The position numbers were made by a program, and so were the translations under genes. The notes beneath the pieces are model-generated. The model did no database searches. It worked only from the letters and a program-made list of their open reading frames with translations, and was not told the origin of the DNA. Shown piece by piece: positions 1 to 64,000 of a stretch of DNA of 64,000 nucleotides; positions within the stretch are counted from its first letter, which is position 1, and each line of letters begins with the position of its first letter. The DNA comes from Natronospira proteinivora (GTDB taxonomy: Bacteria > Pseudomonadota > Gammaproteobacteria > Natronospirales > Natronospiraceae), in NCBI RefSeq assembly GCF_024170465.1, contig NZ_JALJYF010000002.1, forward strand, positions 1-64,000, in the 5' to 3' direction.

Positions 1-180
1 CATTTACCCCCTCCGTGTCCTCCGTGGATTCTCCGTGGTCTCCGTGTTCCAAAAAAGCCGAACCCGCTATAACCTCCTCCGCCTGAATCGCGAATGAATT
101 CGCGCCTACGGTGGGCGGGTTCCTGCCTTCCCCCTGACCCTCTTCGTGTCCTTCTGCCTTTCTTCGTGACCTTCGTGTCA
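1..180. repeat. Dispersed intergenic repeat, copy 1
   Basis: Positions 1-180 match 1578-1753 closely; the first 108 or so bases are almost identical and the rest is similar with small gaps. The unit contains CCTCCGTG and CTCCGTGG motifs, an AT-rich middle and a TTCGTGTCCTTC tail. Both copies lie directly beyond the stop codon of a minus-strand gene (stops at 216 and 1766). No open reading frame or transposase is seen in it. The copy may continue beyond the window edge. Confidence 0.85.
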
Positions 181-215
181 CGCCTGTAAGACCCGCCGCC
201 AAACCCCACGAACGT

Positions 216-1202
216 CTATAGTCTTCTCAACAATTTAAAGAACTCTTCGTGGGGCGCTTCCCCGACCCAGCCGTTCATGACGGATTCCAGCTCCCCGTCT
301 TCAATAAAATAGAAACGGGGTGTCGTGTGGAAGGCTATGGTCTCCGGCCAATCGCTTTCACGCCAAGCGATTCGCATCTTGATATGTTCGGCATCCTGGT
401 TCCAATCATGGATCCGGGACAAAGCGCGGCCGGTATTGGACTGACGGGTTACCCAATGAACGGGAACCCCCGCGTCATGAATCTTGTGATGATTCTCATC
501 CAGGTATTCCATGGCCTCCTTGGAAAAATGGCAACCGGAATCCACCGCGGCAATTACCATTGGTCCTCTTTCCAGATTCAAGGATTCAACCTCGAATTGG
601 ACATTTGAGTCACTGCCTCCCGGCCGCAGTAAATTCAAAGCTTCGCCCCCACCGGGGCGAATACCGTACAAACTTTCACGGCGCTGGCTTTCATCAATCC
701 CCATGTGATCAGCAAAATTCCTGGCCTCGTCGAATAGGCGGGCATTGATCAGACTGTAATAACTCAGGATTTCGTGCTGCTCCATCGGCGGATGCTGTCC
801 ATCCGACTGAGGCGCCGATGGTCGCTGTTGCAACTCCTTGGAAACAGACTTCATCAGGCGGGCACTTAGCTCATCGGGCATATAGAAACTCGCCGTATAG
901 GCAGTCCGATAAACCTCCTGCAATGCTCCCGAAGCTAAAACCGGGAATGGCTCCGCTTCAAGCACGCCTTTAAATAATCGGTGGAATTCTTCTTGAATCG
1001 GAAGGAAGATATCCCGGTGATTGCTTCCAAGCTCCTCCTGGTCAGGCAAATTGCCGTGGTACTCGTCGTGAAAGGCCATGAATGCCTCATAAGACCCGGC
1101 AACATCCAGCGGGCGAGGTGCCTCCGACTCTGCCGCATGAACGGCATTAGCCTGAAATACCAGCAGAGCAGCCCCCACCATCAACCGTTTAATTTTACTC
1201 AT
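216..1202 (-). CDS. Secreted thioredoxin-fold protein with a CxxS motif
   Basis: About 328 residues. The first 24 residues look like a signal peptide (MSKIKRLMVGAALLVFQ then ANAVHA), suggesting export to the periplasm. This favours the ATG at 1202 over in-frame ATGs at 1211 and 1229, which would put charged residues ahead of the signal. The C-terminal third resembles a DsbC/thioredoxin-like fold: a hydrophobic strand (MVIAAVDSGCHFSKEAMEYL) carries a single CHFS motif, and a cis-Pro-like TTPRFYF segment follows. CxxS instead of CxxC would allow mixed disulfides or binding but not ordinary dithiol oxidation. The N-terminal 200 residues are helical and I do not recognise them. The substrate is unknown. 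The gene stands alone, bordered by repeats on its 3' side. Confidence 0.7.
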   Translation of the reverse strand: MSKIKRLMVGAALLVFQANAVHAAESEAPRPLDVAGSYEAFMAFHDEYHGNLPDQEELGSNHRDIFLPIQEEFHRLFKGVLEAEPFPVLASGALQEVYRTAYTASFYMPDELSARLMKSVSKELQQRPSAPQSDGQHPPMEQHEILSYYSLINARLFDEARNFADHMGIDESQRRESLYGIRPGGGEALNLLRPGGSDSNVQFEVESLNLERGPMVIAAVDSGCHFSKEAMEYLDENHHKIHDAGVPVHWVTRQSNTGRALSRIHDWNQDAEHIKMRIAWRESDWPETIAFHTTPRFYFIEDGELESVMNGWVGEAPHEEFFKLLRRL

Positions 1203-1320
1203 AGATTCCATTCTCTCTTCAACGTTCATCCCAATTTATATCAAACACTATCTCCAACTATAGCAGTCAATTCAGTCACGATCAGACCCCTCGTCGCTAC
1301 CACACATTTTTCAATACAGA

Positions 1321-1751
1321 ACACGAAGGACACGAAGTAAGGCAGAAAGACGCGAAGGGTGATTAAGGTTTAGAGCTCGAGGGGTATAGATGCTGATCGG
1401 ATGGGGCCTAGCTTGGCTTTATGACGCAGAGGTCTCAGAGAATCCGCAGAGACACACAGAGGAAATGACAGCGGATGCTTTTGTTTGATTCCAGCTGTGG
1501 GAGCGGCGTCCGCCGCGATCAAGGCTTCGACTGACTCTAGTCGCGGCGGACGCCGCTCCCACAGTTATTGCCTTCCCCATTTACCCCCTCCGTGTCCTCC
1601 GTGGATTCTCCGTGGTCTCCGTGTTCCAAAAAAGCCGAACCCGCTATAACCTCCTCCGCCTGAATCGCGAATAAATTCGCTCCTACGGTGGGGGGTCCTG
1701 CCATACCTAAATCCCTTCGTGTCCTTCTGCCTTTCTTCGTGTCCTTCGTGT
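1321..1751. repeat. Nested inverted-repeat structure
   Basis: The outer arms are 1321-1359 (ACACGAAGGACACGAAG and on) and 1713-1751, which is its reverse complement with about three mismatches over 39 bp. Weaker middle arms are 1423-1468 (GCAGAGG/AGAGAATCC motifs) and 1578-1627 (CTCCGTGG/GGATTCTCC motifs). The centre is the REP palindrome at 1495-1564. All three pairs are centred near 1530. Confidence 0.75.
1495..1564. repeat. REP-like palindrome, copy 1
   Basis: Two 24-bp arms (1495-1518 and 1541-1564) are perfect inverted repeats starting CTGTGGGAGCGGC and separated by 22 bp. The GTGGGAGCGGC...GCCGCGA core is shared with the element at 62550-62620 and is typical of REP sequences in gammaproteobacteria. 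Confidence 0.85.
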
Positions 1752-1757
1752 GCGCCT
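1578..1757. repeat. Dispersed intergenic repeat, copy 2
   Basis: Second copy of the sequence at 1-180. It starts with the same CATTTACCCCCTCCGTGTCC and ends with TTCGTGTCCTTCGTGTGC, nine bases short of the stop codon of the membrane protease gene. Confidence 0.85.
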
Positions 1758-1765
1758 TTAAAAAG

Positions 1766-2263
1766 CTAACCGCCAAAGAACCAGACCATGCCGAAGTTGT
1801 ACCAGACGTGGATCAGGATGGGGCTGCCCAGGGTATTGTGGCGTTCACGGAACCAGCCGAAGATCAGGGAGGGGAAGAAGATCAGGGCGGCCCAGAGGGG
1901 TGTTTGATAGATCAGGTGGCTGGCGGCGAACAGGACACTGGTGATGAGGTTGGCCAGGGTCAGGATGCCGAAGGCCTTCTGGGTCTTGCTGGCAATCCAG
2001 TCCTGGATCAGACCCCGGAAGACGATTTCCTCCATGACGGGATAGATCAACACGGGCAGAAGAAAGACCCAGCGATTTTGCAAAGGCCAGCCCCAGTTGT
2101 CCGTGGGGGTGAGCACAAACAGCATCGCCGACCAGGTGATGGGCCCCAGGGTCATCACCAGCCAGAAGACATCATCCTTCCAGCGGATACCACCAAAGCG
2201 AAGGGGCCGCATGCCGGCGGCCCCTCGCTTGCCTGTCGCGTCTTTCAACGAATCGTTTTCCAT
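1766..2263 (-). CDS. CPBP-family (CAAX-type) intramembrane protease
   Basis: 165 residues with several hydrophobic segments. It carries the signatures of the CPBP glutamic-type intramembrane protease family: EEIVFRG (EExxxR) near residue 78, an ASHLIY His motif near 114, and HVWYN (HxxxN) near 152. These residues usually form the active site in the membrane. At 165 residues it is short for the family, close to the compact members linked to protein-sorting tags, but no tagged substrate is seen nearby. The start codon overlaps the clpB stop (TAATG), so it is probably translated together with clpB. The substrate is unknown. Confidence 0.8.
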   Translation of the reverse strand: MENDSLKDATGKRGAAGMRPLRFGGIRWKDDVFWLVMTLGPITWSAMLFVLTPTDNWGWPLQNRWVFLLPVLIYPVMEEIVFRGLIQDWIASKTQKAFGILTLANLITSVLFAASHLIYQTPLWAALIFFPSLIFGWFRERHNTLGSPILIHVWYNFGMVWFFGG

Positions 2264-4872
2264 TAATGCACCGCAGCGGTTCTCGGTGAGGTTTCTTCGG
2301 TGGTGAAGACAAAGCCGTCCTCACCCAAGCTTACCCAAATGGTATCACCCGGGCCGAAGTCGCCGCCGAGGATCCGTTCAGCCAGGGGGTTCTCCACCCG
2401 CTGCTGAATGGCCCGCTTGAGCGGCCGGGCCCCATAAACCGGATCGAAGCCCGCCTCGCCCAGCTTGTCCAGCGCGTCTTCGCTGATCTCCAGCTGCATA
2501 TCCCGCTCCACCAGGCGCTGGCGGAGATTGCGCAGCTGAATATCGGCGATCTGGCGGATCTGGGCCCGGTCCAGGGCATGGAAGACCACCACATCATCGA
2601 TGCGGTTGATGAATTCCGGCCGGAAGTGCTGACCGACCACGCCCATCACGGCTTGCTTCATCTGTTCATAGTCACTGTCATGCGTGAAACCCTGGATCTC
2701 CTGGGAGCCCAGGTTGGAAGTCATGACGATGACAGTGTTTCTGAAGTCCACCGTGCGACCCTGTCCATCGGTGAGACGGCCATCATCCAGGACCTGCAGC
2801 AGGATGTTGAAGACATCCGCATGGGCCTTTTCCACCTCATCCAGGAGGATCACCGAATAGGGCCGGCGACGGACCTTCTCGGTGAGGTAGCCGCCCTCGT
2901 CATAGCCCACATAGCCGGGGGGTGCGCCCACCAGCCGTGCCACAGAATGCTTTTCCATGAACTCGGACATGTCGATGCGAACCATGGCCTCCTCGGTGTC
3001 GAAGAGGAAATGGGCCAGGGCCTTGCACAGCTCGGTCTTGCCCACGCCGGTGGGGCCCAGGAAAAGGAAAGAGCCATTGGGCCGATGGGGGTCGGCAATG
3101 CCGGCCCGGGAGCGGCGAATGGCGTCGGAGACCACCTTGAGGGCCTCGTCCTGGCCCACCACGCGCTGGCTCAAAGACTCTTCCATGCGCAGCAGTTTTT
3201 CCTTCTCCGACTCCAGCATCTTGGCCACCGGGATCCCGGTCCAGCGGGAAACCACTTCGGCCACTTCCTCGTCGGTCACGCGATTGCGCAGGAGTTTTGT
3301 TTCAGATTGAGTGTTGCTCTCACCAATTTCAGCAATACGCCTTTCAAGTTCCGGGATGCGCCAATGCTTAAGCTCAGCCATTCGTTCCAGGTTTGGTTCA
3401 CGCCGGGCGATCTCCAGCTCAGTACGGGCCCGATCCAGCTCTTCCTTGAGATGGGTCGCACCCTGGACCGAGGCTTTCTCGCTCTTCCAGATTTCTTCCA
3501 GGTCGGCGTATTCCCGTTCCAGCTCACCGATCTCCTCATCCAGGTTTTCAAGCCGTCGCAGAGAAGCCTCGTCCTTTTCCTTTTTCAGGGCCTCACGCTC
3601 GATCTTGAGCTGAATCAGGCGACGCTCGAGGCGGTCCATGGATTCAGGCTTGGAGTCGATCTCCATGCGAATCCGGCTGGCGGCCTCGTCGATCAGGTCG
3701 ATGGCCTTGTCGGGCAGCTGGCGATCGGTGATGTAGCGATGGGACAGTGAGGCGGCGGCCACGATGGCCGGATCGGTGATCTCTACCCCATGGTGAACCT
3801 CGTAGCGCTCCTTCAAGCCGCGCAAGATGGCGACGGTGTCTTCTTCACTGGGCTCATCCACCAGCACTTTCTGGAAACGCCGCTCCAGGGCCGCATCCTT
3901 TTCCAGATGCTTGCGGTATTCATCCAGGGTGGTGGCACCCACGCAATGAAGCTCACCCCGGGCCAGGGCAGGCTTGAGCATATTGCCGGCATCCATGGAG
4001 CCTTCCGCCTTGCCGGCACCCACCATGGTGTGGATCTCGTCGATGAACAGGATCACCCGGCCTTCTTCCTGGCCCAGTTCCTTGAGCACGGCCTTGAGCC
4101 GTTCCTCGAAATCGCCGCGATACTTGGCACCCGCCAACAGGGCGCCCATGTCCAGAGACAGAACCCGCTTGTCCTTGAGGCCCTCGGGCACTTCGCCGTT
4201 GATGATGCGCTGGGCCAAGCCTTCCACGATGGCGGTCTTGCCCACGCCGGGCTCACCGATCAGGACCGGGTTGTTCTTGGTCCGGCGCTGGAGCACCTGC
4301 ACGGTGCGGCGAATCTCTTCGTCACGGCCGATCACCGGGTCCAGCTTGCCCTGCTCGGCCCGCTCGGTGAGATCAATGGTATATTTCTCAAGGGCCTGGC
4401 GCTGATCCTCGGCGTTGGGATCGTCCACGCTCTCGCCACCGCGCACCTCGTCGATGGCCTTTTCGATGGCGCCCTTGACCGCACCCGCATCCTTCAGAAT
4501 CTGGCCCAGTTCACCCTTGGCATCTACCGCCGCGAGCAGAAACAGCTCGCTGGAGATGTAGCTGTCGCCCCGCTTCTGGGCCAGCTTGTCGCAACCATTG
4601 AGCAGGCGAATCAGATCTTGGGAAGGATGCACCTCATTCTCACCGCCCGAAACCGTGGGCAGGCGATCAATGGCCTGGCCCAATTTGGAGCGCAGTCGAT
4701 TGACTTCCACACCGGCCTTGTCCAGCAGCGGCCGCAGGCCACCACCATCCTGATCCAGCATGGCCTGCATCACATGCACCGGTTCCATGAACTGGTGATC
4801 CCGGCCCAAGGCCAGGGAGTTGGCATCGGCCAATGCCAGTTGAAATTTGCTTGTCAGTTTATCCATTCGCAT
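2263..4872 (-). CDS. clpB: ClpB disaggregase (HSP104/AAA+)
   Basis: 869 residues, full length for ClpB. The N-terminal Clp_N repeats begin [18 protein letters not shown], very like E. coli ClpB. The first AAA+ module has a Walker A (GEPGVGKTA near residue 206), followed by a long coiled-coil middle domain (about 400-540) and the second AAA+ module (GPTGVGKTE, later [13 protein letters not shown]). ClpB rescues aggregated proteins in the cytoplasm with DnaK/DnaJ/GrpE. A sigma32-like promoter lies upstream at 4909-4936. The membrane protease gene follows with a TAATG overlap, which would place that protease under heat-shock control if co-transcribed. Confidence 0.97.
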
Positions 4873-4908
4873 CGGACACTCTCCCGGAATACTTCATCAC
4901 TGCCTAGA

Positions 4909-4936
4909 CAATGGAGACATTCCGGGCGCTTTCAAG
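4909..4936 (-). promoter_or_regulatory. Putative sigma32 heat-shock promoter of clpB
   Basis: On the minus strand, CTTGAAA (4936-4930) is followed after 13 bases by CTCCATTG (4916-4909). This fits the sigma32 consensus CTTGAAA-N11-16-CCCCATNT in all -35 positions and most -10 positions. The start of transcription would be near 4902, leaving a leader of about 30 nt before the clpB ATG. Confidence 0.7.
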
Positions 4937-4956
4937 CGAAACGTCTGATAGGGGCG

Positions 4957-5709
4957 TTAGTGGGCCAGGTGATGGAGGAGGAAAATCACGCCCCCACCGG
5001 CCAAAATGGCCAGGCTTTGCAAGGCACTGACACGCGGGCGATGTTCCCGCTGCAGCTCAGGGATGAGGGTGACCAGAGCGATATAGCTGAACAGGGCAGC
5101 CGCCACCACCAGAATAAAGGGACGCACGGCGGTCATGGGTTCCAGCCAGAACCAGGCCAGCGCCCCGCCCGGCACAATCGCCAGACTGGAGAGCAGTTTC
5201 AACAAGAACGCCCTGAAGCGGCGGAAACCGCTATTGAGCAAGATCGCCAGGGCGCTCAGCTCATGGGGCACTTCGTGGGCGATCACCGCCAGGGCCGTGG
5301 CCGCACCCAGTACGGGATCGGTGAGAAAGGCCGCCACCACCACCACGCCATCGACGAATTTATGCACCGCGTCCGAGATCAGCACCACCGTCCCGGCTGG
5401 GCGGGCCATATCCGCCTGTTTCTGGTGGTGCCGCCAACGCAGGAATTTTTCCAGCAAAAAAGCCACGATCAAGGTGAGAAAAAAGACCTGGCCCACGCGC
5501 TCCAGATCCGGGCGTTCCAGTTCTTCCAGAGCGTGGGGGATCAATTCGAAGAAAGCCGCGCCCAGCAAAGCGCCAACGGCGAAACCAATCAGCAATGGCA
5601 GGCTCTGATCCCGCCAATGCCCGGGGGCCAAGAGGAACAGGGACGCCATCAAGGTCCCCGTCAGCCCGGCCAGCAGGGCCAGAAAGAGGGCCTGCATTAG
5701 TTCGATCAT
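4957..5709 (-). CDS. ZIP family divalent metal transporter
   Basis: 250 residues with about eight membrane segments. The ZIP metal-site helices are visible: DAVHKFVDG near residue 113 (family HNFxDG) and AHEVPHELSALAI near 144 (family HEIPHELGD). Such proteins move zinc or other divalent cations across the inner membrane. A His/Gln-rich loop (RHHQKQ) near residue 93 fits the usual cytoplasmic metal-binding loop. It lies between clpB and pgeF in the same direction with gaps of about 80-100 bp, so co-transcription is possible but not shown. The metal cannot be told from the sequence. Confidence 0.85.
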   Translation of the reverse strand: MIELMQALFLALLAGLTGTLMASLFLLAPGHWRDQSLPLLIGFAVGALLGAAFFELIPHALEELERPDLERVGQVFFLTLIVAFLLEKFLRWRHHQKQADMARPAGTVVLISDAVHKFVDGVVVVAAFLTDPVLGAATALAVIAHEVPHELSALAILLNSGFRRFRAFLLKLLSSLAIVPGGALAWFWLEPMTAVRPFILVVAAALFSYIALVTLIPELQREHRPRVSALQSLAILAGGGVIFLLHHLAH

Positions 5710-5810
5710 GTTGCGTCCCTTTTATTTTTGCCGATTCAACTGCAGCCGACTCAGCCGCAGTACTTATCCCCCATCGGCCGAATCAGACTGTTACATTATA
5801 ACCCTAACCG

Positions 5811-6566
5811 TCAAGCCCCATGGGTCATCCAGATCAGACTGGCCATGCGTCCGCAGGGCGCTTGCCGCCGGTGGGAATAGAAACGCGCCGGGTCACTGAA
5901 TGTGCACACATCTCCACCGCCCACCCAGGTCACACCAGCCGCCTGCAAACGCCGTTGCGCCAGTGCATACAGATCGGCCCGCCAATGACCCGGACCATCC
6001 GAGGCAAACGCCGCCGCACAATCGGCATCCTGGTCGAGAAAGGCCTGACGAACCTCCTCACCTACCTGAAAAGCCCCAGGGCCAATGGCCGGACCCAGCC
6101 AGGCACACAATCCCGGTGGTGATTCGGGCATGGCGGCAAGCAGGTTTTCCAGCACGCCGGCTGCCAGGCCACGCCAACCAGCATGAGCAATGCCGACACA
6201 GGCACCATCGCGACTGGCCAGAAAGACCGGCAGGCAATCCGCCGTCAGCACGGCACAAATCACATCCGGCTGATCCGTCCAGGCAGCATCGGCCTCGGGG
6301 GCTGGCGCTTGTTGCGGGAGCCGCACGGCCCGGCATCCATGCACCTGTTTCAACCATTGGGGAGAAGCGGGCAGCCCCGCCAGCGCCTGAAGCTTGCGTC
6401 GATTGGCCTGCACGGCGGCCGGCTCATCGCCCACATGTCCGCCCAGGTTCAGTCCCTGCCAAGGCCCCCGACTGGCCCCGGTATCGTTCTCGGGGTGGCG
6501 CCCAGTGGTCAACGCCCGAACCCGAGGCGAGACCGGCCATTCGGCTTGCAGAAAGGCCGGATCCAT
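5811..6566 (-). CDS. pgeF: Purine nucleoside phosphorylase PgeF (YfiH, laccase-domain)
   Basis: About 251 residues of the YfiH/LACC1 family, once called polyphenol oxidase. Conserved metal-site segments are present: TADCLPVFLASRDG near residue 113, HAGWRGLAAG near 133 and GPAIGPGAFQVGEEV near 167. Family members act as purine nucleoside phosphorylases/deaminases and, in E. coli, edit misincorporated peptidoglycan precursors. The ATG overlaps the rluD stop by one base (TGATG), the classical rluD-yfiH pairing. Confidence 0.92.
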   Translation of the reverse strand: MDPAFLQAEWPVSPRVRALTTGRHPENDTGASRGPWQGLNLGGHVGDEPAAVQANRRKLQALAGLPASPQWLKQVHGCRAVRLPQQAPAPEADAAWTDQPDVICAVLTADCLPVFLASRDGACVGIAHAGWRGLAAGVLENLLAAMPESPPGLCAWLGPAIGPGAFQVGEEVRQAFLDQDADCAAAFASDGPGHWRADLYALAQRRLQAAGVTWVGGGDVCTFSDPARFYSHRRQAPCGRMASLIWMTHGA

Positions 6567-7534
6567 CAAATCCTCCCTCCGGCGGCGCGGGCCGCAGCAT
6601 CATCCCGCAAATGCCCCAGCAATGACCGAAAGTCATCCGGCAATTCCGCCTGAAAATGCATTTCTTCGCCGCTGACCGGATGTATCAACCGCAATTCGGC
6701 GGCATGCAGGGCCTGGCGACGGAAAGCGCGCAGGGCTTGTGCCAGTACTTCGCTGGCCCCCCGGGGCACAGAGAGCCGGCGCCCATAGACAGGATCCCCC
6801 ACGATGGGATAGCGAATATGGGCCAGATGCACTCGAATCTGATGGGTGCGACCGGTCTCCAGCATTACCCGCAACAGACTGTGATACGGAAAGCGTTCCA
6901 GCACCCGGTAATGGGTCACCGCCTCCCGACCTCCCTCCTTGACCGCCATCCGCTTGCGATCCACGGGATGGCGGGCAATGGCCGCCTCCACGGTCCCCCC
7001 AGCCGGCATCGCACCCACTACCAGGGCCCGATACTCCCGACTGATCTCCCGCGCCTGCATGGCCTCGGTCAAACGGGCATGGGCCCGATCACTGCGTGCC
7101 ACCACAAGCAGGCCGCTGGTGTCCTTGTCCAGGCGATGCACCAGGCCATGCCGCGGCACGGACGCCACTTCGGGGAAATAATGTAAAAGGGCATTTTCCA
7201 GTGTCTGATCCGGATTGCCGGCTCCCGGATGAACCACCAGGCCGGCGGGCTTGTTGACGATCAGCAGGTCAGCATCCTCGTGCAGCACGTCCAGTGGCAG
7301 TGCCTGGGGCTGAATGACATTCTCCGCCGCCGGTCGTTCCAGAACCACCTCCTGCCCGGCCCTGACGGAATCCCGGGGCCGGCAAACAGCGCCGTCAAGG
7401 CGAGCCTGCCCCGCCTCAATCCACCCCTTCAGCTGGCTACGGGAATAATCTTGGAACAGCTGGGCCAATGCGCGGTCGAAACGCTGTCCGGCCAGGGATG
7501 GAGGAATCGTGGCTTGCTCACGCAAAATGGGCAT
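6566..7534 (-). CDS. rluD: 23S rRNA pseudouridine synthase RluD
   Basis: 322 residues. An N-terminal S4 RNA-binding domain (about 15-75) precedes the RluA-type catalytic domain with HRLDKDTSGLLVVA near residue 132, whose Asp is the conserved nucleophile. RluD modifies U1911, U1915 and U1917 of helix 69 in the large subunit. It is followed by pgeF with a one-base overlap and is divergent from bamD, an arrangement widespread in gammaproteobacteria. Confidence 0.95.
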   Translation of the reverse strand: MPILREQATIPPSLAGQRFDRALAQLFQDYSRSQLKGWIEAGQARLDGAVCRPRDSVRAGQEVVLERPAAENVIQPQALPLDVLHEDADLLIVNKPAGLVVHPGAGNPDQTLENALLHYFPEVASVPRHGLVHRLDKDTSGLLVVARSDRAHARLTEAMQAREISREYRALVVGAMPAGGTVEAAIARHPVDRKRMAVKEGGREAVTHYRVLERFPYHSLLRVMLETGRTHQIRVHLAHIRYPIVGDPVYGRRLSVPRGASEVLAQALRAFRRQALHAAELRLIHPVSGEEMHFQAELPDDFRSLLGHLRDDAAARAAGGRI

Positions 7535-7595
7535 CTCCGGACGGGAAATTGCGGACGATGCACCACCCGGGTTAGGGTGGCGCGCTTTAGGACGT

Positions 7596-7601
7596 TATAA
7601 T
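7596..7601 (+). promoter_or_regulatory. Likely -10 element of the bamD promoter
   Basis: A perfect TATAAT lies about 100 bp upstream of bamD in the rluD-bamD divergent gap. No good -35 hexamer is found at 17 bp, so the assignment rests on the -10 alone. Confidence 0.45.
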
Positions 7602-7698
7602 ACTGGGTTTGGAAAGAAGGATACCAACCCGACTCGCAGGCCGGGTCGGGAACACCCTTCTGTTTTGCAAACATGTGTCATCACGGAGCCGCCGATCC

Positions 7699-8514
7699 AT
7701 GCACGGCAATAGCACGCTATCAATTCAACCCTTTAACCCCATGCTCCTGATGACCAAGGGGCTGTTACTGGCCTTGGCACTGGTCCTACTGTCCGCTTGC
7801 GCCGGGCGGGATACGGGGCCGGACCTGGATCCTGCGGTGGATGCAGAAGAGCTCTATGACCGCGCCTATGGCCGTTTGCAGGGGGGCAACTATCAAGGGG
7901 CCCTGCAGATGCTGCGGCAGCTTGAAGCCCGCTATCCCTTCACACCGCAGGGTCAGCAAGCTCAACTGGACCAAATATACGCCTATTACCGCATGCGCGA
8001 CCGTCAGGGCACCAATGAAGCCGCGCGTCGCTACATTCGCGAAAATCCGCGAAGCGAACATCTCGCCTACGCCTATTACATGCAGGGCATGGCCTGGTTC
8101 GATCAACGGGCCTCGCTGACAAGACGAGCCATCAACCTGGATCCGGCCCGTCTGGACATCAGCAATGCCCAGCGCTCTTTCGATGCCTTCCGAGATTTAG
8201 TGGAGCGCTTTCCCGACAGTGAATACAGCGATGATGCCCGCATGCGCATGGTTTTCCTGCGCAATCTGATCGCCCGACACCACTGGCATGTGGCCAATCA
8301 CTACTTGGACCGGGGCGCTTACATGGCCGCTGTGGCTCGCGCCACTACGGTCATCGAAGATATGCAACCCAACAGCGTGACGCCCTATATGCTGGAACTG
8401 ATGGCCGAAGCCTATGAAAACGTGGGCGAAAGCGATCTGGCCGAGGATGTCCGAGGCGTACTGGCCCGCTCCTATCCAGATCATGAACGGGGCGAACGCC
8501 CGCACTTCTTCTAA
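7699..8514 (+). CDS. bamD: Outer membrane assembly lipoprotein BamD
   Basis: About 271 residues. A hydrophobic signal ends in the lipobox LLSAC, followed by tetratricopeptide-like helices (LYDRAYGRLQGGNYQGAL, then RYPFTPQGQQAQLDQIYAYY). BamD is the essential lipoprotein partner of BamA and takes part in inserting beta-barrel proteins in the outer membrane. The start is uncertain: the ATG at 7699 has GGAG ten bases upstream, while ATGs at 7741 and 7750 would give a more normal 17-20 residue signal peptide (MTKGLLLALALVLLSAC). It is divergent from rluD and convergent with nadE. Confidence 0.93.
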   Translation: MHGNSTLSIQPFNPMLLMTKGLLLALALVLLSACAGRDTGPDLDPAVDAEELYDRAYGRLQGGNYQGALQMLRQLEARYPFTPQGQQAQLDQIYAYYRMRDRQGTNEAARRYIRENPRSEHLAYAYYMQGMAWFDQRASLTRRAINLDPARLDISNAQRSFDAFRDLVERFPDSEYSDDARMRMVFLRNLIARHHWHVANHYLDRGAYMAAVARATTVIEDMQPNSVTPYMLELMAEAYENVGESDLAEDVRGVLARSYPDHERGERPHFF

Positions 8515-8548
8515 GCACCCTGCCCCCGGATAGAGCTGCGATCGCTTA

Positions 8549-10168
8549 TCACCCCCGCCGGAACCCCGAGGTGATGGGGTAACGGCGGTCCCGCCCAAAG
8601 GCCCGACGACTGAGTCGCGGGCCGGGGGCGCCCTGACGGCGCTTGTATTCATTCAGCTGCACCATACGCAGTACTCGCTGGCAAAGCGCCTCATCGAATC
8701 CCTCGGCCACCAGGCTATTCAGCCCCCGGTCGGCCTCCACAAAGGCCTCGATAATGGCATCCAGCACGGCATACTCGGGCAGGCTGTCGGTATCGTATTG
8801 GTCAGGGCGAAGTTCCGCGGAAGGGGGGCGATCAATCACCGCCTGGGGAATAACCCGCCCCTGTCGATTCCGCCAGTCTGCCAGGGCATAGACCCGACTC
8901 TTGCTGAGATCCCGAATGGGGGCGAAGGCCCCTACCATGTCACCGTAGAGGGTGGCATAGCCCATTGCCAACTCACTCTTGTTTCCAGTGGCCAGCACCA
9001 TCTCGCCCCGCTGATTGGACAGGGCCATCAGCTTCACACCCCGAATCCGACTCTGCAGATTCTCGGCCGCCACACCGGATACCGGCTCGGCCAGCCCCCT
9101 GGACAGACTCTCTTCAAGCGCCGCGACGGAATCGCCAATATCCAGGTTCAGGTACTCAACATCCAGCAACGCCGCCTGCTCCCGGGCCAGTTCATAACTG
9201 ATATCTCGGGTATAGGCAGAGCCCATCATCACCGCCGTGACCCGGTCCGCACCAATGGCGTCCACAGCAATGGCCAGGGTAATCGCTGAATCAATCCCGC
9301 CGGACAACCCGATCAGGGCACCCGGAGCGCCATTCTTGTTGAGATAATCGCGGGTCGCAAGCACCGCGCCTTGATACTGGCTGGCTTCCGCCGACAAGGG
9401 TGTATGGACCGGCCCATCGAACAGACGGCCCTGGGCATATTGCACGGGATAGAAGCCGGCTTGCCATTCAGGAGCCTGGAGCGCCACCGCCCCGTCCGGG
9501 TTAACACCGACACTGGCCCCATCGAAGACCAGTTCGTCCTGCCCCCCCAGCAGATTGCAGACAAGCACCGGAACACCGCCTTCCCGAGCCCGCTGAGCGA
9601 ATTCTGCCTGGCGCTCCTCGGCCTTATTCAAGGCATAGGGAGAAGCGCTCAGACTCAGGATCAGCTCCGCCCCGGCCTGGCCCGTGTCTTCGGCCGGGCC
9701 GGCCACCCAGAGGTCTTCGCAGATGGTGAGCCCCAGCTTGACGCCCTTGAAGTCCACCACACAGGCCTGATCGCCGGCAGTGAACCAGCGCTTTTCATCA
9801 AAGACGCTGTAATTGGGCAGACAGCGCTTGTGATAGCGAGCCAGCTCCCGGCCCTCTGAGAGCAATACTGCTGCATTGCGCAATCCTTCATGGGAATAAT
9901 CGGGGGTGCCATACAACACCCCCACATCCCCCGGCAGTTTCGCTCGCAATGTCGCCTCGGCCGCCTGCACCTGCTGGGAAAAATCTTCATGCAACAGGAG
10001 ATCCTCCGGTGGATAGCCGGTGAGACAGAACTCGGGGAAAATCACCAGATCCGCCCCATGTTCCTGCCGAGCGGTGGATACCGCTTCCAGCATCCGGTCC
10101 AGATTACCCTGGATGTCCCCCACCACGGGATTGATCTGCACGGTCACAATCACAAGCTGTGCTGACAT
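8549..10168 (-). CDS. nadE: Glutamine-dependent NAD+ synthetase
   Basis: 539 residues with two domains. The N-terminal nitrilase-like glutaminase (1 to about 250) has the Glu-Lys-Cys triad in PEFCLTGYPPEDL, KRCLPNYSVFDEKRW and TICEDLW. The C-terminal NAD synthetase has the P-loop GLSGGIDSAITLAIA near residue 286. The enzyme makes NAD+ from deamido-NAD+, ATP and glutamine in the cytoplasm. It is separated from sucD by a terminator-like hairpin and so seems to be transcribed separately. Confidence 0.96.
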   Translation of the reverse strand: MSAQLVIVTVQINPVVGDIQGNLDRMLEAVSTARQEHGADLVIFPEFCLTGYPPEDLLLHEDFSQQVQAAEATLRAKLPGDVGVLYGTPDYSHEGLRNAAVLLSEGRELARYHKRCLPNYSVFDEKRWFTAGDQACVVDFKGVKLGLTICEDLWVAGPAEDTGQAGAELILSLSASPYALNKAEERQAEFAQRAREGGVPVLVCNLLGGQDELVFDGASVGVNPDGAVALQAPEWQAGFYPVQYAQGRLFDGPVHTPLSAEASQYQGAVLATRDYLNKNGAPGALIGLSGGIDSAITLAIAVDAIGADRVTAVMMGSAYTRDISYELAREQAALLDVEYLNLDIGDSVAALEESLSRGLAEPVSGVAAENLQSRIRGVKLMALSNQRGEMVLATGNKSELAMGYATLYGDMVGAFAPIRDLSKSRVYALADWRNRQGRVIPQAVIDRPPSAELRPDQYDTDSLPEYAVLDAIIEAFVEADRGLNSLVAEGFDEALCQRVLRMVQLNEYKRRQGAPGPRLSRRAFGRDRRYPITSGFRRG

Positions 10169-10184
10169 GATTTCCTTCCTGCCG

Positions 10185-10220
10185 AAACAAAGAGTCCCCG
10201 TCCGTTAACCGGACAGGGAC
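10185..10220 (-). terminator. Rho-independent terminator after sucCD
   Basis: On the minus strand the arms 10220-10210 (GTCCCTGTCCG) and 10204-10194 (CGGACGGGGAC) pair with one G-U or mismatch around a GGTTAA-type loop, and TCTTTGTTT follows. It lies between the sucD stop and the nadE start. Confidence 0.65.
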
Positions 10221-10285
10221 CCGAGATCAAGCGGCCCCTGGCATCACCATGGGACCACCATTCACGCTGAGCGGTACTCAGCGGA

Positions 10286-11155
10286 TCAAGCGAGCACCTT
10301 CTGGATGGCTTCACCCAGTTCGGCCGGCGACTTCACCGTCGTGGCACCCGCCGATTCCAGGGCGGCGAACTTGTCGTCCGCAGTCCCCTTGCCACCGGAA
10401 ATGATGGCGCCGGCATGGCCCATGCGCTTTCCGGGCGGCGCGGTCACACCGGCAATATAAGCCACCACCGGCTTGCTGACATGGTTCTTGATGAAGTCAG
10501 CCGCTTCCTCTTCATCGGTGCCACCAATCTCACCCACCATGATGATGGCTTCGGTCTTGGGATCCTTCTCGAACAGTTCCAGACAATCGATGAAGCTCAT
10601 GCCGTGAACCGGATCACCACCGATGCCCACGCAGGTGGACTGGCCGTGGCCGGTGCGGGTGGTCTGATGGACCGCTTCATAAGTGAGAGTCCCGGAGCGG
10701 GACACCACACCCACATTGCCCGGCTTGTGGATCTGGCCCGGCATGATGCCGATCTTGCATTCGCCGGGAGTGATGATGCCCGGGCAGTTGGGACCGATCA
10801 GGCGGCAATCGTGCTCTTTCATGGCCTCCTTGACCTTGACCATGTCCAGCGCCGGAATGTGCTCGGTGATGCAGACGATGGTCTTGATGCCGGCATCGGC
10901 CGCTTCCAGGATGGCATCGGCGGCGAAAGGTGCCGGCACATAGATCATGCTGGCTTCAGCACCGGTCTCGGCCACGGCATCATGCACGGTGTTGAACACC
11001 GGCTTGCCCAGATGAGTCTCACCGCCACGACCGGGGGTCACGCCGCCCACCAGGTTGGTGCCGTAGGCAATGCACTGTTCAGAATGAAAGGTGCCCTGCT
11101 TGCCGGTAAAACCCTGGCAGATCACCTTGGTGTCTTTGTTGACAAGAATACTCAT
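10286..11155 (-). CDS. sucD: Succinyl-CoA synthetase alpha subunit
   Basis: 289 residues from the ATG at 11155, preceded by GGGAAG; an upstream in-frame ATG at 11203 would add an unrelated leader. The CoA-binding Rossmann domain begins with [17 protein letters not shown] and is followed by the ligase domain with the phosphohistidine loop [17 protein letters not shown] near residue 245. With SucC it converts succinyl-CoA to succinate while making ATP or GTP in the TCA cycle. It lies 72 bp downstream of sucC. Confidence 0.97.
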
Positions 11156-11227
11156 GTCGCTTCCCGTTTGAGATTCTGCATGGTGGCCCGCACTGCGGAC
11201 CACGCCCTGTGAATGTGTGCGGCGAAC

Positions 11228-12391
11228 TTACTTGCCCGCGGCTTCCACGGCCTTGGCAGCGCCGTCGCTGAGATCATCGGCGGGGATGATGTCCAGGCCG
11301 CTCTTTTCGAGCATGGCCTTGCCTTCATCCACATTGGTGCCTTCCAGACGCACCACCACCGGCACCTTGACGCCTACCTCTTCCACGGCGGCGATGATGC
11401 CCTCGGCGATCAGGTCACAGCGAACGATACCGCCAAAGATGTTCACCAGGATGGCTTCCACACCTTCATTGGAAACAATCAGCTTGAAGGCCTCGGTGAC
11501 CCGCTCCTTGGTAGCGCCACCGCCCACGTCCAGGAAGTTGGCGGGCTGGCCGCCGGACAGCTTGATCACGTCCATGGTGGCCATGGCCAGACCGGCACCA
11601 TTGACCATGCAGCCGATGTTGCCTTCCAGGGAGACGTAGTTGAGGTCGTACTTGCTGGCTTCCACTTCCGCCTCGTCTTCCTGGGTCAGATCACGCATTT
11701 CGGCCAGCTTCTTCTGCCGATACAGGGCGTTGTCGTCCAGGTTCACCTTGCCGTCCAGGGCCTTGATTTCGCCCTCCGGGGTGACGATCAGCGGGTTGAT
11801 CTCCACCAGGCTGCAATCGCAGGCCTCGAACATCTTGTAGAGACCGCCGGCAATCTTGGTGAAGGCGCCCAGCTGGGCCTTGGTCAGCTCCAGGCCGAAG
11901 GCCAGCTGACGGGCCTGATAAGGCTGCAGGCCGGCGGCCGGATGCACGGTGACCTTGAAGATCTTCTCAGGGGTCTTTTCCGCCACTTCTTCAATGTCCA
12001 CACCACCTTCCGGCGAGGCCATGAATACCACTCGCTCGGAGGCACGATCCACGACCACCGAGAGATACAGCTCACGCTCAATATCCGAGCCCTTCTCGAT
12101 GTAGACCTCGTGAACCGGCAAGCCTTCTGGGCCGGTCTGGTGGGTGACGATGGTGGAACCCAGCATCTCCTTGGTCTTTTCACCGGCTTCTTCCGGGCTC
12201 TTGGTCAGCTTGACGCCGCCGGCCTTGCCGCGCCCACCGGCGTGGACCTGGGCCTTAACCACCCAGAGTTCACCACCCAGTTCTTTGGCGGCAGCCACCG
12301 CTTCTTCAGCGGACTTGACCACGCGACCATCGGAGACGGGAACGCCGAATTCCGCAAATATCTGTTTTGCTTGGTATTCGTGAAGATTCAT
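11228..12391 (-). CDS. sucC: Succinyl-CoA synthetase beta subunit
   Basis: 387 residues, full length. The sequence starts [19 protein letters not shown], typical of SucC. An ATP-grasp nucleotide-binding domain occupies the N-terminal 240 residues ([13 protein letters not shown] near 53) and a flavodoxin-like CoA-ligase domain the remainder ([16 protein letters not shown] near 320). It forms the heterotetramer or dimer with SucD. sucCD is not joined here to the sdh or sucAB genes. Confidence 0.97.
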
Positions 12392-12531
12392 CGTGTAAGC
12401 TCAGGGGTCGGGGATGGATGATACGGAACGTCAGAACGCCCGGAACAAGCCGCCGGGGCATGCCACCGTAGAAACCGGGGCGCCGGTAGGCGGGTCGATC
12501 CAGACCGCTGCGATCCGCTGCAAAGGTGCGT

Positions 12532-12560
12532 ATTCTGGCGTAAATTGGCTGATTTCGCAA
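12532..12560 (-). promoter_or_regulatory. Possible sigma70 promoter of sucCD
   Basis: On the minus strand TTGCGA (12560-12555) is separated by 17 bp from CAGAAT (12537-12532), giving a leader of about 135 nt before sucC. The match to consensus is partial. Confidence 0.4.
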
Positions 12561-12600
12561 AAAAACGCCCCCCGCCACCCGGGAACAAGGCACAAAAGGC

Positions 12601-14220
12601 ATGCTCCACGACCAGGACGACAGCGCGCTGCGGCAACACGCCAATATCAATCTCCGCTGGAGGGTGCTACGACTGCTGAACCTGTTCCGGGTAGGAATTG
12701 GCCTGGTGTTTCTGGCTGGCCTGCTGTTTCAACCGGAAGGCGGCATGCTGGGCAGCGTCCAGCCGCGACTGTTCCTGTTCACCACCATTACGGTATTGGT
12801 GGTGGCCGGGCTGGCCGCCCTCAGTCTTGCCCGGCGCTGGCCCTCGGCACGCATCCAGGCCCTGACCCTGCTCAGCGCGGACAGTGCCCTGTTTCTGCTG
12901 GTTCTGCAATCCAGTGGCGGACTGGAGACCGGGCTAGGGAATCTGCTGTTCATACCGGTGGCTGCCGCCAGTCTCTTGCTGGGCCAGCGCCTGGCCATCA
13001 GCCTGGCTGCGGTGGTGACTCTGGCCCTGCTTTTCCAGCAGGTACTGATTGCCTGGTCGCTGCCCCAGATACCCGCCCGCTTTACCCATGCCGGCATTCT
13101 CAGCGCCCTGTTCATGTTCATTTCCCTGGGCGGGGCCCATCTGGCCCGGCGCCTACGGGAAAGCGAAGCCCTGGCCCTGCGTCGGGGCCTGGACCTGCGC
13201 AATCTTTCCGAACTTAATGATTACATCATCCACCATCTGAGAACCGGCATCGTGGTGGTGGATCATCAGGATCGACTGCAGTTGATCAACGGTGCTGCCG
13301 CCCAGTTTCTGGGCATCGACCCGGAGCAGCGGGGCCGGCCGGTTCAACAGGTTTCCCAACAACTGGACCGACTGGTCCGGGCTCGGCGCAGCAAGCCCTT
13401 CGAACGACCGGCCTCCTTCACCGCCGCCGATGGTGAAACGGTCGTGGTGCCCCGTTTCACGGAACTGGGCGCACCGGAGAACCCCGGCACGCTGATTTTT
13501 CTCGAGGACAGCAACCTTCAGGGCCAGCGCGCCCAGGAAATGAAGCTGGCTGCCCTTGGCCGATTCACGGCCAGTATTGCCCATGAACTGCGAAACCCCT
13601 TAAGCGCTATCAACCACGCCAATCAACTGTTGGCCGAATCCGAGCGCCTGGGGGCAGAGGAGCAACACCTAAACGGCATCATTGACCGTCATGCCCAGCG
13701 GGTGAACCGGATCATTGAAACCGTCCTGAAGTTATCCCGTCGTGAAGCCACCGAGCCGAAACAACTGAATCTAAGTGAATGGCTGGCAGACTACAGTCAG
13801 CATCTGGAAGATGCCGGCACCCTGAAGCCGGAAGAAATCAACTGCCAGCACCCAGAGGGGTCGACCCGGGTTCGAATGGATGATGATCACCTGGTTCAGG
13901 TGGTGGATAATCTGGTCAACAATGCCCTGCGCTACGGTGAGCCCGATGGCCGCGAGAAGGTCACTTTACGAATCGCTCATGTGGGACGGGGCAACCGTCC
14001 TTGCCTGGAAGTGATCAACCGGGGGCCCGGCATTCCGGATGAAGACGCGGTCAACATCTTTGAACCCTTCTATACTGCCAGCCCGCGGGGCACCGGCCTG
14101 GGCCTTTTCGTGGCCCGGGAACTCTGCGACTGTAACCGGGCCCGGCTGGAGTATCGCTACCAAAACGGGAATAATGTCTTCCGAATCGTTTTCTCCGACC
14201 CGGACCGCTGGTTGAGCTAA
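12601..14220 (+). CDS. PilS-like sensor histidine kinase
   Basis: 539 residues. About six hydrophobic helices (residues 20-185) form a membrane sensor, followed by a PAS-like domain (about 205-300) and a HisKA/HATPase_c core. The phospho-acceptor His is about residue 328 in SIAHELRNPLSA, and N- and G-boxes are seen (VVDNLVNNALRYG, GPGIPDEDAVNIFEPFYT, GTGLGLFVARELC). This domain order is that of PilS, which controls type IV pilin transcription through the regulator PilR. No pilR follows; a parvulin gene does. It may signal to a distant PilR or have another partner. It is divergent from sucCD. Confidence 0.85.
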   Translation: MLHDQDDSALRQHANINLRWRVLRLLNLFRVGIGLVFLAGLLFQPEGGMLGSVQPRLFLFTTITVLVVAGLAALSLARRWPSARIQALTLLSADSALFLLVLQSSGGLETGLGNLLFIPVAAASLLLGQRLAISLAAVVTLALLFQQVLIAWSLPQIPARFTHAGILSALFMFISLGGAHLARRLRESEALALRRGLDLRNLSELNDYIIHHLRTGIVVVDHQDRLQLINGAAAQFLGIDPEQRGRPVQQVSQQLDRLVRARRSKPFERPASFTAADGETVVVPRFTELGAPENPGTLIFLEDSNLQGQRAQEMKLAALGRFTASIAHELRNPLSAINHANQLLAESERLGAEEQHLNGIIDRHAQRVNRIIETVLKLSRREATEPKQLNLSEWLADYSQHLEDAGTLKPEEINCQHPEGSTRVRMDDDHLVQVVDNLVNNALRYGEPDGREKVTLRIAHVGRGNRPCLEVINRGPGIPDEDAVNIFEPFYTASPRGTGLGLFVARELCDCNRARLEYRYQNGNNVFRIVFSDPDRWLS

Positions 14221-14294
14221 ATCACCGGGTCGGATCAGGAAAAAGCCCCCAAAGCTGCTACTCTCAGGACCATCATTGCAGAAAGGAAAAAACC

Positions 14295-14576
14295 ATGAGC
14301 AAGGCCAGTGCACGACACATTCTGGTGGATGACGAGGTCACCTGCCAGAAACTCAAATCCGAAATCGAGGCCGGTGCCGACTTTGGCGAACTGGCCCGGG
14401 AACATTCCAGCTGTCCCTCGGGTGGCCGCGGCGGCGATCTGGGCGAATTCAGCCCGGGCATGATGGTCAAGGAATTCGATGAAGTGGTCTTCAGCGCCCC
14501 CATCAACACCGTCCAGGGGCCGGTCAAGACCCAGTTCGGCTACCACCTGCTGGAAGTCACCCACCGAGAAGACTAA
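14295..14576 (+). CDS. Parvulin-type peptidyl-prolyl isomerase, stand-alone
   Basis: 93 residues, a single rotamase domain without a signal peptide, like E. coli PpiC. Family motifs are ARHILV at the start, EIEAGADFGELAREHS, GRGGDLGEF near residue 48 and a terminal FGYHLLEV. It speeds cis-trans isomerisation of prolyl bonds in the cytoplasm. AGAAAGG stands just ahead of the ATG. It lies 74 bp downstream of the PilS-like gene. Confidence 0.93.
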   Translation: MSKASARHILVDDEVTCQKLKSEIEAGADFGELAREHSSCPSGGRGGDLGEFSPGMMVKEFDEVVFSAPINTVQGPVKTQFGYHLLEVTHRED

Positions 14577-14589
14577 CCCACCCCCTTTT

Positions 14590-14616
14590 CCCGGCCCGGC
14601 CCCCTTCCGGGCCGGG
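14590..14616 (+). terminator. GC-rich hairpin after the parvulin gene
   Basis: Arms CCCGGCCCGG (14590-14599) and CCGGGCCGGG (14607-14616) pair perfectly around a 7-nt loop just after the parvulin stop. No T-run follows, so it is a hairpin with uncertain terminator activity. Confidence 0.4.
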
Positions 14617-14698
14617 ATGCCTACAATGCCGCCTCCTTGATCTGATCCAAACCATTTACACCTTCCCTTACGCTGCCAACGCCCCCTTTCCTCCAGGC

Positions 14699-14740
14699 TT
14701 GATCCAGATCAACTCTGAACAGAATCGATTCCCGCATAAT
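14699..14740 (+). promoter_or_regulatory. FNR/Anr-dependent promoter of the cco operon
   Basis: TTGATCCAGATCAA at 14699-14712 is a perfect TTGAT-N4-ATCAA FNR/Anr box. A CATAAT -10 element lies at 14735-14740, predicting a start near 14747, so the box is centred at about -41.5, as in class II FNR-activated promoters. It stands 103 bp before ccoN. Confidence 0.85.
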
Positions 14741-14814
14741 CCCGGCGGGCTACGGCCCTTCTCCTGCACAAGCCTCCGGCCCATATGGGCCCTGGATAAA
14801 CGGGATCCAACACC

Positions 14815-16245
14815 ATGGAATCAACACCCAATTACAACGAAAAAGTCGTCCGTCAGTTCACGATAATGACGGTCGTCTGGGGCGTGGTGGGTATGCTGGT
14901 GGGCGTGATCATCGCCGCCCAGCTGATTTGGCCCGCCTTGAATTTCGATACCGCCTGGCTGAGCTACGGCCGTCTTCGGCCCCTGCACACCAATGCGGTG
15001 ATCTTTGCCTTCGGGGGCTCGGCCCTTTTCGCCACTTCTTTCTGGGTGGTCCAGCGAACCTGCGGGGTGCGCCTGATCTCCGACAAGGCCGCCGCCTTTA
15101 CTTTCTGGGGGTGGCAGGCCGTGATCGTCTCTGCCGCCATCACTCTGCCTTTGGGCCTGACCCAGGCCAAGGAATACGCTGAACTGGAATGGCCCATAGC
15201 CATTCTGATCGCGGCAGTCTGGATTGCCTACGCCTATGTCTTTTTCGGCACCATCGCCATTCGCAAGGTCAAGCATATTTATGTAGCCAACTGGTTCTAC
15301 GGGGCTTTCATCCTCACCGTGGCCGTGCTGCATATCGTTAACAATCTGGCCATCCCCGTAAGCCTGACCAAGTCCTACCCCATTTATTCCGGGGCCGTGG
15401 ATGCCATGGTTCAGTGGTGGTATGGCCATAACGCAGTGGGCTTTTTCCTGACTGCGGGCTTTCTGGGCATGATGTATTACTTCGTGCCCAAGCAGGCCAA
15501 TAGGCCCATCTATTCCTATCGCCTGTCCATCGTGCACTTCTGGGCCCTGATTTCCATTTACATGTGGGCCGGCCCCCACCATCTGCACTATACGGCCCTG
15601 CCCGAATGGGCCCAGTCACTGGGCATGGTGTTCTCCATCATCCTGCTGGCCCCCAGCTGGGGCGGGATGATCAACGGCATCATGACCCTGTCCGGGGCCT
15701 GGCATAAGCTTCGTACAGACCCGATCCTCAAGTTCCTCATCGTGTCCCTGTCCTTCTACGGCATGGCCACATTTGAAGGGCCCATGATGTCCATCAAGAC
15801 GGTGAATGCCCTGTCCCACTACACCGATTGGACCATCGGGCATGTTCACGCAGGTGCCATGGGCTGGGTGGCCTTTATTACCTATGGTGCTGTTTATTTC
15901 CTGATCCCCCGTCTGTTTGGAAAGGAGCAGATGTACAGCGTGCGGGCCATCGAATGGCATTTCTGGATATCCACCATCGGGGTGGTGCTCTACATCTCCG
16001 CCATGTGGATCGCCGGGGTCATGCAGGGCCTGATGTGGCGGGCCGTGAACGATGACGGCACCCTCACTTACACCTTCATGGAGACCCTGACGGCCACCTA
16101 CCCCTATTACATGGTGCGCCTGCTGGGTGGTCTGGTCTTTTTGGGCGGCATGCTGCTCATGGCCTGGAACGTCTGGATGACCACCCGCCCTGACAAGGGC
16201 CAAGCCCTGACCCCTGATACTGTCAACACAGCCCGGGAGGCCTGA
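14815..16245 (+). CDS. ccoN: cbb3-type cytochrome c oxidase subunit I
   Basis: 476 residues with about 12 membrane helices. Heme and CuB ligands are visible: His58 (RPLHTN), Tyr203/His205 ([11 protein letters not shown]), His255/256 (GPHHLHYT) and His343/345 ([11 protein letters not shown]). This is the catalytic heme-copper subunit, which reduces O2 to water with high affinity and pumps protons in the inner membrane. It is the first gene of ccoNOQP behind an FNR-box promoter, so it should be induced at low oxygen. Confidence 0.98.
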
Positions 16246-16248
16246 TCC

Positions 16249-16860
16249 ATGAGTCATGCCATTGTCGAGAAAAACATTACGCTGATGGCCGTCCTGATCG
16301 CTGCGGTGATCAGTGTTGCCGGCCTGGTTCAGATCGTGCCGCTGTTCTTCCTTTCGGAGACCACCGAACCTGCCGAGGGCATTGAACCTCTGGAAGCTCT
16401 GGAGTTCGCCGGGCGGGACATTTACGTCCGGGAAGGCTGCCACGTCTGCCACTCCCAGATGATTCGCCCCTTCCGGGCCGAGACGGAACGCTATGGCCAT
16501 TACTCCGTGGCCGGTGAGTTCGTCTATGACCGCCCCTTCCTTTGGGGCTCCAAGCGCACGGGCCCGGATCTGGCTCGGGTCGGTGGCCTGTACTCCGACT
16601 ACTGGCACGAGGTTCATCTGCTCAATCCCCAGGACGTGGTCCCCGGTTCCAACATGCCCGCCTACCCCTGGCTGGCGGAGAGGGAGTTGAAACCGGACCA
16701 AGTGGCCCGCCGCATGGTGGCCCAGAAGGAATGGCTGAACGTGCCCTACACCTACCTGGATATCGAACGCCAGACCGAGGAACTGGAAGGCAAGACAGAG
16801 ATGGACGCCATCATCGCCTACCTCCAGAACCTGGGCACCAACCTTGAGCGGAGGCGCTGA
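16249..16860 (+). CDS. ccoO: cbb3-type cytochrome c oxidase subunit II (monoheme cytochrome c)
   Basis: 203 residues: an N-terminal membrane anchor (about 10-36) and a periplasmic c-type cytochrome domain with one heme site C64-x-x-C67-H68 ([14 protein letters not shown]). A later NMPAYPWL segment probably supplies the axial Met. It passes electrons from CcoP toward CcoN. It starts four bases after the ccoN stop. Confidence 0.97.
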
Positions 16861-16861
16861 G

Positions 16862-17041
16862 ATGACCCAAGGAACCTTTTTCGGTCTGATCACCGTGCTC
16901 CTGCTGCTGATCTTCATTGGCATCGTGATCTGGGCCTATAGCAAGAACCGGAAACAGGACTTCGAAGAAGCGGCCAATCTGCCGCTGGAGGACGACAAGC
17001 CGGCGGAAAAACGCAGCGGAGGAGGCAAGGATCATGAGTAG
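16862..17041 (+). CDS. ccoQ: cbb3-type oxidase small subunit CcoQ
   Basis: 59 residues from the ATG at 16862, directly after the ccoO stop. There is one membrane helix (FFGLITVLLLLIFIGIVIWA) and a short charged C-terminus, typical of the CcoQ/FixQ family, which stabilises the oxidase complex. Its stop overlaps the ccoP start by eight bases. Confidence 0.93.
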   Translation: MTQGTFFGLITVLLLLIFIGIVIWAYSKNRKQDFEEAANLPLEDDKPAEKRSGGGKDHE

Positions 17042-17969
17042 TGGCTGGAGCTGGTACATCAGCATTATTGTCATCGCCAACATCCTGGCCTGCATCTGGC
17101 TCATCCGCTGGACGGCCAAGAAACGCCCGGGCGAAGGGGCGGCTCACGAAACCACGGGCCATACCTGGGATGGCCTGTCTGAACTCAACCAGCCCATGCC
17201 CCGCTGGTGGCTGTGGCTGTTCTACGCCACGATTGTCTGGGGCCTGATCTATCTGGCGCTCTACCCGGGACTGGGGGCCTATTCCGGCCTGCTGAACTGG
17301 TCCCAGTACAGCCAGTACGACGAGGAAGTGGCACAGATCGAGGCTGAGGTAGCGCCACTATTTTCCCGCTACGCCGAGATCGATATCCCGGAACTGGCCC
17401 GCAATGACGAGGCCATGCAGACGGGACGCCGACTATTCGCCAACAACTGCGCGGTCTGCCATGGCACCGATGCTCGTGGCCGCCCCGGTTTCCCGAGGCT
17501 GGCAGAGCTGGCGGAGGAAGACTGGACCTGGGGCGGGTCCCCGGAGGACCTTTATCAGAGTATTGATGAAGGCCGCCAGGGTGTCATGCCCGGGCTGGGT
17601 TCCGCCCTGGGCGAAGACGGCATGGAAGCGGTCACTGCCTATGTCTTTCATCTCAACGGCCGGGATGCCCCCGCCGAGCAGGTGGAACGGGGTGGTGAGC
17701 TGTATCAGCAGCAATGCCGGGCCTGCCATGGGGAAGATGGGAAAGGCATGCGGTCCATGGGTGCCCCCAACCTGACCAACGATTTATGGATCTACGGCGG
17801 TCACCGGGAGGCCATCGAATACAGCATCCGCGAGGGTCGTTCCGGACGCATGCCAGCCCAGGGTCACATCCTGGGCGAGGATCGTGTCCATCTTCTGGCG
17901 GCCTATATCTACAGCCTGAGCCTGGATGTCGGGGAGAACGACGATGGCAACACAGCCAACAATGAGTGA
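17034..17969 (+). CDS. ccoP: cbb3-type cytochrome c oxidase subunit III (diheme cytochrome c)
   Basis: 311 residues. Two N-terminal membrane helices (about 5-25 and 57-78) are followed by two cytochrome c domains with heme sites NCAVCH (C139, C142, H143) and QCRACH (C228, C231, H232). Probable axial Met residues lie in GVMPGLG and GRMPAQG. It accepts electrons from soluble or membrane cytochrome c at the periplasmic face. It overlaps ccoQ upstream and the next small gene downstream. Confidence 0.97.
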   Translation: MSSGWSWYISIIVIANILACIWLIRWTAKKRPGEGAAHETTGHTWDGLSELNQPMPRWWLWLFYATIVWGLIYLALYPGLGAYSGLLNWSQYSQYDEEVAQIEAEVAPLFSRYAEIDIPELARNDEAMQTGRRLFANNCAVCHGTDARGRPGFPRLAELAEEDWTWGGSPEDLYQSIDEGRQGVMPGLGSALGEDGMEAVTAYVFHLNGRDAPAEQVERGGELYQQQCRACHGEDGKGMRSMGAPNLTNDLWIYGGHREAIEYSIREGRSGRMPAQGHILGEDRVHLLAAYIYSLSLDVGENDDGNTANNE

Positions 17970-18219
17970 AAAGCGCTGGCTAAGAGCACTGGGCGCTACC
18001 CTGTGGCCATCCTTCCTGGTGGCCGCAGGGGCCAGCATCGTCTTCTTCGCCAACATCGATCCGGAAACCCTGCGGCTGGACAGTCTGCCGGGGATTGAAA
18101 TCAGCCGAATGAGTGGTTACGCCATTGGCTTTTTCATGTTCTGGATGGTGGGCCTGGCTTCCAGTCTACTCACCCTCTTGCTGCTCAACCCGACCCCTGA
18201 ACGGGGGCCATGGCACTAG
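17944..18219 (+). CDS. Small two-helix membrane protein of the cco locus
   Basis: 91 residues from the ATG at 17944, which has GGGGAG seven to eight bases upstream; ATG 17962 is an alternative. Two hydrophobic helices (about 20-38 and 62-83) flank a short periplasmic-looking loop. It overlaps the 3' end of ccoP and is followed at once by ccoG. Unnamed small membrane proteins are common between ccoP and ccoG in gammaproteobacteria. The position suggests a role in oxidase assembly or stability, but no biochemical function can be read from the sequence. Confidence 0.75.
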   Translation: MATQPTMSEKRWLRALGATLWPSFLVAAGASIVFFANIDPETLRLDSLPGIEISRMSGYAIGFFMFWMVGLASSLLTLLLLNPTPERGPWH

Positions 18220-18231
18220 AAGGTCTAACCA

Positions 18232-19620
18232 TTGAGCAATCAGGACCAAAACCAGGAGATGTATGCCGCGCGGGAAAAGATTCATCCCCGTGAAGTAAAA
18301 GGCATATTCCAGAACCTGCGGGCACTGGCCGTGGTGGCTCTGCTTGGCATTTATTATGGGCTACCCTGGTTGCGCTGGGATGAACGCCAGGCAGTCCTGT
18401 TCGATCTACCCGCCCGACAGTTTCATATATTCGGCCTGACCTTCTGGCCCCAGGATTTCGTTTTCCTGGCGCTGCTTTTGATTATTGCCGCTCTGACCCT
18501 GTTCTTTTTCACGGCCATCGCCGGCCGGCTCTGGTGCGGCTATGCCTGCCCCCAGACAGTCTGGACAGAATTATTCATGTGGATTGAGCGCTGGACGGAA
18601 GGCCCCCGTCAGAAGCGCATCAAGTTGGACAAATCCCCCTGGAATCGCCAGAAGATCCTCCGCCGTGGCAGCAAGCACATACTCTGGCTATTACTGGGTC
18701 TGTGGACCGGCCTGACGTTTGTAGGCTATTTCACCCCCATTGATGAGTTACTGGACCGCGCCAGCCAGTTCCAGCTTGGTCCCTGGGAAACCTTCTGGTC
18801 TCTATTTTATGGCTTTGCCACCTGGGGCAATGCGGGCTTTCTGCGTGAACAGGTGTGCATTTACATGTGCCCCTATGCCCGCTTTCAAAGTGCCATGTTC
18901 GATCAAAACACCCTGATTATTTCCTATGACGAGCAACGGGGTGAGCCCCGGGGTGGCCGCTCCAGAAACGCTAACAAGGAACAACTGGGCCTGGGTGATT
19001 GCATTGACTGCAATCTCTGTGTTCAAGCCTGCCCCACCGGCATCGACATCCGCAAGGGACTGCAATATGAATGTATCGCCTGTGCAGCCTGTATTGATGC
19101 CTGTAATCAGGTCATGGACAAGATGGAGTACCCCCGTGGCCTGATCCGCTACACCACGGAAAACGCCCTTGAAGGCAAACCGTCAAGAGTCTTCCGTCCC
19201 CGGGTGTTCGTGTACGGCTTTCTGCTGATGGTACTAATGGCCGGAACCGGCTATGGCATTGCCAATCTCAGCGAAGTCAACATGGAAGTGTTGGCTGATC
19301 GCAATGTGCTATACCGGGATGTGGATTTTGACACCATCGAAAATGTCTACAGCCTCCGGGTACTCAACAAGCACGATCAGACACGCCGATTCCAACTGGA
19401 AGTGAGCGGCATTGAGGGGGCACGCATCATCACACGACCCGAGGTCATTGAGATCGGCCCCGGTGATACAGACAACATAACTGCTCGAATTCAGGTACCT
19501 AGAGATCAAGTCGCCGGCCCCGGCAATCCAGTGGAGCTGACCCTCACTGCAGTGGATGATCCCGACGTCAGTACCCGGAGTCGTTCCCGTTTCCACGCCC
19601 CGAATCCGGATGGCCGCTAA
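18232..19620 (+). CDS. ccoG: CcoG (FixG/RdxA) iron-sulfur membrane protein
   Basis: 462 residues. Several membrane helices (near 30, 70-95, 145-165, 320-340) surround a cytoplasmic domain with two 4Fe-4S motifs (CIDCNLCVQACP and CIACAACIDACN), and an Ig-like FixG C-terminal domain follows. CcoG reduces Cu(II) to Cu(I) for cbb3 assembly. The start appears to be TTG at 18232 with AGAAGG upstream; the next ATG at 18259 has no room for a ribosome binding site. Confidence 0.95.
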   Translation: MSNQDQNQEMYAAREKIHPREVKGIFQNLRALAVVALLGIYYGLPWLRWDERQAVLFDLPARQFHIFGLTFWPQDFVFLALLLIIAALTLFFFTAIAGRLWCGYACPQTVWTELFMWIERWTEGPRQKRIKLDKSPWNRQKILRRGSKHILWLLLGLWTGLTFVGYFTPIDELLDRASQFQLGPWETFWSLFYGFATWGNAGFLREQVCIYMCPYARFQSAMFDQNTLIISYDEQRGEPRGGRSRNANKEQLGLGDCIDCNLCVQACPTGIDIRKGLQYECIACAACIDACNQVMDKMEYPRGLIRYTTENALEGKPSRVFRPRVFVYGFLLMVLMAGTGYGIANLSEVNMEVLADRNVLYRDVDFDTIENVYSLRVLNKHDQTRRFQLEVSGIEGARIITRPEVIEIGPGDTDNITARIQVPRDQVAGPGNPVELTLTAVDDPDVSTRSRSRFHAPNPDGR

Positions 19621-19635
19621 CAGGTAACACGCATC

Positions 19636-20154
19636 ATGAAAGGACTGAAGAAAGACGATGATCATCAGCCGGCCTGGCGGCAATTCTGGTTCTGGTTTGT
19701 CCTGGCCCCGCCCATGGCCTCCATCGTTGTGGGTCTGAGCCTGGTCTATACCGCCGTGACCCAGGGGGATGACAAGGTCGTGGATGATTATTATGACGCG
19801 GGACGGGCCATCCACCGGGAATTCGACCGGGAGCGCCGAGCCGCCGAGCTGGGGCTTGATGCTTACCTGGCCGTTGACCGGGAGGATGGTCGCATTACCC
19901 TACGCCTCGCCGGTGCCGATGAACCTCCGGAACAGCTGACCCTCCATCTTTCCCACGCCACCCATGCCGGGCGCGACCTTGCCCTGACGCTGGAAGCGGA
20001 CGCCAGTGGCCTGTATCGCGGGGAAACCGGCCAGCCGGTTTATGGCCGCCACTATATCCGCCTGGAACCCTTGGATCAGGAGTGGCGAATCAACGCCACG
20101 CTGGACATTGGTGATAGTCAGCTGGATATCCTCACCAGTGAACGGGATCAATAG
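19636..20154 (+). CDS. ccoH: FixH/CcoH-type cbb3 assembly protein
   Basis: 172 residues. An N-terminal membrane helix (WFWFVLAPPMASIVVGLSLV) is followed by the family VVDDYYDAGRAI segment near residue 52 and a periplasmic beta-rich domain. FixH works with the CcoI copper pump in cbb3 maturation. It lies between ccoG and ccoI, the usual order, with gaps of 15 bp or less. Confidence 0.93.
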   Translation: MKGLKKDDDHQPAWRQFWFWFVLAPPMASIVVGLSLVYTAVTQGDDKVVDDYYDAGRAIHREFDRERRAAELGLDAYLAVDREDGRITLRLAGADEPPEQLTLHLSHATHAGRDLALTLEADASGLYRGETGQPVYGRHYIRLEPLDQEWRINATLDIGDSQLDILTSERDQ

Positions 20155-20162
20155 GCGCTGTG

Positions 20163-22649
20163 ATGAGCAGCATGGCCGATCAAGCCGGGCACACGGTGGA
20201 TACAAGTTTCCACTGCTTTCACTGCGGTGAAGTCATACCGGATGGTATTGATCTGTCGGTCACCTTTGAGGGCCGGGAAGAGAAGGTCTGCTGTCATGGT
20301 TGTCAGGCCGTCTCCCGCATGATCCTGGGATCCGGCCTGGATGCCTTCTACCGCTTCCGCCCCCAAGCCAATGGTCAGCCTGAGGAAATACCACGGGATG
20401 CCAGCGCCTTTGAGCGCTTTGACGAAGACCGGGTGCAGGCGGATTTCATCCATCGTCATGAGGACGGCAGCAAGGAAGCCTCGCTGTTGATTGATGGCAT
20501 GTATTGCGCCGCCTGTGGCTGGCTGATTGAGCGGGGCCTGGCTGAAGCACCCGGCGTGAAAGAGGTCCGTGTCAATCCGGCCACCGGCCGGGCCCTGCTC
20601 CGCTGGCAAGGCGACAAGGTTCGTCTGAGCCAGTTGATGGCCCATATGGACCGTCTCGGCTACCGCCCCCATCCGGTCCTGCCGGACGCGGCCAATGAAC
20701 AGGCCCAGCGGGAACGACGCAGTGCCCTACGCCGCCTGATTGTGGCCGGGCTGGGCATGATGCAGGCCATGATGTTTGCCGTGGCCCTGTATGCCGGTGA
20801 CTTCCATGGCATGGACCCCGACCATGCCCAGTTCCTGCGTATTGTCAGCATGCTGGTGGCCACGCCCGTCATTCTTTATGCCGGCCTGCCCATTTTCCGG
20901 GGCGCCATCCGGGATCTACGCAATCTGGCACCGGGCATGGATGTGCCCGTGGGTCTGGCCATCGGCTCCGGTTATCTCGCCAGTGTCTGGGTCACCTTCT
21001 TTGGCGGGCCGGAGATCTACTTTGACTCGGTCTCCATGTTCACCTTTTTCCTGCTGACGGCCCGCTATGTGGAAATGGCCGCCCGCCACAAGGCCAACGC
21101 CACCACCGATGCCCTGGCGACCCTGGTACCCGACAGCGCCACCCGCCTGAATCCGGATGGCAGCAGCGAACAGGTGCCCATCGGGGATCTGGCCCTTGGC
21201 GATCTTCTGCGAGTACTGCCGGGCGAAACCATCCCGGCGGATGCCGTGATCGAAAAGGGGGAGACCCAGGTGGATGAGTCCATGCTCACCGGCGAATCCC
21301 GCCCCCAGTCACGGGGGATCGGCGAAGCCGTGGTGGGCGGCAGCCTGAATGTATCCAATGCCATTGAAGTGAGCGTGAACCGTCTGGGCCAGGACAGCAC
21401 CGTGGCCCATATCGCCCGCCTGCTGCGCCGGGCCCAGGCCGAACGCCCCGGCCTGACCCGACTGACCGACCGGGTGGCCCGGGTCTTTGTCAGCCTGGTG
21501 TTGCTGGCCTCGGCCGCCGTCTTCGCCTTCTGGTGGCATCTGGACCCGGCGCAGGCCTTCCCCATTACCCTGGCCATGCTGATTGCCACCTGTCCCTGCG
21601 CCCTCTCCCTGGCTACGCCCACGGCCCTGGCCGCCGGAACGGGACACATGGCGGGACAGGGCCTGCTGGTGACCCGACCGGATGCCCTGGAAACCCTGGC
21701 CCGGGTCAGCCATGTGATGCTGGACAAGACCGGCACCCTTACCCGGGGTGAGCTGTCCATCGTGGAATCGAAAACCGTGGGCCCGCGCTCTCAAGCGGAA
21801 TGCAGGGAGCTGGCGGCAGCCCTGGAAAGTCATTCCGAACACCCTCTGGCCCGGGCCTTTCCCCAAACCGATACCCCCTTGTCAATGGAAGAGGCAGAAA
21901 CCTATCGCGGTCTGGGAGTCTCGGGATGGATTGACGGTCAGCACCTGCGCATTGGCCGACCGGATTGGGTGGCGGCACTGACTAATAATCAGGCCACCCT
22001 GCCGATTGATGATGAGGAAGCCTGGGTTGCCCTGGGTGATGAGGGCGGCCTGCTGGCCCTCTACCGCCTGGAAGATCCCCTGAGGGAGGATGCCGTGACC
22101 ACCATCGCCACCTTGAAGGCACAAGGCCTCGCCGTGGAGATTGCCAGTGGCGATGCCCCCGGCCCGGTTTCACGGGTGGCCCGGGAGATCGGCGTGGACC
22201 ACTGGCAGGCCCGCATGCACCCGGATGACAAGCTGGCCCGTCTACGTGAACTGCAATCCCAGGGTGCGGTGGTGCTGATGGTGGGGGACGGCATCAACGA
22301 TGCCCCGGTGCTGGCGGGCGCGAATATCTCCGTGGCCCTGAACCAGGGGACGGCCCTGGCCCAGACCAGCGCCGGGATGATCAGTCTTGGTGACCGCCTG
22401 GGCAGTCTGGTGGATGGCCTCAAGGGGGCCCGTGATACGCTCAAAGTCATTCGGCAGAACCTGACGATTTCGGCCTGCTACAACGCCTCCATGCTGCCAC
22501 TGGCGGCCATGGGCCTGATTGCCCCCTACGTGGCAGCTGCCGGCATGACACTGAGCTCGGTGGTGGTGGTGTTGAACGCGCGGCGCTTGGCCAGGAAAAG
22601 CAGCTCCAAGCGACAAGCCCCAAGCCACAAGCTGTCCGCGCATGGCTGA
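20163..22649 (+). CDS. ccoI: Copper-translocating P-type ATPase CcoI (FixI)
   Basis: About 828 residues. An N-terminal Cys-rich domain (FHCGEVIP, CCHGCQAV) precedes an HMA domain with C115-x-x-C118 (GMYCAACGW), eight membrane helices including the CPC motif (C477-P-C479), the phosphorylated Asp521 in DKTGT, and the GDGINDAPVL hinge. It delivers copper for cbb3 assembly. The GTG at 20160 or ATG at 20172 are other possible starts. The last 15 or so codons (SSSKRQAPSHKLSAHG) are encoded by the left arm of a heptad hairpin repeat, so the natural C-terminus was probably changed by that element. Confidence 0.97.
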   Translation: MSSMADQAGHTVDTSFHCFHCGEVIPDGIDLSVTFEGREEKVCCHGCQAVSRMILGSGLDAFYRFRPQANGQPEEIPRDASAFERFDEDRVQADFIHRHEDGSKEASLLIDGMYCAACGWLIERGLAEAPGVKEVRVNPATGRALLRWQGDKVRLSQLMAHMDRLGYRPHPVLPDAANEQAQRERRSALRRLIVAGLGMMQAMMFAVALYAGDFHGMDPDHAQFLRIVSMLVATPVILYAGLPIFRGAIRDLRNLAPGMDVPVGLAIGSGYLASVWVTFFGGPEIYFDSVSMFTFFLLTARYVEMAARHKANATTDALATLVPDSATRLNPDGSSEQVPIGDLALGDLLRVLPGETIPADAVIEKGETQVDESMLTGESRPQSRGIGEAVVGGSLNVSNAIEVSVNRLGQDSTVAHIARLLRRAQAERPGLTRLTDRVARVFVSLVLLASAAVFAFWWHLDPAQAFPITLAMLIATCPCALSLATPTALAAGTGHMAGQGLLVTRPDALETLARVSHVMLDKTGTLTRGELSIVESKTVGPRSQAECRELAAALESHSEHPLARAFPQTDTPLSMEEAETYRGLGVSGWIDGQHLRIGRPDWVAALTNNQATLPIDDEEAWVALGDEGGLLALYRLEDPLREDAVTTIATLKAQGLAVEIASGDAPGPVSRVAREIGVDHWQARMHPDDKLARLRELQSQGAVVLMVGDGINDAPVLAGANISVALNQGTALAQTSAGMISLGDRLGSLVDGLKGARDTLKVIRQNLTISACYNASMLPLAAMGLIAPYVAAAGMTLSSVVVVLNARRLARKSSSKRQAPSHKLSAHG

Positions 22650-22753
22650 CCACGCACTGCATTTAACCAGCCTTGACCGCGCTGGCAACGACGACCAGCG
22701 CCCCTTGACTCGGGAAACGCTGCTTGCAACTTGTAGCTTGAGGCTTGTAGCTT
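22602..22753. repeat. Heptad hairpin element A
   Basis: Left arm 22602-22634 is built of degenerate CAAGCNA-type heptads (CCAAGCGACAAGCCCC...), and right arm 22722-22753 is GCTTGCAACTTGTAGCTTGA and on. About 87 bp of unrelated sequence separates them. The left arm lies inside the ccoI coding end and the right arm just before ccoS. Confidence 0.75.
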
Positions 22754-22761
22754 AAAAAATC

Positions 22762-23004
22762 ATGAACATCATCTTCGTCTCCATTCCCATCGGCATCATC
22801 CTGGTCGCGCTGGCCATTGCCGCCTTTTTCTGGGCGGTTCGCAGCGGGCAGTACGATGATCTGGACTCGCCGGCCTATTCCATCCTGATGGACGAGGACC
22901 GGGAGGAACGCCAACGGCGGGCCCAACAAAAAACAAAGGCACAAAAAGCGCAAGACGATGAGAGCCCCGCCCAAGATAAGGACGACGGGGAGTCTCGCTA
23001 CTGA
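22762..23004 (+). CDS. ccoS: cbb3-type oxidase assembly protein CcoS
   Basis: 80 residues: one N-terminal membrane helix (IIFVSIPIGIILVALAIAAF) and the family signature WAVRSGQYDDLDSPAYSIL, then a charged tail. CcoS is needed for inserting heme and copper into the cbb3 enzyme. The stop overlaps the next start (TGATG). Confidence 0.94.
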   Translation: MNIIFVSIPIGIILVALAIAAFFWAVRSGQYDDLDSPAYSILMDEDREERQRRAQQKTKAQKAQDDESPAQDKDDGESRY

Positions 23005-23765
23005 TGGGATCGGAACTGACTTTCCTGGCCGCCTTTATCGCCGGCCTGGCCGGCAGCCTGCATTGTTTGGGGATGTGCGGCGGTATTGCCGCCTCCCTGG
23101 GCATGGCGGGTAGCGTGGGCACCAACGCGCGGCGTGGCTGGCTCAATGCCCTGCTCTATAACGTGGGGCGTATTACCAGCTATGCCGTGATTGGCGCGGC
23201 GGCGGCTGGGCTGGTGATGGCCTTGGGTATTGCGGTGGGTCGACCGGATTGGGGCGGACTGCTGCGCCTGGTCACCGCCTTCATCCTGATCGCCATTGGC
23301 GTTCAACTGGCCTTCAACTGGGCGGGTCTGCGGCGCATCGAGGCCCTGGGCGGGCGGGTCTGGCAGCATCTGGCCCCCCTGGCCCGGCGTTTCATGCCCC
23401 CAAAAACACCCCTGCATGCTCTGGCCCTGGGCGGACTCTGGGGCTGGCTGCCCTGCGGTCTGGTCTACACCATGGTGCTGGCCGCCTCGGTCTCCGGAAA
23501 CCCCATAAACGGCGCTGCCATCATGATCGCGTTCGGCCTGGGCACCCTGCCGGCCATGACCGGCACCAGCCTAATGGGCCAGCAAGCCCAGCGTCTACGA
23601 CAGCACCCCGCCTTCCGCCAGCTCGCCGGCGCCCTGCTCATTTTCTTTGGCCTCTGGACTGCCTTCTTCCCCCTCTCCTCCCTCATGCCAGGCCACGGAG
23701 ACCATTCCCACTCACATGTCCAGGAGGTAGGCCAGCATCAAGGGCATCACGATAGTGGCATCTGA
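23004..23765 (+). CDS. TauE/SafE-like membrane protein of the cbb3 locus
   Basis: 253 residues, about six or seven membrane helices, with the family start FIAGLAGSLHCLGMCGGIA (Cys near 35 and 39) and a second half containing GWLPCGLVYTMVL. Members of this subgroup are regularly last in ccoGHIS loci and are assigned to sulfite exporter TauE/SafE, although a role in copper handling is more likely here. The C-terminus is His-rich (HGDHSHSHVQEVGQHQGHH), suggesting metal binding. This tail overlaps the 3' end of the convergent deoxyhypusine-synthase-like gene by 54 bp. Confidence 0.88.
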   Translation: MGSELTFLAAFIAGLAGSLHCLGMCGGIAASLGMAGSVGTNARRGWLNALLYNVGRITSYAVIGAAAAGLVMALGIAVGRPDWGGLLRLVTAFILIAIGVQLAFNWAGLRRIEALGGRVWQHLAPLARRFMPPKTPLHALALGGLWGWLPCGLVYTMVLAASVSGNPINGAAIMIAFGLGTLPAMTGTSLMGQQAQRLRQHPAFRQLAGALLIFFGLWTAFFPLSSLMPGHGDHSHSHVQEVGQHQGHHDSGI

Positions 23766-24680
23766 ATGAATGTTGAATCGGGGGGTCTCGGGGCCCAGCT
23801 TGCTCCAGGTGATTTTTTCGTTTTCCGGAGCGCCGGAATAACCTCCATAGCTCGAGTCAGCATCACTGATCTGGCAGAAATACCCCCAGCGCGGGGTGTC
23901 GGGCATCTGTAGTTCCCGGCTGATCAACGGTGTCACGCAGATAGCAAAATCACCGGCAATACCACCGCCCACTTGTAGATAGGCTATGCCCGGTTCGGGA
24001 TCACAGTTCTCAAGGTACCAGCGCACCAATCGATTCATCTGTTCAGTACCTGCCATGACACAGGAATGGCTGGATACCTCACCACGCATGACGGCAGCAC
24101 TGAAGGCATTGCCACTGCTTGAATCCTCCCAGCCTGGGGTCCAGACCGGCACCTGACGCTCGGTGGCCGCCAATAACCAGCTGGATTCCGGATCCTGGAA
24201 CTGCTTGCGCAATCCCGGGTCTCGCAGCAGGTCCTGCATGAATTCAGACGGCATGGCACTGCGCCCACTGTCGGCGGCCGCTCGCCACCGGGTGATCAAC
24301 TGTTCCTCCACCTGCTGCATCACTTCATCCGGAATGGCCGTGTCGGTCACCCGGTTGAGCTGACGATCATTCAATGCCTGCTCATCAGCCGGTGTCAGAT
24401 CTCGCCAATTGGGCAATGATACATAGCGGTTACCCCCCATCAGGCGAAACACATCCTCTTCCAGATTCGCACCAGTACAGCAGATTCCGTGGACCATCCC
24501 TTGCCGGATGGCTGGCGCCAGACTCTTGCCGAGTTGAGCGGTACTCATGGCACCTGCCAAGGAGATGAACAGACGCCCGCCTGAATCAAGATGGGCAAGC
24601 AATGCCTGAGAGGCCGCTTTGAGTTCACGGGCATTGAAATGGTGATAATGACTGTCGATGAATTCCCGTATTCCCCCCAT
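23712..24680 (-). CDS. Deoxyhypusine-synthase-like protein
   Basis: 322 residues. Alignment by eye with eukaryotic deoxyhypusine synthase is clear: CTGANLEEDVF near residue 69 matches TTAGGVEEDLI, QVGGGIAGDF near 236 matches the GGG NAD-binding loop, and EKITWSKL matches EAVSWGKI, putting the catalytic lysine at Lys294; SDATIVMPLMLA closes the fold. The family transfers a 4-aminobutyl group from a polyamine through an NAD-dependent imine. The HHIANAN segment holding the eukaryotic active-site His after GGG is replaced by GDFAICV, so the substrate probably differs. Bacteria have no eIF5A needing deoxyhypusine. It is last in a five-gene operon, three bases after the Gly-tail gene. Confidence 0.87.
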   Translation of the reverse strand: MGGIREFIDSHYHHFNARELKAASQALLAHLDSGGRLFISLAGAMSTAQLGKSLAPAIRQGMVHGICCTGANLEEDVFRLMGGNRYVSLPNWRDLTPADEQALNDRQLNRVTDTAIPDEVMQQVEEQLITRWRAAADSGRSAMPSEFMQDLLRDPGLRKQFQDPESSWLLAATERQVPVWTPGWEDSSSGNAFSAAVMRGEVSSHSCVMAGTEQMNRLVRWYLENCDPEPGIAYLQVGGGIAGDFAICVTPLISRELQMPDTPRWGYFCQISDADSSYGGYSGAPENEKITWSKLGPETPRFNIHSDATIVMPLMLAYLLDM

Positions 24681-24683
24681 CCA

Positions 24684-25673
24684 TCAGCCTCCCGCGCCGG
24701 AACCGACCAGACCACCACCGCCACTGTCTTCCGGTATTGGAATTTCCTTGCCAAAGCCCCCCATGTCCGACTTGGGAAACTTTTTCCCGACCAGCCGCAC
24801 CGGTGCCGGCACTTGCAAAGGCAAGGGGTTGGCCCAGGAATCGGGTTCACTCAGATGGACCCGGCGCAACAGCAAACCGGCCGACCCCACCTCTCGCAAG
24901 ATGCCCACCAGATCATCCGAAGGTCGTTGCGCACCATCTTTGGCGACATAAATGAGACCACGGATACCTTGGTTTTTCAGCCGCTCCAGACTAGGGAGGA
25001 TGGACTGGTCGATAAAATAACGATTATCAAAGCTCCCAGGGCCCGGTTTAGGGGCTGTCAGACGACGGCTATCACAAAGCCACACCGGGGGCGCATCCGC
25101 CGCCACCCCCAGGCGATGGCGTTGATAAATCTTGGGTGCCAAGGTCACCATGGCATCGATTATGTCTTGGGAGTCCACCGCCACAGTGCTATTCACTTTT
25201 GGTGGCCAGGAAGATTCAACAACGCCATCCAGGTCGGATCGCTCAGGATGTTTCATGGGGTTGGCTCTGGGCCAATGGTCATAGCTGGCAATGAGCTGAC
25301 ACTCCCGTTCCAGAAACAGAGCGGCCCCCAGTTGCAAGGATTCCGCCCCCGGCAGGTCAATCAGGGTCATGGTTCCCGGTCGCAACCAGTCCCAGGCCCC
25401 TTCAGGTCGAGATTGGTTTACAGCCGGGCTGTTCTCAAGCGGTCGGGGCAAGAGCTTGAGACGGTCAATCCCGGCAAAAAGGGTCGGGCAATGATAGGGG
25501 TGCCAAACACTTTCCGGCGGCGGCCCATACAGTCGAAAAAGACTGTAATAGTCCCGAAAGTCATACCAGGCATCCCCGGAGGCCCCTGTTTTCTCAAAGG
25601 GATCGGCCAGAGTGGGGCGAGCACGCAGTGGTGTGCCCAGGCGTTCAAGTAGTTTCAACCAGCGTTGCGACAT
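24684..25673 (-). CDS. Orphan protein with a Gly-rich, Gly-Gly-ending tail
   Basis: 329 residues from the ATG at 25673 (MSQRWLKLLERLG); an upstream ATG at 25739 would overlap the ligase gene by 95 bp. I recognise no family. The N-terminal 70 residues are rich in aromatic residues (WYDFRDYYSLFRLYG). Two alpha/beta-like stretches follow, with strands such as TMTLIDLPGAESL and RGLIYVAKDG. The last 30 residues look disordered, with GGFGKEIPIPEDSGGGG, and the protein ends in Gly-Ala-Gly-Gly. There is no signal peptide or membrane helix. It overlaps the ATP-grasp gene by 29 bp and is three bases from the DHS-like gene, so it is made with both. A substrate or scaffold role is an inference. Confidence 0.7.
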   Translation of the reverse strand: MSQRWLKLLERLGTPLRARPTLADPFEKTGASGDAWYDFRDYYSLFRLYGPPPESVWHPYHCPTLFAGIDRLKLLPRPLENSPAVNQSRPEGAWDWLRPGTMTLIDLPGAESLQLGAALFLERECQLIASYDHWPRANPMKHPERSDLDGVVESSWPPKVNSTVAVDSQDIIDAMVTLAPKIYQRHRLGVAADAPPVWLCDSRRLTAPKPGPGSFDNRYFIDQSILPSLERLKNQGIRGLIYVAKDGAQRPSDDLVGILREVGSAGLLLRRVHLSEPDSWANPLPLQVPAPVRLVGKKFPKSDMGGFGKEIPIPEDSGGGGLVGSGAGG

Positions 25674-26856
25674 GACAGGCTTCATAGTTGATAATGGGAT
25701 GGACATGAACGCGGCTGCTATAACCAGCAAACCGACCATTCACCAGAAACATTCCAAGACTGGCATAGCGCGCACCCGAGGAAAACCACAAGGGAGCGGG
25801 CTCGAAAGCTGCCTGAAGGGCATAGGCTGCGGGCTTGGTCAGTGCCTGGTTAATAGCCAGGCGCCAGTCGTTTGGTGACAGCAAGGCGCCAATACGAACC
25901 GCATTCCCCATGCGACCGAAACTTCCTTTGAGCACCCAGGAGGATTGATCGCGCAGATAATCATCCTGATGTGCCGGTTCAGGTAACACACTATCGGGGA
26001 ACCACGTGGAGAGGCAATCACGTGCACGTTCCGACAACCCCAGGGATTCCACCTCTGCCAAGGCATAAAAGCGCTTACTCTGAGAAGCCAAGGCGGATAG
26101 AGGGCTCATAAGCGGATGCTGACAAGCCAAGCGTTCCCAATCGGCTGCATTGGGCAGTTCACTGATCCATTCTCCCGGGTAATAGCGAAATAGCACATCA
26201 ACCGCCTGATCGAACAGCCAGGCTTGACCATCGGCATCCACCTGCAAATTGGCTGGTGATCCAACCACTGCTTCTCGGCCGGACTGTCGCAGCCAATCAG
26301 CAATCAGTGAGACCTGTTGCAAGTCCCCCGACCAGGCACTAGCGTGAACCAGACCAATACGCTGCCAGGGGGAAAGGGCCTTGATCAGGGACTGGCGAAG
26401 ATCCCCCGGGCACGACAAACCAGACATCCAGGGCAGGACATATTCAGACATCAGCGCCTGGTATCCGGCACACTCCCCCATCTCTCCCGGGCAATCCTCG
26501 TTGAACTCGGTGATATACCAACGTTCATCACTGCTGTAATGGAAATCACAGCGGCTGACCCTGGGCTGATCGACGGGCTGCTGTTGAATAGCAGGCCAAA
26601 GAGCCGATGGCACACCCACTGCCTCCAGGTAGCGCTCATCTGCGCAGACTCGCGATTCCAGTTCTCTCAGTGCCGACCAGGCCGATTCGGCGGCCTCGAC
26701 CAGGAATTCGTGTTCTTCCCGACTCAATATAATGGCATCTGGAAGTAGTGTCGGCTCACCATCATGATAGATGTCCCACTTGTAATGCTCGGCTCGAAAG
26801 CGTTGTAACAGTCGAGTAGCATCGGCAGGTTCCAGCGGCCAGGGTTCGGTTCTCAT
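25645..26856 (-). CDS. Glutathionylspermidine-synthase-like ATP-grasp ligase
   Basis: 403 residues from the ATG at 26856, which overlaps the upstream stop as ATGA. Features of the GspS C-terminal ATP-grasp domain are visible: SRCDFHYS (R102, D104), ITEFNEDCPGEMGE (E117, N119, D121), VDVLFRYYPGEW near 219 (the family LYPWEW signature) and SSWVLKGSFGRMGNAV with Lys310 in the nucleotide-binding loop. The N-terminal CHAP amidase of E. coli Gss is absent. GspS joins the glycine carboxylate of glutathione to an amine of spermidine using ATP. Here both acceptor and amine are unknown. E. coli YjfC is a comparable stand-alone paralogue. Confidence 0.85.
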   Translation of the reverse strand: MRTEPWPLEPADATRLLQRFRAEHYKWDIYHDGEPTLLPDAIILSREEHEFLVEAAESAWSALRELESRVCADERYLEAVGVPSALWPAIQQQPVDQPRVSRCDFHYSSDERWYITEFNEDCPGEMGECAGYQALMSEYVLPWMSGLSCPGDLRQSLIKALSPWQRIGLVHASAWSGDLQQVSLIADWLRQSGREAVVGSPANLQVDADGQAWLFDQAVDVLFRYYPGEWISELPNAADWERLACQHPLMSPLSALASQSKRFYALAEVESLGLSERARDCLSTWFPDSVLPEPAHQDDYLRDQSSWVLKGSFGRMGNAVRIGALLSPNDWRLAINQALTKPAAYALQAAFEPAPLWFSSGARYASLGMFLVNGRFAGYSSRVHVHPIINYEACHVATLVETT

Positions 26857-27812
26857 AATCGCAGCCCAAGCCAAGTGGACAGCCAAGGCATCAAGAGCAC
26901 GCTCCCCAAGGCGACCACAATATAGACCCACCATTCACCATCCCGGGACACTTCATCGGGGGTACGCGGACGCATGAGTTCATGTGCCAGCACCGGCAGA
27001 GCAATCAGGGAAAATCCGAAAAGGCTGTCGCCAAAACCATGATAATCCCCATGAACCGCATAGGTGATAATCACTGCGTTGGACAGACAGAATCCAGCTG
27101 CGGCCTTGGCATCATTGATTCTGTGGTCGCGGACAATGCGATCAGCGAAGTTGGCCTTTTCCCGGCGAATCCACAACCACTGAGTCAGGGCCAGGATGGT
27201 CCAGCCCATGAGGAAGAACCAGGGGGTAATCCACCAGCCATCTTCATACCCCGGTAGCACCTCGAAGATACTGCCGTACTCCAGGGATTCCGCCGTCATG
27301 GATCCCCACATGGCCCCACCAAAAATCATCCCCGTGGCTAGAGTGAAGGCCGCAATAAAAATGGCGGCGGCCAGGTTCTTGCGCTCGTAGACATCAATAC
27401 GCAGGCGGGGACCGAAAAATTCGGCCCATAACTGGCCAAAGAATTTGATGGCGGCAAAAGCCATCAGGGCATAAAGCACCGTCCAGATGCCGGTAATGGT
27501 GGGGTCTGCGTGCAGAGAGAGTACGTAAGCGCACCAAAGAACGCTGGCGATGACCCCCAAGCGAGCAAGACCAATAGCAGAATTTTTGTGCCAATAGAGG
27601 TGATGCAAGCGTCCGACCCGGCTCCATGACAGGCCGTAGAAACTGGTCACCAACGCCACACCAAAAACAAACCCCGTGTCCTGCCAAAAAACATCCGCTT
27701 CATAAAAAAACAATGCGGTAAAAAAACCCACCACAGCCGAAGCGAAAATAATCCGAGCGGCCCGCAGACCAGCAGAATTGGTAGTGATCAAGGTTCCCCC
27801 AAAGACTCCCAT
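26853..27812 (-). CDS. Polytopic membrane protein resembling DUF350 repeats
   Basis: 319 residues with about eight hydrophobic helices. Four segments start with Asn followed by small residues and a helix: N12-SAGLRAARIIFA, N77-SAIGLARLGVIA, N146-LAAAIFIAAFTL and N233-DAKAAAGFCLSN. This resembles the NxAxA helix starts of DUF350 proteins such as E. coli YjfL, which is encoded near the GspS paralogue YjfC. The match is by eye only. There is no catalytic motif. Transport of, or a membrane platform for, the ligated product is possible. It lies 15 bp after the agmatine deiminase gene and overlaps the ligase gene (ATGA). Confidence 0.75.
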   Translation of the reverse strand: MGVFGGTLITTNSAGLRAARIIFASAVVGFFTALFFYEADVFWQDTGFVFGVALVTSFYGLSWSRVGRLHHLYWHKNSAIGLARLGVIASVLWCAYVLSLHADPTITGIWTVLYALMAFAAIKFFGQLWAEFFGPRLRIDVYERKNLAAAIFIAAFTLATGMIFGGAMWGSMTAESLEYGSIFEVLPGYEDGWWITPWFFLMGWTILALTQWLWIRREKANFADRIVRDHRINDAKAAAGFCLSNAVIITYAVHGDYHGFGDSLFGFSLIALPVLAHELMRPRTPDEVSRDGEWWVYIVVALGSVLLMPWLSTWLGLRL

Positions 27813-27827
27813 CGCAATGCTTTCCCG

Positions 27828-28859
27828 CTACCATAGCAGAGGCTGAGCAAGGCAGTGAATGGCCCCGCCCTGGGCCAACACGGCACGAGCATCCAACCCG
27901 ACCACTTGCCGATCCGGGAACAAGTCCTGCATTACGCCGATGGCCTGCTGATCACTCGCCTGGCCAAATGCGGGCAGCAATACCCGATCAGCGGCAAGAT
28001 AAAAATTGGCATAGCTGGCTGGTTGGTGACGCCCCTGGATCCGTACCGGCTCGGGTACCGGCAAAGCAATCACCTCCAGGCCAGCCGCCGACAGGCGTCG
28101 ATGGGCTTCAGCCAAAGTATCCGCATCCGGGTGACCAGACGGCACGTCCGGGCCCGGGCACACCACCTGCCCGGGCGCCACGAAACGAGCCAGATTGTCC
28201 ACATGACCATCCGTGTCATCCCCTGTGAGCCCCGAGCCCAGCCAGTGAATGTGGCGGGCTCCGAAGTAGTGCCCCAGGCCGGCCTCCAGTTCAGACCGCC
28301 CCGGATTCTCTCGATTAGGATCAAGCAGTACCGATTCGGTGGTCAGCAAATGCCCGCAGCCATCACAATCCACCGCCCCACCCTCTACGCGGAACGGCAG
28401 AGGCAACCGCCGTCGATGCCAGCGCCTAGCCAGCATCAGAGGGATCAGGCTGTCCAGGCCGTGGGGATACTTCTCGCCCCAGGCATTGAAGTGGCCATCC
28501 AGCAGCACGGCTTCGGGGGCATCACCGCTTGTCCGCCAAGCCCCGATGGGCCCGGCATCCCGCATCCAGATGTCATTGGTCGGCAACGGCAATAATGTCA
28601 GGCTTTCCCTGTCCTCTCCTCCCAGGAGGCGAGCAATAGTCGACTGTTCATCCGGTGATACCAAAATGGTCACCGGCTCCACCTCCCGCAGTAAACGCTG
28701 CAGGTGAACAAAAGTATCCTGCACCGCCGGATACAGCCCGGACCAGGCCTGATCCACCTGCGGCCAAGCCAACAAGGTCCCCGCTCGCGGTTCCCATTCC
28801 GCCGGCACCCGGTACTCGAATTCCCCCTCAACCTCCGGCATCCGCGTCCCTCTGCCCAT
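27828..28859 (-). CDS. aguA: Agmatine deiminase (peptidyl-arginine deiminase family)
   Basis: About 343 residues from the ATG at 28859, which has GGGAGG ten bases upstream; ATG 28841 (MPEVEGEF) is an alternative. Family motifs: TNDIWMRDAGPIG near residue 100, RVEGGAVDCDG near 163, GDDTDGHVDN near 222 and the catalytic Cys in AQGGAIHCLAQ near the C-terminus. The enzyme hydrolyses agmatine to N-carbamoylputrescine and ammonia. No N-carbamoylputrescine amidase (aguB) is found in the window. It is the first gene of the polyamine-related operon, with a TATAAT -10 at 28915-28920. Confidence 0.92.
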   Translation of the reverse strand: MGRGTRMPEVEGEFEYRVPAEWEPRAGTLLAWPQVDQAWSGLYPAVQDTFVHLQRLLREVEPVTILVSPDEQSTIARLLGGEDRESLTLLPLPTNDIWMRDAGPIGAWRTSGDAPEAVLLDGHFNAWGEKYPHGLDSLIPLMLARRWHRRRLPLPFRVEGGAVDCDGCGHLLTTESVLLDPNRENPGRSELEAGLGHYFGARHIHWLGSGLTGDDTDGHVDNLARFVAPGQVVCPGPDVPSGHPDADTLAEAHRRLSAAGLEVIALPVPEPVRIQGRHQPASYANFYLAADRVLLPAFGQASDQQAIGVMQDLFPDRQVVGLDARAVLAQGGAIHCLAQPLLW

Positions 28860-28914
28860 TGTCAGCAAACCTCCCAACACCCCATTCACACTCGTAATTG
28901 GCACCAAGCCGAGG

Positions 28915-28920
28915 ATTATA
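28915..28920 (-). promoter_or_regulatory. Likely -10 element for the aguA operon
   Basis: A perfect TATAAT on the minus strand, with a predicted start near 28908 and a leader of about 48 nt. No good -35 hexamer is seen, so an activator may be needed. Confidence 0.5.
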
Positions 28921-28932
28921 AATGCCCAGGAC

Positions 28933-28961
28933 CTGAAATAAGTCCGGGTCTCCGTTAAAAT
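28933..28961 (+). promoter_or_regulatory. Possible sigma70 promoter of the ETF-QO gene
   Basis: CTGAAA (28933-28938) is separated by 17 bp from TAAAAT (28956-28961), divergent from the aguA promoter. Match is moderate. Confidence 0.45.
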
Positions 28962-29026
28962 CAGGGCCTTGTCTCCGGCTCCGGTCCGTCCGGGACGCTC
29001 GATTTCCAGTCCAGCAAGGGGTTCGC

Positions 29027-30628
29027 ATGTCCGAAGAACGCGATGTGATGGAATATGATGTGGTGGTGGTGGGCGCGGGGCCCTCGGGACTGGCTTTCGC
29101 CCTTCGATTGCGCCAGCTCGATGCGGATGCCAGCATCTGCATCCTGGAGAAAGGCGGCGAAATCGGCACCCACAGCCTCTCGGGCGCCGTGATGGAGCCC
29201 GGCCCCCTGGATGCCCTCTGGCCGGATTGGCGGGACAACAAACCGGAGGTTTGTGTCCCCGCCGGCAAGGATGAATTCCTCTTTCTCAGCCGGGACAAGG
29301 CCCGCCGCCTGCCCACCCCGCCCCAGATGAAGAACCACGGCAATTTCATCATCTCCCTGGGCGCACTCAATCGCCGTCTGGCCGAGCAGGCCGAAGCCAA
29401 TGAAATCGACGTCTTCCCCGGCTTTCCCGCCGCCGAGGCACTGTTCCACGAGAATGGCGGAGTCAAGGGAGTGCGCTGTGGCGACATGGGGCTCCAGTCC
29501 GATGGCAGTCCCGGTCCCAATTACGCCCCGGGCGTGGACATCCATGCCAAGCTGACAGTACTGGCCGAAGGCTGCCGGGGCAGTGTTTCCAAGACACTAA
29601 TTCAGAAGTTCGAACTGGACAAGAACGCCTCCCCGCAAACCTATGGCCTGGGGCTGAAGGAACTCTGGCAGTTGCCGGAAGGCCGGGGGGAGCCCGGCAA
29701 GATTCAGCACACCCAGGGCTGGCCACTGGACAACAACACCTACGGCGGTGCCTTCGTCTATCACCTGGAGAATGATCAGGTCTATATCGGTTTTGTGGTG
29801 GGGCTGGATTACCAAGATCCCCACTTCTCCCCCTTCGAGGCATTCCAACAATTCAAGCATCACCCGAAGATGCACAAGCTGTTGGAGGGCGGCGAGATCA
29901 TTTCCGGCGGTGCCCGCTCCCTGGTGGAAGGTGGCTGGCAGTCCCTGCCCACCATGGAAATGCCGGGCGCACTGCTGGTAGGGGATACCGCCGGGACCCT
30001 CAATGTGCCCAAGATCAAGGGCATCCACCAGGCCATCCGTTCCGGCATGGAAGCGGCCGAGCATTGGCATGAGAAGGGCGAGACCAGCGGCTTCGACGCC
30101 CGTTTCCGTGCCTCGTCCGGTGGCCAGGAGTTGAAGAAGGTCCGCAATATCCGTCCGGGCTTCAACAAGGGGCTGTGGCGGGGGCTGTTCACCGCCGCCG
30201 TGGAGACCGCCACCCTGGGCAAGCTGCCCCGCACCCTGCCCAACCATGCCGACCACGCCGTCCTCAAGCGCCTGGACGAACAGGAAACGGTGGAGCGTCA
30301 CTGGGTGGAACGGGATCTGCCACCCCGGGATCGCCTGGCTTCCGTCTTCCATGCCGCCACCGCCCACGATGAAAGCCAACCGGTGCATCTCAAGGTTCGT
30401 GACCCGGATATCTGCGTGACCCGTTGCGCGGAGGAGTTCGGTAACCCCTGTACCGAGTTCTGTCCGGCCAATGTTTATGAAATGGTCGAAGAAGACGGCA
30501 ACAAGCGCTTGCAGATCAACGCCGCCAACTGCGTGCACTGCAAGGCCTGTGACATCAAGGACCCCTATCAGATCATCGACTGGGTGACGCCGGAAGGCGG
30601 CTCGGGGCCGAATTATCAGAATTTATAG
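29027..30628 (+). CDS. Electron transfer flavoprotein-ubiquinone oxidoreductase
   Basis: 533 residues. The N-terminal FAD-binding motif is VVVVGAGPSGLAFA near residue 12. Characteristic segments GAVMEPGPLDAL and GDTAGTLNVPKIKGIHQAI follow, and a C-terminal 4Fe-4S cluster domain has Cys residues in CTEFCP and CVHCKACDIKDP. It moves electrons from reduced ETF to ubiquinone at the inner membrane, connecting acyl-CoA and amino-acid oxidation to respiration. etfB and etfA follow in the same direction, separated by heptad hairpin element B, which starts at the base after the stop codon. Confidence 0.97.
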   Translation: MSEERDVMEYDVVVVGAGPSGLAFALRLRQLDADASICILEKGGEIGTHSLSGAVMEPGPLDALWPDWRDNKPEVCVPAGKDEFLFLSRDKARRLPTPPQMKNHGNFIISLGALNRRLAEQAEANEIDVFPGFPAAEALFHENGGVKGVRCGDMGLQSDGSPGPNYAPGVDIHAKLTVLAEGCRGSVSKTLIQKFELDKNASPQTYGLGLKELWQLPEGRGEPGKIQHTQGWPLDNNTYGGAFVYHLENDQVYIGFVVGLDYQDPHFSPFEAFQQFKHHPKMHKLLEGGEIISGGARSLVEGGWQSLPTMEMPGALLVGDTAGTLNVPKIKGIHQAIRSGMEAAEHWHEKGETSGFDARFRASSGGQELKKVRNIRPGFNKGLWRGLFTAAVETATLGKLPRTLPNHADHAVLKRLDEQETVERHWVERDLPPRDRLASVFHAATAHDESQPVHLKVRDPDICVTRCAEEFGNPCTEFCPANVYEMVEEDGNKRLQINAANCVHCKACDIKDPYQIIDWVTPEGGSGPNYQNL

Positions 30629-30814
30629 AAGCTACAAGCTACAAGCTACAAGCTACAAGCTACAAGCTACAAGCTACAAGCTACAAGCTACAAGCAGTTG
30701 GGCCACAACAATGACCAAGTTCCAAACAAATGGCACTTGCGATTTACCTAGCGACAGCCAAGCACTTTCCGTCGGGAAAGACTGCTTGTAGCTTGAAGCT
30801 TGTGGCTTGCAGCT
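30629..30814. repeat. Heptad hairpin element B
   Basis: The left arm (30629-30695) is nine perfect tandem copies of AAGCTAC plus AAGC. The right arm (30784-30814) is GCTTGTAGCTTGAAGCTTGT and on, complementary heptads in inverted orientation. The 88 bp between are unrelated to the other copies. The element starts at the first base after the ETF-QO stop codon. Confidence 0.92.
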
Positions 30815-30861
30815 CGTTCGAAAAAAAACCGTAAAACTGAACCATAACGAGGACCGACTTA

Positions 30862-31608
30862 ATGAAAATCCTGGTTCCCATAAAACGAACCATCGACTAC
30901 AACATCAAGGCCAAGGTCAATCGCGATGGCTCGGGGGTTGTCACCGATGGGGTGAAGATGAGTATCAACCCCTTCGATGAAATTGCCCTGGAGGAAGCGC
31001 TCCGCATCAAGGAGCGGGGCGAGGCCGAAGAAGTCATTGCCGTGACCATCGGTGTCAGCGGGGCCCAGCAGCAGCTGCGCACTGCGCTGGCCATGGGCGC
31101 CGACCGAGCGGTGCATGTGGAGACCGATGAACTGATTCAGCCACCCCAGGCCGCCCGCATTCTGCTCAAGATCCGAGAAGAGGAAGGCACGGATCTGGTG
31201 ATCATGGGCAAGCAGGCCATTGATGACGACGCCAACCAGACCGGTCAGATGCTAGCCGCCCTCTGGGAGCGCCCCCAGGCCACTTTCACCTCCAAACTGG
31301 AATTCAAGGATGGCTGGCTCAAGGCCACCCGGGAAGTGGATGCCGGGCTGGAGACCATCGAGGTGGAACTGCCGGCCGTGGTCACCACCGACCTGCGGCT
31401 GAATGAGCCGCGTTTTGTGAAGATGCCGGACATCATGAAGGCCAAGCGCAAGCCGCTGGACAGCAAGACACTGGATGAAATGGGCCTGGACATGCCCCCG
31501 GTGCTGGAGGTTCAGACCCACGAGCCGCCCCCCGAGCGCAAGGGCGGTCACAAGGTGGAATCCGTGGATGAGCTGGTGAGTGAACTGAAAGAACGGGGGG
31601 TGTTGTAA
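30862..31608 (+). CDS. etfB: Electron transfer flavoprotein beta subunit
   Basis: 248 residues, typical of EtfB, beginning [16 protein letters not shown]. The signature [18 protein letters not shown] near residue 115 binds AMP in this family. It forms a heterodimer with EtfA in the cytoplasm and collects electrons from acyl-CoA dehydrogenases. The stop codon overlaps the etfA start (TAATG). Confidence 0.96.
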
Positions 31609-32546
31609 TGAGTCGCACACTGCTGATAGCCGAACATGATGGCAAGAACCTGAATCCCTCCACCGCCAAGGCAGTGACCGGTGCCCTGGCCGTGGGTCAT
31701 CCGGTGGACATTGCCGTCTTTGCCGACGATGCGGCGGCCATTGCCGAACAAGCCGCCAAGCTGTCCGGCGTGGAAACCGTCATCAAGGTGGAGCGGCCGG
31801 AGAACAAGCATCTGCTGGCCGCCACGCTGGCCCCGCAAATCCAGGCCCTGGCAGAAGGCTATAGTCATGTTTTCATGCCCTCCACCACCTTCGGCAAGGA
31901 TGTGATGCCCCGGGCGGCGGCCCTGCTGAATTCGCCCCAGGTGAGTGACATCATGGAAGTGCTGGGTAGCCACCAGTTCAAGCGGCCCATCTACGCCAAC
32001 AATGTGATTGTCACCGTCACCGCGCCTGAACAGGCCACGGTGACCGGCACCATCCGCACGGCCTCCTTCAAGGATGCCAAGGCGGAGGGCAAGGCCGAGG
32101 TCAGTGACAAGACCCTGGATGTGAGCCTGCCGGAACACACCCGCTTTTTGGACCTGGAAGTACACAAGAGCGATCGACCGGACCTGCAATCGGCTCAGCG
32201 GGTAGTCTCCGGTGGCCGGGGCGTGGGCAACCAGGAGAACTTCGAGATCATCTACCGCATCGCCGATAAGCTGGGCGCCGGTGTGGGCGCCTCAAGGGCG
32301 GCAGTGGATGCCGGCTTTGTGCCCAATGACATGCAGGTGGGTCAGACCGGTAAGATCGTGGCCCCGGAACTGTATATGTGCTTCGGTATCTCCGGCGCGA
32401 TCCAGCATGTCACCGGCATCAAGGATGCGGGCACCATCGTGGCGGTAAACAAGGACCCGGATGCGCCGATCTTCGAGATTGCGGATATTGGCCTGGTGGG
32501 CGACCTGTTTGAGATTATTCCGGAGCTGGAAAAAGCACTGGACTAA
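31608..32546 (+). CDS. etfA: Electron transfer flavoprotein alpha subunit
   Basis: 312 residues. The C-terminal FAD domain is clear: VVSGGRGVG near residue 200, GQTGKIVAPELYMCFGISGA near 247 and IQHVTGIKDAGTIVAVNKD near 267. It holds the FAD of ETF and passes electrons to ETF-QO, encoded just upstream. It overlaps etfB by one base. Confidence 0.96.
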   Translation: MSRTLLIAEHDGKNLNPSTAKAVTGALAVGHPVDIAVFADDAAAIAEQAAKLSGVETVIKVERPENKHLLAATLAPQIQALAEGYSHVFMPSTTFGKDVMPRAAALLNSPQVSDIMEVLGSHQFKRPIYANNVIVTVTAPEQATVTGTIRTASFKDAKAEGKAEVSDKTLDVSLPEHTRFLDLEVHKSDRPDLQSAQRVVSGGRGVGNQENFEIIYRIADKLGAGVGASRAAVDAGFVPNDMQVGQTGKIVAPELYMCFGISGAIQHVTGIKDAGTIVAVNKDPDAPIFEIADIGLVGDLFEIIPELEKALD

Positions 32547-32657
32547 GGTCCAGTGGGTCAGGTCTTTAATTTTTTGCAAGGTGACGGACTTGGCCCTGAC
32601 CTTCGCGTTCCGTTGTTTGAGCCGTGCTGATTGCTCATTAGATCAAGGATTTTGACC

Positions 32658-34616
32658 ATGACAGACCCGAAACCCGTCTGGCAACCCAGCGAAGACCGCA
32701 TTGCCGAGACCAATATGGCCCGTTTCATGGACCATGTACGGTTGGAATATGATGCGGATGTGGAAAACTATGCTGGACTTTATCGTTGGTCGGTGGAGAA
32801 TTCAGAACAGTTTTGGCCGGCGGTCTGGGCCTTCTGTGGCATCAAGGCCTCCCAGCCTTGGGATGAGGTGTTTCTGCCCGGCGAGCACATGATGGAATCC
32901 CGCTGGTTCAAAGGCAGCCGCTTGAACTTTGCAGAGAATCTGCTGCGTTTTCGTGATGATCACACTGCCATCATCTTCCGGGATGAACAGGGTCATCAGC
33001 GGACACTGAGCTATCGGGAATTGCATGAGGAAGTCTCTAGACTGGCCAAGGGACTGAAGGCCGCCGGTGTCGGTGTCGGGGATCGAGTGGCCGGCTATAT
33101 GCCCCATCTGCCGGAAACCATCGTCGGTATGTTGGCAGCCACCAGCATTGGGGCCATCTGGTCCTCCTGCTCTCAGGACTTCGGAGTCAGTGGCCTGCTG
33201 GATCGCTTCGGCCAGATCGAGCCCAAGGTACTGATTACTGCCGATGGCTACTGGTACAACGGCAAGGAAATCCATGCCCTGCCCCGAGTCGAAGAAGCCA
33301 TGGCTTCCCTGCCATCGGTGGAACAGGTGGTGGTGGTACCGAATCTGTCTGACAAACCCGACATCTCGAGTCTGACAAATGCCAGCCTGCTGAGCGATTT
33401 TGCCGCCGAGTCAGGAGGTGAAATCGAGTTTGAACAACTGCCCTTCAATCACCCGATCTATATCCTTTTCTCTTCCGGGACCACCGGCAAGCCCAAATGT
33501 ATTGTGCACGGTGCGGGGGGGACGCTGATCCAGCACCTCAAGGAGCTGGTCCTGCATACGGATCTCAAGCGGGAAGATCGCTTCTTCTATTTCACCACCT
33601 GTGGCTGGATGATGTGGAACTGGCTGGTCAGCGGTCTGGCCGTGGGCAGTACCGTGGTGCTTTATGACGGCTCCCCCTTCCATCCCGGACCGGCATCTTT
33701 GCTCAGACTCACCGAGGAGGAAGGCATTACCGTCTTCGGCGCCTCCGCCAAGTACTTCTCGGCCCTGGAAAAGGCCGGAAAGGAGCCAGCCCGCGACCAC
33801 GACATGAGCAGTCTGAAGGCCATTCTTTCCACCGGCTCCCCCCTGCTCCCGGAGAACTACGACTATATCTACCAGCGCATGAACAGTGATATTTGCCTGG
33901 CTTCCATCTCCGGGGGGACGGATATCGTATCCTGCTTTGTGTTGGGCAATCCCACCTTGCCGGTCTATCGGGGCGAGATTCAGTGCCGTGGCCTGGGTAT
34001 GGCGGTCGCCGTTTTCGATGACGATGGCAAGCCGGTGCGCAATCAGAAGGGCGAGCTGGTCTGCACCCAGAGCTTCCCTGCCATGCCGGTCTACTTCTGG
34101 AATGACGAGGATGGCCGACGCTACTTCAACGCCTATTTCGATCGCTTCGACAATGTCTGGTGCCACGGCGACTACGCCGAGCTGACCGCCCGGGATACCA
34201 TGGTGATCTACGGTCGCTCGGATGCCGTTCTCAACCCGGGCGGGGTTCGCATCGGCACGGCGGAGATCTACCGCCAGGTGGAGAAACTGGATGAAGTGGT
34301 GGAATCCATCGCCGTGGGCCAGAACTGGAAGGAAGACCAGCGGGTTATTCTCTTCGTGGTCCTGAAGGAGCGAGTTGAGCTCAACGATGAGCTGGCAAAA
34401 CGCATTCGCAAGACCATTCGGGCCAATGCGACCCCGCGGCATGTACCGGCCAAGATACTCCAGGTACCGGAAATCCCACGAACGGTGAGCGGCAAGATCG
34501 TTGAGCTGGCCGTGCAGCAAGTCATCCACGGGGATACGGTGAAGAACAAGTCCGCCCTGGCCAACCCGGATGCACTGGTGCATTTCCAGAATCGACCCGA
34601 GCTCGAGCGTGACTGA
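32658..34616 (+). CDS. Acetoacetyl-CoA synthetase
   Basis: 652 residues from the ATG at 32658 ([13 protein letters not shown]), with AAGGA nine bases upstream; an ATG at 32631 lacks a comparable site. It is an adenylate-forming enzyme of the acetoacetate-CoA ligase type: [17 protein letters not shown] is the P-loop near residue 266, followed by [12 protein letters not shown], and [16 protein letters not shown] carries the C-terminal catalytic Lys. It activates acetoacetate, the end product of the tyrosine pathway encoded at 39128-43438, to acetoacetyl-CoA. It ends inside the start of zapE. Confidence 0.93.
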
Positions 34617-35745
34617 AACGGCCGAAGCTAAAAGCAATCAGCAAAAGCTTCCCGGCGGGCCCCTGGCCCGCTGGGAGTCGGATCTTGCGGCCGGCTTTGT
34701 CCGGGACGAGGCTCAGGAAAAGGCCATTCATGCCCTGGAGGCGGTGTATCAGGCCCTGGTGAATCATCAACTCCCTTTGTGGGAACGATTCCGGGCCCGT
34801 ATGGGCTTGCCCCCCAGGCAGCGTGAACCGGTGGAAGGCCTCTACCTTTGGGGCGGGGTCGGACGCGGCAAAACCCATCTAATGGATCTGTTCTACGAGA
34901 GCCTGCCCTTCCGCGACAAACGACGCCAGCACTTCCATCGCTTCATGCGGGAAGCCCATCGAGGCCTGAAACGGCACGGCGACCGACAGGACCCCCTGGA
35001 GGCCGTAGCAGACGATGTAGCCAGGGAAACCCGGGTACTCTGTTTCGATGAGTTTTTCGTCTCGGACGTTGCGGATGCCATGATACTGGCCACGCTACTG
35101 GACGCCCTTTTCCGTCGCGGAGTCTGCCTGGTGGCTACCTCCAATATCCCACCCCAGGACCTGTATCGTGGCGGTTTGCAACGACAACGCTTCCTGCCGG
35201 CCATCGAGGCACTGGAACGGCATACGCGGGTCATGAATGTGGATGGCGGCGTGGACTATCGGCTCCGAGTACTGGAGAAGGCCGAGATCTATCACGCCCC
35301 CCTGGACGAGGCCGCAGACACCATCATGGCGGATACCTTCCAGCGGCTGGCCCCGGATGGTTACCAGGGAAATCTCAGCATCACCGTGGAAGGGCGTGAA
35401 ATTCCCGCCCGGGGAGAAGGGGATGGGGTGGCCTGGTTTGACTTCGAAACACTCTGTGAAGGACCACGCAGCCAGAATGATTACATTGAGCTGGCCCACG
35501 AATACCATACAATACTGCTGTCCCGCATACCGGTACTGAAGCGAGAGAGCGAAAATGCCGCCCGACGATTTATCGCCTTGGTGGATGAATTTTATGATCG
35601 TAATGTGAAACTGATTATCTCCGCCCAAGTACCGGCGGAGTCCCTGTATCAGGGCCGCAAGCTTGAATTCGAATTCCAGCGCACTCTCAGTCGCCTGGAA
35701 GAAATACAAACAAGGGAATACCTGGCCCTACCCCATCTTCCCTGA
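34609..35745 (+). CDS. zapE: Cell division protein ZapE (AFG1-like ATPase)
   Basis: About 378 residues if the GTG at 34609 is used, overlapping the synthetase stop by eight bases; an ATG at 34570 lies deep in the upstream gene. Walker A is GGVGRGKTHLMDLFY near residue 83, and a Walker B-like RVLCFDEFFVSDVADAM follows. ZapE is an AFG1/LACE1 family ATPase that acts on the Z ring during division under stress or low oxygen. It is followed closely by a small conserved gene. Confidence 0.93.
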   Translation: MTETAEAKSNQQKLPGGPLARWESDLAAGFVRDEAQEKAIHALEAVYQALVNHQLPLWERFRARMGLPPRQREPVEGLYLWGGVGRGKTHLMDLFYESLPFRDKRRQHFHRFMREAHRGLKRHGDRQDPLEAVADDVARETRVLCFDEFFVSDVADAMILATLLDALFRRGVCLVATSNIPPQDLYRGGLQRQRFLPAIEALERHTRVMNVDGGVDYRLRVLEKAEIYHAPLDEAADTIMADTFQRLAPDGYQGNLSITVEGREIPARGEGDGVAWFDFETLCEGPRSQNDYIELAHEYHTILLSRIPVLKRESENAARRFIALVDEFYDRNVKLIISAQVPAESLYQGRKLEFEFQRTLSRLEEIQTREYLALPHLP

Positions 35746-35763
35746 GTGGAGCGGAGAGATCGC

Positions 35764-36240
35764 ATGAGTGAAGAAGGCAAACCGAAAGACATGGAGCAAC
35801 TGCGGGCTTGGGTAGAAACGGTCTGCGAGGAGCTGGCCAAGCGCCTGGTGAGTCGAGGCATCATGGAGCAGCCCGTTCGGGTGGAAAGCCGGTGGGTATT
35901 ACCAGGAAAGGTTATTATCGGTGTGGCAGAAGAACGTCAAGCAGACCGTAAACGAATGTGGATCATTGGTGGTGATGCGGTCTTGCCCGATGCCGTCGAC
36001 ATCTCTGTGGCCCGCAATCCACGGGATGTAGCCCGTCATTTCTGCATGCGCTGGCAGCTTTCCGGGGCGCGGATGGCCACCACCGCTGAGAAAGAAGAAG
36101 GTGCACAGGGCATGATTGACTGGCAGGCTGTAGAAAAACGGCTGGAAAAACAGGCGGAGGCACTCCACCTTCTCGCGGAGGATGATCAAGCCTGGGATGA
36201 CATCAGAGATGAACCCGGGGCCGGGAAAAAGGCCAAATAA
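35764..36240 (+). CDS. Conserved protein, probably DUF4826 family
   Basis: 158 residues from the ATG at 35764, with GGAGAG upstream. Segments such as ESRWVLPGKVIIGVAEE, MWIIGGDAVLPDAVDI and ARNPRDVARHFCMRWQL resemble the DUF4826 family as I recall it, which has no known function. The C-terminal 40 residues are charged and predicted helical. There is no signal peptide or membrane segment. It follows zapE with an 18-bp gap and converges on fadE. Confidence 0.65.
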   Translation: MSEEGKPKDMEQLRAWVETVCEELAKRLVSRGIMEQPVRVESRWVLPGKVIIGVAEERQADRKRMWIIGGDAVLPDAVDISVARNPRDVARHFCMRWQLSGARMATTAEKEEGAQGMIDWQAVEKRLEKQAEALHLLAEDDQAWDDIRDEPGAGKKAK

Positions 36241-36245
36241 TGCTG

Positions 36246-36279
36246 GGCGCGGGTGAATGGCGCACCATCCACCCGCGCC
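36246..36279. terminator. Convergent hairpin between the DUF4826-like gene and fadE
   Basis: Arms GGCGCGGGTG (36246-36255) and CACCCGCGCC (36270-36279) pair perfectly in the 46-bp gap between two converging genes. There is no clear T-run on either side, so a terminator role is inferred from place. Confidence 0.45.
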
Positions 36280-36286
36280 GCCTGCA

Positions 36287-38776
36287 TTATCCCATGCCGG
36301 AAGTCCGGCCCCCTTCTTCCACGAAATAGCCGAGCTGATCAAACTCATCCACCGCAATGGCCTGGGCCCTCAAGGCCTCCACCGACTCCAGTCTCTGGGC
36401 ATCGGTCTCCTGCAAGACTTCCGCCTCGACAGCCGCCTTCAAAAGGCCACTGTAATTCCCGGGATCTGCACTGATCTGCCCCTTGCGCAATGCCTTCCTG
36501 AGCTTGCGCCGTAGCGGACTGCTTTCCACCATGGCGACCATGGCGCGGTCCAGCTCATCGATGCGTTCACCGTTGCCTTCCTCGGGACGATACATGCCTT
36601 CGGTCAGGCTGTCCCGACTGGCACCAGGAATACTCACCGCCGAGGCAAGACGCCGAACCCGGGCATCGGGTACGGCACGCCAGCGACGACCCACGGGGAA
36701 AGCCAGACGGCGGATCAACCACCCCGTCATGCCACCTACGTTATGGGACAGGCTGAGAAAAGAGTCATGGATACGATATAGACTATCTTCCAGAGTCCAG
36801 CGCAGTGCCTCGCTGGTCTCCTCGGGATAGCCACGATCATGGGCATGCTTGAGGGCAGTGGAAGCCAGATACAACTGGCTGACGGCATCCGCCATGCGCC
36901 CGGCCAATTGCTCCTTCCGCTTGAGTCCGCCCCGATAGCTCAACAGCAGCAAATCCGAGATGATGGCGAAGCTGGCAGAGGCCCGGTTCAAACGACGGTA
37001 GTAAGGCTTCAACGAACGGGGCACGCCGGACGGAAGCCGACTAAACCGGCCATTGCTCACACCAAACACCAGGGATCTAACGCCATTCCCTAGAGCATGA
37101 CCAAGATGCCCCATAAGTGCCTTATCAAAGGCCTTCACAGGGGCACCTTCCACCTGTCCCTGCACGGCGTTCAGCTCATCCAGCAAATGGGGATGGCAAC
37201 GGATGGCCCCTTGCCCAAAGGTAATCAGGGTCCGGGTGAGGATATTGTGACCTTCCACGGTGATTCCGATATTGGGGAAACGCTGGAGTTGGCCCAAGGG
37301 ATTCTTCGGGCCCAGGCAGACACCGGCGCCGCCATGAATCTCCACCGCATCATTCACTGCTTCCCGCGCTCGCTCGGTCATGTTGTACTTCATGATGGCC
37401 GAGATCACGGACGGTTTATGGCCTTCATCCAGGGCCGCCAGTGTGACCAGACGGGCCGCGTCCATGGCGTAATTATTGCCGGCCAGGCGCCCCAGCTTTT
37501 CCTGAATACCCTCGAAATCGGCGATGGCCACACCGAACTGTTCGCGGACCCGGGCATAGGCACTGGCCAGGCGCAGGCTGGTCTTGGCAGTGGCGGTACT
37601 CAGAGCTGGCAGGGAAATGGCGCGGCCGTCGGTGAGACTCTCCATCAGCATGCGCCAGCCATGACCCACAAAATCATGGCCGCCAATCACGTTATCCAGG
37701 GGCACAAAGACATCCTTGCCGCGAACGGGGCCGTTGAGAAAGGACATCTGGTTGGGATCATGACGACGGCCGGTCTCCACGCCCGGGCTTGAAGCAGGGA
37801 CCAGCGCCAGGGTAATACCCAGTTCAGCCTTGTCTCCCAACAAGCCGTCTGGATCCTGAAGGCGAAAAGCCACGCCCAGCAAGGTGGCCACGGGGCCCAG
37901 GGTGATATAGCGCTTGTCAAAGTTAAGGCGTATACCCAGTACGTCTTCCTTTCCATCCACGCTGCCACGACAGATGACACCGGTATCCTGCAGGGAACCG
38001 GCATCACTGCCGGCATCGGCGCTGGTCAAGGCAAAGCAGGGAATCTCCTCGGCGCGGGCCAGGCGGGGTATATAATATTGCTTCTGGGCCTTGCTGCCGT
38101 ATTTGAGCAGCAGCTTGGCCGGGCCCACGGAATTGGGGATCATCACCGTCAGGGCCGCACTGATACTGCGACTGGCAATCTTCATCACCACCGCCGCATG
38201 GCCATACTGGGAGAAGCCCAGCCCCCCGTATTCCTTGGGGATAACCATGCCGAAGAAACGCTCGTTCTTGATCAGATCCCAGGCTGCCTGGGGCAGATCC
38301 CGCTCGATATTGTCGATACGGTAATCATCCAGCATGGCGCAGAGGCGTTCGGTGGGCCCCTCCAGAAAGGCCTGTTCTTCCTCACTCAAGGTGGCAGCCG
38401 GAAAGGAAAGCAGCCGTGCCCAGTCGGGCCGGCCGGTAAAGAGCTCCGCATCCCACCAGGTGGAACCGGCTTCCAGGGCGGCACGCTCGGTCTCGGAAAT
38501 CTCGGGCATGGCGCGACGATAGAAAGCCATCATGGGGCGGGTAAGCACCAGACGCCGCAAAGGACCCACCACCGCCAACAAGACCGGCAGACCGGCCAGC
38601 ACAGCCGCCAGGGACAGGCTCACGGGGCCGGCCGGTGACAGGACCACCAACCCGGCCACAGCAACTGCCACCAGCGGAGCCCAGATCCAGCGGGAGAGGG
38701 AAAAGAAAGCAGCAGCGAGCAAGAAAGCAGCAATCGCCACCCACCAAAAGGCCTGGGTATCCAACCACTCGAGCAT
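36287..38776 (-). CDS. fadE: FadE-type acyl-CoA dehydrogenase
   Basis: 829 residues from the ATG at 38776, with GGAGG upstream. Two N-terminal membrane helices precede an acyl-CoA dehydrogenase core (GMVIPKEYGGLGFS near residue 180; ALTSADAGSDAGS near 255; VEIHGGAGVCLGP near 475) and a long C-terminal DUF1974-type domain, the architecture of E. coli FadE. It carries out the first step of fatty acid beta-oxidation at the membrane. Electrons should go to ETF and ETF-QO encoded nearby. Confidence 0.95.
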   Translation of the reverse strand: MLEWLDTQAFWWVAIAAFLLAAAFFSLSRWIWAPLVAVAVAGLVVLSPAGPVSLSLAAVLAGLPVLLAVVGPLRRLVLTRPMMAFYRRAMPEISETERAALEAGSTWWDAELFTGRPDWARLLSFPAATLSEEEQAFLEGPTERLCAMLDDYRIDNIERDLPQAAWDLIKNERFFGMVIPKEYGGLGFSQYGHAAVVMKIASRSISAALTVMIPNSVGPAKLLLKYGSKAQKQYYIPRLARAEEIPCFALTSADAGSDAGSLQDTGVICRGSVDGKEDVLGIRLNFDKRYITLGPVATLLGVAFRLQDPDGLLGDKAELGITLALVPASSPGVETGRRHDPNQMSFLNGPVRGKDVFVPLDNVIGGHDFVGHGWRMLMESLTDGRAISLPALSTATAKTSLRLASAYARVREQFGVAIADFEGIQEKLGRLAGNNYAMDAARLVTLAALDEGHKPSVISAIMKYNMTERAREAVNDAVEIHGGAGVCLGPKNPLGQLQRFPNIGITVEGHNILTRTLITFGQGAIRCHPHLLDELNAVQGQVEGAPVKAFDKALMGHLGHALGNGVRSLVFGVSNGRFSRLPSGVPRSLKPYYRRLNRASASFAIISDLLLLSYRGGLKRKEQLAGRMADAVSQLYLASTALKHAHDRGYPEETSEALRWTLEDSLYRIHDSFLSLSHNVGGMTGWLIRRLAFPVGRRWRAVPDARVRRLASAVSIPGASRDSLTEGMYRPEEGNGERIDELDRAMVAMVESSPLRRKLRKALRKGQISADPGNYSGLLKAAVEAEVLQETDAQRLESVEALRAQAIAVDEFDQLGYFVEEGGRTSGMG

Positions 38777-38841
38777 GATAATCCTCCGCGACGTGCCCCC
38801 GGCAGGCGGCCGGGACAACGGTCAGAAAGTGACAGAGCGCC

Positions 38842-39126
38842 TTACTGGCGCTCGCGCCAAATGGCAAGAAAGCGTTGACTCTGTCGCCGGGTCAGCGCCA
38901 AGGCAACAAAGCCCATCAGAAGATAGGCCAGCATGGGCACCAACACGCCCCAGCCGGAGAAATCAAAACCCAGCACTGAAGCCTGTGCCAGTGATACCTG
39001 CTCTGCCTGAAGCGCAGGATAAAGGGAATCACTGAAAACCAGGGTAGCCGTATACAGGAGCAGGATGGCCGCAAAAGCCGCCATCAAAGCACCCACAGCA
39101 GTCACCACCAGACCAAGCTTATCCAT
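38842..39126 (-). CDS. Small two-helix membrane protein
   Basis: 94 residues with two hydrophobic helices (about 6-30 and 58-80) and a basic C-terminus (RRQSQRFLAIWRERQ). I do not recognise the family. Its ATG lies one base after the maiA stop, so translation is probably coupled to the tyrosine genes, while fadE starts 65 bp downstream. Confidence 0.6.
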   Translation of the reverse strand: MDKLGLVVTAVGALMAAFAAILLLYTATLVFSDSLYPALQAEQVSLAQASVLGFDFSGWGVLVPMLAYLLMGFVALALTRRQSQRFLAIWRERQ

Positions 39127-39127
39127 A

Positions 39128-39775
39128 TCAGTTCACCGCATCCGGTTGGGCTTCCGGAGCAGCGGCCCGGAAGGCATTCAGGGCCCGGCAACGCGCATCA
39201 ATGGCCACCAGGGTGGGATAGTCTTCCAGCGGAAACTCAAAACGGCGGGCGTTATACAGCTGGGGCACCAGACAGAGATCCACCAGTCCGGGTTGATCCC
39301 CATGACAGAAATCCCCGGTATCCTTTTCATTAGCCAGCCGGGTTTCCAGGGCACCCAGACCTTCTGCCAACCAGTGGTGATACCAGGCGGTCTTCTGGCG
39401 ATCGGATACCCTCAACTCATTACTCAGATACTGCAAGACGCGAAGATTGTTGAGGGGGTGCACCTCGCAGGCAATCAGCTGCGCCAGACCGCGCACCCGG
39501 GCCTTGTCCGCCGCCCCCGAGGGCAGCAGTGCAGGCTCCGGGTGACGCTCCTCCAAGTATTCCAGTATGGCCAGAGACTGGGTAATCACCACCCCACCAT
39601 CCATCAAGGTGGGCACAAGCCCCTGGGGATTGAGGCCACGATAACTATCCTGGTGCTGTTCCCCACCGTCCTTGACCAGATGTACCGGCGCCTGCTCGTA
39701 AGGAATCCCCTTTAGGTGCAGGGCAATCCGTACCCGATAGGCCGCCGTGCTCCGCCAGTAGGTATACAACTTCAT
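39128..39775 (-). CDS. maiA: Maleylacetoacetate isomerase (zeta-class GST)
   Basis: 215 residues with a thioredoxin-like N-terminal half (MKLYTYWRSTAAYRVRIAL, where Ser9 to Tyr13 includes the glutathione-activating residues of zeta GSTs) and a helical C-terminal half. It isomerises maleylacetoacetate to fumarylacetoacetate with glutathione. The start overlaps the fahA stop (ATGA). Confidence 0.95.
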   Translation of the reverse strand: MKLYTYWRSTAAYRVRIALHLKGIPYEQAPVHLVKDGGEQHQDSYRGLNPQGLVPTLMDGGVVITQSLAILEYLEERHPEPALLPSGAADKARVRGLAQLIACEVHPLNNLRVLQYLSNELRVSDRQKTAWYHHWLAEGLGALETRLANEKDTGDFCHGDQPGLVDLCLVPQLYNARRFEFPLEDYPTLVAIDARCRALNAFRAAAPEAQPDAVN

Positions 39776-40752
39776 TTGTACTGCTCAACCGTCTGTTCGA
39801 TGGACCCGAAAATACTGTTGTCCTGATCATCCAGCATCTCAATCTTGACGGTGTCGCCGAACTTCATGAAGCCGGTCTTCGCTTCCCCTCCGTTGATGAC
39901 TTCCAGCACATTCTTCTCGGCCAGGCAGGAAGAGCCCAGGGACTCGTCCCGATTGGCGATGGTGCCGGAGCCCACCAGAGTGCCAGCGGACAGGGGGCGG
40001 GTTTTGGCCGCATGGGAAACCAGGCGGGCAAAGCTGAACTGCATGTCCACACCGCAATTGGGGCGGCCGAACAACTCACCCTTGTAATGCGTGACCAACG
40101 GCAATTGGATCTTGTAATCCTGCCAAGCCGAACCCAGCTCGTCCGGGGTCACCGCCACCGGGGAGAGGGCCGAACGGGGCTTGCCGTGAATAAAGCCAAA
40201 ACCTTTGCCCAGTTCGGAGGGAATAAGCTTGCGCAGGGACACATCATTAAGAATCAGCAACAGTTTGATGTGTTTGCCCGCTTCCTCTTCGCTCACACCC
40301 ATGGGCACATCATCGGTGATCACGCCCACTTCGGATTCAAAATCGATGCCGTACTCTTCACTGGCCATCCGAATGGGATCCCGGGGGCTGTCATAGCCGT
40401 CACAGACCGCCTGATACATCAGGGGGTCATCCAGAAGTTGCGGCGGCAATTCAGCACCACGGGCCTTGCGGACCCGTTCCACGTGGGGCAGATAGGCACT
40501 GCCATCCAGGAACTGGAAGTTGCGCGGCAGAACCGCATCCACCTCATCCTGCTTGAAGGCAAAACTGCCTTCTGCCTCGCCGGCTTCCAGCTTTTCAGAC
40601 AGGGCGCGCAGCTTGGGTTCAACGCTGGCCCAATTCTCCAGGGCAAGCTGCAATGTGGGGGCGATATCCCCGGCCCGAACAGCCTGCTTGAGATCACGGC
40701 TGACGATGATCAACTCACCATCACGACCTTTCTTCAGAGATCCCAGTTTCAT
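39772..40752 (-). CDS. fahA: Fumarylacetoacetate hydrolase family protein
   Basis: 326 residues from the ATG at 40752, with AAAGGAG upstream. This is the shorter bacterial form. EEYGIDFESEVGVITDD near residue 127 carries the metal-binding Glu residues of the family, and CLAEKNVLEVINGGEAKTGF lies near the C-terminus. It splits fumarylacetoacetate to fumarate and acetoacetate, the last step of tyrosine degradation. It overlaps maiA and is separated from hmgA by heptad hairpin element C. Confidence 0.93.
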   Translation of the reverse strand: MKLGSLKKGRDGELIIVSRDLKQAVRAGDIAPTLQLALENWASVEPKLRALSEKLEAGEAEGSFAFKQDEVDAVLPRNFQFLDGSAYLPHVERVRKARGAELPPQLLDDPLMYQAVCDGYDSPRDPIRMASEEYGIDFESEVGVITDDVPMGVSEEEAGKHIKLLLILNDVSLRKLIPSELGKGFGFIHGKPRSALSPVAVTPDELGSAWQDYKIQLPLVTHYKGELFGRPNCGVDMQFSFARLVSHAAKTRPLSAGTLVGSGTIANRDESLGSSCLAEKNVLEVINGGEAKTGFMKFGDTVKIEMLDDQDNSIFGSIEQTVEQYK

Positions 40753-40777
40753 CAAATAACTCCTTTCAGTCGTTCAT

Positions 40778-40913
40778 AGCTTCAAGCTACAAGCTGGCTC
40801 CTACAGCCGCGGGCATCTTTGCGATAGCTCGCGACTTGCATGGCCCGGGTCTGGACGACTTGCCGTAAGCTGGCACTCCCCGGCTTGCAGCTTGTAGCTT
40901 GTGGCTTGCAGCT
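40778..40913. repeat. Heptad hairpin element C
   Basis: Left arm 40778-40795 (AGCTTCAAGCTACAAGCT) and right arm 40883-40913 (GCTTGCAGCTTGTAGCTTGT and on) are inverted heptad repeats around about 87 bp of unrelated sequence. The element fills most of the gap between hmgA and fahA. Confidence 0.88.
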
Positions 40914-40942
40914 GCACTTCAAGGCCTCAGGCCTTGAAGTGC
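40914..40942. repeat. Perfect palindrome across the hmgA stop codon
   Basis: GCACTTCAAGGCCT (40914-40927) and AGGCCTTGAAGTGC (40929-40942) are perfect 14-bp inverted repeats around one base. One arm is the last codons of hmgA plus part of its stop; the other is an inverted copy lying between the stop and element C. Confidence 0.9.
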
Positions 40943-42237
40943 TTCTTTAACCCTTGCCAGCAGTCCTGATAGTTCTGGTGCAGGGCGCTTGTTTCCATGG
41001 CCTGTTTCGTGGGCCTGTACGTGAGACAGGTCTCGAACATGAAGGCCATGGTGTCTTCGATCTTCTGGGGCTTTGAGGTATCGGCGGCAGTAGCCTTTTC
41101 GAAGGAATCCGCATCCGGCCCGTGGCCGGACATGCAGTTATGCAGGCTGGCGCCGCCCGGCACAAAACCACCCTCCTCGTCCGCCGCTTTGGCGTCGTAC
41201 TCGCCATGTATCAGCCCCATGAATTCGCTCATCACGTTGCGGTGATACCAAGGCGGACGGAAGCTCTCCTCCATAACCAGCCAGCGCGGACCAAAGATAA
41301 CGAAATCCATATTGGCCACGCCCGGCTTGCCGGAAGGCGAGGTCAACACCGTGAAAATCGACGGGTCCGGATGGTCATAGCTGATGGAGCCGATGGCGTT
41401 AAAGCGACGCAGATCATATTTGTAGGGCGCGTAATTGCCATGCCAGGCCACCACGTCCAGAGGAGAATGATCAATGGCGGCGGACCAGAGATGCCCCTGG
41501 AATTTACCCACCAACTCGAAGTCACCCTCTTCGTCTTCCCAGGCGGCTTCCGGGTAGAGAAAATCCCGCGGATTGGCCAGCCCATTGGCACCAATGGGCC
41601 CCAGATCCGGCAGCTGTAGCGCCGAACCGAAGTTCTCGGCCACATAGCCCCGGGCCGTGTCATCCAGCAACATCACGCGGAAACGAACCCCGCGCGGGAC
41701 CACGGCAATTTCCTGGGGCTCGATTTCCACCACACCCAGCTCGGTGTCCAAACGTAGCCGCCCCTGCTGGGGCACGATCAGGAATTCGCCGTCGGCACTG
41801 TAGAAGAACCGGCCTTCCATGGAGCGATTGGCCAAGTACTGGTAGACCGCAATACCGGCCTGGGCGGCGGCCGAGCCGTTACCTGCCATGGTGAACAGGC
41901 CATCGACGAAATCCCGTGTACCCTTGGGTTCGGGCAGTGGCCCCCAGCGCAGCTGATTGGGCGTTGGCGGCATCTCGTCAAAACGGTTATGAAAACTGCC
42001 TTCCTTGATCGGGCGGAATTCACCGTGAATCACCGCCGGCCGGATACGATACAGCCAGCTCCGCTGATTGCGGTGCCGGGGTGCCGTAAAGGCCGTTCCA
42101 GACAGTTGTTCGGCATACAATCCATGGGGCGGGCGCTGCGGCGAGTTCTGCCCCACCGGCAAGGCCTCCGCCACCGCTTCGGTGGCGAATTCACTGCCGA
42201 AACCAGTCATGTAGCCCTTTGAGCCTTTCAAAGCCAT
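40927..42237 (-). CDS. hmgA: Homogentisate 1,2-dioxygenase
   Basis: 436 residues, full length, with GGGAGAT ahead of the ATG. Iron-ligand regions are [20 protein letters not shown] near residue 332 and [15 protein letters not shown] near 358. It opens the ring of homogentisate to maleylacetoacetate. It lies between hpd and fahA, with heptad hairpin elements on both sides. Its last codons form a perfect inverted repeat with the sequence just after the stop. Confidence 0.97.
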
Positions 42238-42273
42238 TGCAGATCTCCCAATTCAAGGCGGCTTCGATTCACC

Positions 42274-42376
42274 AGCTCCACGCTCCAAGCTTCAAGCCAC
42301 AAGCAGATTGCGAAAACGGCTCTGGAATTGTTTCGACACGGTCTGCTTGCAGCTTGCCGCTTGTGGCTTGCAGCTT
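42274..42376. repeat. Heptad hairpin element D
   Basis: Left arm 42274-42304 (AGCTCCACGCTCCAAGCTTC and on) and right arm 42345-42376 (GCTTGCAGCTTGCCGCTTGT and on) flank 40 bp of unique sequence. The element ends three bases before the hpd stop codon. Confidence 0.87.
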
Positions 42377-42379
42377 CCT

Positions 42380-43438
42380 TTAAAGAACGCCCCGCTCTTC
42401 CTGATCGCGCTCAATGGCTTCAAACAAGGCTGTGAAATTACCTTCGCCAAAGCCTTCATTGCCCTTGCGCTGGATGATCTCGAAAAAGATCGGGCCGATC
42501 ACATTCTTGGTAAAGATCTGGAGCAACAAGCGATCCTTGTCTTCCTGGTCGGCATCGATCAGCAGGCGCAGTTCCTTCATCTTGTCCACGGGCTGGCCGT
42601 GGTTGGGAATGCGCTCGTCGATGAGCTCGTAATAGGCATCCGGGGTATCCAGAAAATCAATGCCCTTGCTGCGCAGATTTTCCACCGTGTCGTAGATGTT
42701 ATCGGTGAACAGAGCGATATGCTGGATGCCCTCGCCGTTGTACTCGTTCAGGTACTCGACAATCTGGGACTTTTCATCGGAAGACTCGTTAATGGGAATC
42801 CGCACCATCCCGTCGGGGCTGGTCATGGCCCGGGAGTTCAGGCCGGTCTTCTTGCCCTTGATGTCGAAATAGCGGATCTGGCGGAAGTTGAAAAGATCCT
42901 CGTAGAACCTGCACCACTCGTCCATGTTTCCAAAATGAACGTTGTGGGTCAGGTGATCCACATAATCCAGACCGAAGCCCTTGGGCCGCTTGTCCACGCC
43001 TTCGAAGAAGTCGAATTCATCTTCGTAGAGGTCGCCCTGATCACCGTATTTGTCCACCATGTACAGGGCGCTGCCACCAATGCCTTGGATGGCCGGGGCG
43101 TCCACTGCCAGCGTTTCGGGCTTCGTGTCGAATTTCGTGGCTCCCTTTTCAAGCGCCAGTTTCATGGCGTGATCGGCATCCTTGACGCGGATGGCGAAGC
43201 CGGTGGCGCAGGGACCGTGCGCCTTGGCGAAGTCTTCGGCGAAGCTACCGGGCTCCTCGTTCACCAGGAAGTTGCTGTCATTCTGGCGATACAAAGTGAC
43301 ATTGCGCTTTTTGTGCTTGGCCACGGCGGTAAAGCCCATGGCCTTGAACAGATCATGCAGCAGCTTGGGATCCGGCGCTGCATATTCCACGAAATCGAAA
43401 CCATCGGTCCCCATGGGGTTGTCATACTGTTCAGCCAT
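42380..43438 (-). CDS. hpd: 4-Hydroxyphenylpyruvate dioxygenase
   Basis: 352 residues with two vicinal-oxygen-chelate domains. Iron ligands are in VDHLTHNVHFG near residue 158, GIQHIALFTDNIY near 241 and the Glu of IFFEIIQRKGNEGFGEGNF near 318. It converts 4-hydroxyphenylpyruvate to homogentisate. AAGGAG stands upstream of the ATG. It starts the run hpd-hmgA-fahA-maiA, which covers the route from hydroxyphenylpyruvate to fumarate and acetoacetate. Confidence 0.97.
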   Translation of the reverse strand: MAEQYDNPMGTDGFDFVEYAAPDPKLLHDLFKAMGFTAVAKHKKRNVTLYRQNDSNFLVNEEPGSFAEDFAKAHGPCATGFAIRVKDADHAMKLALEKGATKFDTKPETLAVDAPAIQGIGGSALYMVDKYGDQGDLYEDEFDFFEGVDKRPKGFGLDYVDHLTHNVHFGNMDEWCRFYEDLFNFRQIRYFDIKGKKTGLNSRAMTSPDGMVRIPINESSDEKSQIVEYLNEYNGEGIQHIALFTDNIYDTVENLRSKGIDFLDTPDAYYELIDERIPNHGQPVDKMKELRLLIDADQEDKDRLLLQIFTKNVIGPIFFEIIQRKGNEGFGEGNFTALFEAIERDQEERGVL

Positions 43439-43649
43439 GTCAATCTCCTTAAAACTGTTCTTTGTCGAACGGCCACACGGGCCCTCAGCGACGCTGGGGC
43501 CCGAACGGGTGAATCAGTGGAAATGCTAACGATGATTATACCGAAGCCGAAGGCAGCCGTCATAGAATGGCAACCCACTGATATAAAGGCGCTTTTCACC
43601 TCCGATTTTCTGCCGACCTTGCCATTCGGTGGCAATATGCAGGTTTTGC

Positions 43650-44489
43650 TTACAGTTCAGTACGCACGTCGATCAGCTCCGGGAAGAACTGCAGGTCCAG
43701 AGCTCGCTTGAGAAAGCTCACCCCGGAGGAGCCCCCGGTGCCGGTCTTGTGGCCGATAATGCGCTCCACGGTCTTCATGTGGCGGAAGCGCCAGAGCTGG
43801 AAGCTTTCCTCGATATCCAGCAGTTTCTCGCACATTTCATAGGCGTCCCAGTTGGTCTCGGTGTCGGCATAAATACCTCGGAACACCTCGGTTACGCCGT
43901 CATGGGCCTCATAAGGCTCGGCCCAGTCCCGCTCTACCTTCTCGGCCGGGACGGGATGGCCTCGACGGGCCAGATAGCGGAGGAACTCGTCATAGAGACT
44001 TGGCTGTCTCAGCAACATCTCCAGCCAGGCATGGGTCTCGGGTTCATGCTCGAAAACCTTGAGCATGTCGGCATTCTTGTTGCCTAGCAGGAATTCCAGA
44101 GCCCGATACTGGGGCGACTGAAAACCGGAGGCCCCGCCCAGCACACCGCGGAATTCGGCATATTCTGAGGGGGTGAGGGTTTCCAGCACCCCCCATTGCT
44201 CAAATAATTGGCGCTGAATCTGTTTGACCCGGGCGAGAATCTTGAAACAGGGCGCCAGATTGTCCTGGGCCACATGATGAAGGGCCGCACTCAGTTCATG
44301 CAGCATCAGCTTGATCCAGAGCTCAGAGGTCTGGTGCTGAATAATGAACAGCATCTCGTCGTGGTGAGGTGGATCGGACAGGGGGTGCTGGGCGTCGAGC
44401 AGGCGATCCAGGACAAGATAGCCTGAATATGTCAGGCGATCCTTGAGATCGGTGGAGATCCCGGCTTCCAATTCCCGACGGTTCGACAT
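43650..44489 (-). CDS. kynA: Tryptophan 2,3-dioxygenase
   Basis: 279 residues from the ATG at 44489, with GGAGGAA upstream; an ATG at 44621 would add an unrelated arginine-rich leader. Family motifs are [13 protein letters not shown] near residue 20, [17 protein letters not shown] near 38, and the heme His in [20 protein letters not shown] near 234. It oxidises L-tryptophan to N-formylkynurenine. No kynureninase or formamidase gene is nearby. It lies upstream of hpd in the same direction with a 211-bp gap. Confidence 0.96.
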
Positions 44490-44950
44490 GACATTCCTCC
44501 AGCAGACAGGCCCGAATTCCTGCTCCGAGACTATACACGGACTCCGCCGGCCACTCAGCCTGCGAGCGCGAAAAAGGCCCACACCATGCCGCCCAAACCG
44601 GGAAAACCGAAACTCAAACACCCGTTCGAATGCGGTAGCGGCCGGGTTTTGCTAAACTTCGCGCGGCCGCGACCTGAGGTGGGCCCCGGCGGGACTGGAA
44701 TTGCGGCCCGCCGGGACGCCGTGAGCGTGGACATATTAATATGTGTACCGGAGCCGGAAAGCTCGACCCCGGTGCGACCATCGTTCCCGTTTCCCAGACC
44801 AGTTCCCTGCGAATGGCAGAAACGGGCGGGATTCCGTGGCAGACGGCCCGCTCCGTGTTCTTTTCACGGATAGCCGAAAGCCGCGGACAAAACCGTTACG
44901 AGACGGGCGCCCTCGCGGGGACCCATCTCTCAACACGGGAGGAGAAGCCT
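44490..44950. other. Divergent control region between kynA and the E1/E2 operon
   Basis: This 461-bp stretch has no credible gene; one plus-strand frame runs through it only as an extension of the E1alpha frame. It holds a 9-bp-arm hairpin (CCCGGCGGG at 44685-44693, CCCGCCGGG at 44707-44715) and an AT-rich 14-bp palindrome at 44731-44744. Confidence 0.6.
44731..44744. promoter_or_regulatory. Perfect AT-rich palindrome, possible operator
   Basis: ACATATTAATATGT is a perfect 14-bp palindrome in a GC-rich setting, 207 bp upstream of the E1alpha start and 16 bp after a GC-rich hairpin. It looks like a dimeric regulator site, but no known consensus is matched. Confidence 0.35.
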
Positions 44951-46024
44951 GTGAAAACCGCAGCCAAGTTCGAGATTCCATTTGTTCAATACCTGGATCC
45001 GAAAGGCAAACCGACCCAGGACCTGCCCAAGAGCGCGAGCAAGGATGAGTTGCTCAAGCTCTACAAGATGATGAGCAAGGTCCGGATCTTCGACACCAAG
45101 GCCATTGCCCTGCAGCGGACCGGCAAGCTGGGCACCTACGCCTCCAGCCTGGGCCATGAAGCCGCTCACGTGGGGATTGGCACCGCCATGATCGAGGAAG
45201 ACGCCTTCTGCCCCATGTACCGGGAGTACGGGGCCCAGTTCGTGCGGGGCGTGAAAATGTCCGAAGTCCTGCTCTACTGGGGCGGTGACGAGCGCGGTTC
45301 CAACTTCTCCGGCCCCAAGCATGATTTCCCCTGGTGTGTGCCCATTGCCACCCAGTACCTGCATGCGGCCGGCTCGGCCATGGCATTCAAGTATCGGGGC
45401 GAGAAGCGAGCTGCGGTTACCGTGATCGGTGATGGCGGGACCTCCGAGGGCGACTTCTACGAAGCCCTCAACGCCGCCGGCGCCTGGAAACTGCCCTTCG
45501 TGGGCGTGACCGTGAACAACAAGTGGGCCATATCCGTGCCCCTGTCCAAGCAGACCGCCTGCGAAACCCTGGCCCAGAAAGGGATCGCCGGCGGCATGGA
45601 CGTGGTTCAGGTGGACGGCAATGACATCATCGCCGTGCGCGAAGTAATGGAACAGGCCCTGAAAAAGGCCCGTAACGGTGAAGGCCCCACCTTTGTGGAA
45701 ATGCTGACCTATCGCCTGCACGACCACACCACCGCGGACGATGCCCGTCGCTACCGCCCGGATGAAGAAGTGGAAGCCGAGCGGGAGAAAGAACCGCTGA
45801 TCCGCCTGCGCCAGTACATCAACGATCAGGGCTGGTGGGACGAAGACCAGGAGAAGGCCCTGGTGGAAGAACTCAAGGCCGAGGTGGATGCCGCGGTGGA
45901 GGAATATCAGTCCATCGAGCCGCCCGGCGTGGAAGACATGTTCGATTATCACTACGAAGAGATTACCGACCCGCTGGCCGAACAGCGGGAAGTCGCCATC
46001 AAGGAGGCCCGTCGCAATGCCTAA
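44951..46024 (+). CDS. pdhA: Pyruvate dehydrogenase-type E1 component, alpha subunit
   Basis: 357 residues from the GTG at 44951, preceded by GGAGGAG; the frame is open from 44741 but the upstream part looks non-coding. The thiamine diphosphate motif runs from GDGGTSEGDFYEAL to VTVNNKWAIS (about residues 160-200). HDHTTADDARRYR is the phosphorylation-loop region. With the beta subunit it decarboxylates a 2-oxoacid and acetylates the E2 lipoyl arm. Pyruvate is the likeliest substrate; branched-chain 2-oxoacids cannot be excluded. No E3 (lpd) gene is in the window. Confidence 0.9.
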   Translation: MKTAAKFEIPFVQYLDPKGKPTQDLPKSASKDELLKLYKMMSKVRIFDTKAIALQRTGKLGTYASSLGHEAAHVGIGTAMIEEDAFCPMYREYGAQFVRGVKMSEVLLYWGGDERGSNFSGPKHDFPWCVPIATQYLHAAGSAMAFKYRGEKRAAVTVIGDGGTSEGDFYEALNAAGAWKLPFVGVTVNNKWAISVPLSKQTACETLAQKGIAGGMDVVQVDGNDIIAVREVMEQALKKARNGEGPTFVEMLTYRLHDHTTADDARRYRPDEEVEAEREKEPLIRLRQYINDQGWWDEDQEKALVEELKAEVDAAVEEYQSIEPPGVEDMFDYHYEEITDPLAEQREVAIKEARRNA

Positions 46025-46994
46025 GGTCACACTCATCGATGCCGTGAACATGGCCATGGCCCACGAGCTGGAGCATGACGACAGCGTGCTGGTCTATGGC
46101 GAGGACGTGGGCGTCAACGGCGGGGTCTTTAGGGCCACGGCCGGGCTTCAGGAGAAATTCGGCGAGAACAGGGTCATGGACACGCCCCTGGCCGAATCCA
46201 TGATCGCAGGCATGGGCGTGGGCATGGCGGCCCAAGGCCTGAAACCGGTGGGCGAGATCCAGTTCTCCGGTTTCATCTACCCGGCCTTTGACCAGATCAT
46301 CTCCCACGCTGCCCGCCTGCGTAACCGGACCCGGGGCCGTCTGACCTGCCCACTGGTGATCCGCGCGCCCTTCGGTGGCGGCATCCATGCCCCCGAGCAC
46401 CACTCGGAGAGCACCGAAGCCCTGTTTGCGCATATTCCCGGCCTGCGCACGGTCATCCCCTCCTCGCCCCAGCGGGCCTATGGTCTGTTGCTGGCGGCCA
46501 TCCGCTGTCCGGACCCGGTGATGTTCTTCGAGCCCAACCGTCTGTACCGGATGGTCAAGCAGGAAGTGGAAGACAACGGCGAAGCACTGCCCTTGGACGT
46601 TTGCTTTGTGCTCAAGGAAGGCACGGACGTGACTCTGATCTCCTGGGCACCGGCCATGCACGAGACCCTGCAAGCCGCCAAGCAGCTGGAAGAAGAAGGC
46701 ATCAGCTGCGAAGTGATCGATGTGGCCACCATCAGCCCACTGGATATGGAAACCATCCTGGAGTCGGTGGAAAAGACCGGCCGCGCGGTGATCGTCCATG
46801 AGGCAGCGCGCAATGTGGGCGTGGGTGCCGAGATCGCGGCCAATCTGGCCGAGAAAGGCATCTACGATCTCAAGGCCCCGGTTGAGCGGGTAACGGGTTA
46901 CGACGTGACCATGCCGCTGTTCAAGCTGGAAAAGCAGTACCTGCCGTCGGTCGCCCGTATCAAGGACGCCGTTCAGCGGACTCTGGAGGAATAA
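46017..46994 (+). CDS. pdhB: Pyruvate dehydrogenase-type E1 component, beta subunit
   Basis: 325 residues from the ATG at 46017, with AAGGAGG nine bases upstream and an eight-base overlap with E1alpha. It starts MPKVTLIDAVNMAMAHELE; YGEDVGVNGGVFRAT near residue 25 and GIHAPEHHSESTEALFAHIP near 122 are family segments, and a transketolase C-terminal domain with VIDVATISPLDMETI follows. It forms the alpha2beta2 E1 enzyme. Confidence 0.93.
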   Translation: MPKVTLIDAVNMAMAHELEHDDSVLVYGEDVGVNGGVFRATAGLQEKFGENRVMDTPLAESMIAGMGVGMAAQGLKPVGEIQFSGFIYPAFDQIISHAARLRNRTRGRLTCPLVIRAPFGGGIHAPEHHSESTEALFAHIPGLRTVIPSSPQRAYGLLLAAIRCPDPVMFFEPNRLYRMVKQEVEDNGEALPLDVCFVLKEGTDVTLISWAPAMHETLQAAKQLEEEGISCEVIDVATISPLDMETILESVEKTGRAVIVHEAARNVGVGAEIAANLAEKGIYDLKAPVERVTGYDVTMPLFKLEKQYLPSVARIKDAVQRTLEE

Positions 46995-46997
46995 GGC

Positions 46998-48581
46998 ATG
47001 AAGACTTTCAATCTCCCCGACCTGGGCGAAGGCCTGCAGGACGCCGAGATCGTCGAATGGAAGGTCGCCGAAGGCGATACGGTTGCCGTGGATGATCCGC
47101 TTGTGGCGGTGGAAACCGCCAAGGCGGTGGTGGATGTGCCCTCCCCCGAGAGCGGCACCATTACCCGCCTGCACGCCAAAAACGGCGATGTGGTGGAAGT
47201 CGGCAAGCCGCTGGTGGACTTCGATGGTGAGCCGGCCGGTGACAAGGAGCAGCCGGACGATAGCGCTGATCAAGCCGACAAGCCGGCTGAAAAGAGTGAA
47301 AAGAAAGCCAAGGCCGCCCCGGCCGGTAGCGGCGTGGTCTTCAATCTGCCCGATCTGGGTGAAGGCCTGCAGGACGCCGAGATCGTCGAATGGAAGGTGG
47401 CCGAAGGCGATGAAGTGAAGGTGGATGATCCCTTGGTGGCGGTGGAAACCGCCAAAGCCGTGGTGGATGTCCCCTCCCCCGAGAACGGCACCATCGGCAA
47501 GCTGCACGCCAACAATGGCGATGTGGTGGAAGTGGGCAAGCCGCTGGTCACCTTCGGCAGCGCGGAAGGCGGCGGCGCCAAAGAAGAGCCGGCGGATGAG
47601 CCGGAAGCAGAGCGGGAAGATGCCGGCAGCGTGGTAGGCAAGATGACCACCTCCGACGAAGAGCTCACCGAAACCGCCATCGTGCGCAAGAAGCGCAAGA
47701 AAGGGGGCGGCACCGGCAAGGTAAAGGCCCTGCCGGCAGTGCGCCGACTGGCCAAGGAGCTGGATGTGGACTTGGCCCGGGTCACCCCCACCGGCAACAA
47801 GGGCCAGGTCACCGCCAGCGATGTGGAAAAGGCGGCGGCCTCCGGCCCCAGCCGGCCCCAGGCCGCCTCGGCCGGTTCCGCCGGCATGGGTTTCGCCGGC
47901 GGCATGGAAACTCCCATGGCCCCGCCCCGGGACGATGTGGACTATGGCGTACCCCAACCCCTGCGCGGGCCGCGTCGCGCCATGCATCAAAGCATGTCCG
48001 CCTCCCGGGACCAGGTGGCAGCCTGCACCCTGTTTGACGATGCCGACATCCACTACTGGCAGCCCGGGCAGGACATCACCGGCCGTATCATCCGGGCCCT
48101 GGTGGCCGGCGTGCGTGCCGAACCCGGCATGAATGCCTGGTATGACGGTGAAAAGCGTGAGCGCATCCTGCATGAACACGTGGATGTGGCCATGGCGGTG
48201 GACACCCCGGACGGACTGATCGTGCCGGTACTGCGCCAGGTGGATCAGGCCGATGCGGCCGGGCTGCGCGACAAGCTCAATGCCGTCAAGCAGGCCACCC
48301 GGGACCGCAGCGTGGCCCCGGAAGACATGAAGGATCCGACCATTACCCTGTCCAACTTCGGGATGATGGCCGGCCGCTACGCCACGCCGGTGGTGGTACC
48401 GCCCCAGGTGGCCATTCTCGGCACCGGCGGCATCCGTCACGATGTGGTGGCGGTCATGGGCGGCATGGAATGCCACAAGCGCATTCCCCTGTCGGTCACC
48501 TTCGACCACCGTTGCCTGACCGGCGGCGAGGCCTGCCGCTTCCTCAAGGCGGTAATTGACGATCTTCAGAAACCCTTCTGA
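46998..48581 (+). CDS. pdhC: Dihydrolipoamide acyltransferase (E2) with two lipoyl domains
   Basis: 527 residues. Two lipoyl domains (about 1-77 and 112-190) each carry AVETAKAVVDVPSP with the lipoyl Lys. A peripheral-subunit-binding domain (LPAVRRLAKELDVDLARVTP near 243) and the catalytic core follow. The active-site segment reads FDHRCLTGGEA near residue 500, keeping His but with Thr where the common HxxxDG has Asp, a variant also known in some E2 subgroups. The two lipoyl domains are almost identical in DNA. A strong terminator follows. Confidence 0.92.
   Translation: MKTFNLPDLGEGLQDAEIVEWKVAEGDTVAVDDPLVAVETAKAVVDVPSPESGTITRLHAKNGDVVEVGKPLVDFDGEPAGDKEQPDDSADQADKPAEKSEKKAKAAPAGSGVVFNLPDLGEGLQDAEIVEWKVAEGDEVKVDDPLVAVETAKAVVDVPSPENGTIGKLHANNGDVVEVGKPLVTFGSAEGGGAKEEPADEPEAEREDAGSVVGKMTTSDEELTETAIVRKKRKKGGGTGKVKALPAVRRLAKELDVDLARVTPTGNKGQVTASDVEKAAASGPSRPQAASAGSAGMGFAGGMETPMAPPRDDVDYGVPQPLRGPRRAMHQSMSASRDQVAACTLFDDADIHYWQPGQDITGRIIRALVAGVRAEPGMNAWYDGEKRERILHEHVDVAMAVDTPDGLIVPVLRQVDQADAAGLRDKLNAVKQATRDRSVAPEDMKDPTITLSNFGMMAGRYATPVVVPPQVAILGTGGIRHDVVAVMGGMECHKRIPLSVTFDHRCLTGGEACRFLKAVIDDLQKPF
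47008..47563 (+). repeat. Internal duplication of the E2 lipoyl domain
   Basis: Sequence from 47008 to about 47230 recurs at 47341 to about 47563 (offset 333 bp), including long identical stretches around GGCCTGCAGGACGCCGAGAT. The similarity at DNA level, also in third codon positions, points to recent duplication or gene conversion. Confidence 0.85.
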
Positions 48582-48915
48582 CGATCCAGCCTGGTTCCGA
48601 TGGTGAAAACAGCGGCGGTCCCGGTATTCCGGGACCGCCGTTTTCTTTTCCGCAGCGGCATTCAAGACAGATTATATAGGTCCCTGACCACGCCCAGCTC
48701 CGATAAGCAGCCGCCCCTCAGACCTGCGGATTGATATTTGTTTAAATTCCGCAAAAAACCCGTTTCTGCCCATACATTAAGCGCGCCAAACCCGTTAGAA
48801 TCGGGAATTATCGGCTTACCCCCATTTCAGCGTCGGCAGCTCGCCCGATGGCTTGCTGCACAGGCCGATAGTTCGCCCCTCAAGCTCACCAAATTGTCCT
48901 TGCAAGGAACCGTCC
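48582..48915. other. Gap between the E2 and glutamate dehydrogenase genes
   Basis: 334 bp containing the E2 terminator at 48613-48649 and an AT-richer stretch (48730-48820) that probably holds the promoter of the dehydrogenase gene. A TAGAAT near 48796 could be a -10, but no convincing -35 was found. Nothing else is recognised. Confidence 0.5.
48613..48649 (+). terminator. Rho-independent terminator after the E1/E2 operon
   Basis: A perfect 12-bp stem, CGGCGGTCCCGG (48613-48624) with CCGGGACCGCCG (48629-48640), has a TATT loop and is followed by TTTTCTTTT. Confidence 0.95.
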
Positions 48916-51900
48916 ATGGCGGCAAAGAAGACTACGACCAAACGCACTCGCATCAATCAGATTCTCACCGAAGCCGAGAAACAGCTGGGTGAGCGTTACT
49001 CGGAGCAACACGAGCGTTTTATCCGGCATTATTTCAGCGCCGTTGCCCGGGAAGATCTGGCCGATCGCAAACCCGCCAATCTGGCGGGGGCGGCATTGGC
49101 CCACTGGCGGGCCGGACGCAACCGCAAGCCCGGTGAACCCCAGCTACGGGTCTACAATCCCACCCCCTCACGGGACGGCTGGGATTCCTCGCATACCGTG
49201 GTGGAACTGATTACCGATGATATGCCCTTTCTGGTGGACTCCCTGTCCATGGCGCTTAACCGCAAGGGCTTCACTATTCACCTGACCATGCATCCACTGC
49301 TGCAGGTGGACCGCACGCCCAAGGGCCGCTTGCGACAGGCAGATGAACCCTCAACCGAGGTGGGGGACAAGACCTCCATCGAATCCTGGCAGCAGATCGA
49401 GATCGACCGGGAGACCGATGAAGGTCGACTGGAGGACCTGAAGGACGAGCTGCTCAGTGTCTTGCGGGATGTTCGCCTGTCCGTGGAAGACTGGTCTCAC
49501 ATGCGGCAGAAGGCCAACGAGATCCGGGTTGAGCTGGAAACCCGCCCCCCCCAGACCAGCAGCGATATTCGCGAAATCATCAGCTTTCTGGAATGGATGG
49601 AATCCAACCATTTCACCTTCCTGGGGTACCGGGAATACAAGCTCACGGACAAGAACGGCCAGGCGGCACTGGTTTCCCAGGACAAGACCGGCCTGGGCAT
49701 TCTGCGCGAACCCTCCCGGGAAAACCGCACCCGTCTGCTCCCGGACGCTGTGGGTGAAAAGGCCCGTGACTCGGAACTGTTGGTGATCACCAAGGCCAAT
49801 TCCTTCGCTACAGTCCATCGCCCCAGTTACCTGGATTATGTGGGGATCAAGACCTTCGACAAAGAAGGCAATGTCATCGGTGAGAAACGCTTTTTGGGCC
49901 TGTTCACCTCATCCGCCTACAGCCGTAGCCCCCGGGACATCCCCATTCTGAGAAAGAAGGTTGACTCGGTCATCAAGCGCGCCAAATTGCCGGCCTCCAG
50001 CCATGCCGGCAAGGCCCTATTACACATTCTGGAAACCTATCCCCGGGATGAACTGTTCCAGAGCACCGTGGATGAATTGCTGGATATCTCCACCGGGATC
50101 GTCCAACTTCAGGAGCGCCAACGGGTCAAGCTCTTCATCCGACGGGACGCATTTGGTCGTTTCTATTCCTGCTTGGTTTATGTGCCCCGGGAACGCTACA
50201 ACACCCAGGTCCGGGAGAACATCCAGGCGATTCTCAAAGACGAGCTCAATGGCCTGAGCACGGAATCCACGGTGGAGATCGATGAATCCATCCTGGCCCG
50301 GGCTCACATCATCGTTCGCACCCAGCCCTGGACGGCGCCGGAATTCAGCATTAATGAAATTGAGCGCCGAATCGAGGATGTGGTCCGGTCCTGGCAGGAC
50401 CATCTACGCGACATATTGATCAAACGGGCCGGAGAAGAAGATGGCATCAAGCTGCATCACCGCTATGCCAATTGCTTCCCCGCGGCTTACCGGGAGGATG
50501 TGAAGCCCTCCGCCGCTGCTTTTGATGTGGTGAAGATGGACAAGCTCACCGATGACCAGAGCATTCGGATGAGCCTTTACCGGCCTGCCAGCCATCTCAA
50601 GAATCTGCTCCGTTTCAAGATTTTCCGTCGCGAGCAACCCATTCCCATTTCCGATATTCTGCCCATGCTGGAAAACATGGGCATGAAGGTGATCGCCGAA
50701 CGCCCCTATGAGGTGGAAATGGGGGATCTGTCCATTGTCTGGATCCAGGATGTGGAAATGATCCATGCTGGGGGCAGCGAATTCGAGTTGGAAGATGTCC
50801 GGGATATTTTCCAGCAAGCCTTCGAAAGCGTCTGGACCGGGGCCACCGAGAACGATGGTTTCAACCGTCTGGTTCTGGCGGCCCAGTTGCAATGGCGGGA
50901 AGTGGCGATTCTGCGGGCCTACTGCAAGTATCTGAGCCAGACCGGCCTGCCATTCAGCCAGAGCTACATGGAAGACACCCTGGTGGAGAACAGCGGCATC
51001 AGCCGCCAGCTGGTGCAGCTCTTCCAGACGGCCTTTGATCCCACCCGTGGGGGAGATCGTAGCGGCAGTTGCCGGGAACAGTCAGAAGCCATTACCCAGG
51101 CTCTGGACAATGTAGCCAGCCTGGACGCCGATCGTATCCTTCGCGCTTATCTGGGTGTCATTCGCGCCACCCTGAGAACCAATTACTACCAGCCGGGCGC
51201 AGACCAGGAGTGGAAGGACTACATCTCCTTCAAGTTCGATCCGGCCAAGGTACCGGAATTGCCCCTGCCCAAGCCGGCCTATGAAATCTTCCTTTATTCA
51301 CCGCGGGTGGAAGGGGTTCACCTTCGGGGCGGCAAGGTGGCCCGGGGCGGGCTGCGCTGGTCGGACCGCCGGGAAGACTTCCGCACCGAGGTTCTGGGCC
51401 TGATGAAAGCCCAGCAGGTGAAAAACACCCTGATTGTGCCCATGGGGGCCAAGGGCGGTTTCGTGGTCAAGCAGCCGCCCGCCAGCGGCGGCCGGGAAGC
51501 CATGATGGCCGAAGTGGAGGCCTGCTATAAATCCTTCATTCGCGGGCTGCTGGACATCACCGACAACCTGCAGGATGGCAGCGTGGTCCCGCCGACATCC
51601 TGCGTCCGCCATGATGATGATGACCCCTATCTGGTGGTGGCAGCCGACAAGGGCACGGCCACCTTCTCCGACCTGGCCAATGCCGTGGCCGCCGAGTATG
51701 ACTTCTGGTTGGGGGATGCTTTCGCCTCCGGTGGCTCGGTGGGCTATGACCACAAGAAGATGGGCATTACCGCCAAGGGCGCCTGGGAATCGGTTAAGCG
51801 CCATTTCCGGGAAATGGGCATCGACTGCCAGAACCAGGAATTTTCGGTGGTGGGCGTCGGTGACATGGGCGGCGATGTGTTTGGCAACGGCATGCTGCTT

Positions 51901-53751
51901 TCCCGTCACATCAAGCTCAAGGCCGCCTTCAACCATATGCATATCTTCCTGGACCCGGAACCCGATGCCGAGAAGAGCTTCCAGGAACGGGAACGGCTGT
52001 TCCGCCTGCCCCGATCCACCTGGGAGGACTACGACAAGAAGCTGATTTCCAAGGGGGGCGGTATTTTCTCGCGCAGCGCCAAGAGCATCCCCCTGTCGCC
52101 GGAAGTCCGGACCATGCTGGATGTGGATGACACTCGCCTCTCCCCCCAGGAGCTGATTCGCGCCATTCTCAAAGCACCGGTGGATCTGCTCTGGAACGGG
52201 GGTATCGGCACCTATGTGAAATCCGTGGATGAAAACCACGCCGATGTGGGTGACCGGGCCAATGACGGCGTGCGAATCAACGGCTCAGCACTGCGCTGCC
52301 GGGTCGTCGGCGAGGGTGGCAATCTGGGCCTCACCCAGCTGGGTCGAATCGAGTACGCCGGCAAGGGTGGCCGGATCAATACCGACTTCATCGACAACTC
52401 CGGTGGGGTGGACTGCTCCGACCGGGAAGTGAACATCAAAATCCTGCTGAGCATGGTCATGGCCGAAAAAGGCCTGACCTCCAAGAAGCGGGACAAGCTG
52501 TTCATGGACATGACCGATGAAGTCTCCACCCAGGTACTGCGGGACAACTACCTGCAAACCCAGGCCTTGTCATTCACTGAGGCCCAATCCGCAGCCCGAC
52601 TGAATGAGCACGCCCATCTAGTCCGTGTGCTTGAACGGCGAGGCGACCTCAACCGGGATCTGGAATACCTGCCGGACGAGGAAGTCATCAAGGAGCGTCG
52701 CAAGGCCGGCAAGGGCCTCACACGGCCGGAACTGTCCATCATCCTGGCCTACGCCAAGAATGATGTGTACTCCGCGCTGCTGGCCTCTGACGTGCCGGAA
52801 GACGCCCATTTGGCCAGAGAGCTGATCGACTACTTTCCCACCCCGCTGCGGGACAAGTACCAGGACTACATGAAGCAGCACCGCCTGCGCCGGGAGATCA
52901 TCGCCACCAGCATCACCAACAGCATGATCAACCGCATGGGGCCAAGCTTCTCCCAGCGGATGCGGGACGATACCGGCGCCGACCACCCATCGGTGGCCCG
53001 GGCCTATACCATCGCCCGGGAGGCCTACGGGGTTCGCGATCTCTGGGCCGGCATCGAAGCCCTGGACAATCAGATACCGGCCAGTGTCCAAATCTCCATG
53101 ATGGTCCAGATCGGCCGGCTGCTGCGTAACGCCACTCGTTGGCTGCTGAACCGGCCGGAACGCCGTCTGGATATTGCCGAACGGGTGGATTACTTCGCCC
53201 CCGGCATTGCCGAACTGCGGGACAGCCTGATGAAGCTGCTGCCGGAAGGCGAAATCCGGCGTCTGGGGCAAAGCATCCAGCAGTTCACCGACATGGGGGT
53301 ACCGGAAAAACTGGCCGCCTATGTCATGGCCACCGAGTATCTCTACTCGGGGCTGGACCTGGTGGATGTGGCCCGTCAGCGCAATCTGGATATGCTCACG
53401 GTGGCCAAGGTCTACTTCGATATCGGCACCCATCTGCACCTGGACTGGATTCGGGAAGAGATCGAGGCACTGCCGGTGGAAGGCCATTGGCAATCGGTGG
53501 CACGAGGGACGCTACGAGAAAACCTGTTCAGCTACCGACGTGACCTGGCGGCCATTGTGCTCGATGCCACGGATGGCGAGGAACTGCCACCCAATGAGCG
53601 GGCTGATGCCTGGTGTGCCGAGAATGATGAAAGAGTCAGCCATGCCATGCGCATCATCGCCGACATGCAGAATGTGGGTGGGCTGGACTTCGCCACGGTC
53701 TCGGTGGCCTTGCAGGAGATCAAGAAGCTGGCCCAGGTGGAAGAAAACTAG
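48916..53751 (+). CDS. gdhB: NAD-specific glutamate dehydrogenase, 180-kDa class
   Basis: 1611 residues from the ATG at 48916 (MAAKKTTTKRTRINQ), with AAGGAA six bases upstream. Length and segments fit the large bacterial NAD-GDH: an N-terminal ACT-like regulatory half (ITDDMPFLVDSLSMALNRKG near residue 101; LEWMESNHFTFLGYREYKL near 227) and a catalytic region with RGGLRWSDRREDFRTEVLGL near 815, MGAKGGFVVKQ near 843 and VVGEGGNLGLTQLGRIEYA near 1131. It deaminates glutamate to 2-oxoglutarate, the main exit for amino-acid nitrogen. It is transcribed alone, with terminators on both sides. Confidence 0.96.
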   Translation: MAAKKTTTKRTRINQILTEAEKQLGERYSEQHERFIRHYFSAVAREDLADRKPANLAGAALAHWRAGRNRKPGEPQLRVYNPTPSRDGWDSSHTVVELITDDMPFLVDSLSMALNRKGFTIHLTMHPLLQVDRTPKGRLRQADEPSTEVGDKTSIESWQQIEIDRETDEGRLEDLKDELLSVLRDVRLSVEDWSHMRQKANEIRVELETRPPQTSSDIREIISFLEWMESNHFTFLGYREYKLTDKNGQAALVSQDKTGLGILREPSRENRTRLLPDAVGEKARDSELLVITKANSFATVHRPSYLDYVGIKTFDKEGNVIGEKRFLGLFTSSAYSRSPRDIPILRKKVDSVIKRAKLPASSHAGKALLHILETYPRDELFQSTVDELLDISTGIVQLQERQRVKLFIRRDAFGRFYSCLVYVPRERYNTQVRENIQAILKDELNGLSTESTVEIDESILARAHIIVRTQPWTAPEFSINEIERRIEDVVRSWQDHLRDILIKRAGEEDGIKLHHRYANCFPAAYREDVKPSAAAFDVVKMDKLTDDQSIRMSLYRPASHLKNLLRFKIFRREQPIPISDILPMLENMGMKVIAERPYEVEMGDLSIVWIQDVEMIHAGGSEFELEDVRDIFQQAFESVWTGATENDGFNRLVLAAQLQWREVAILRAYCKYLSQTGLPFSQSYMEDTLVENSGISRQLVQLFQTAFDPTRGGDRSGSCREQSEAITQALDNVASLDADRILRAYLGVIRATLRTNYYQPGADQEWKDYISFKFDPAKVPELPLPKPAYEIFLYSPRVEGVHLRGGKVARGGLRWSDRREDFRTEVLGLMKAQQVKNTLIVPMGAKGGFVVKQPPASGGREAMMAEVEACYKSFIRGLLDITDNLQDGSVVPPTSCVRHDDDDPYLVVAADKGTATFSDLANAVAAEYDFWLGDAFASGGSVGYDHKKMGITAKGAWESVKRHFREMGIDCQNQEFSVVGVGDMGGDVFGNGMLLSRHIKLKAAFNHMHIFLDPEPDAEKSFQERERLFRLPRSTWEDYDKKLISKGGGIFSRSAKSIPLSPEVRTMLDVDDTRLSPQELIRAILKAPVDLLWNGGIGTYVKSVDENHADVGDRANDGVRINGSALRCRVVGEGGNLGLTQLGRIEYAGKGGRINTDFIDNSGGVDCSDREVNIKILLSMVMAEKGLTSKKRDKLFMDMTDEVSTQVLRDNYLQTQALSFTEAQSAARLNEHAHLVRVLERRGDLNRDLEYLPDEEVIKERRKAGKGLTRPELSIILAYAKNDVYSALLASDVPEDAHLARELIDYFPTPLRDKYQDYMKQHRLRREIIATSITNSMINRMGPSFSQRMRDDTGADHPSVARAYTIAREAYGVRDLWAGIEALDNQIPASVQISMMVQIGRLLRNATRWLLNRPERRLDIAERVDYFAPGIAELRDSLMKLLPEGEIRRLGQSIQQFTDMGVPEKLAAYVMATEYLYSGLDLVDVARQRNLDMLTVAKVYFDIGTHLHLDWIREEIEALPVEGHWQSVARGTLRENLFSYRRDLAAIVLDATDGEELPPNERADAWCAENDERVSHAMRIIADMQNVGGLDFATVSVALQEIKKLAQVEEN

Positions 53752-53775
53752 ACCACAAGGCCAATATCCCTCCTC

Positions 53776-53808
53776 AAAAGCCCCCGCCTTGCCGGGGGCT
53801 TTTTTTTG
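53776..53808. terminator. Terminator between gdhB and the antiporter gene
   Basis: AAAAGCCCCCG (53776-53786) pairs with CGGGGGCTTTT (53793-53803), and a run of eight or more T follows. With A-runs on the other side it could serve both converging genes. Confidence 0.95.
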
Positions 53809-53837
53809 GTTCTTCGTTCAAATTGCCCCGGCGCCTT

Positions 53838-55553
53838 CTATTCCTGAATCAGCTTGAGGCCAATCTTGTCGGGAGTATCCCCGTCCATCTTCCGGATGAC
53901 CAGCTCCACCGGACCAATTCGAACCCGGTCGCCCACCACCGGCTTGCCGAAACGGGCCTGGAGAAATTCAGCGGCCGTGGTCTCCGCTGAATCATCTGGC
54001 AACTCAAACCCGTACATGGTGCCAAGGTCAGCCATGTGCGCACTGCCATTGAGGGTGAATTCCCCGAAGAAGCGCTTGTCGGCCTGCACCTGTGGTGCCC
54101 GCCGGGACACGAAGAGTCGATCCAGTACTTCAAGATGCTTGAAAGGTGCCACCAGATAGACTGCATCGTCAGTCTGCAATTTCGACACTTCCCGCGGCGT
54201 GAGCAACTCCCCCTCGCGGATAATCAGAATCGTTTTCACACCATTGGGCAGGACAAGCCGTTCGGGGCTTCGACCTTCAACGGAACTGTCGGCATCCACC
54301 TGATAACCCACCATTTCGTAATCAGGCTGCCCCGGCAAGTCCAGTTCCATTCTTTGAACCATATGGGTATTGGCCGGGATCTGCACCCCCATCAAACGGG
54401 CTGCTGGAACCAGGCTCCAGCCCTGCACAACCAGTGAAATCAGCACCACAAAGAAGGCCACATTAAAGAAGGTCTGGGCCTCGGGAATACCAGCCAACAG
54501 GGGAAAAATGGCCAGGATGATCGGCACCGCACCTCGCAAGCCAACCCAACTGATGAATAGCTGTTCGCGAAAATCAAAACGGAAGGGGATCAGACTCACC
54601 AGAACCGCCACCGGTCGGGCGATGAACATCAGCACCAGGGCAACTACCAGCGCCTCGGGCCCGACCGGAAGCAACTCACTGGGAGTAACCAGGATGCCCA
54701 ACATCAGAAACATCACGATCTGGCTGATCCAGGCCATGCCATCATGAAAACGACGAATATTCTGCACCGACTGGACCCGGCTGTTACCGAGCAGCACACC
54801 GGCCAGATAGACCGCCAGAAAACCACTGCCCCCGACCATGGCGGCCAGGCCAAAGATCAATAAGCCGGCGGCCAGTGCCATCAAAGGATATAAGCCGACC
54901 GTCAATGTCAGGGCATTGATGGTTCGTGAGGCCAGCCAGGCCCCGCCCAGGCCAATAAGCGCCCCCAGCCCCATCTGCTGAACAAATTCCACCGAGACTA
55001 GCCAGGTCAGCTGTTTTTCCCCGGATACGATCAACTCCACCATCACCAAGGTCAGGAAGATGGCCATGGGATCGTTGCTGCCGGATTCGATCTCCAGTGT
55101 GGCGCCCACCCGTTGCTTCAGCTCCAGCTTGGAGGTATGCAGCAGGGAAAATACCGCGGCGGCATCGGTGGAGCCGACAATGGCCCCCATCAGAAGACCG
55201 TATATCCAGTGCAGGTCCAATAGCCAAGCGGCAAACAGACCGGTAATGGTCGCCGTTATCAACACCCCCACACTGGCCAGTGACACCGCCGGTTTCAGGC
55301 CCACTCGAAAACTGGAGGTAGAGGTGCGCAAGCCCCCGTCGAAAAGAATCACCGCCAGCGCGAGGCTGCCGATGAGATGGGCTGTCTGGACATCGTCAAA
55401 GCGTATACCCAGGCCCTCTTCCCCCAGCAGCATGCCAAGGACAAGAAAGACCAACAGCAGGGGTGCACCCAGGCGGGCGGAAACCACACTGGCCAGAATG
55501 CTGACCAGAAAGATAAGGCCGATGAAAAGGATGACCTGATTGGTAAAGTCCAT
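53838..55553 (-). CDS. Potassium/proton antiporter (NhaP2/CvrA type)
   Basis: 571 residues from the ATG at 55553 (MDFTNQVILFIGLIFLVSIL); the frame is open further upstream but overlaps ubiH there. A CPA1 antiporter domain of about 12 helices has GAIVGSTDAAAVFSLL near residue 146 with the ion-binding Asp. A TrkA-C-like domain (about 400-480) and a CorC/HlyC-associated domain (GTMYGFELPDDSAETTA near 497) follow, as in NhaP2. It exchanges K+ (or Na+) for H+ at the inner membrane. It starts four bases after the ubiH stop, a place often held by a second ubiquinone hydroxylase gene. Confidence 0.9.
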   Translation of the reverse strand: MDFTNQVILFIGLIFLVSILASVVSARLGAPLLLVFLVLGMLLGEEGLGIRFDDVQTAHLIGSLALAVILFDGGLRTSTSSFRVGLKPAVSLASVGVLITATITGLFAAWLLDLHWIYGLLMGAIVGSTDAAAVFSLLHTSKLELKQRVGATLEIESGSNDPMAIFLTLVMVELIVSGEKQLTWLVSVEFVQQMGLGALIGLGGAWLASRTINALTLTVGLYPLMALAAGLLIFGLAAMVGGSGFLAVYLAGVLLGNSRVQSVQNIRRFHDGMAWISQIVMFLMLGILVTPSELLPVGPEALVVALVLMFIARPVAVLVSLIPFRFDFREQLFISWVGLRGAVPIILAIFPLLAGIPEAQTFFNVAFFVVLISLVVQGWSLVPAARLMGVQIPANTHMVQRMELDLPGQPDYEMVGYQVDADSSVEGRSPERLVLPNGVKTILIIREGELLTPREVSKLQTDDAVYLVAPFKHLEVLDRLFVSRRAPQVQADKRFFGEFTLNGSAHMADLGTMYGFELPDDSAETTAAEFLQARFGKPVVGDRVRIGPVELVIRKMDGDTPDKIGLKLIQE

Positions 55554-55557
55554 TGCT

Positions 55558-56799
55558 TTAGCCGCTCCCAGGCCAGTAACCGCGGGAGAAGCCCGATAGC
55601 CCGGGCAAGCGCCCCAGGGCTTGGCGTGCAAACCAGCGGCGCAAAGGGGATAAGCGATCCATGGCCCACAAGGCCTTGCTGCGCAAGGCCCCCGCCAGAG
55701 GCCAATCAAGCACGAAACCATCCACCAGTGAACGGGTCCAGCGGCCGGTCCAGACGATATCTTTCTGTTGACGCACCGCATGGGCTTCCAGATGGCCCAG
55801 GGCACCGGGATCACCGCCCTCACGGGCAACCGCCAGCAACCGTTCGGCCAGGTCCCCCACGCCGCGCAGCGCCAGGTTAAAGCCTTGGCCGGCGACCGGA
55901 TGCAGGGCCATGGCCGCATTTCCAGCCAACACCGCTCGATCACTTAACAAACCCCGGGCCTGGACCTGGACCAGGGGGTACACTCCGCAATGCCCGATGC
56001 GCTCGATAGCCCCGAGGTGTGCGCCAAAGCGTTCTCGCAGCAGGGTTCGCAGGGTGAATTCCTCCATATTCCTGTATTTGGCGGCCTGATCTGTCGGCAA
56101 GCTCATCACCAGATTCATGCGATGCTCGCCCCCCTCTCCCCGGGGCAGCGGTAAAAACGCCATCGGCCCGCTACGGGTGAAGCGTTCATAAGCCCAATCC
56201 TGGTGCGGCCGCTCCACCGCGACATTGGCCACCAATGCTTGATGGGGAAAACTCAGGGTGGAGGCCGATAGACCCAAGGCATCCCGCAGTCGGGATCGAG
56301 CCCCGTCCGCCACTACCAGCAATCGCCCCTGCAAGGAACCCTGTTCGGTCTCCAGGCTTATCCTGTCCACACCCTGATACAGTTTCCCCGTACTGCGTGT
56401 TTGGTGGACCTGCACATTGGCACAATCCTGCAAATGAACGGCCAAGGTGTTGCCAATCACCCGATTGGGCACCACATGGCCCAGTGCATCCAGCCCCATA
56501 TCCTCGGCATGCAGGCGAACTCGCCCAAACCGTCCCTGCTCCGAGACATGGATGTGGCGAATGACACCGGCCGCCTGCAGGATATCCGGCCATAGCCCCA
56601 GGACCTGGAAGAACTGCCGGGAGGACCAGGACAGAGCAGTGGCCCGCTCATCAAAACTCGGACTATCTTCTACCGCCAGACCGGCTGGCTCCACCAGGGC
56701 AATCCGCCAGCCCGTGGGCGCCAGGGCCAGAGCCAGGCTGGCCCCCACCATGCCACCCCCGGCAATCACCACATCGTATGCGGGATCTTGACTGCTCAT
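55558..56799 (-). CDS. ubiH: UbiH/COQ6-family FAD-dependent hydroxylase
   Basis: 413 residues. The FAD dinucleotide motif is VVIAGGGMVGASLALAL near residue 10. The middle signature LLVVADGARSRLRDALG near 164 and the second FAD motif AVLAGNAAMALHPVAGQGFN near 289 define the UbiH/UbiF/VisC family of flavin monooxygenases in ubiquinone synthesis. Position after pepP (ATGA overlap) supports UbiH. The companion ubiI gene is missing from this operon. Confidence 0.9.
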   Translation of the reverse strand: MSSQDPAYDVVIAGGGMVGASLALALAPTGWRIALVEPAGLAVEDSPSFDERATALSWSSRQFFQVLGLWPDILQAAGVIRHIHVSEQGRFGRVRLHAEDMGLDALGHVVPNRVIGNTLAVHLQDCANVQVHQTRSTGKLYQGVDRISLETEQGSLQGRLLVVADGARSRLRDALGLSASTLSFPHQALVANVAVERPHQDWAYERFTRSGPMAFLPLPRGEGGEHRMNLVMSLPTDQAAKYRNMEEFTLRTLLRERFGAHLGAIERIGHCGVYPLVQVQARGLLSDRAVLAGNAAMALHPVAGQGFNLALRGVGDLAERLLAVAREGGDPGALGHLEAHAVRQQKDIVWTGRWTRSLVDGFVLDWPLAGALRSKALWAMDRLSPLRRWFARQALGRLPGLSGFSRGYWPGSG

Positions 56800-58112
56800 G
56801 CCACCCGGCTCCGTGCCATCTCATTCTCGATTTCCCGCGGGGTACGCGGAAGTCCCCGGGACAACCAGTCATATCCGTCAGCGGTAATAGCGAGGTCATC
56901 CTCGATCCGAATGCCGATATTCCACCAGCGTTCATCCACCCCCGCCAGACCGGCGGGAATATATACACCGGGCTCCACGGTCAGCACCATGCCCGCTTCC
57001 AGCTCCCGCCAGTGTCCATCCACTCGATATTCCCCCACATCATGGACATCCATTCCCAGCCAATGTCCCGTGCGATGGCGGAAAAAGGGCCGATAAGCCT
57101 GATTCGCCACCAGTTCATCCACCGGGCCGTTAAGAATACCCAGATCCGACAGACCCTGGGTCAGGGTGTGCACCACCATGGCATGGGCATCATTCCAGCC
57201 TGCGCCGGGGCGCAATGTGTCAATGGCCGCCTCCTGAGCGGCAAGCACGCATTCGTACAGCGCCTGCTGCTCGCGGCTGAAACGGCCATTCACCGGGAAA
57301 GTACGGCTGATATCGGCCGCATAATGATTGTATTCGCAGCCGGCATCAATCAGCAGCAGGGTGCCATCCTGGAGTCGGCTCTGATTGTCGATATAGTGCA
57401 ATGTGCAAGCATTGCCACCCCCACCGACAATACTGGGATAGGCCGCTTCCAGCCCGTGGCGATGGAATTCATGCAACAACTCCGCCGCCACTTCGTATTC
57501 CATCCGTCCGGGTCGGGCAAAATGCATGGCCCGCAAATGGGCCTGGACGGAAATCTCCGCCGCCCGCCTCAGGCAACGCAGCTCCGCCGCCGACTTGTAG
57601 CAACGCAGATCCTGGAGCACGTGATCCAGCGCCACCACTTCATGGGCATCATGGCCGCCCTCGCCATGATCCTTGAGGTGACGGACCCAATCCAGCACCC
57701 GGCGATCGAAAGCAGGCTCGCGACCCATGGCATAGAAAATCCGCTCCCGCCCCTCAAGCAACCCGGGCAGAATGTCGTCCATGTCACCAATGGGAAAAGC
57801 ATCATCGGCGCCAAAATCCTGGCAGGCACCATCAGGCGTGATTCTTGCCCCATCCCAGGCTTCCCGGTCCTCATCGGCATCGCGACAAAAGAGGATGTAC
57901 TCACCGTGGGCCCGGCCCGGAATCAGCACCATCACCGCTTCCGGTTCGGGAAACCCGGTAAGATAGAAGAAATCACTGTCCTGCCGGTAGGGGTGGAAGA
58001 TATCCCGGCTGCGGCGTTGCTCCGGTGCGGCGGGGAGGATAGCGACCGCATCATCCCCCATGATCCGCATCAACTGTCGCCGTCGACGCTCAAATTCCCG
58101 TTTATTCGGCAT
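56796..58112 (-). CDS. pepP: Xaa-Pro aminopeptidase P
   Basis: 438 residues with an N-terminal creatinase-like domain (1 to about 175) and a pita-bread metallopeptidase domain. Metal ligands are in LLIDAGCEYNHYAADISRTF near residue 260, HRTGHWLGMDVHDVG near 350 and MVLTVEPGVY near 380. It removes N-terminal residues next to proline. It lies in the usual ygfB-pepP-ubiH order. Confidence 0.96.
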   Translation of the reverse strand: MPNKREFERRRRQLMRIMGDDAVAILPAAPEQRRSRDIFHPYRQDSDFFYLTGFPEPEAVMVLIPGRAHGEYILFCRDADEDREAWDGARITPDGACQDFGADDAFPIGDMDDILPGLLEGRERIFYAMGREPAFDRRVLDWVRHLKDHGEGGHDAHEVVALDHVLQDLRCYKSAAELRCLRRAAEISVQAHLRAMHFARPGRMEYEVAAELLHEFHRHGLEAAYPSIVGGGGNACTLHYIDNQSRLQDGTLLLIDAGCEYNHYAADISRTFPVNGRFSREQQALYECVLAAQEAAIDTLRPGAGWNDAHAMVVHTLTQGLSDLGILNGPVDELVANQAYRPFFRHRTGHWLGMDVHDVGEYRVDGHWRELEAGMVLTVEPGVYIPAGLAGVDERWWNIGIRIEDDLAITADGYDWLSRGLPRTPREIENEMARSRVA

Positions 58113-58150
58113 AGGGAGTCAGCCCTGAATCTGACAATGGATCCAGCATT

Positions 58151-58723
58151 TCAATGCCGGGTACGATTCGGCGGTGCGGGATCTTTCAAGCGAAGCTCGT
58201 CATGGACCAGCTGAGCCGCCACCCGCACATACTCCACGATCTCGGTGAGTGCCGATTCGTCCCCTTCATCACCTTGGCTATCCGGCGCTTCCACCTGAGC
58301 CAGACGAGTCATATCGTCCAGCACTTCCTTGACCTGTGGCGGTAGGCCCTCATGGCCACCGGGACGGGCCACGCTGAATCCATAGAGGAAGCCTTGGCAC
58401 CACTGCCCCAGGGCATGCACCCGCTCCGCCATGGGTGAATCATCACCCGGCAACAGAGGCTCAAAGCTCATGCGCAGATCCGCCAGACTTGCCTGGGTTG
58501 TGTCGTAGGCCTGATCAAAGAGAGGGCGGGCATTCGCCGACAATGGCACCGTGCCCTGCTGATCGCCACCCTGAAGGCACAAGGCAAGCCATTGCTGGCG
58601 CCAATCCCCTTCTGGCGCGGCCGCCAGCAGGCCCGTCAGGGTGCCATGGCTCTCCGCAGCCTCGGACAGAGCCTCGGCCTGTTTCAGGATACGTGCGAAT
58701 TCATTGTGACTGGGCAAGGACAC
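58151..58723 (-). CDS. ygfB: UPF0149 family protein YgfB
   Basis: About 190 residues if the GTG at 58723 is used (AAGGGGG lies five bases upstream); ATGs at 58750 and 58768 are alternatives. UPF0149 features are ESHGTLTGLLAA near residue 22 and WCQGFLYGFSVARPG near 113. A negatively charged C-terminal half follows. The function of YgfB-type proteins is not settled; in Pseudomonas a homologue affects a regulator. It is first in the ygfB-pepP-ubiH operon and divergent from the ZapB-like gene. Confidence 0.88.
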   Translation of the reverse strand: MSLPSHNEFARILKQAEALSEAAESHGTLTGLLAAAPEGDWRQQWLALCLQGGDQQGTVPLSANARPLFDQAYDTTQASLADLRMSFEPLLPGDDSPMAERVHALGQWCQGFLYGFSVARPGGHEGLPPQVKEVLDDMTRLAQVEAPDSQGDEGDESALTEIVEYVRVAAQLVHDELRLKDPAPPNRTRH

Positions 58724-58843
58724 GGCATCCCCCTTGGAAAATCGTGGCATCAAGGGAAAGTCTAACATTCCTGGCCCGCACCGGAGGGCAGCCGCCCTGA
58801 TTCAATATTGATTCCGTGGCCATCTCCGCCTATAGTTTGTTGC

Positions 58844-59074
58844 ATGAATCAGAAAACATCCCGCGACATTCTGGAGCAGGAACTGCAACAGCTCGAATCC
58901 CAGGTGGACGAGTTGCTGCAGCTTATTGCCCATTTGCGGGAGGAAAACGAGTCGCTCAAGAATCAGCAAGGCTCGCTGGTGACCGAACGGGCCAGTCTGC
59001 TGCAGAAAAACGAGGAAGCGCGAACCCGCGTGGAATCCATGATCACCCGCCTGAAGTCACTGGAACAGGCCTGA
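58844..59074 (+). CDS. Small coiled-coil protein, TIGR02449/ZapB-like
   Basis: 76 residues from the ATG at 58844, almost entirely a coiled coil with regular Leu spacing (LEQELQQLESQVDELLQLIA, then LREENESLKNQ). Similar short proteins lie directly upstream of zapA in many gammaproteobacteria and resemble the division factor ZapB. Here zapA starts 107 bp downstream, supporting a division role. Confidence 0.8.
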   Translation: MNQKTSRDILEQELQQLESQVDELLQLIAHLREENESLKNQQGSLVTERASLLQKNEEARTRVESMITRLKSLEQA

Positions 59075-59181
59075 TCCCCGCCTGAACGACCTGAATGCCC
59101 AGCTGGTGTACAATTGCTCCATAATGGGCCGTGATGCTCTACTCACGAACATGCCTCCGCAGAGAGCAAGGGGTTGCATCC

Positions 59182-59508
59182 ATGTCGGAGACCACCCAGG
59201 TCAATGTGAGAATCCTGGACAAGGAATATCAGTTCGCCTGCCGCGAGGAAGAAAGGGTTTCCTTGTTGCAGGCGGCCGATTACCTGGATCGAATGATGCG
59301 GGAGATTCGGGAAAGCGGGCGCATCGTCGGACTGGACCGCATTGCAGTCATGGCGGCGCTCAATATGGCCAATGAGTTGTTGCACCACCAGAACTCCGAA
59401 CAGGCCGTCACGGAGTCCAGTCTGGCCCGGATTCGCCGCCTTCAGGGCAAGCTCGGCGCAGGCCTGGGGAACAACGCCGATTCTTCATCCGGTGCTTCCG
59501 GAGACTAG
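59182..59508 (+). CDS. zapA: Cell division protein ZapA
   Basis: 108 residues from the ATG at 59182, with AAGGGG eight bases upstream; in-frame ATGs from 59131 are less likely. The N-terminal part (TTQVNVRILDKEYQFACR) is the ZapA beta strand region, and a long helix (IAVMAALNMANELLHHQNSE) forms the tetramer coiled coil. ZapA bundles FtsZ filaments at the division site. The 6S RNA gene follows. Confidence 0.93.
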   Translation: MSETTQVNVRILDKEYQFACREEERVSLLQAADYLDRMMREIRESGRIVGLDRIAVMAALNMANELLHHQNSEQAVTESSLARIRRLQGKLGAGLGNNADSSSGASGD

Positions 59509-59567
59509 CGGCCCGCGACCCACGTGCCGCTGGATGTACCCACCGCCTAATTATCCGTCGATATCCT

Positions 59568-59596
59568 TTGAATCCGGCCGATTTAGTCACCATAAT
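59568..59596 (+). promoter_or_regulatory. Sigma70 promoter of the 6S RNA gene
   Basis: TTGAAT (59568-59573) is separated by 17 bp from CATAAT (59591-59596), giving a predicted start near 59603, about 27 nt before the mature-looking 5' end. This matches the habit of 6S RNA being cut from a longer transcript. Confidence 0.65.
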
Positions 59597-59629
59597 GGGG
59601 GCGTGGATGGCGAAAACGTCATCTCAAAA

Positions 59630-59824
59630 GGCAGGCATCTCCTGCGGAGTTCGATGTGGGCCTGGTAACCCCTCGAGCCTTAAGCAATACCCAAGGGCTG
59701 CACCTGCCGTGTCAGTGAGCATGTCCGCCATGGAGCGGAAAGCCTAAGACAGGGCGGAAGGCCCCACTTGAACCGTTGGTTCAAGGGCGATGGCCGGCAA
59801 CGGCTCAGGCGGGAGATGCCCTTT
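59630..59824 (+). ncRNA. ssrS: 6S RNA
   Basis: About 190 nt between zapA and the 5-formyl-THF cyclo-ligase gene, the conserved ssrS place. The closing stem pairs GGCATCTCC (59634-59642) with GGGAGATGCC (59811-59820). Inner landmarks resemble E. coli 6S RNA: GTGGGCCTGGTAACCCC, GTCAGTGAGCATGTCCGCC and CTTGAACCGTTGGTTCAAGG. 6S RNA binds the sigma70 holoenzyme by imitating an open promoter and lowers transcription in stationary phase. Exact ends are estimates. Confidence 0.92.
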
Positions 59825-59883
59825 TATACGCGTGGAGCGGCGCAAATTTTTCACTGGCCGCTCCTGACACCGGGAAGGTGGGC

Positions 59884-60465
59884 ATGGCTTCAGTGGCGGC
59901 TCTGAGGCGCGAGCTAAAAAGACAGCGAAAGCAACTTCCCGCCGCGCAACGCCGTGACATGAGCCGGCAACTCTGCCGCCATATCCTGAACTCCCATGCC
60001 TTTCGCAATGCCGGGCGCTTCGCTGCGTATCTGCCCTTTGGTGGGGAACCCGACTTACTTCCCCTTATTGGGATAGCCGCCCAACAAGGTAAGTGCTGCT
60101 ACCTGCCCCGAATTGATAGCCGCACCGGCCGCCTGGCCTTCCACCGATGGCAGCCGGGCAACATGCTGGTCAATAACCGTTTCGGCATTCCCGAACCCAG
60201 CCAGCAAAGCCCCCATACCGCTCTTTTCGCCCTGGATCTGATCCTCACGCCCCTGCTTGCCTTTGACCCACGCGGCAATCGCCTGGGCATGGGGGCTGGG
60301 TTTTATGACCGGAGTTTCGCTTTCCGACGCCACCGCGACTGCTGGCACCAGCCAAAACTGGTGGGCACGGCATGGGCTTTTCAAGAACAGTCCAACCTGG
60401 ATGCCCAACCCTGGGACGTTCCCCTGGACGCGGTGGTATCGGAGCTCGGCTGGCGTTGCTTCTGA
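59884..60465 (+). CDS. 5-Formyltetrahydrofolate cyclo-ligase
   Basis: 193 residues from the ATG at 59884, with GGAAGG upstream; the frame is open from 59776 but that part lies in the 6S RNA. Motifs are RRELKRQRKQLPAAQRRD at the start, AAYLPFGGEPDLLPLI near residue 48 and the ATP-binding GNRLGMGAGFYDRSF near 131. It converts 5-formyl-THF to 5,10-methenyl-THF (ygfA/fau product). It sits beside ssrS as in E. coli. Confidence 0.94.
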   Translation: MASVAALRRELKRQRKQLPAAQRRDMSRQLCRHILNSHAFRNAGRFAAYLPFGGEPDLLPLIGIAAQQGKCCYLPRIDSRTGRLAFHRWQPGNMLVNNRFGIPEPSQQSPHTALFALDLILTPLLAFDPRGNRLGMGAGFYDRSFAFRRHRDCWHQPKLVGTAWAFQEQSNLDAQPWDVPLDAVVSELGWRCF

Positions 60466-60508
60466 TATTGAACCACCCAAACCCATTCATCCATACAGGA
60501 GCATTTGA

Positions 60509-60973
60509 ATGCAGTACTGGCTGATGAAATCCGAACCCGATGAATTTGGCATCGATGACCTGAAAAAATGTCCGCGCCAAACCGCCCACTGGGACGGCTG
60601 CCGGAATTACCAGGTCCGGAATATGATGCGGGACCAGATGAAGGTCGGTGATCTGGCGCTCTTTTACCACTCAAACACCAAGCCGCCGGGCGTAGCCGGC
60701 ATCATGGAAATCGTCAAGGAAGGCTATCCAGACCACACCGCCTTTGACCCGGAAGATTCCCACTACGACCCCAAAAGTGATCCGGACAAACCCCGTTGGT
60801 TCATGGTGAATGTGAAGTTTGTGGAAAAATTTCCCCGTTATATCCCACTGGCAGAGCTTAAACAGCAGTCCCAACTGTCCGATATGAAGATTCTGCAACG
60901 GGGAAACCGCCTTTCCATTACGCCCGTCAGCAAGAAGGAATGGGACCACATCGTTAAGATGGGACGCGAGTAG
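60509..60973 (+). CDS. EVE domain protein
   Basis: 154 residues, a single EVE domain of the PUA-like fold. It begins MQYWLMKSEPDEFGIDDL, and WDGCRNYQVRNMMRDQMKVG near residue 30, LALFYHSNTKPPGVAGI near 50 and the PRWFMVNVKFVEKFPRYIPL stretch near 92 are typical. EVE domains bind modified bases in DNA or RNA in several systems; this stand-alone form is widespread near ygfA and zapA and its target is unknown. Confidence 0.93.
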   Translation: MQYWLMKSEPDEFGIDDLKKCPRQTAHWDGCRNYQVRNMMRDQMKVGDLALFYHSNTKPPGVAGIMEIVKEGYPDHTAFDPEDSHYDPKSDPDKPRWFMVNVKFVEKFPRYIPLAELKQQSQLSDMKILQRGNRLSITPVSKKEWDHIVKMGRE

Positions 60974-61064
60974 TAACGGTTATGCAAGCACGTGTTTGCA
61001 TTCAGCGGGTTTTGCCTGTAACAATCTCAATGAACGGATTCCTGGAAATCTGTCAAGTCTCGTA

Positions 61065-61070
61065 TATACT
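61065..61070 (+). promoter_or_regulatory. Possible -10 of the Lys-rich repeat gene
   Basis: TATACT lies 33 bp before the ATG at 61103. The -35 at 17 bp would be CTGGAA (61042-61047), a weak match. CGGAGG just before the gene is a strong ribosome binding site. Confidence 0.4.
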
Positions 61071-61102
61071 CAGTGGCGAGATTCTTCTCTCGGAGGTAAA
61101 AC

Positions 61103-61699
<597 letters not shown>

Positions 61700-61720
61700 T
61701 ACGGGACTCCGCATACATAA

Positions 61721-61747
61721 TGGCCGCCTTCGGGCGGCCATTTTTTT
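61721..61747 (+). terminator. Rho-independent terminator with a TTCG loop
   Basis: TGGCCGCC (61721-61728) and GGCGGCCA (61733-61740) form a perfect 8-bp stem around TTCG, followed by seven T residues. It ends the Lys-rich repeat gene. Confidence 0.95.
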
Positions 61748-61852
61748 AGGCGGCCCCACCAAGGGCCCACCAGACCACTGTGCCTTCCCCTGTGCCAGCT
61801 CACACCGTTATACTCTGGCAAGCCTCAATACCCCATCTGCCAGGAGTACCCA

Positions 61853-62515
61853 ATGAGTTCAGATACCGGCAAGCGCAACGCCGCCCGAGAAGCCTTAAAG
61901 TTTGTGGAAGAAGGGTCGATATTGGGCGTTGGCACCGGATCCACGGTCAATCACTTCATCGACATGCTGGCCAGCGAAGGTCCAAGCATAAGGGGGGCGG
62001 TATCCAGTTCGGACGCCAGCACGGACAGGATGCGGAAACTGGGTATTGAGATCCTGGATCTCAACAGTACCGGTGATCTGGACTTGTATGTGGATGGGGC
62101 GGACGAAAGCAATCGCCTGCTACAGCTGATCAAGGGGGGCGGTGGCGCCCTGACCCGGGAAAAGATCGTGGCCGGGGCTTCCAAGCGTTTCATTTGCATC
62201 GCCGATCACAGCAAGCTCGTGCGCGCTCTGGGGGAGTTTCCATTACCCGTCGAAGTTATTCCCATGGCCCGCAGTTTTGTCGCCCGCCAGCTCAAGGGGC
62301 TGGGCGGTGTGCCCCACTGGCGGGAAGGTGTCACCACGGATAACGGAAATCAAATCATCGATGTGGCCGGACTGACCATTTCTGAGCCCATTAAGCTGGA
62401 AGATCGCATCAATGCCATTCCCGGGGTGGTCACGGTGGGCCTGTTTGCTCGCCGGGGCGCGGATGTTCTGCTGCTGGGGGATGAAAACGGCGTCGAACGC
62501 CTGGATCGGCGGTGA
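61853..62515 (+). CDS. rpiA: Ribose-5-phosphate isomerase A
   Basis: 220 residues, typical of RpiA. Phosphate-binding [13 protein letters not shown] near residue 22, the active-site DGADESN near 81 and [14 protein letters not shown] near 94 are all present. It interconverts ribose-5-phosphate and ribulose-5-phosphate in the pentose phosphate pathway. CAGGAG lies ahead of the ATG. It is a single-gene unit. Confidence 0.96.
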
Positions 62516-62549
62516 ACCTTTCTGAATAGGCCTCACGCCAATTCCTGCA

Positions 62550-62620
62550 GTGGGAGCGGCATTCTTGCCGCGATGAATTCGTCCTGCCAAGCTCTGTCGC
62601 GGCAGGAATGCCGCTCCCAC
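62550..62620. repeat. REP-like palindrome, copy 2
   Basis: Arms GTGGGAGCGGC...GCCGCGA (62550-62573) and 62597-62620 pair over 24 bp with one mismatch and a 23-bp loop. It shares its outer and inner core bases with the element at 1495-1564. CTCCGTG motifs follow at 62644-62660, as they do beside copy 1. Confidence 0.85.
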
Positions 62621-62695
62621 AGCAAGAAAGCAATCTAAGAAACCCTCCGTGATCTCCGTGTTAATCCCAAATACTCATCAGGCACGCCCAGCCAT

Positions 62696-62728
62696 AAAAA
62701 AACCCCGCCTGTTCGGCGGGGTTTTTTT
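62696..62728. terminator. Bidirectional terminator between rpiA and tRNA-Gln
   Basis: ACCCCGCC (62702-62709) pairs with GGCGGGGT (62715-62722), with an A-run before and a T-run after, so it works on both strands. It would end the tRNA transcript on the minus strand. Confidence 0.92.
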
Positions 62729-62729
62729 A

Positions 62730-62803
62730 TGGCTGGGGGACCAGGATTCGAACCTGGATTGACGGAGTCAGAGTCCGCTGTCCTACCGTTAGACGATCCC
62801 CCA
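62730..62803 (-). tRNA. tRNA-Gln (anticodon CTG)
   Basis: 74 nt including an encoded CCA end. On the minus strand it starts TGGGGGATCGTCTAACGGT, the anticodon arm reads CGGACTCTGACTCCG with CTG in the loop, and GGTTCGAATCC is the T arm. The 5' U and acceptor stem UGGGGGA/UCCCCCA are typical of tRNA-Gln. Confidence 0.96.
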
Positions 62804-62860
62804 ATAATGCCGGGTCGCGTTGGCGGATTACCCGTGAGGAATCCGATCTTTTCCCAGAAA

Positions 62861-63253
62861 TTAACGCTTGGAAAACTGGGGAGCGCGACGGGCCTTGCGG
62901 AGACCGATCTTCTTCCGTTCCACCTGACGGGGATCACGAGTGACCCAGCCGGCTTGGCGAAGCGGCGAACGCAGGCCTTCATCGTAATCCATCAGCGCCC
63001 GGCTGAGACCGTGACGGATGGCGCCAGCCTGGCCGGTGCTACCACCGCCAGCGACGGTGACCATCAGGTCAAAATTCTTTTCCATCTCCAGCTTTTCCAG
63101 CGGCTGACGGACGATCATCTGAGCCGTCTTGCGCCCAAAATACTCATCCAGCGGTTTACCGTTAATCACGATATTGCCGCTACCCGGACGCAGGAAAACG
63201 CGGGCGGTGGAGGTCTTGCGTCGGCCGGTGCCGTAATACTGTTCCTGTGCCAT
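62861..63253 (-). CDS. rpsI: 30S ribosomal protein S9
   Basis: 130 residues, full length. It has the conserved [14 protein letters not shown] start, [19 protein letters not shown] near residue 69 and the basic tail ending [17 protein letters not shown] that reaches the P-site tRNA. It follows rplM with a 30-bp gap, the standard rplM-rpsI operon. Confidence 0.98.
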
Positions 63254-63283
63254 GATTTCTCGCTACCGATTTGATCGGGAATT

Positions 63284-63712
63284 TCAGACTTCCAGCGGCT
63301 GGGGCTGCTGGGCGGCGTGATCATGATCGGAGCCGGCATAGACCTTGAGCTTCCGATACATCTGGCGACCCAGGGGGCCCTTGGGCAACATACCCTTGAC
63401 CGCCAGCTCGATCACACGCTCCGGATGAAGATCAATCATCTCGGAGAAAGAACGGCTCTTCATGTGGCCAATATAGCCGGTGTGCCAGAAGTATTGCTTG
63501 TCTTCGGCCTTGCGACCGCTGACACGCACCTTCTCGGCGTTGACCACTACGATGTAATCACCGGTGTCCACATGAGGTGTGTATTCCGGCTTGTGCTTGC
63601 CGCGGAGACGGCGGGCGATCTCGGTGCAGAGACGGCCGAGGGTTTTGCCTTCGGCGTCAACCACGAACCAGTCACGCTTCACGGTCTCCGGCTTGGCGGA
63701 AAAGGTCTTCAT
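63284..63712 (-). CDS. rplM: 50S ribosomal protein L13
   Basis: 142 residues from the ATG at 63712 ([20 protein letters not shown]), with GGAG nine bases upstream; an upstream ATG at 63772 is not supported. Family segments are [20 protein letters not shown] near residue 25 and [20 protein letters not shown] near 111. It is an early assembly protein of the large subunit. Confidence 0.98.
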
Positions 63713-63821
63713 CTGAGTCCGCTCCAAAACCTTGAAAATTACGGGATTCATTGTACGGAGCCTGTAGGGCACCGTACGGCTTAACGGCGGCAGGCCATTC
63801 AGCTCCCGCTAAAAGGCGGCA

Positions 63822-63850
63822 ATTGTACAGGGGAAAACCCCATGCCGCAA
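63822..63850 (-). promoter_or_regulatory. Probable promoter of rplM-rpsI
   Basis: On the minus strand TTGCGG (63850-63845) is followed after 17 bp by TACAAT (63827-63822). The leader to rplM would be about 100 nt. Confidence 0.55.
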
Positions 63851-63869
63851 GCGCGGCCAGGGGAGCGAT

Positions 63870-64000
63870 TCAGATCCGCAGATCCTCCACGATATGGCCG
63901 CCGATCAGGTGCTCATCCACGATGCGGTCCACATCGTCCTGGGAGAGATAGGTATACCAGACACCCTCCGGGTAGACCACCAGCACCGGCCCCTCGGAGC
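63870..64000 (-). CDS. (2Fe-2S) ferredoxin-like protein, C-terminal part
   Basis: Only the last 42 complete codons are in the window, ending at the TGA at 63872-63870. The sequence reads GPVLVVYPEGVWYTYLSQ, then a helix, and ends LIGGHIVEDLRI. This closing stretch is typical of the thioredoxin-like [2Fe-2S] ferredoxin family, whose cluster Cys residues would lie further upstream. Assignment rests on this short tail. Confidence 0.6.
   Translation of the reverse strand, partial: SEGPVLVVYPEGVWYTYLSQDDVDRIVDEHLIGGHIVEDLRI

Follow-up and report, generated by a model that had tools for sequence, protein, structure and literature searches.

A candidate C-terminal protein-polyamination operon in Natronospira proteinivora with a four-gene core shared with Myxococcota

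Introduction

GspS amidates the glycine of glutathione with an amine of a polyamine. To our knowledge, the natural substrate of the related E. coli ligases YgiC and YjfC has not been established, and we know of no accepted chemistry for the envelope operons that combine polyamine, DUF350 and PspA genes. The E. coli yjfIJKLMC and ygiBC operons both encode a ligase of the GspS fold and a partner protein ending in RGG[FY]G...GG, and the yjf operon also encodes a DUF350 protein (YjfL). A peptide-spermidine ligase activity of YgiC/YjfC is reported by the title of Pederick 2023, as cited in PMC12568646. DUF350 and GspS-like ATP-grasp genes also occur together with polyamine-metabolism genes in the PspA/CesT-Tir operons (PMC11237479).

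Other described systems resemble single aspects of the locus analyzed here. The hss-gss clusters of Achromobacter phage Motura and betaproteobacteria join homospermidine synthesis to a GspS homologue, with glutathionylhomospermidine as the proposed product, and Pelagibacter and Fonsibacter carry ADC/DHS-SpeY/NCPAH/AIH clusters, homospermidine operons in which AguA and a DHS-like SpeY occur together (PMC9992855). Thermus CdmS couples two agmatines, after which a ureohydrolase acts (PMC10981699). In SUMO/ubiquitin-spermidine conjugation, the polyamine is placed on the C-terminal Gly-Gly carboxylate of a protein, by eukaryotic E1/E2 chemistry with no ATP-grasp ligase, and C-terminal Gly-Gly-spermidine amides of SUMO exist chemically (PMC12270671).

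Results

Gene arrangement and comparison with described systems

The window, the whole stretch of 64,000 nt that was analyzed (Natronospira proteinivora contig NZ_JALJYF010000002.1), contains five minus-strand open reading frames, all present in an ORF check. Neighbors are separated by 15 bp (AguA/DUF350) or 3 bp (orphan/DHS) or overlap, by an ATGA (DUF350/ligase) or by 29 bp (ligase/orphan), which bears out the original prediction of five tightly packed genes with gaps of at most 15 bp or overlaps. The features are:

27828-28859, minus strand: AguA (agmatine deiminase-type enzyme, PF04371; Pfam PAD_porph 3e-89)
26853-27812, minus strand: DUF350 (YjfL-like) multi-TM membrane protein, long form, 319 aa (Pfam DUF350 5e-6)
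25645-26856, minus strand: GspS/YjfC-type ATP-grasp acid-amine ligase, 403 aa (Pfam GSP_synth, PF03738, 3e-18)
24684-25673, minus strand: ligase partner protein, called "orphan", 329 aa (no Pfam match)
24687-24764, minus strand: conserved C-terminal tail of the orphan, MGGFGKEIPIPEDSGGGGLVGSGAGG, proposed polyamine acceptor
23712-24680, minus strand: DHS-like aminobutyltransferase (PF01916; Pfam DS 7e-41)

Unlike the E. coli operons, this operon has a dedicated DHS-like enzyme and AguA and lacks PspA, DUF2170, DUF2491 and DUF1190 among its five genes; its ligase is ~20% identical, and the body of the partner has no detectable similarity to DUF1190. The PspA/CesT-Tir operons differ in carrying AdoMet decarboxylase, SpeE-like or polyamine oxidase genes, and neither DHS nor a Gly-tailed protein is reported for them in the available part of PMC11237479. 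The earlier observation that a GspS paralogue near a DUF350 protein is known from E. coli yjfC/yjfL was correct, but this operon type had already been described with polyamine genes beyond that example (PMC11237479). In the hss-gss clusters, the HSS enzyme is unrelated to DHS (PMC9992855).

A four-gene module is conserved across phyla

Relatives of the module were reached by a search with the ligase, among the matches listed, followed by a two-sequence profile. The DUF350-GspS-orphan-DHS neighborhood is kept in at least four Myxococcota genomes (L054, L142, L143 and L144), and the cluster is more than a chance assembly, an explanation that was dropped in view of the conservation across phyla. 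In a fifth locus (L145) the orphan and DHS genes are present and the contig ends inside the orphan gene. The 29-bp ligase/orphan overlap recurs in L054, L142 and L144, and is also kept in L184, where DHS is missing. The DHS proteins of the window and of the Myxococcota modules form a single clade (support 97/98). DUF350, ligase, orphan and DHS are a conserved module, from a gammaproteobacterium to Myxococcota.

The expectation that all five genes would be neighbors in related genomes held for these four in Myxococcota and failed for AguA, which was not found in the related module loci. We therefore rejected the idea of the five genes as one fixed pathway; by its distribution, AguA is a replaceable auxiliary part outside the conserved core.

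The orphan had seemed to lack relatives. Exact-peptide scans with it alone found none in viral or genome contigs, class and order searches returned only the window's own genome, and tblastn against plasmids found no orphan and, for the ligase, only two remote cyanobacterial relatives. With the two-sequence profile, 35 of 379 Myxococcota genomes were found to encode the family, in most cases next to a GspS-like ligase, so on profile evidence the protein is a family member and no true orphan. Among distant members, a ligase is adjacent at 18 of 23 loci, and the C-terminal residue is G in 17 and S in 3 of 22. The glycine tail noticed earlier is conserved in the family as a GGFG...Gly tail, with ends such as GSGAGG, GSGGGGG, SSGGGGG and SSGGVGG.

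Active sites of the enzymes are retained

The ligase matches PF03738 with 66.8 bits (cut-off 29.3) over residues 25-397, the synthetase domain. Its residues R102, D104, E117, N119, K261, K310 and R382 are invariant and correspond to GspS R316, D318, E330, N332, K498, K533 and R598 (numbering from a 2io7/3o98 alignment), which we take to have catalytic roles. AguA has an intact catalytic GGAIHC motif (GAIHC, with the catalytic Cys), and the catalytic Lys K294 of the DHS-like protein is invariant. Because all three enzymes retain their active-site residues, the objection that an inactive ligase or DHS-like family would have raised against a joint pathway does not arise.

The DUF350 protein matches its Pfam model in two stretches (27.0 bits, cut-off 26), has ~5-9 hydrophobic segments depending on the threshold, and is 48% identical to its L054 homologue. 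AlphaFold models from two-row alignments reached a pLDDT of 30 for the ligase and 38 for the orphan, too low for the models to be of use; the orphan has a low-confidence alpha/beta core.

Upstream genes point to a homospermidine-type polyamine

The DHS-like protein (PF01916, 7e-41) scored 120 bits against the homospermidine model NF001980 (cut-off 450) and 87 bits against the bis(guanidino)-aza-nonane synthase model (cut-off 500). It represents a divergent subfamily, and its product assignment stays putative because it exceeded no NCBIfam equivalog cut-off. AguA is the second copy in the host genome; its substrate assignment is likewise putative, with 201.9 bits against the TIGR03380 equivalog (cut-off 381.8). 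The host also encodes SpeA, AguA2 and AguB, a putrescine route, with SpeA and AguB located outside the operon, unlike in the ADC/AguA/AguB/SpeY operons.

Gammaproteobacterial DHS relatives of ~50% identity occur with SpeA, AguA and AguB or agmatinase; in these operons, unlike in the window, the ligase, DUF350 and tail protein were not found. The original prediction knew of no described pathway that adds agmatine deiminase and a DHS-like enzyme; the linkage of these two, however, is already published for the Pelagibacter and Fonsibacter clusters (PMC9992855) and recurs in several gammaproteobacteria. In L143, L144 and L145, the upstream genes are pyruvoyl arginine decarboxylase (PvlArgDC) and agmatinase in the place of AguA, so that the upstream half would supply a homospermidine-type polyamine, and the differing upstream genes appear to converge on one product line. 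We consider the DHS-like protein a putative SpeY-type homospermidine synthase or agmatine-coupling enzyme, with gene context supporting homospermidine formation from putrescine.

Agmatine coupling of the caldomycin synthase type, as by Thermus CdmS (PMC10981699), with AguA trimming the guanidino ends to give a guanidino- or carbamoyl-polyamine donor, would fit AguA in the window operon and the agmatinase that adjoins DHS in those three Myxococcota loci whose flanks are long enough. We regard it as improbable, given the slightly higher score on the homospermidine model, both being below cut-off, and a host already equipped for putrescine. Still more improbable is a hypusination-like transfer of the aminobutyl group onto a lysine in either the orphan or the DUF350 protein, extended by the ligase: the DS fold and catalytic lysine are compatible with it, but the ~50%-identity relatives adjoin genes for putrescine synthesis and lack any neighboring protein that might be the substrate, and bacterial DHS-like SpeY yields homospermidine (PMC9992855). 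Direct modification of the orphan by DHS was considered and dropped for want of support.

GGFG tails are common on partners of GspS-like ligases

We defined a partner group by a gene adjoining a GspS-like ligase, GG[FY]G within the last 40 aa and a terminal Gly or Ser; the window orphan shows all of these features. Such tails occurred at 53 of 90 GspS-like ligase loci, compared with 45 of 4568 background ORFs (~1%), and in 13 of 18 ligase clusters. The bodies of the partners fall into separate clusters without detectable similarity, and the RGGFG...G/S tail is common to them. DUF1190/YgiB/YjfM of E. coli are included: YgiB, adjoining YgiC, ends in TRGGFG...SRSMGG and YjfM, adjoining YjfC, in SRGGYG...GHWGG. 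The orphan has no Pfam match up to E=1, including DUF1190 (PF06693), and has the tail alone in common with that family. Many tails end in Ser instead of Gly, and many DUF1190-type partners resemble exported lipoproteins. About one fifth to two fifths of the ligase loci have no adjacent tail protein, for instance PspA-type loci in Sphingomonas.

The ligase might instead make a soluble small-molecule conjugate, for example glutathionylhomospermidine, with the orphan as scaffold, regulator or hydrolase and the unmodified tail docking the ligase. GspS is the archetype, the ligase belongs to PF03738, and this very product was proposed for hss-gss (PMC9992855). The window ligase matches the synthetase region only, in 403 aa, and lacks the N-terminal CHAP amidase domain of bifunctional GspS. 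Moreover, the motif stays at the very C-terminus in partners whose bodies seem unrelated, so direct chemistry on the C-terminus is the better explanation and a small conjugate seems rather unlikely. We hold it unlikely, too, that the tail acts in interaction or at the membrane, within a ligase-partner complex held together non-covalently during envelope stress, with DHS and AguA just supplying free homospermidine. DUF350/GspS-like/PspA/DUF1190 operons are tied to membrane stress and polyamines (PMC11237479), but such a reading leaves unexplained both a ligase with retained catalytic residues beside the tail protein and the terminal Gly/Ser bias.

Discussion

The common GGFG...Gly tail on otherwise dissimilar neighbors leads to a specific hypothesis, that the partner's own C-terminus is the ligase substrate. 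We propose, as an evenly balanced proposition, that the operon encodes a module for polyaminating a protein at its C-terminus, in which the ligase amidates the C-terminal Gly of its partner with a polyamine. Gene linkage, the conserved tail and intact active sites are established by sequence comparison; the identity of the polyamine, the tail as acceptor and the role of the membrane are what we infer from them. AguA, together with SpeA and AguB of the host, would convert arginine-derived agmatine to putrescine, from which the DHS-like enzyme would build homospermidine or a closely related compound by linking C4 units. The ATP-grasp ligase would turn the C-terminal Gly carboxylate of the orphan into an acyl phosphate and then join one of the polyamine's primary amines to it as an amide, the GGFG...Gly tail serving recognition and acceptance. 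The DUF350 protein may anchor or receive the polycationic-tailed protein at the membrane. The comparisons agree well with the earlier idea of an operon that produces a polyamine-type amine and couples it to a protein, and the Gly tail noticed then is conserved, except that AguA is not part of the core.

Several points speak against polyamination. Gly/Ser-rich tails can serve interaction instead of acceptance, many end in Ser, some ligase loci have no adjacent tail protein, and partners of the DUF1190 type, resembling exported lipoproteins, would have to encounter the cytosolic ligase before they are exported.

More broadly, and at slightly less than an even chance, GspS/YjfC-type ligases may form a widespread bacterial protein-polyamination system, in which the C-terminal Gly or Ser of GGFG-tailed partners, including YgiB and YjfM, is amidated with spermidine or, here, homospermidine. 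The substrate of YgiC/YjfC thereby becomes testable, in E. coli by mass spectrometry. If true, bacteria would modify proteins with polyamines in addition to EF-P/eIF5A-type changes, and the window operon would be a variant that has its own source of homospermidine; if the widespread reading holds, such polyamination would form a class of bacterial post-translational modification that has not been described before.

Gene arrangement of the operon

All five genes of the original prediction were located on the minus strand of the window, with the tight spacing it described.

27828-28859, minus: AguA, agmatine deiminase (Pfam PAD_porph)
26853-27812, minus: DUF350 protein (Pfam DUF350, score just above the cut-off)
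25645-26856, minus: GspS-like ligase (Pfam GSP_synth)
24684-25673, minus: orphan (no Pfam match)
23712-24680, minus: DHS-like enzyme (Pfam DS)

AguA is separated from the DUF350 gene by 15 bp and the orphan from the DHS-like gene by 3 bp; the DUF350 and ligase genes overlap in ATGA, the ligase and orphan genes by 29 bp. Because AguA and the DHS-like protein scored far under the cut-offs of the NCBIfam equivalog models, their family names do not fix exact substrates. A defective active site in the ligase or the DHS-like protein had been named as evidence against a joint pathway, but in alignments both are intact. Unlike bifunctional GspS, the ligase has no amidase half; it retains the residues aligned with GspS R316, D318, E330, N332, K498, K533 and R598, invariant in 8 diverse ligases. 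The DHS-like protein retains the catalytic lysine K294 in its TW.KL motif (invariant in 8 relatives), and AguA the GAIHC cysteine motif. The G+C content is 54-58% in the other four genes versus 63% in AguA, compatible with a transferred four-gene module to which AguA was added locally.

Conservation in other genomes

Neither the orphan nor the ligase was found in 18 other genomes of the window's order. A same-genus genome has both flanks (FixI-CcoS-TauE and ETF-QO-ETFbeta-ETFalpha), with a 393-aa gene of HD-GYP-like appearance (by eye) at the operon position, which points to lineage-specific gain or loss. Among the matches listed in a ligase-profile scan there was one close relative (46% identity), in the Myxococcales MAG locus L054, where DUF350, ligase, orphan and DHS genes occur together; the two orphans are 40% identical. 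A two-sequence orphan profile retrieved further Myxococcota modules. L142, L143 and L144 carry DUF350-ligase-orphan with the DHS gene convergent to them, and L145 carries orphan and DHS on a contig that ends at the orphan. L184 has DUF350-ligase-orphan without DHS; a divergent flavin amine (polyamine) oxidase gene lies alongside (L184:12057-13505). The 29-bp overlap recurs in L054, L142, L144 and L184. Many comparison loci are MAG contigs, and gene calls at GC-rich loci are mechanical ORFs.

The predicted co-occurrence was thereby borne out for four families in L054, L142, L143 and L144 but not for AguA: in L143-L145 a pyruvoyl arginine decarboxylase and agmatinase precede the DHS gene, while the L054 and L142 contigs end too close to judge this. 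The six DHS proteins encoded by the modules group in a single clade (97/98), with the SpeA-linked DHS of gammaproteobacteria falling outside it.

Polyamine supply

Among 369 gammaproteobacterial genomes, relatives in the DHS clade (47-54% identity) share operons with SpeA and N-carbamoylputrescine amidohydrolase, and four of these operons also include AguA; one operon has SpeA and agmatinase instead. The same arginine-to-homospermidine layout is published for Pelagibacter and Fonsibacter, whose homospermidine synthase is the DHS-like protein SpeY (PMC9992855). The AguA-DHS pair is therefore not novel. Since a DHS-like enzyme of Thermus couples agmatine instead (PMC10981699), homospermidine is a putative product of the window enzyme.

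The host genome encodes SpeA and SpeE, and a second AguA (34% identical) adjoins AguB; the operon AguA is thus an extra, dedicated copy. The host SpeE and SpeA ORFs point away from each other, and their predicted starts overlap (G000:C2 around 761300, L041). Elsewhere in the window, a 539-aa ORF (8549-10168, minus) matches carbon-nitrogen hydrolases (E 3e-11 to AguB) and is possibly an apolipoprotein N-acyltransferase.

A glycine-rich tail on ligase partners

Orphan-family C-termini read DMGGFGK..P.P....GSGAGG or SEGSYGSGGGGG, SSGGGGG and SSGGVGG. The orphan profile matched in 35 of 379 Myxococcota genomes. At distant loci a GspS-like ligase adjoins in 18/23, and the 22 readable C-termini (forms including GGFGGAIPIPSAG, GGFGSLVPEPSSSGG and GGFGGIVPVPSEGGSGYS) are Gly-terminal in 17 and Ser-terminal in 3. 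The orphan, whose tail is conserved, is a partner protein of the ligase. Some distant relatives (L172, L174, L146-L148) have a twin-Arg N-terminus (LTRR), followed in L146-L148 by a Cys, as in Tat-exported lipoproteins; the window orphan has no signal.

We searched same-strand ORFs adjoining GspS-like ligases for GG[FLWYM]G within the last 40 residues. Among the matches listed in the genome scan, 53 of 90 loci from several phyla carried it, versus 45 of 4568 background ORFs (odds ratio 63; p = 6e-59, indicative only because loci are related). These 53 tails end in GG in 34 cases and in S in 16; looser criteria gave a tailed partner in 13/18 ligase clusters. Once stripped of their last 45 residues, the partners fall into several clusters that show no detectable resemblance to one another (DUF1190-like, sphingomonad, Bacteroidota, Verrucomicrobiota, Nostoc and the orphan family); some small ones may be divergent DUF1190. 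In E. coli K-12, YgiB, adjoining YgiC, ends in TRGGFG...SRSMGG, and YjfM, between YjfL (a DUF350 protein) and YjfC, ends in SRGGYGRSSSARGHWGG.

Two IMG/VR contigs catalogued as viral, L048 (112 kb) and L052 (425 kb), encode a ligase with an adjoining GGFG-tailed protein; the pair may travel on large phages. In L062, L087 and L110, the product of some PspA-type genes located beside or close to a GspS-like ligase has the C-terminus ...GGDVLARLKAKRGG or RGA, a small-residue end unlike the GGFG tail; here PspA itself may be the partner.

Proposed mechanism

Operons of GspS-like, DUF350 and polyamine genes are already described (PMC11237479), as are AguA-SpeY operons and hss-gss clusters. The literature searched, mostly outside subscription journals, contained no description of a SpeY-type DHS paired with the DUF350/ligase module, nor of a GGFG...Gly tail that ligase partners have in common, and given this scope we claim no priority for either.

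GspS couples spermidine to glutathione through the tripeptide's glycine, whose carboxylate it activates. Pederick 2023 (cited in PMC12568646) reports peptide-spermidine ligase activity for YgiC and YjfC in its title. C-terminal Gly-Gly-spermidine amides exist on SUMO (PMC12270671), which makes a polyamine-amide product chemically reasonable. The sequences show gene linkage, a conserved tail and intact active sites; the reaction, the amine and the part played by the membrane protein are inferred. In the simplest reading, GspS-like ligases would attach a polyamine, through an amide bond, to the C-terminal Gly or Ser of the tailed protein encoded next to them, and the window operon would be a form that brings its own supply of a homospermidine-type amine, the DUF350 membrane protein possibly serving as anchor or target.
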